This document shows positions 1-24,501 of a stretch of DNA of 24,501 nt, one piece after another. The notes below the pieces were generated by a model. The model was not told where the DNA came from. It made no database searches and worked only from the letters and a program-made list of their open reading frames with translations. The stretch's first letter is position 1. Every line of letters begins with the position of its first letter. The stretch is taken from positions 1 through 24,501 of the forward strand of contig MU633770.1 of assembly GCA_026770595.1 (NCBI GenBank), given 5' to 3'. The stretch is from Ochromonadaceae sp. CCMP2298 (lineage: Eukaryota > Sar > Synurophyceae > Ochromonadales > Ochromonadaceae). Made by a program: the position numbers and the translations under genes.

Positions 1-131
1 AGCAGACGCCGCATATTACACATATGCTGAAGAGTTCTCAGCCTCTTAAAACTTATCCCCCAACCCACGCTAGCGTGCCCACCGATATCAGGAAAGATTG
101 TGGGGCAACTCTACAATAGGAGGAACTTTCT

Positions 132-165
132 CTTGCACCCACCTTGCACCCACCCTTGCACCCAA
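132..165. repeat. three tandem copies of an 11-base unit
   Basis: The unit CTTGCACCCAC occurs at 132-142 and 143-153 and, after one extra C, at 155-165 with a changed last base. It lies about 240 bases upstream of the nonaspanin start codon. It could be a promoter element or simple slippage; nothing in the sequence decides between them. Confidence 0.8.
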
Positions 166-180
166 GGGGAAAATGTACAA

Positions 181-221
181 AAACCCCTCTTTTACGACAG
201 GGTTTGGGTAAATTTTTACCC
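181..221. other. two adjacent short hairpins in the 5' flank of the nonaspanin gene
   Basis: AAACCC (181-186) can pair with GGGTTT (200-205) around a loop containing CTTTTACGAC. Immediately after, GGGTAAA (206-212) can pair with TTTACCC (215-221). A stem-loop with the same ten-base loop string occurs near 2634-2652, on the other side of the gene. No function is recognised. The rest of 1-404 holds no gene that I can support. Confidence 0.4.
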
Positions 222-404
222 TCTTTGCCGCCAAGTTTTGCCCCCTTCGATTTGGAACTAACCGCTCATCAGCAATCTTCTGCTCTTCCAGAGTCAGCCC
301 GGCTCTACATTCGTCAAGGGGCTCATCAGTAGATTGCTTCAGCTCATCCAAAGCCGCCCACCACCGTATCGGCAGCCCAGTTGCAGACCGCAAGAATCAG
401 CCCG

Positions 405-2472
405 ATGCTCCTGTCCATCGAGTGCGCTCTGTTGGCCGCAGCGGCCCTCTTTGCCGCGTGCGATGGAGCCTACTACTTGCCAGGCGTGCAGCCCAACGCG
501 TTTTTGGAGGGTGGCCCGGTCTCGCTGAAGGCGAACAAGGTTATATCGACGAAGACCCCGCTGCAGTACGATTATTACGATTTGCCATTTTGCAAGCGGA
601 AACGCACAAAGTCCAAGGCGGAGAACCTGGGCGAGAGGCTGGCGGGCGATGCGATGACGGTGTCCCCTTACGAGCTGCGCATGAAGAAGGACGAGCAGTG
701 CGTGGTGCTCTGCGCCAAGGTGCACAAGAAGAGCGAGATAGATATGTTCCAGCACATGATCAACCGAGAGTACCGCGTGCACTGGCTGCTGGACGCGCTG
801 CCCGTAGCTGTACGCAACGATGAACTCGGATTCGTCTCCAGGGGATACCCGGTGGGCTTTATGGGCACCGTCTCTGGGCGCAAAGCACCTGTGCACTTCC
901 TGTTCAACCACGTGCGCATCATCGTGCGTTTCAACGAGAACCCTGAGCAGTTCGAGGGCACGCGTATCGTGGGCTTTGAGGTGGTGCCTCTGTCCGTGAA
1001 GGTAAGTAGCTGCCTCTGCTCTCTGTCTCCAATTGAACCTCGCTCTGCAACCCGTGAGACTAACTTCCGCCCACCCACTACTGCCCAACCACTCCCACCA
1101 ACCCACCTCCCTCCCTCCCTCCCTCCCTGTGCCCACTCCTGCCCCACCACAGCACGAGTATGCGGGCGAAAAGGGCACCTTCAACAAGGACACCTCCGTG
1201 CTCACCACCTGCAGCAGCACTACCCCCGCAGTCTTCAACCCCGCCAAGTTCCAGCAGGTGGAGGAGAAGAACGAGGAGATCATCTACTCATACGATGTGA
1301 AGTGGGAGAGGTCTGAGCTCACCTGGTCGCAGCGCTGGGACGTGTACCTCAAGGGCAATCCCGATGACGAGATCCACTACTTCTCCATCGTCAACAGCCT
1401 GATGATTGTGCTCTTCCTCACAGGAGTGGTGGCCATGATCATGCTGCGCACCTTGCACAGAGACATCTCCTACTACAACGAGATGCAGACGCTGGAGGAG
1501 GCGCAGGAGGAGAGCGGCTGGAAGTTGGTATACGGGGATGTGTTCAGGCCGCCCACCTCCTCGCCCATGATGCTCTCCGTGCTGGTGGGCTCAGGCGTGC
1601 AGATCCTGGCCATGACGCTGGCCACGATGGTCTGCGCCATGCTGGGCCTCACCTCCCCCGACAACAGAGGATCCCTGCTGACCACTCTGCTGCTGTTGTT
1701 CGTGTTCATGGGATCATTTGCGGGCTACGCTTCTGCCAGAGTGTACAAGCTGTTCAACGGCAAGATGTGGAAGACCAACACCATGATGACCGCACTCTTC
1801 TACCCGGGACTGATGGGCTGCGTCTTCCTGTCTATAAACACCTTTATCGCATACCACGGCTCCTCCGCCGCCGCGCCCATCACCACCCTGCTGGCTCTGA
1901 TGCTGCTGTGGTTCGGCGTGTCCACCCCCCTGGTGTTCATCGGCTCCTACTTCGGCTTCCGGCACGAGACCATCGAGGTGCCCGTGCGCACCAACCAGAT
2001 CGCCCGTCACATCCCCGACCAGGTCTGGTACACGCACCCGGCCTTCTCCATCGCCCTAGGAGGCATCCTGCCCTTCGGCGCGGTGTGCATCGAGCTGTTC
2101 TTCATCATGTCAGCCATGTGGCTGCACCAGCTGTACTTCGTCTTCGGCTTCCTGTTCGCAGTGCTGCTCATACTCATCGTCACCTGTGCCGAGATCACGA
2201 TCGTGATGTGCTACTTCCAGCTATGCAACGAGGACTACCAGTGGTGGTGGAGGTCCTTCCTGTCCGCAGGCTCCTCGGGCGTGTACCTCTTCCTCTACTC
2301 GATCTGGTACTTTGCCTCCAAGCTCAACATAGAGGGCGTCGTGCCCACAGTGCTTTACTTCGCCTACATGAGCATGATCTCGCTCACCTTCTTCATGCTC
2401 ACCGGCTCTATCGGATTCTTCGCTTGCCTGTGGTTCGTGCGGAAGATCTACGGAGCCATCAAGGTCGATTAA
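405..2472 (+). CDS. TM9SF2/4-type nonaspanin (EMP70 family), two exons
   Basis: Exons 405-1001 and 1153-2472 join in phase 0 to give 638 residues, the usual size for the family. The reading frame is open upstream to a TTG at 381, but the first ATG is at 405 and begins a hydrophobic signal peptide (about residues 1-21). The mature luminal domain starts YYLPGV and contains FNHVRI, both family hallmarks. From about residue 276 there are nine membrane segments, with the conserved stretches RTLHRDI, GWKLVYGDVFRPP, PVRTNQI, CYFQLCNEDY and GSIGFFACLWFV. Nonaspanins are Golgi/endosomal membrane proteins implicated in sorting, adhesion and phagocytosis. The last three residues, KVD, match the known KxD/E COPI-binding Golgi-retention signal. 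The pattern is nearer TM9SF2/4 than TM9SF1/3. It converges with the PP1 gene. The family call is firm; cellular role is from the family. Confidence 0.95.
1002..1152 (+). other. intron of the nonaspanin gene
   Basis: Donor GTAAGT at 1002 and acceptor ACAG ending at 1152. It interrupts between PLSVK and HEYAGEK without a frame change. The 3' part is strongly pyrimidine-rich and carries a short (CCCT)n run near 1107-1125. Confidence 0.9.
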
Positions 2473-3407
2473 AACCCCATCGCCGCCATCAGAGTCGATT
2501 CAATTCAGATCGACGGAGTGTACATTCATTGAGGAGCGGTAGTAGTTACCGTGCAGTAGAATTTTGTGTGCAGCATTCATACTACAGCAGTTTTGTTAGG
2601 TAATGAAAGCGGGATAGGGCTAATTTTTTAACGGCCCTTTTACGACTGGGGCAAAGCCGAGACATGAACTGCGAAAGGATGAAACGTCTGCCGACTTGGG
2701 CCATCAAGTCATTAGTAGACTCGCAATATCGAGGTATCGTAGTAGAAGCCCCACCAATCTGCAATATATAAGACGGGTCCTCTTATGCTGCAGAACGAGC
2801 TGATGGTGCAGGCGAAGGCCGTACACGCAACATTGGAATGCTGATTGTTGGGGACCACTTGGACGCGTGAGTGGCGAAAAAGACGAGTTTTTGGTACGAA
2901 ACAGTTGACTTACGAGGAAACAAAAGCGCGAAAGAAACCTAAGAAACCAGCGGATTCTCAAAGAATTCAGTGTTGCAGTCTGCGTCTCAAAGTGCGGGCA
3001 TGAGAGAGATTCCTCTCTCAATTTCGCGTTCCTAATACAGAGAGGCCCCAGTGGACTATCTACATGCCAGCTGGGGATTTTAGCCAGGCGCGGACCCGCT
3101 CCCTGTCCCTCTTCCTCCTCCTCCTATGACCTGATACTCCTCCCTCCTCCTCCACTAACCTTCTGATACTACTCCTCCTTTCTCCTATGACGTTCTGAAA
3201 CTACTCCCTCCTCTGTGTCCCCCTCCTAACTGTGGCTCCCAGTCCACACCCGCCCTACGCCCTACGACTGTGCACACCTTACTACTTCCTACCAGCCACC
3301 GGACGCACAGGGGGAGTGTTGGGGCGCTGGTTGGCGGCTGCGGAGGGGCAGTGATAAGGATACAGAGTAAGAGACGCTTATACAGGCTCAGCAGGATTCA
3401 CGCCCAA
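2473..3407. other. tail-to-tail spacer between nonaspanin and PP1 genes
   Basis: About 930 bases without a supportable gene; it should hold both 3' UTRs. Open frames here are short, low in GC and show no known motif. A hairpin with loop string CTTTTACGAC sits near 2634-2652 (GCCC pairing with GGGC). A short inverted repeat GAGAG/CTCTC lies near 3005-3018. No clear AATAAA poly(A) signal or tRNA-like box was seen. Confidence 0.6.
3100..3232. repeat. pyrimidine-rich imperfect tandem repeat
   Basis: A C/T-rich block with three diverged copies of a unit of roughly 30 bases built around CTCCTATGACCTGATACT, (AC)CTTCTGATACTACTCC and CTCCTATGACGTTCTGAAAC. It lies in the presumed 3' region of the PP1 gene (purine-rich on that strand). 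Probably a decayed minisatellite. Confidence 0.6.
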
Positions 3408-4758
<1,351 letters not shown>

Positions 4759-5133
4759 CGTCAGCTAGGAGTGTCTGTGAATTACTCTGCTGGTAAAATC
4801 GGCGTCGACGCTGCGAGCTGCTTCGGGAAAAGAAGCGGACGTTAAATCTGTCCCCCCGACTGAGCAATTATTCGGTCTTGTCCACTTGCCCTACACAAAT
4901 GTCAGAGCGAAGCGCCTATCGAATCTGCAGGACCAGACCGATTTTAGGAACCAAAGTTCGAGCCGCAGGAGGCAGAGGGTGTTGTCCCGCTGCCGCGATC
5001 TGGCTCTTTTCTCGCGGGCCTCACAAGCAAAATCGGGGGGCAGGCGTGTACGTACTGCAGCCGCGGTGGCGAGAATTCGCTGAATCGACTGCTGTTTCCA
5101 GCGGGGGTATTACATAAACTGTAGACATATGCA

Positions 5134-5143
5134 AACCGCGGTT
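5134..5143. promoter_or_regulatory. 10-bp perfect palindrome AACCGCGGTT
   Basis: A self-complementary decamer in the divergent promoter, about 430 bases from the dynein ATG and 375 from the PP1 ATG. Such a site could bind a dimeric factor. A chance origin cannot be excluded. Confidence 0.4.
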
Positions 5144-5469
5144 ACCTAAACTTTTCACTTATATGCGCCAAAATGGATGTCACACTAACTGTCGTGTGTT
5201 TTATAAATGTCCTCGATTAAGAGCTAAGTTTCGCCGCCGAGCCCAAAAAGTGAAACGGTAACGGGCTTCCTTTCAAAACGGCAGAGGCAAAACACGGAGC
5301 AACCGCTCGCTTTCTCTCGCTCTCGAAGAGAGAACGAACGCGCAATCTTGCCTTGCCGCAGCGCCCTTCCATATTTAAGAGTCGATTCACCTCGACGCCT
5401 GTTCAACGATCGCAGCGCCTCCTCTTGGTGATTGAGGCCTGGATCTTCTTGTGACCGGAGCTGACAGAC

Positions 5470-5476
5470 TATATAA
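5470..5476 (+). promoter_or_regulatory. TATA box candidate for the dynein gene
   Basis: TATATAA lies 99 bases before the dynein ATG, and no other ATG occurs between it and the start codon. This spacing would give a 5' UTR of about 70 bases. Confidence 0.5.
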
Positions 5477-5574
5477 CACTGTCATCCGGCGCTAATTGAG
5501 CGGCCCAGTTTGGGAGAACTTTGAAAACGCTTGATTCGATCGCGTTCTAAAATTCTCACAACCCGGAAGGAAGG

Positions 5575-8500
5575 ATGTCGCTCTCTACCCGGCACCGATG
5601 GTGTATGGACAAGGTGCTCGAGGCGTTTTCGCCAGAGTTGACCACGGAGATGGTGAACCAGTTTATGCGACAGGACGCGAATCTGCAGAGGTTCAATGCA
5701 TTCTTTAAAGGCGATGGCACTGGCCGGCTGTTCGTATTTTTCCAGCCGGAGATGAATGAAGACGAGGTGTGTTTCCCTTACATTGCACTGTGTTTGTTTG
5801 TCGCTGTGGCGGGTACTTGCATCTGTCGCTGCGCATCGCACCCACTGCCTGAATGCATCCGCAGTGATGCCACCCAATCCTATGATCCCTCTAACCCCGC
5901 GCTTTTTATCTCTCTGCTTGTAGGGTCGGGCCCCGGAGAACGCCCCGAAGCTGCTCTCTCTCTCGGACGGCACCACCTTCCTGATGATGCACAAGTGCTG
6001 CTACTTCATCCGAAACGTGGCCAACGGACTGCCCCTGGACCTCACCAAGTGCGGCGAGGCGGATCTGCTCTTCGGAGAGTTCGGCAGCTCCGCCCTGGGC
6101 ACGATCGAGGCCATTTTGAGCCAGTCCTACCGCCCCATGCTGGACGAGTACGACAACTGGGGCAAGGTGGACGACGAGCAGAAGAACGACTTCATCAGCG
6201 AGATCGGCTCCTTCATCACCAACCTCAACGAGGCGCTCAACAGCTTCGCCAGCGGCCTAGATCTGCGCTCGCCTGACCCCAAGATCATCCGCGCGGTGGA
6301 GGTGAAGGCGCACCGCACAGCCCTGCCCACAGAGGCCGTGGACCACTTCGAGTCCCTGCTGAACGAGTGGTGCAACCAGATAGAGCGCTACCTCAACCAG
6401 CCCTCAGAGGGCAGCTCCGAGAGCGACGATATCGGCCCCAGGGGCGAGTTGGAGTACTGGCGCGGGCGTATGCAGAAGCTGACAAGCATCACTGAGCAGC
6501 TCAAGCGTCCCGACTGCAAGCAGGTGATCTCGGTGCTGTCTGCTCTGACCAAGGCCACCACCGACCCGGGCAAGCAGAACATCGTGAACCTGCTCCGGAG
6601 GTGGAAGCAGATCGACGTGAACATCACCGAGTCTGCTAACGAGGCCAAGGACAACGTCAAGTACCTGTACACCCTGGAGCGCTTCATCGACCCCCTCTAC
6701 ACGGGCAACGCCGAGTCCATCACGGACACCCTGCCCGCCCTGATGAACTCCATCAAGATGATCCACACCATCGCCAGATACTACAACACGCCAGAGCGCA
6801 TGACCTCTCTGTTCGCCAAGATCACGGAGCAGATGATCGTGAACTGCAAGATGCATATCACTGGCGACGACGACATGGACGAGTTGTGGGAGTCAGACCC
6901 GCAGGAGCTGGTGCGCAAACTGGAGTCGTGTCTGAAGCTGAACGAGGCGTACCACGAGCAGTACCGCCTGACCAAGAGCAAGCTCGAGCAGTCCCCCAAG
7001 GGCAAGCAGTTCTCGTTCAACGAGATGGCCATCTTCGGGCACTTCGACCTGTTCTGCAGACGCGTGATCAAGTTGATCGACATGTTCTCCACCATCGACC
7101 AGTTCAACAGCCTCTCGAAGAACAAGCTGGAGGGCATGGAGAAGCTGATCGAGCTGTTCCACCAAATAGTCAAGGACTTCCGCCTGAAGAGACACGACCT
7201 GCTGGCCTACCACAAGAACAACTTCGACAGAGACTACGTGGAGTTCAACGTGAAGATCACGGAGCTGGAGGCCAGGCTGCAGCAGTTCATCAACCAGAAC
7301 TTCGAGCACATTACCTCCATCGAGCACTCGCTGCGCCTGCTGAAGAAGTTCCAGACCATCCTGCAGAGAGAGAGCCTCAAGAGCGACCTGGACTCGAAGC
7401 TCAACATCATCTTCCAGAACTACGGGCAGGAGCTGGAGCAAGTGCAGGCACTCTACGAGAAGGAGAAGCACGACCCCCCCATCCCGCGCAACCTGCCCCC
7501 CGTGGCTGGCAACATCACCTGGTCTAGGCACCTGCTGAAGCGCATCGAGGAGCCGATGAAGCAGTTCGAGTCCAACCAGAACGTGCTGGCCGGCAAGGAC
7601 GCCAAGCGCATCATCAAGATGTACAACAAGGTGGCCAAGACACTGGTGGCCTTCGAGTACCTCTGGTACCAGGCCTGGGTGCAGTCCATCGACCAGGCCA
7701 AGGCGGGTCTGCAGGCCACCCTGATCATCAGACACCCCGACGACGGCAAGCTGTACGTGAACTTCGACCAGGAGATCCTGCAGGTACATACACACCCCAC
7801 ACACCAAGACCTTATCCAACCCTATAACTTACCCTAACCCTATAACTTACCCTAACCCACACCCATACTCTAACCCTCACCCTAACCCACACCCACACAG
7901 CTCATCCGCGAGGCCAAGTGCCTCGACCGCATGGGCATCGACGTGCCCGACGGCGCGCGCATCGTGCTCTTCCAGGAGGACAAGTTCAAGAACTACCACA
8001 ACGAACTGCACTGGGCCCTGTCCGAATACGACAAGGTGGTCAGCAAGGTCATCCCCGTCACCGCCATGGTGCTGCGCCCCCACTTCAGAGATATGGAGTA
8101 CAAGTTGCGCCCCGGCATGATCACCCTCACGTGGACCTCGATGAACATCGACGCCTATAAGGCGCACATCCACTCGGGCCTGCGCAAGCTGGAGGAGCTG
8201 GTGGCCAACATCAACGACATGATCGAGAACCGCATCGAGAAGAACCTCAAGATCGTCTCCAAGACGCTGCTGGTGGATCTGCCGGACAGCGAGGCCTTCA
8301 CGGTGGAGGAGTTCGTGAAGATGCAGGAGAAGCACATCTCCCGCCAGTCCACGCTGCTGCAGGGCAAGAACCTGGAGATCGAGTTCGCAGTGCGGGACCT
8401 GGTGAAGACCATCCAGAACTACAAGCTGGACGGGCACGTGGAGAACATCGCGGAGGACGAGGTGAACAAGCTGAAGAAGCACTACAACCACTTCATGTAC

Positions 8501-11500
8501 CAGGCCCTGCTGCACTGCGCCAAGAACAGCATGAACGCGTTGAAGAAGCGCATCGGATCCCGGCCGGCGGTGCAGGTGAGCGGCCAGAAGAAGATCGAGG
8601 ACTCGGTGCTGCCCTTCTTCGAGGTAGACATCCAGCTCGCCGCCCCGCAGGTGGCCCTGGACCCCTCCCTGGATGAGATCCAGGAGTGCATCAACAGATC
8701 CGCGCAGGCCATCCTGCGCTGCTTCAAGACTGTCAAGGACTGGACCGTGGAGGCGGACGGGCCCCGCAACCGCACCTTCTTCGACCGCATCACGAAGGAC
8801 ATCGAGATCGTGCGCGTGGCCCTGCTGCTCACGGGCTGCATCCAGGGCATCCGCCACACGGTGCAGGACTACCTCAACTCCTTCGCGCAGTACAACTGGC
8901 TCTGGCACGACGACAAGGACGCCTCCTACAACGGGTTCATGAAGACCACCCCCTCTCTGGACGATTTCGACCACAAATTGAGCTCGTTCGGAGGCATCGA
9001 GGACGAGATCGGAGTCACCAACGACATCCAGAACATCGGCGCCCTCAGCCTGCGCACGGTGTCCATCAAGTCCCAGCTGAAGGCGGAGTGCAACCGCTGG
9101 AAGATCAAGTTCTCCGACAACCTGCACAGCCAGGCCAAGAGCAAGCTGGAGCAGCTGACGGAGTACATCCGCATGACCAACAGCAAGGTGACCAGAGAGG
9201 TGACGGACCTGGACACGCTGTCCTTCATCATGAAGCTGCTGGTGGACGTGCGCGAGAGAGAGTCCTCGATGGAGATGGAGATCAACCCCATCATGGACAT
9301 GTACCGCATGCTGGAGTCCTACCTGCCCTCTGGCTTCATGGAGAAGGAGGAGATCGACAAGAAGACCGTGCTGCGGGCCAACTGGAAGAAGCTGCTCAAG
9401 CAGTGCGAGATCCGCACCGAGGAGCTGTCCAAGACGCAGACCAAGTTCAAGCGGCAGCTGCTGAAGGACATCAAGGAGTTCAAGAGGGACGTGGAGCAGT
9501 TCAGAGAGGACTTCCTGCGTAACGGGCCCATGGTGGACGGCATCCACCCCAACGACGCGGTGGACCGGCTGACCCGCTTCAAGGAGGAGAACAAGATCCG
9601 CGACCGCAAGATGGAGTCCTACCGCAACGGCGAGGAGCTCTTCGCGCTGCCCCTGACCGACTACCCCGAGCTGGTGCAGACCCAGAAGGAGCTGAAGCTG
9701 GCCGACCAGCTGTTCTCCCTCTACACGGACGTGCTGACCACGCTGACCGGCTGGAAGGACGTGCTGTGGTCGGAGATCGGCGGCCTGATCGGAGAGATGG
9801 GCGAGAAGATCGAGGCCTTCGCTGGCCGCTGCAAGAAGCTGCCCGCCCGTCTGCGCGAGTACAGCGCCTACAAGACGCTGAAGACGCAGATCGAGGACTT
9901 CCAGGTGGTGCTGCCTCTGCTGCAGGAGTTCACCAAGGAGTCTATCCGGGACAGGCACTGGGAGGAGGTGATGGAGATAACGGGCGCCCAATTCGACTTC
10001 GCCTCTCCCGAGTTCTCTCTGCAGTCTCTGCTTGACATCGACCTGGTGGCGAAGAAGGACGAGGTGGAGGAGGTAACGGACGGGGCGGACAAGCAGCTCA
10101 AGATCGAGCGCACCCTGGAGGAGATCGAGGAGCGATGGACCACCGCTAGGTTCCAGTTCCGCGAGTGGAAGGGGCGCTCCATCCAGATCCTGCAGGGCAC
10201 GGTGGGCAACATGGAGGAGCTGGAGGAGGCGCAGATGAACCTGCAGGCCATGCTCACCATGAGACACGTGGGACCCTTCCGAGAGCGCGCGCAGGAGCTG
10301 CTGCAGCTGCTGAGTGAGACCAGTGACACGCTGGAGCGCTGGCTGAAGGTGCAGATGATGTGGTGCTCGCTGGAGTCCGTGTTCACCGGGGGAGACATCG
10401 CCAAGCAGATGCCTATGGAGGCCAAGAAGTTCGCGAAGATCGACAAGGAGTGGGCCAAGATCATGGCCAAGGCGTACGACACGCAGATCGTCACCGAGGC
10501 CTCTGCCAACGAGATCCTTAGAGCCGCCCTGCCCGTGATGTACACGGAGCTGGAGAAGTGCCAGAAGAGTCTGGAGGGGTATCTGGAGCAGAAGAGAAAC
10601 AAGTTCCCCAGGTTCTACTTCGTCTCCAACCCCGGGCTGCTGATCATTCTCTCGCAGGGCTCCGACCCTCTGTCGATGAACGAGCACTACGAGAAGGCCT
10701 TCGACGCGATCGCCTACGTGGACCACAACAAGAAGGACAAGACCATCATCGAGCGCATCCACGGAGACGGAGGCGCGGGCCACGAGGTGATCCCCTTCTC
10801 CGTGCCGGTCAAGGCCGTGGGCAACATCGAGGACTGGCTGTGCGAGCTGCTGCACAAGATGCAGCTGACCATGAAGGATCTCACGCGCAACTCCGCAGGC
10901 GACCTCAACGCACTGGTCAGCGACCTGGGACAGCTGCGCAGCTTCGTGGACAACAACATCGCGCAGTTCGCTCTGCTGGGCATCCAGATGCTGTGGACCT
11001 CTGACATGCAGGTGGCTCTGGAGCAGATCAAGACCAAGAAGAATTCCATGAAGGACTGCGGGGCCAGGCAGTTCGACATCCTCAGAATCATGTCCAGCTG
11101 GTGCCTGCAGGACCTGGGCTCCTCCGTGAACCGCCGCAAGATCGAGACGTTGGTGACCATCCACGTGCACCAGAAGGACGTGTCCACGGAGCTCACCACT
11201 CTGGCGCGCAACAAGAAGATCTCGGACCCCAACGACTTCGAGTGGCTCAAGCAGGCGCGCTTCTACTGGAGGGCCTCTGGCTCGGACGACTGCTCGCCCG
11301 ACGGCGCCTGCGTGATCAGCATCACGGACGTGGACTTCTACTTCCAGTACGAGTACCTGGGGGCCAAGGAGCGCCTGGTAGTTACACCCCTGACCGACAG
11401 ATGCTACATCACGCTCGGCCAGGCATTGGGTATGTTCTTCGGCGGCGCGCCTGCGGGCCCTGCTGGTACCGGCAAGACAGAGACGGTGAAGGACCTGGGA

Positions 11501-14500
11501 CGGTCCCTGGGCATCTACGTGGTGGTTACGAACTGCACGGACCAGCAGTCGTACCTGGATTGCGCCAAGATCTTCAAGGGCCTGTGCATGGGCGGCCTGT
11601 GGGGCTGCTTCGACGAGTTCAACCGCATCCGACTGCCCGTGCTGTCCGTGGTGGCACAGCAGGTGCTCTCCATCCTCAACGCCAAGAAGTCCGGCGTCAC
11701 GCAGTTCCAGTTCCCAGGGGACCCCCAGAACGTGGCCCTGATTCCCTGCTGCGGCTTCTTCATCACCATGAACCCCGGGTACGCGGGTCGCCAGGAGCTG
11801 CCCGAGAACCTCAAGGCGCTCTTCCGCGGAGTGGCGATGATGGTTCCTGACTTCCAGATGATCATCAAGGTGAAGCTGTGCAGCGTGGGCTACGAGCAGT
11901 TCGAGATGCTCTCGCAGAAATTCTTCGTGCTCTACAACACCTCCAAGGAGCAGCTATCGGCGCAGAAGCACTACGACTGGGGCCTGCGCAACATCCTCGC
12001 AGTGCTGCGTACCGCGGGCGCCACGAAGCGCATGAACCTGACTGCCTCCGAGTCCTTCCTGCTCTACCGCACGCTGAGGGAGATGAACCTGTCTAAGATG
12101 GTGGCGCAGGACGTGCCCCTCTTCCTGTCCCTGCTGGCCGACCTGTTCCCCAACGTGTCCTCGCCCGCCAAGGCCGACTACCCCGACCTAGAGGCCGCTC
12201 TGAAGAAGGCCGTGGACGGCTCGAAGCTCGTCTACCACGGCACCTGGGTGTCGAAGGTGCTGCAGCTATACGACACCACGCTGGTGCGCCACGGGATCAT
12301 GCTTGTGGGCCCCAGCGGTGGCGGCAAGACGCAGATATTCAAGAACCTGCGCGCCGCCCTGGACGGCACCACTGGCACTGTGCACAAGGATGTGCGGCTG
12401 AACCCCAAGGCCATCCGCGCGCAGGAGATGTACGGAGAGATGGACCCGCTCAGCGGAGAGTGGACCACGGGCGTGTTCGCAGCCATGTGGGCCAAGTACA
12501 ACAACCGCTCCAACGCCTACAACACGTGGATCATCTGCGACGGGCCCGTGGACGCCATCTGGATCGAGGACCTGAACACTGTGCTGGACGACAACCAGAT
12601 CCTGACCCTGGCCAACGGGGACCGCATCCCCATGACGCCCAACGTGAAGATCATGTTCGAGGTGGAGACCCTGGTCAACGCCTCCCCCGCCACCGTCAGC
12701 CGCGCAGGCATCATCTACGTGTCCGAGACCGACCTGGACTGGTCCCCCTACGTGGAGGGCTGGATCCTCAAGCAGTCTTCCGGCCTGCAGGACCTGCTGC
12801 GCACCCTGTTCAGCAAGTTCATGGGCGCCTCCAACCCCGTAGACCCCGGTCACTGCATCGACTGGATGAACCGCAACGTCTCCATCGTGATGTCCTGCAG
12901 CCGAGTGGGCCTGGCCGCAGGTCTGTGCGATCTGTTCAAGGGCCTGACCGAGGGCAAGGGCTCTATCGACATATCGGTCAACACCGCGCAGCGCGTGGAG
13001 AAGATCCTGCTCTACTGCCTCTGCTGGTCTGTGGGGGGCCTGCTGGAGCAGGAGATGCGCGTGAAGTTCGACGCCTACCTGCGCAGTATCGACACGAACA
13101 AGATGATGCCCAAGTGCGGGCCCGACGAGACCATCTACGAGTATTTCGTGTCCTCGGAGACAGGCGACTGGCAGGTGTGGAAGCCCCCTGTGTGGCACTA
13201 CCCCAAGCAGGAGAAGCTGGACTTCTCGAACCTGCTGGTGCCCACCATGGACTCAACCAGGGCCATCTACATATGCAGACACCTGCACAAGCAGCGCAAG
13301 GCCATCTGCATGGTGGGCGGGGAGGGCACGGCCAAGACCTCCACTGCGCTGATGTTCTTCCACGAGCTGGACCCCAACGAGATGCTGGTCAAGAGAGTCA
13401 ACTTCTCCTCAGCCACCTCTCCCTTCATGTGTCAGTCCGCCATCGAGGTGGAGTTGGAGAAGCGCGGCGGGCGTAACTTCGGCCCCCCGGGGGGCAAGGG
13501 CATGACAATATTCATGGACGATCTGAGTATGCCCGAAGTCAACACCTGGGGGGACCAGCCCACGTTGGAGATCGTGCGCCTCATCGTGGAGTTCGGCGGC
13601 TTCTGCTTCCTGGACAAGGACAAGCGCGGAGACTTCAAGGTACTTAACATACATATGTATATATATTTACATGCATGCATACATACACATACATACACTC
13701 ACAGACTAACACACACACACACATACATACACTCACACCCTAACACACACACACCCTAACGCACACACACAGGTCTGCGAGGACCTGCAGTACATGGCGG
13801 CCATGCAGCACCCCGGCGGCGGCAAGAACGACATCCCCAACCGCCTGAAGCGTAACTTCTTCATCTTCAACATGGTCCTGCCCTCCATCACCTCCATCAA
13901 CGACATATACGGACAGATGCTCGCGGGCCGCTTCCCGGCAGCCACGATTCCGGCCGACACGATGGCCGTGGTGTCAAAGCTGACCACCGCGACGATCGCT
14001 CTGTGGCGCACGATGAAGGACAAGATGCTCCCCACGCCTGCCAAGTTCCACTACATCTTCAACCTCAGAGAGCTGTCTCGCGTCTTCCAGGGGATCATGC
14101 TGACCCCCTCGGAGACCGTCAAGACCGGGGGCTTCCGGTGCGAGCAGAAGCAGGCCGCCTTCGGCGGGGGCGGGCTGACCCTGCTGCGTGTGTGGAAGCA
14201 CGAGTGCGAGAGGGTTTTCTCGGACAAGCTCACGAACCTCAAGGACAAAGCTATCTACAAGTCATACATGGAGGCTCAGATCATGGAAAGCTTTGGGGAG
14301 GAGCTGACTGCCAAGACGCAGGATCCCTTCTACATGGTGAACTTCCTGCGGCCCGACGTATACGACGCAGAGGGCGTGCAGGTCGGGGACGCACCCAAGA
14401 TGTACGAGCCGGGTGGGTCCTTGGAGGACATTCGGCCCATCGTGGTGGAGTTCCTGAACAAGCTCAACACGGAGTTCCCTGGAAAGAAGATGGAGTTGGT

Positions 14501-17500
14501 GCTGTTCAACGACGCACTCGAGCACCTGCTGAGGGTCAACCGCCTCATGGAGATGCCCCGCGGCTCGGGCCTGCTGGTGGGCGTGGGGGGGTCTGGAAAG
14601 CAGTCCCTGACGCGCCTGTCCAGTTACATGTCCCGGTCCCTGCAGTTCCAGATCACGCTGACCAAGCAGTACAACAAGAACACCTTCATGGAGGACCTGC
14701 AGACGCTGTACAAGTCCGCAGGCCACCTGTGCAAGCCCACCACCTTCCTCTTCACCGAGTCCGAGATCAAGGACGAGGTGTTCCTGGAGTACATCAACTC
14801 GGTGCTGCTCACGGGAGAGGTGCCTGGCCTCTTCGCGAAGGACGAGTACCTGGCGATCACTGCCGACCTGCGCAACCTGTTCCTGAAGGAGCGAATAGGC
14901 ATGGAGGACACGCAGGACAACCTGAAGCAGTTCTTCATCGACAAGGTGCGCGACAACCTGCACCTCATGATATGCATGTCCCCCATGAACCCCAAGTTCC
15001 CCATACGCGCACGCAAGTTCCCGGGTATCATCGCGTGCCCCACGATCGACTGGTTCCTGCCCTGGCCTGCGGACGCCCTGGTGGCTCTGTCCAAGGCCTT
15101 TATCCAGAACTTCTACGTGGAGTGCACGCCCGAGGTGAAGGAGGGGCTGATGACGCACATGGGCATGGTGCACAGCATGGTGACGGAGGTGTGCGACGAG
15201 TACTTCGTGAAGATGCGCCGGAGGGTCTTCCAGACGCCCAAGTCCTACCTGTCCTTCATCCAGAACTTCACGTCTATGTACAAGATGAAGCTGGAGGAGG
15301 TGAACCAGAAGGAGGGGCGGGTGAATCTGGGGCTGCAGAAGCTCATCCAGGGGGCGCAGGACGTGGAGGACATGAAGAAGGTGCTGGCGGAGGAGCAGAT
15401 CAAGCTAGAGGTGGCGACGCTGGAGACGAATAAGATGCTCGCCAGTCTGGAGATATCCTCCGCAGAGGCCAAGAGGGAGTCAGACAAGGTGGGCACTATC
15501 AAGAACAAGTGCATGGCGGATGCCACACGCATCGGCGCGGAGAAGTCCACCTGCATGGCGGATCTCGCCAAGGCGCAGCCCTTCGTGGACGAGGCCGAGA
15601 CGGCTATCCGCTCCATCAAGCCTGCAGACATCGGAGAGGTAAAGAAGTTCGCCAACCCTGCCATCATCATCCAGATGGTCTTCGACGGCATCCTGCTGCT
15701 CTTCAAGCTGCCCCTGAACGCGCCCAAGTACGCCAAGCTGGTGGTGGCCAAGCAGGACGTGAACTTCATAGAGCCCTCCTTCAGGCCGCACGGCGTGACT
15801 CTGATGAACAAGGCCGACTTCCTGGGGCAGGTGGTGGACTTCGGACAGAACGGCAAGGACCTGATCAACGAGGAGACCATCGAGTTCATGAGCTGCTACA
15901 TCGACCTGGAGGGCTTCACCTCGGCCGTGGCCAAGAACGCCTCCAAGGCGGCGGAGGGCCTGTGCACCTGGGTAAGGGCGATGAAGTTCTACCACGAGGC
16001 TTCCAAGATCGTCAAGCCCAAGTTGGAGGCCCTGTCTATCGCAGAGGCGAATCTCGAGGCAGCTAACAAGGCCCTTGCGGCAGCCGAGCAGCGCCTGGCA
16101 GCCTGCCAAGCGCGCCTGGACGAGCTGCAGGCCATGTTCGACACGCAGATGGCGGAGAAGCGCCGCATCGAGGACGGGGCCATGGCCCTGCAGCGGAAGA
16201 TGACCATGGCCTCTCAGCTGATCGGGGGCCTGGCCGGCGAGCGCGTGAGGTGGACAGAAGACTCGAACAACTTCTCAGACCTAAAGCGCCGCCTTGTGGG
16301 AGACTGTGCTGCCGCCTGTGCCTTTGTGTGCTACACGGGACCCTTTAACCAGGAGTTCCGGCGGTACCTGGTGGAGGAGAAGTGCGTGAACGACTGCCAG
16401 CTCAGAGGCGTGCCCATCACAGGTACGCACCCTTACCCTTCTTACCTATTGACCTATTATAGGGCGTATATACCTACACTAGTGCACTAAATAAGCTATT
16501 ATATGTCCTCTTATTACCTCCCAACCCTAACCCTCCCCCTCCTCCACCACCTCCCCTCTCCCCTCTCCTCCCAGTGGGCCTGGACATCATCTCGTTCATG
16601 GTGGACATCGGCACCATCGGGGACTGGAACATGCAGGGACTGCCCGCAGACCCCCTCTCCACACAGAACGGCATCCTCGTCACCCGGTCCAGTCGCTTCC
16701 CCCTGATGATCGACCCCCAGGGCCAGGCGCTGAGCTGGATCAAGAACAAGGAGTCCCAGAACGTGCCTGCCTTCGGCCAGACCACTCTGGGGGACCCCAA
16801 GTTGAAGGACAAGTTAGAGCTGTGCATGGCGGACGGGCTGGCGCTGATCATCACCGGCGTGGAGGAGGAGATCGACCCCATGTTCGACCCCGTGCTGGAG
16901 AAGCAGCTGATCACCAAGGGCAAGCGCAAGTTCGTGAACGTGTCTGACAAGCTGATGGACTACGACGAGAAGTTCATGATGTACTTCATCACCCGCCTGC
17001 CCAACCCCAACCTGTCTCCCGAGCTGCAGGCCAAGACCAATGTGGTGGACTTCACGGTGACGCAGAAGGGCCTCGAGGAGCAGCTGCTGGGCAAGGTGAT
17101 CGGCAAGGAGCAGAAGGCGCTGGAGGAGCAGCTGAACGGCGTGCTGGAGGAGGTGAACCTCAACACCAAGTCCCTCATGGCTCTGGACGCCTCTCTGCTG
17201 GAGCGCCTTACCTCCAACACGGTACGTACTATACTATATACTACTACAACATGCTATATATTCTATACTACTACTACATACTCTATACTACGTAATACTA
17301 CTATATACTCTATACACCATACATACACGATACATGTACTACTGTATACACCATACATATACTTCTATATACACAAATACTAACCCTAACCATCCTTTTA
17401 AACTATCCATGTAGGGCAATCTTCTGGAGGACGAGGAGCTCATCGGAGTGCTGGCCAACACAAAGGCCAAGGCCGCTGAGGTCAACCAGAAGCTATCCGC

Positions 17501-20105
17501 CGCTGCCGACACCAAGGCCTCCATCGCAGAGAAGCGTGAGCAGTTCCGGCCCGTGGCCACCCGCGGCTCCGTGTTGTACTTCTCGATCGTGGAGATGTCC
17601 GGTGTGAACTGCATGTACCAGACCTCTCTGGCGCAGTTCCTGGTGCTGTTCATGGAGTCCATGGACCGCTCCGAGAAGGCCTCGCTGGCCTCCAAGCGCG
17701 TGCAGAACATCATCGAGACGCAGACCTACCTCACCTACCGCTACATCAACCGCGGTCTGTACGAGGCGGACAAGCTGACCTTCGTGGTGCTGGTGACGAT
17801 GAAGATCCTCATCACCGCCAACAACCTGCGCACATCAGACCTGACGCTGTTCCTCAGGGGAGGCGCGGCCCTGGACATCGACTCGGTGCGCCGCAAGCCC
17901 TTCAACTGGATCTCGAACGAGGCGTGGCTGAACGTGGTGGAGCTGTCCCAGAGCCAGAAGTTCTTCGCCAACCTGCCCACGGACATGTCCGCCAATGAGG
18001 CCATGTGGAGGAGATGGTACGAGGACAACGAGCCGGAGCAGATGAACATCCCCGACTACGAGCAGAAGATCACCGAGGTGCAGGTCATCGGCCCCTTCTA
18101 CCGCCTGCTGCTGGTGCGCTCGCTGCGCATGGACCGCTGCATGCTCATGTGCAAGTGGTTCGTGCGCAACGTGGAGGAGATGGGGCCCACCTTCGTGGAG
18201 CCCGTAACGGACACAACGGACTCCATCTACGAGAGCATGACCTGCGACGTGCCGGTGATCTTCCTGCTCTCCACGGGCGCAGACCCCACAGAGTCCATTG
18301 AGGGCCTAGCACGCAAGCGCAAACTGCCCTCCCCCGCTGTCATCAGCATGGGCGAGGGGCAGGAGCCAGTGGCCATCAAGGCGATGCAAGCCAGCGCCGC
18401 CAACGGCACATGGGTGCTTCTGCAGAACTGCGAGTTGGGTCTGGAGCTGATGGTGCAGATGGAGGAGTTCCTGGAGAACCTCAAGGAGGGACAGGACCCC
18501 AACTTCAGGCTCTTCATCACGGCGCTGCCCGACCCGGCCTTCCCCCTGGGCCTGCTGCAGATGTGCACCAAGGTGACCAACGAGCCCCCTGCCGGCCTGA
18601 AGGCGGGTATTCTGCGCAGCTACACTGTGATCGTGGACCAGGACCGCCTGGAGAGGGTGGACCAGGGGGCGGCCCAGTGGAGGCAGCTGCTCTTCGCGCT
18701 GTGCTTCATGCACTCCACCGTGCAGGAGAGGCGCAAGTTCGGCTCGCTGGGCTGGGGCATTCCCTACGAGTACAACAACGGCGACCTCACCGCCTGCATC
18801 CTCTTCCTGGAGAAGCACCTGTACAACGGGTCCATCTCCTGGCCCACCTTCCAGTACATGGTGTGCGAGGCGCAGTACGGCGGGAAGATCACGGACAACA
18901 TGGATCGGCGCCTGTTCAAGACCTACACCACCGGCTGGCTGAACTCCTCCACCTGCCAGGAGGGCTTCTCCTTCAACCCGAAGGTGCCCATCTTCAAGAT
19001 CCAGGACAACTTCGTGTACAAGGTGGAGAACTACGACCAGATAGGCCAGTACCACAACTACATCAAGTCCTTCCCGGAGATCGACTCGCCCGAGATATTC
19101 GGCCTGCACCCCAATGCGGACCTGACCTTCCGCGTGAAGGAGGTGACTGCGCTGTTCGACACGCTGGGCGAGACGCAGCCCAAGGGCGGCGGGGGCTCAG
19201 GGGAGGGCATGAGTCGGGAGGACACTGTGTCTGAGAAGGCCACCGACATCATCTCTCGCATGCCGGACCAGTACGTGGAGGAGGAGTACAAGGTGCGCAT
19301 CAACAAGCTGGGCGGCCTCACGGTGCCCCTCAACATCTTCCTCTACCAGGAGATCCAACGCCTGCAGAACGTGCTCTCCAAGGTCACCTTCATGCTCAAG
19401 CAGCTCAAGCTGGCCATCAACGGGGAGGTGGTGATGACGGAGGACCTGCAGAAGTGCCTGGACGCCATATACGAGGCAAAGGTGCCTACCATGTGGCTGG
19501 TGACCGTGGCGGGCGACGAGTTCTCCTGGATCCTGCCCACGCTGGGTCTGTGGTTCTCCAGTCTGCTGATGAGGGACGAGCAAGACCGCAGCTGGCTGAT
19601 GGGGGGGCGCCCCAACACCTACTGGCTCACAGGCTTCTTCAACCCCCAAGGAATGCTGACGGCTATGAAGCAGGAGGTGTGCCGCAAGCACCAGAAGGAC
19701 GCGTTGAAGTGGGCCCTGGACGACATCGTGTACCACACCGAGGTCACCTCGTACATGAACGTGGAGAGCGTCAAGTCCCCCCCCGCAGAGGGCTGCTACG
19801 TGCACGGCCTCTTCCTGGAGGGAGGCGCGTGGTCCAAGGACCAGAACATGCTGGTGGAGAGCGAGCCCAAGACGCTGTTCGTGCCCCTACCCGTGCTCAT
19901 GGTCTCGGCCAACCTCAAGACCGAGGAGGCGCGCAGCCGCAGGGAGGCCTACGGCGCGCAGGGTCCCTACGACTGCCCCTGCTACAAATACCGCTCCCGC
20001 ACGGACCGCTACTACATCTTCCAGGTCACGCTGCGCTGCACGCCCGAGAAGAATCCGGCCTTCTGGACGCTCAGAGGGGTGGGCATGCTCTGCAACACGG
20101 ACTAG
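5575..20105 (+). CDS. axonemal outer-arm dynein heavy chain, gamma (DNAH5/DNAH8) class, six exons
   Basis: Exons 5575-5766, 5924-7783, 7901-13639, 13773-16422, 16575-17221 and 17415-20105 join in frame to 4592 residues, normal for this family. Order: N-terminal tail, linker with FYFVSNPGLLIILSQ (about 1587), AAA1 P-loop GPAGTGKT (1870-1877) and Walker B in WGCFDEFNRI (1918-1927), AAA2 GPSGGGKT (2154-2161), AAA3 GGEGTAKT (2490-2497), AAA4 GVGGSGKQS (2867-2875), coiled-coil stalk with microtubule-binding tip (about 3100-3450, tip 3211-3327), degenerate AAA5, AAA6 with VLLQNCEL (about 4030), and a C-terminal domain with WLTGFFNPQG and the terminal LRGVGMLC. GGAPAGPAGTGKTETVKD, LPVLSVVAQQ and GPPGGKGMTIFMDD resemble the gamma/DNAH5-DNAH8 branch rather than the beta branch. 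It is the ATP-driven motor that slides doublet microtubules. No broken motif was found. Confidence 0.96.
7784..7900 (+). other. dynein intron 2 with telomere-like CCCTAA units
   Basis: Donor GTACAT at 7784, acceptor ACAG ending at 7900, phase 0. Between about 7820 and 7895 it consists largely of CCCTAAC, CCCTATAACTTA and CCCACAC units. The CCCTAA string is the complement of the TTAGGG telomere repeat. Dynein intron 1 (5767-5923) has no such repeat. Confidence 0.8.
13640..13772 (+). repeat. dynein intron 3, made almost wholly of CA/CATA microsatellite
   Basis: Donor GTACTT at 13640 and acceptor ACACAG ending at 13772, phase 0, splitting AAA3 between GDFK and VCEDLQ. Nearly the whole intron is ACAT, ACAC and ACACCCTAAC units. 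The reading frame happens to stay open into it, so a naive ORF runs past the exon end. Confidence 0.85.
16423..16574 (+). other. dynein intron 4
   Basis: Donor GTACGC at 16423 and acceptor CCAG ending at 16574; the only dynein intron in phase 1, giving GVPIT-V-GLDIIS. It includes CCCAACCCTAACCCTCCCC near 16520 and a C/T-rich run before the acceptor. Confidence 0.85.
17222..17414 (+). repeat. dynein intron 5, TA/CTA-rich simple sequence
   Basis: Donor GTACGT at 17222 and acceptor TGTAG ending at 17414, phase 0. It is full of ATACTACTA, CTATATAC and ACCATACATA units, in sharp contrast to the GC-rich exons, and has one CTAACCCTAACC near 17379. Confidence 0.85.
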
Positions 20106-20141
20106 TGTGTAACTGCTAGTGTGTAACCCTGCCACTTGTAA
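20102..20141 (+). terminator. cluster of TGTAA motifs, possible poly(A) signals of the dynein gene
   Basis: TGTAA occurs at 20108-20112, 20122-20126 and 20137-20141. The first two lie in a 12-base direct repeat, CTAGTGTGTAAC (20102-20113 and 20116-20127), whose first copy includes the TAG stop. TGTAA is the usual poly(A) signal in green algae. The other four genes here do not show it clearly at their ends, so its use is uncertain. Confidence 0.4.
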
Positions 20142-20207
20142 GAATTCAGAATAGACATAATAGTCATTTAGTCATTAACATATAATAATGCATTTATCGC
20201 GCCCGAA

Positions 20208-20227
20208 CTTCTTCTTCTTCTTCTTCT
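20208..20227. repeat. (CTT)n microsatellite
   Basis: Six consecutive CTT units plus a partial one, about 100 bases after the dynein stop codon. Confidence 0.85.
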
Positions 20228-20371
20228 GTCTAGATAGAACATTGGAACAACACTATACCATAATGATACGAACAACTCTATAAACACTACACCATTGTGA
20301 CAAAACTTTAGTGCTGTGTCGCTGGTTTCCGGGTTTAGTCCCGAGTTTTCGTTCCTGTCTTCTGGATTGCA

Positions 20372-20389
20372 ATCTCAATATATTGAGAT
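20372..20389. promoter_or_regulatory. 18-bp perfect palindrome upstream of the AT-hook WD40 gene
   Basis: ATCTCAATATATTGAGAT reads the same on both strands and ends 168 bases before the ATG at 20558. It could be a binding site for a dimeric regulator or form a small hairpin in the 5' UTR. Confidence 0.5.
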
Positions 20390-20557
20390 CCAAGAAGGGA
20401 AGGGCTCTCGTTGGTGCTGCTCTGGGAACCACAGAACTCCTGGACTCCGGCCATCCCTGTGTCGCACAGACATCGGGCCAGAAGCGACGGGTAGGAGATC
20501 CCAGCAGCCGCCCTCGCGCTCCTCTACGAAACGGACTCCGCCCAGCGACCAAGTGTG

Positions 20558-21865
20558 ATGGAGGAGAAACAACCGCCAGACGCTACAGCTGAGGGCGACG
20601 AAGGTAAAGCCAAGAGGGTAAAGCCGCTGACCGGAGTGGGCTCAAAACGCGCACTCGCGCAGGAGCCGCCGGCACAGTACGCTTTGTCTGAGGAGTACTT
20701 GGCGTCTCTAGCAGAGAGGATATCTCACTGCGACCACTCCAGCCTTGCGATTTGGCTCGCAGACAAACAATCCTTGGCGGATCCGCTGGGCACTTTGCAG
20801 CCGATCCATCTGAGCTTCGACGACGATGCCACCTCGCACACGATCGCCCCCATGCAGGGCATCGCTATGAAAGCGCCTAGTGGAGTAGCAGGCCAGGAGT
20901 TGTATCTCAATGCAGGCGGCCCCATCTGGTCCATAGCTTTCGCTCCCACTACCGTGGCGGGGGAGAGCTTCCTGGCCGTAGGCGTCACCCAGCTGGGCAC
21001 TCTCTCTGCCGCGGACGGAGTGAATGGCGTCACGGACCAAGCTAGATGGTTCGGAGAGGTGGAGGGCCACGACAACGTGCTGCAGGTGTGGAGGGTGTCT
21101 GGACTTGTCGCAGGTGCTGAGACAGCGGCGCCAAAGCGTCGAACAGGGGTGTCCGTCTCTGGCAAGACCCTAGGCAGGCCGCGCAAAGAGGTGGACCCGG
21201 AGAAGGCCAACGCCCCTCCCAAGCCGCGCGGCAGGCCCCGCAAGCACCCCGTAGAGCCCCCGGGCCCCCCCAAGAAGAAGGGCCGACCTCGCAAGTACCC
21301 ACGCCCCGACGACGAGCCTGCGCAGGCCGATTCAGCAGTAAAGCCTAAAAAGGCTAAAGCTAAAGCGAAGCCCAAGAAAGGCCCAGCCGACGACGCGGAT
21401 TCAGATGCAGCTTCAGATTCGGATGTGTCTGTGGAAGTCTATCTTTCCCAAGACTCCGAGGATGAGGATAAGGACGAGGTAGGGGGGGACGAGGTACCCC
21501 CACTGACCCCACTAGCCCCACTAGCCCCACTGCCAGCAGTGACAGCACTGCCAGCGTCACTGCAATCGCTGGCACATGCGGTAGTGGGGGCAGGAGCATC
21601 AGTCGCTAGCGCAGAGGCCGATGCAGGGGCAAAGGATGAGGCCGATGCAATTGATGCAGGTGCAAAGGAGGACATAGATGCAGTCGATGCAGGTGCGAAG
21701 GAAGAGGTCGAGGCAGTGGCAGAGACGGAGGTCGAGGTCGAAACGGCCACCGCGGCTCTCGCGTACGGCGTGGCGCTCAGGGGCAGGGGCAGTTCCTGGC
21801 AGGTGGCCTGGAGCCCACATGTATGCGCGCAGTGCCAGCAGGGCGGGACCACAGGTATCGGCCTT

Positions 21866-21906
<41 letters not shown>

Positions 21907-23305
21907 TTATGTATATGTTACATAACGCCCCCCCTGCACTCCCTCACTCTCCTGTTAACCGTCCGTCCACAGGTACACTGCTGGGTCTGGCGGCTGTGGT
22001 CAACGGCGACGGCTCCTGCCTCGTGCTCGCCCTGCCCGCGCAGAGCATTACCCACTCTTCAGACCTTCTCGACATCCCCATGCTATCCGAAGAGGACGTG
22101 TCTGTGTGCAGGCTGGCGGTGCGGGGCCGACTGATCACGTGCGTCTGCTGGAACCCACACGTGCCTCTGCAGGTCTGCTGCGGCCTGTCCGACGGAGCGG
22201 TCTGCATATGGGACGTCGAGCCATCTCTCCAACAGCCCCGCCTCGGTAGTGACGCCAGCACAAATGAACCCGCACCCGTTCGACAAATGGTGGATCTGCA
22301 ACTATTGGACCCCTCCATCCCTGCCATGGTCGCGGTGCGCACGCTGCAGCACTGCCCCTACAGCGCAGACCTGCTGCTGCTCTCGGGACAGGACGGCGTG
22401 AAGGTAAGAACAGCAATCACACTATAATGCACTACAATACGCGAAGTGACCACGGTTCTATCCTCACCCCCCCACTCAGCTGTGGAGCACTAGCGACGTC
22501 TCCTGCTCCCCGCCCTATTATGTGCGCAAGGGCTGTGCCTCCTCCCTCACTGCGGCGTGGGACCCCAGCGCGTTCGGCGTGTACTACAGCGACAGCGAGA
22601 CCACGACGGTAAGTGCTCGCACCCTATACAATCCGCTAGCCTTACAATGTTCTAACCCCAAACCCTCCCTAGCTGAACTACAGCCCTCTCTGGGCCACCG
22701 AGAACCTCCCTCAGAAGAGACGGTCAGCGCTGTACACGCACGTCCACAAGTACGGCGCCATTTGGGCCATCCAGACCATGATGTGTGGCGGCCAGCCCTT
22801 CGTGCTCTCTGCTGCCTCGGACGGCTCCGTGCAGGGGGGCTTCCTGTCCCACCTGTGTCTGGGGAGAACCGCCCTTTATACGGAGTTCTTCAGCATCGCG
22901 TCCGTCACCACCGAGTGCCGCCTAGAGGTGAAGAGCGGGATAAGGGGTGGTGGTGGTCGTCTCAGAATCGATGTTGGTGGTAGCAGTGATGACAGCTCCA
23001 GCGACGAAGAGGCCCCACTGGAGACGAAGCTGACGACTGTGCTGGCCGTGGTGGCTAAGAGGACGATGGTTGCGCAGTCCAGGCCAGCGGGTGCAGAGAC
23101 CATGGCCAGCTCGAACGCGATGGCTCTGCACTGCGTAGACAGCCAAGCCATCCGTGAGGGTGCACGGCAGGATGGCAAGGGTAGTAGCAGTAGCAAGGGC
23201 AGTAGCAGCAGTAGCAGCAGTAGCAGTAGCAGTAGCAGTATATCAGGACACATTGTGGCCTATGGGGGGGCAGCGGGCTTGCTGCGATTGCACGTGCTGC
23301 CGTAG
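20558..23305 (+). CDS. AT-hook WD40 protein, likely TFIIIC subunit GTF3C2-like, four exons
   Basis: Exons 20558-21854, 21973-22403, 22480-22608 and 22673-23305 join in frame to 829 residues. The frame opens at a GTG at 20555, but ATG 20558 is taken as start. Blade-like segments are GGPIWSIAFAP...NVLQVW (120-178), SSWQVAWSP...LLGLAAV, CVCWNP...GAVCIWDV, LLSGQDGVKLW, SLTAAWDPSAFGVYYSD, GAIWAIQ...SAASDGSV and a final GHIVAYGGAAGLLRLHV, fitting a seven-bladed propeller. Between blades 1 and 2 lies an insert of about 230 residues with three AT-hook cores GRPRK (206, 225, 242), a lysine-rich stretch and an acidic region. The blade 1 and 2 pattern with AT-hooks resembles GTF3C2/TFC6, part of the B-box-binding half of RNA polymerase III factor TFIIIC. 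The WD40 plus AT-hook architecture is clear; the TFIIIC assignment is by resemblance and less sure. Confidence 0.72.
21620..21718 (+). repeat. in-frame 33-base minisatellite (three copies) in the AT-hook WD40 gene
   Basis: Three tandem units starting at 21620, 21653 and 21686 encode DAGAKDEADAI, DAGAKEDIDAV and DAGAKEEVEAV. The 33-base period keeps the frame. It forms the end of the acidic, probably unstructured insert between propeller blades 1 and 2. Confidence 0.85.
21855..21972 (+). repeat. intron 1 of the AT-hook WD40 gene, with (GT)15
   Basis: Donor GTATCG at 21855, acceptor CACAG ending at 21972, phase 1 (GGTTG-TLLGLAAV). A perfect GT run fills 21871-21900 and continues as TATG units. 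Confidence 0.85.
22404..22479 (+). other. intron 2 of the AT-hook WD40 gene
   Basis: Donor GTAAGA at 22404, acceptor CTCAG ending at 22479, phase 0, joining SGQDGVK to LWSTSDV, which restores a standard WD-repeat end. At 76 bases it is the shortest intron in the window. Confidence 0.85.
22609..22672 (+). other. intron 3 of the AT-hook WD40 gene
   Basis: Donor GTAAGT at 22609, acceptor CCTAG ending at 22672, phase 0, joining SDSETTT to LNYSPLW. It is 64 bases long. The acceptor choice is the best in-frame one but less certain than the others. Confidence 0.75.
23181..23240 (+). repeat. (AGC/AGT)n trinucleotide run encoding polyserine
   Basis: An AGY run near the end of the AT-hook WD40 gene, encoding a serine tract interrupted by KG, just before the last propeller strand (GHIVAYGG). 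It is in frame and probably a flexible loop. Confidence 0.85.
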
Positions 23306-23413
23306 CTTATGTACGCAACTAACACAATGAGGGGAAAAGGTATTGATTTGTTCTTACTGTTCTTACTGTACAGTTGAATACCTAGGCTCATGTTGACACA
23401 CTCAGGTCGAGGA

Positions 23414-23485
23414 GACAGTCGATTGCATCAGGCGACCAGCAGTTATTAATAACTTATGCCGGCAGCTGTCATCCCATCGAAGATC
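23414..23485 (-). promoter_or_regulatory. SECIS element (form-2-like), distal copy
   Basis: Read on the minus strand: lower stem TCGAT/ATCGA with weaker pairing beneath, internal loop, 5' core ATGAC (ATGA at 23472-23469) and 3' core TGAT (23430-23427). These give the UGAN/NGAU non-Watson-Crick quartet. The upper helix includes CCGGC paired with GCTGG (one G-U). Then comes a 5' bulge ATA, partly AA (23455-23454), 13 bases after the ATGA, and a mini-helix AGTTA/TAACT. This matches form-2 eukaryotic SECIS elements, which recruit SBP2 and direct selenocysteine insertion at UGA. Its position in the 3' UTR of a peroxidase with an in-frame TGA fits. Folding was done by eye. Confidence 0.78.
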
Positions 23486-23547
23486 CCTCCACCACAAAAT
23501 GGACAAGAAAAATTATCATGTCGAAACGCCTGTCCTGAGTGCATTTC

Positions 23548-23605
23548 GATCTGCGGTTGCATCAGGCTAGCAGCAGTGCCGTTAGCCGTCATTCCACCGC
23601 AGATC
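23548..23605 (-). promoter_or_regulatory. SECIS-like hairpin, proximal copy, apical part missing
   Basis: On the minus strand, a perfect 10-bp lower stem (GATCTGCGGT with ACCGCAGATC), the same internal loop, the same ATGAC and TGAT core (23592-23589 and 23564-23561), and an upper stem GGCTA/TAGCC plus four more pairs closed by a three-base loop. It is a diverged copy of the distal element, about 14 bases shorter at the tip and lacking the apical AA. It is probably non-functional or reduced as a SECIS, but its stem is intact. Confidence 0.7.
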
Positions 23606-23713
23606 TCGCCCCCAGCACAGGCATCCCAGTCAAGCCCTCCGATCTGATATCGATATGTACATGGTAGGGTGTCGGAAGTGCTCCTACATAGAATCAGCAG
23701 GGCTTGCCTCTTC

Positions 23714-24383
23714 CTATGCGCTGTCTACCTCCAGCAGAGCCTTGATGTGTGACTCGAAGGAGAGGGGGCTCTCCTGGGGGCCGAACCTCTTCACTGGCAC
23801 GCCCTCGGCATCGCACAGGAACTTGGTGAAGTTCCACTTCAGAGTCTGCCCCAGGACGCCGCCGCTCAAGTCCTGCTTCAGGAATTCGTACAGAGGGGCC
23901 GTCTTAGCGCCGTTCTCGCACTCCAGCTTGCCCAGAATGGGGAAGGTTGCCCCCTTGCCCTTGGCGAACTCCAGGACCTCCGCGTTGGCGCCTGGCTCCT
24001 GAGATCCGAAGTTGTTGCAGGGGAACGCAAGAATCTCCAGGCCCGTTGTTCTAAGAGTCAAGAATGTAATTATAACAAGAGTCAGAAACGGAGGTGCTGG
24101 TGGTAGGTTATAGACACGCCCCTGGGGGTGAGAAGGCGTATTGGCATATGCACCGTTTGTCTTACCCATATTTGGAATACAGAATCTGCAGCTCCGCGTA
24201 GTTCTGCTTCGTCAAACCTCACTTAGATGCGACGTTCACCACTAGATACGCCTTCTTGCCCTTGTACGTGGCGAGGCTGAGCGCCTGATTATCAATGGTC
24301 TCGACGCTAAAGTCGAAGATGCTTTTTGCGGCAGCTCCGCTCGTGCCGAGGACTTTCGCTTTCGTTGAACTAGAGGCTCCCAT
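23714..24383 (-). CDS. selenocysteine-containing glutathione peroxidase, two exons
   Basis: On the minus strand, exons 24383-24166 and 24050-23714 join in phase 2 to 184 residues, with TGA at codon 55 read as selenocysteine and TAG as stop. Family motifs run through it: NVASK-U-GLTKQNY (50-61), LAFPCNNFGSQEPG (80-93) and LKWNFTKF (143-150). The catalytic tetrad is Sec55, Gln90, Trp145 and Asn146. The enzyme reduces hydroperoxides with thiols. The usual NQF is NNF. The resolving cysteine of plant thioredoxin-type peroxidases (FACxxF) is absent, so a monomeric GPX4-like mechanism is likely. The N-terminus MGASSST fits an N-myristoylation site and there is no obvious signal peptide. The intron (24165-24051) has donor GTAAGA and acceptor TTAG. 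A premature stop is the alternative, but position and 3' UTR argue against it. Confidence 0.93.
24219..24221 (-). other. in-frame TGA read as selenocysteine
   Basis: Codon 55 of the peroxidase. It falls at the catalytic cysteine/selenocysteine position of the family, and the frame continues with conserved residues on both sides. TGA also ends the PP1 gene, so it is not a general sense codon. Confidence 0.92.
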
Positions 24384-24387
24384 CGTG

Positions 24388-24486
24388 TCAGCGAGTCGGT
24401 GAGAGAAGGTAGAGGAGAGTGGGAAGATGCTCGTTTGGTTTGATAGACAGATCGGGAAGAGGACTCTGGAGCAAAGAGCGCGTCAT
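24388..24486 (-). other. short upstream ORF before the peroxidase start
   Basis: An ATG at 24486-24484 opens 32 codons (MTRSLLQSPL...) and ends in TGA four bases before the peroxidase ATG. If the transcript starts upstream of it, it could reduce initiation at the main start. No transcription start can be seen, so it may simply be untranscribed. The rest of 24384-24501 is a C/T-rich 5' flank on this strand. Confidence 0.3.
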
Positions 24487-24501
24487 CCTTGCACCTCTCC
24501 C

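Follow-up and report, generated by a model that had tools for sequence, protein, structure and literature searches.

A GPX4-like gene of Ochromonadaceae sp. CCMP2298 with TGA at its catalytic codon and two SECIS-like elements in its 3' flank, a probable selenoprotein gene

The stretch of DNA analysed here (the window, 24,501 nt, the whole of contig MU633770.1 of Ochromonadaceae sp. CCMP2298) carries a two-exon glutathione peroxidase (GPX) gene with TGA as its codon 55. The product is very probably a GPX4-like selenoprotein, in which UGA at codon 55 would be read as selenocysteine (Sec) by means of a SECIS element in the 3' UTR, most likely the distal, form II member of a pair of SECIS-like stem-loops (Table 1). 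A selenoprotein had been proposed in an initial annotation made from the nucleotide letters, and this reading is now supported by the position of the TGA at the Sec column of the family, by genes for tRNA-Sec and SepSecS in the same assembly, and by two further genes with TGA at their Sec columns.

Table 1. Features of the GPX gene and its 3' flank (positions are those of the window)
Feature	Position	Strand	Description
GPX exon 1	24383-24166	minus	218 nt, ATG at 24383; matches PF00255, one TGA inside the match
In-frame TGA, codon 55, proposed selenocysteine	24221-24219	minus	falls on the catalytic Cys/Sec column in solved GPX structures
GPX intron	24165-24051	minus	115 nt, GT...AG (GTAAGA...TCTTAG); absent from P0003
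GPX exon 2	24050-23714	minus	TAG stop at 23716-23714; PF00255 match without stops
Proximal SECIS-like stem-loop	23548..23605	minus	10-bp helix I, AUGA/UGAU core 23592-23561, helix II, 3-nt loop, no apical AA
Distal SECIS (predicted)	23409..23490	minus	AUGA/UGAU core 23472-23427, UAA bulge, mini-helix GUUA/UAAC (form II)

Gene structure and family membership

Joined across the intron, the two exons specify 184 residues followed by TAG, and the TGA at codon 55 is the sole internal stop. It stands between NVASK and GLTKQNY, with 129 intact codons downstream. The PF00255 match over exon 1 takes in one extra stop, a TAA at 24164-24162, but this lies inside the intron. The initial annotation had described the first exon without naming its strand (it is the minus strand), the TGA at codon 55 with the same flanking residues, and a product of 184 residues that would have all four catalytic residues if TGA were Sec; the exon is real, and each of these particulars was recovered. 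A short ORF of 32 codons (24486-24388, minus strand) lies upstream, its TGA end 4 nt before the GPX ATG.

With Cys written at position 55, the Pfam family GSHPx (PF00255) is matched over its entire profile (1-108 of 108) at 108.5 bits, against a cut-off of 27. The same query matches 43 distinct solved sequences at E <= 0.001, the best being 2p5q, which bears the name glutathione peroxidase 5 (4.5e-43), and 7l8m (GPX4; 4.8e-43). The E-value of the latter compares with 2.1e-20 for GPX1 (2f8a), 5.5e-20 for GPX2 (2he3) and 1.8e-19 for GPX3 (2r37), and by this comparison the gene product is closer to GPX4 than to GPX1, GPX2 or GPX3, that is, GPX4-like (PHGPx). Alignment to GPX4-like proteins, proposed in the initial annotation as a check, places codon 55 on the catalytic column. 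The tetrad consists of position 55 (Cys/Sec), Gln90, Trp145 and Asn146, and all four columns agree with 7l8m, which has Cys at the Sec place; three of the four agree with 2p5q, where Gln90 is opposite Glu. The likeness to GPX4 (7l8m, 2obi) includes the tetrad columns, and the alignment with 7l8m is nearly collinear, with three single-residue gaps. In the proposed enzyme, Sec55 would act together with Gln90, Trp145 and Asn146 to reduce peroxides.

The protein differs from GPX4 in having its own N-terminus, which begins MGASSS (24383-24366, minus strand). We take this to resemble an N-myristoylation signal, and the protein is predicted to be possibly N-myristoylated.

Gene calling and database relatives

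Ordinary gene callers had been expected to miss the gene, and this proved to be so. Among ORFs of at least 150 aa, the one lying over it is 151 aa long, begins near the very end of exon 1, at 24169, and reads through the intron. A public protein, P0003, which has 2 member sequences and lies on 4 JGI contigs of up to 1006 nt, is 100% identical to GPX residues 57-184, does not contain the intron sequence, and begins two residues past the TGA. Its make-up suggests a cDNA product from a transcript that contains the TGA.

In a protein database search, 7517 of 7710 candidates matched. Among the best 120 of these 7517 homologues the residue at the catalytic site is Cys in 74 and Trp in 20, while 26 have no motif recognised by the pattern, counts to be read with the reservation that a Cys-bearing query favours Cys relatives. 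Eight of the 26 motif-less sequences begin two residues beyond the site and one begins five beyond it; most of the others start further downstream, and a few are longer proteins in which the pattern did not recognise the site. The Trp found in relatives would, we infer, stand for a TGA translated with a code in which it means Trp. These relatives give a concrete picture of the harm that gene calling does to selenoproteins, with 20 of the best 120 relatives showing Trp at the active-site column and 9 starting 2-5 residues past it. Starts similar to MGASSS occur in 6 of the 20 Trp-site relatives, in 4 of the 74 with Cys and in none of the 26 motif-less ones (again among the best 120 of 7517).

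Other TGA-containing genes and the genetic code

The assembly (11.25 Mb in 724 contigs, possibly incomplete) was searched exon by exon. A second GPX gene, on contig C147 and with more introns, has TGA at the same catalytic column (the column being read by eye), and a SelM gene on contig C134 has the motif CTGU, in which U is encoded by TGA; it matches PF08806 at 63.5 bits with Cys at the Sec codon. These two and the GPX gene of the window are the three genes for which the family searches made of the assembly reported a TGA inside the match. In each of them the TGA stands at the Sec column, as read by eye, which chance would explain poorly. All three end in TAG. In the C147 paralogue, a hydrophobic N-terminal stretch seems to take the place of the MGASSS-type start. 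The SelT/SelW/SelH family (PF10262) and MsrA (PF01625) had no match in the assembly, and PF13911 had a single weak one (27.1 bits against a cut-off of 27), without TGA.

These genes bear on the alternative that the TGA is a sequencing or assembly error for TGC or TGT and the protein therefore a Cys-GPX; a sequencing error shown by transcripts had been named in the initial annotation as a finding that would refute its reading. The TGA is known here from the assembled sequence, as such an error would allow, but the same codon occupies the same column in a divergent GPX paralogue, SelM also carries TGA at its Sec column, the public protein P0003 begins right after the site, and a SECIS-like element lies in the 3' flank. 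An error is accordingly disfavoured, and is considered extremely improbable.

A second alternative is that TGA has been reassigned in the nuclear code as a sense codon for Trp or Cys, the Trp at the site in 20 of the best 120 homologues then being literal. This is the least credible of the explanations considered, with a probability close to nil. In seven open frames of the window Trp is encoded by 88 TGG and no TGA; frames chosen for being open lack TGA by construction, but were TGA a sense codon, there would be very little chance of a frame staying open over 1,942 codons. Among 11 gene ends inspected, three are TGA, five TAG and three TAA, and the genes terminated by TGA include those for eIF2-gamma and a protein kinase. 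Because TGA ends these two genes, and Trp is TGG, TGA is a stop codon whose meaning depends on context, being redefined in certain genes. A peroxidase with Trp in its catalytic position should be inactive, which also speaks against a literal reading, as does the presence of tRNA-Sec and SepSecS. Reassignment was rejected on the use of TGG alone for Trp and on the TGA ends of the eIF2-gamma and kinase genes.

Selenocysteine machinery

A tRNA-Sec gene was found at C179:11419-11505 (locus L004, 1501-1587), scoring 56 bits against the Rfam gathering threshold of 47. The family model at a loose threshold matches 14 of 14 control genomes and exceeds the cut-off in five, so only a score above the cut-off is informative. 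The anticodon is UCA within the loop CUUCAAA, and the acceptor stem has three mismatches (A.G, G.A and U.U), the first two being adjacent. ARAGORN, run with the bacterial code, called no tRNA on this locus. SepSecS is matched at 271.8 bits by its best exon, and the model TIGR03531 at 366.3 bits, where the cut-off is 224.85. The gene is seen on two contigs (C231 and C321; loci L013 and L014), identical at 2854 of 2854 aligned bases with one short gap, and these are probably redundant. In the mechanism proposed, Ser-tRNA-Sec would be converted to Sec-tRNA-Sec by a pathway ending in SepSecS.

The initial annotation had pointed to the Sec machinery as a test of its reading; this was borne out by tRNA-Sec and SepSecS. 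The exon-by-exon search of this possibly incomplete assembly gave no match for SPS (SelD), a result of little weight. EFSec likewise had no match, the EFSec model having matched none of the control genomes and the two protein queries used for the Sec machinery being without a positive control; a human EEFSEC query matched eIF2-gamma and EF1A only. No match to PSTK was found with a model that also covers KTI12, which was likewise not matched. To our knowledge KTI12 is nearly universal in eukaryotes. The negatives for SPS, EFSec and PSTK carry little weight because the search was made exon by exon in a possibly incomplete assembly and missed KTI12 too.

SECIS-like elements in the 3' flank

A 409-nt interval was taken as the 3' flank, bounded by the GPX stop and by the end (23305) of a plus-strand ORF that matches no Pfam family; this interval is presumed to be the UTR. 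It contains two SECIS-like stem-loops. The distal element reads AUGAC, 12 nt, AA, the mini-helix GUUA/UAAC, a return strand and UGAU, with helices I and II. A 101-nt cut has a folding energy of -36.1 kcal/mol (z -2.69), a value reached by 3 of 200 shuffles; an 81-nt cut, from which the outer helix is missing, takes up a different fold (z -0.76). For the proximal element the folding energy of a 91-nt cut is -37.7 kcal/mol (z -2.99), reached by 1 of 200 shuffles, and the z-score is -1.50 for a 51-nt cut. The distal element fits the UGAN/KGAW core as given in the accessible part of PMC7409322, and the form II SECIS with mini-helix as described in that of PMC2874816.

Aligned to each other, the two elements are identical at 46 of 57 bases and share the same core in the same register, with a single 14-nt gap in the proximal copy that corresponds to the missing apical block with AA and mini-helix. 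Of the ten helix I pairs, ten form in the proximal and eight in the distal element, and two of the ten positions show double changes that retain pairing. This alignment gives the two stem-loops the look of a tandem duplication. Of the pair, the distal, form II element would most likely be the one that directs Sec insertion at the codon 55 UGA, and the proximal element would most likely be a degraded or precursor duplicate.

How far such elements stand out was gauged with scanners of differing stringency. The final pattern (ATGA, AA after 9-13 nt, KGAW, helix II and helix I) finds four sites in 125,210 strand-nt (the window and eight loci, both strands), and the distal element is the best of them. 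In a random Markov background (400 x 24,501 nt) there were 42 sites, giving 0.0018 expected per 409-nt flank, a figure that is indicative only, the scanner having been adjusted after inspection of the distal element, which an earlier version missed. With a looser scanner the distal element scores 34 and is first in the window, one site of 35 occurring in locus L015, and 40 x 24,501 random nt gave 51 sites of at least 30 and seven of at least 35. A scanner that ignores the apical motif places both flank elements among the 10 of 159 window hits (two strands) at -26.5 or better, and because that many hits reach this value it is not selective alone.

Rfam found no SECIS family in the window or in the three 3' flanks, the GPX flank having been scanned even at E up to 10. 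Scans of the 3' flanks of the second GPX and SelM genes also gave no convincing canonical or CC-type SECIS. The C147 flank has a strong hairpin (locus L001, about 2774-2845) with an AUGAC centre and without AA (z -0.93 to -2.26 depending on the cut), an unproven candidate SECIS, and for the SelM flank folding is no better than that of shuffled sequences (z 0.77, 0.66, 0.10 and -0.08). Sec-GPX genes without a detectable SECIS are on record, 11 such cases in ciliates being given in the available sections of PMC7409322.

The Rfam result, together with an in-frame TGA of the kind typical of a broken gene, would suit a recently disabled pseudogene in which the TGA is an ordinary nonsense mutation. 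Such a gene would not be expected, however, to keep 129 intact codons beyond the stop, to have an identical intron-free product in JGI data, or to carry SECIS-like folds in its 3' flank, nor would it account for Sec-column TGA in two further genes or for tRNA-Sec and SepSecS in the assembly. A pseudogene is very unlikely, and was rejected because the frame stays intact beyond the TGA, further genes carry TGA at the Sec column and Sec machinery is present.

Relation to known selenoprotein genes

Across 36 algal genomes, Sec-GPX is one of the four selenoproteins with the widest distribution, according to the portion of PMC7539508 available. The present gene resembles the algal Sec-GPX described there in having UGA at the catalytic column and, as predicted here, SECIS-dependent decoding, and differs in having two SECIS-like elements, one of which lacks the apical AA block. 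It is, then, a probable Sec-GPX of a sort well known in algae, and nothing about it is unusual apart from the AA-less duplicate of the SECIS.

Genes with a single Sec and two SECIS elements have been described: human Sep15 and Ciona SelW1 are named in the accessible text of PMC2874816, both elements of the latter being form II, and the upstream SECIS of Sep15 is reported as nonfunctional (PMC2874816, PMC3705309, in the parts available). Like these two and SelP (PMC2874816), the present gene has two SECIS or SECIS-like elements in one 3' UTR, but it differs in that the proximal copy is an apparent duplicate without the apical AA block, and in being a protist GPX. Among the papers listed and the passages available, none described a GPX gene with two SECIS elements, though such a report may exist.

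The proximal element resembles a rat PHGPx SECIS from which the AAR had been deleted. That deletion does not abolish L30 binding whereas core mutations do, and both AAR and core motifs are called essential for Sec incorporation (PMC3706390, from the sections available). A more speculative role for the proximal element, and one judged improbable, is that of a working AA-less SECIS, which would bind SBP2- or L30-type kink-turn proteins through its core, load or hold them for the distal SECIS, and so tune Sec insertion while not driving it alone. It would be the outcome of a tandem duplication in which the 14-nt block was gained or lost, and the AA-less candidate of C147 could be a related short form. 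The AA-less duplicate offers a natural case in which protein binding might be separated from Sec insertion.

Other features of the source genome

The window also carries, on the plus strand at 5984-20105, a dynein heavy chain gene in several open frames that matches the axonemal 2/5/8 coiled-coil model, and judging from this match the organism is flagellated. EF1A points weakly to a stramenopile: among the 120 relatives listed, the closest named one of ordinary length is that of Ectocarpus fasciculatus (89%), many others, without names, being nearer.
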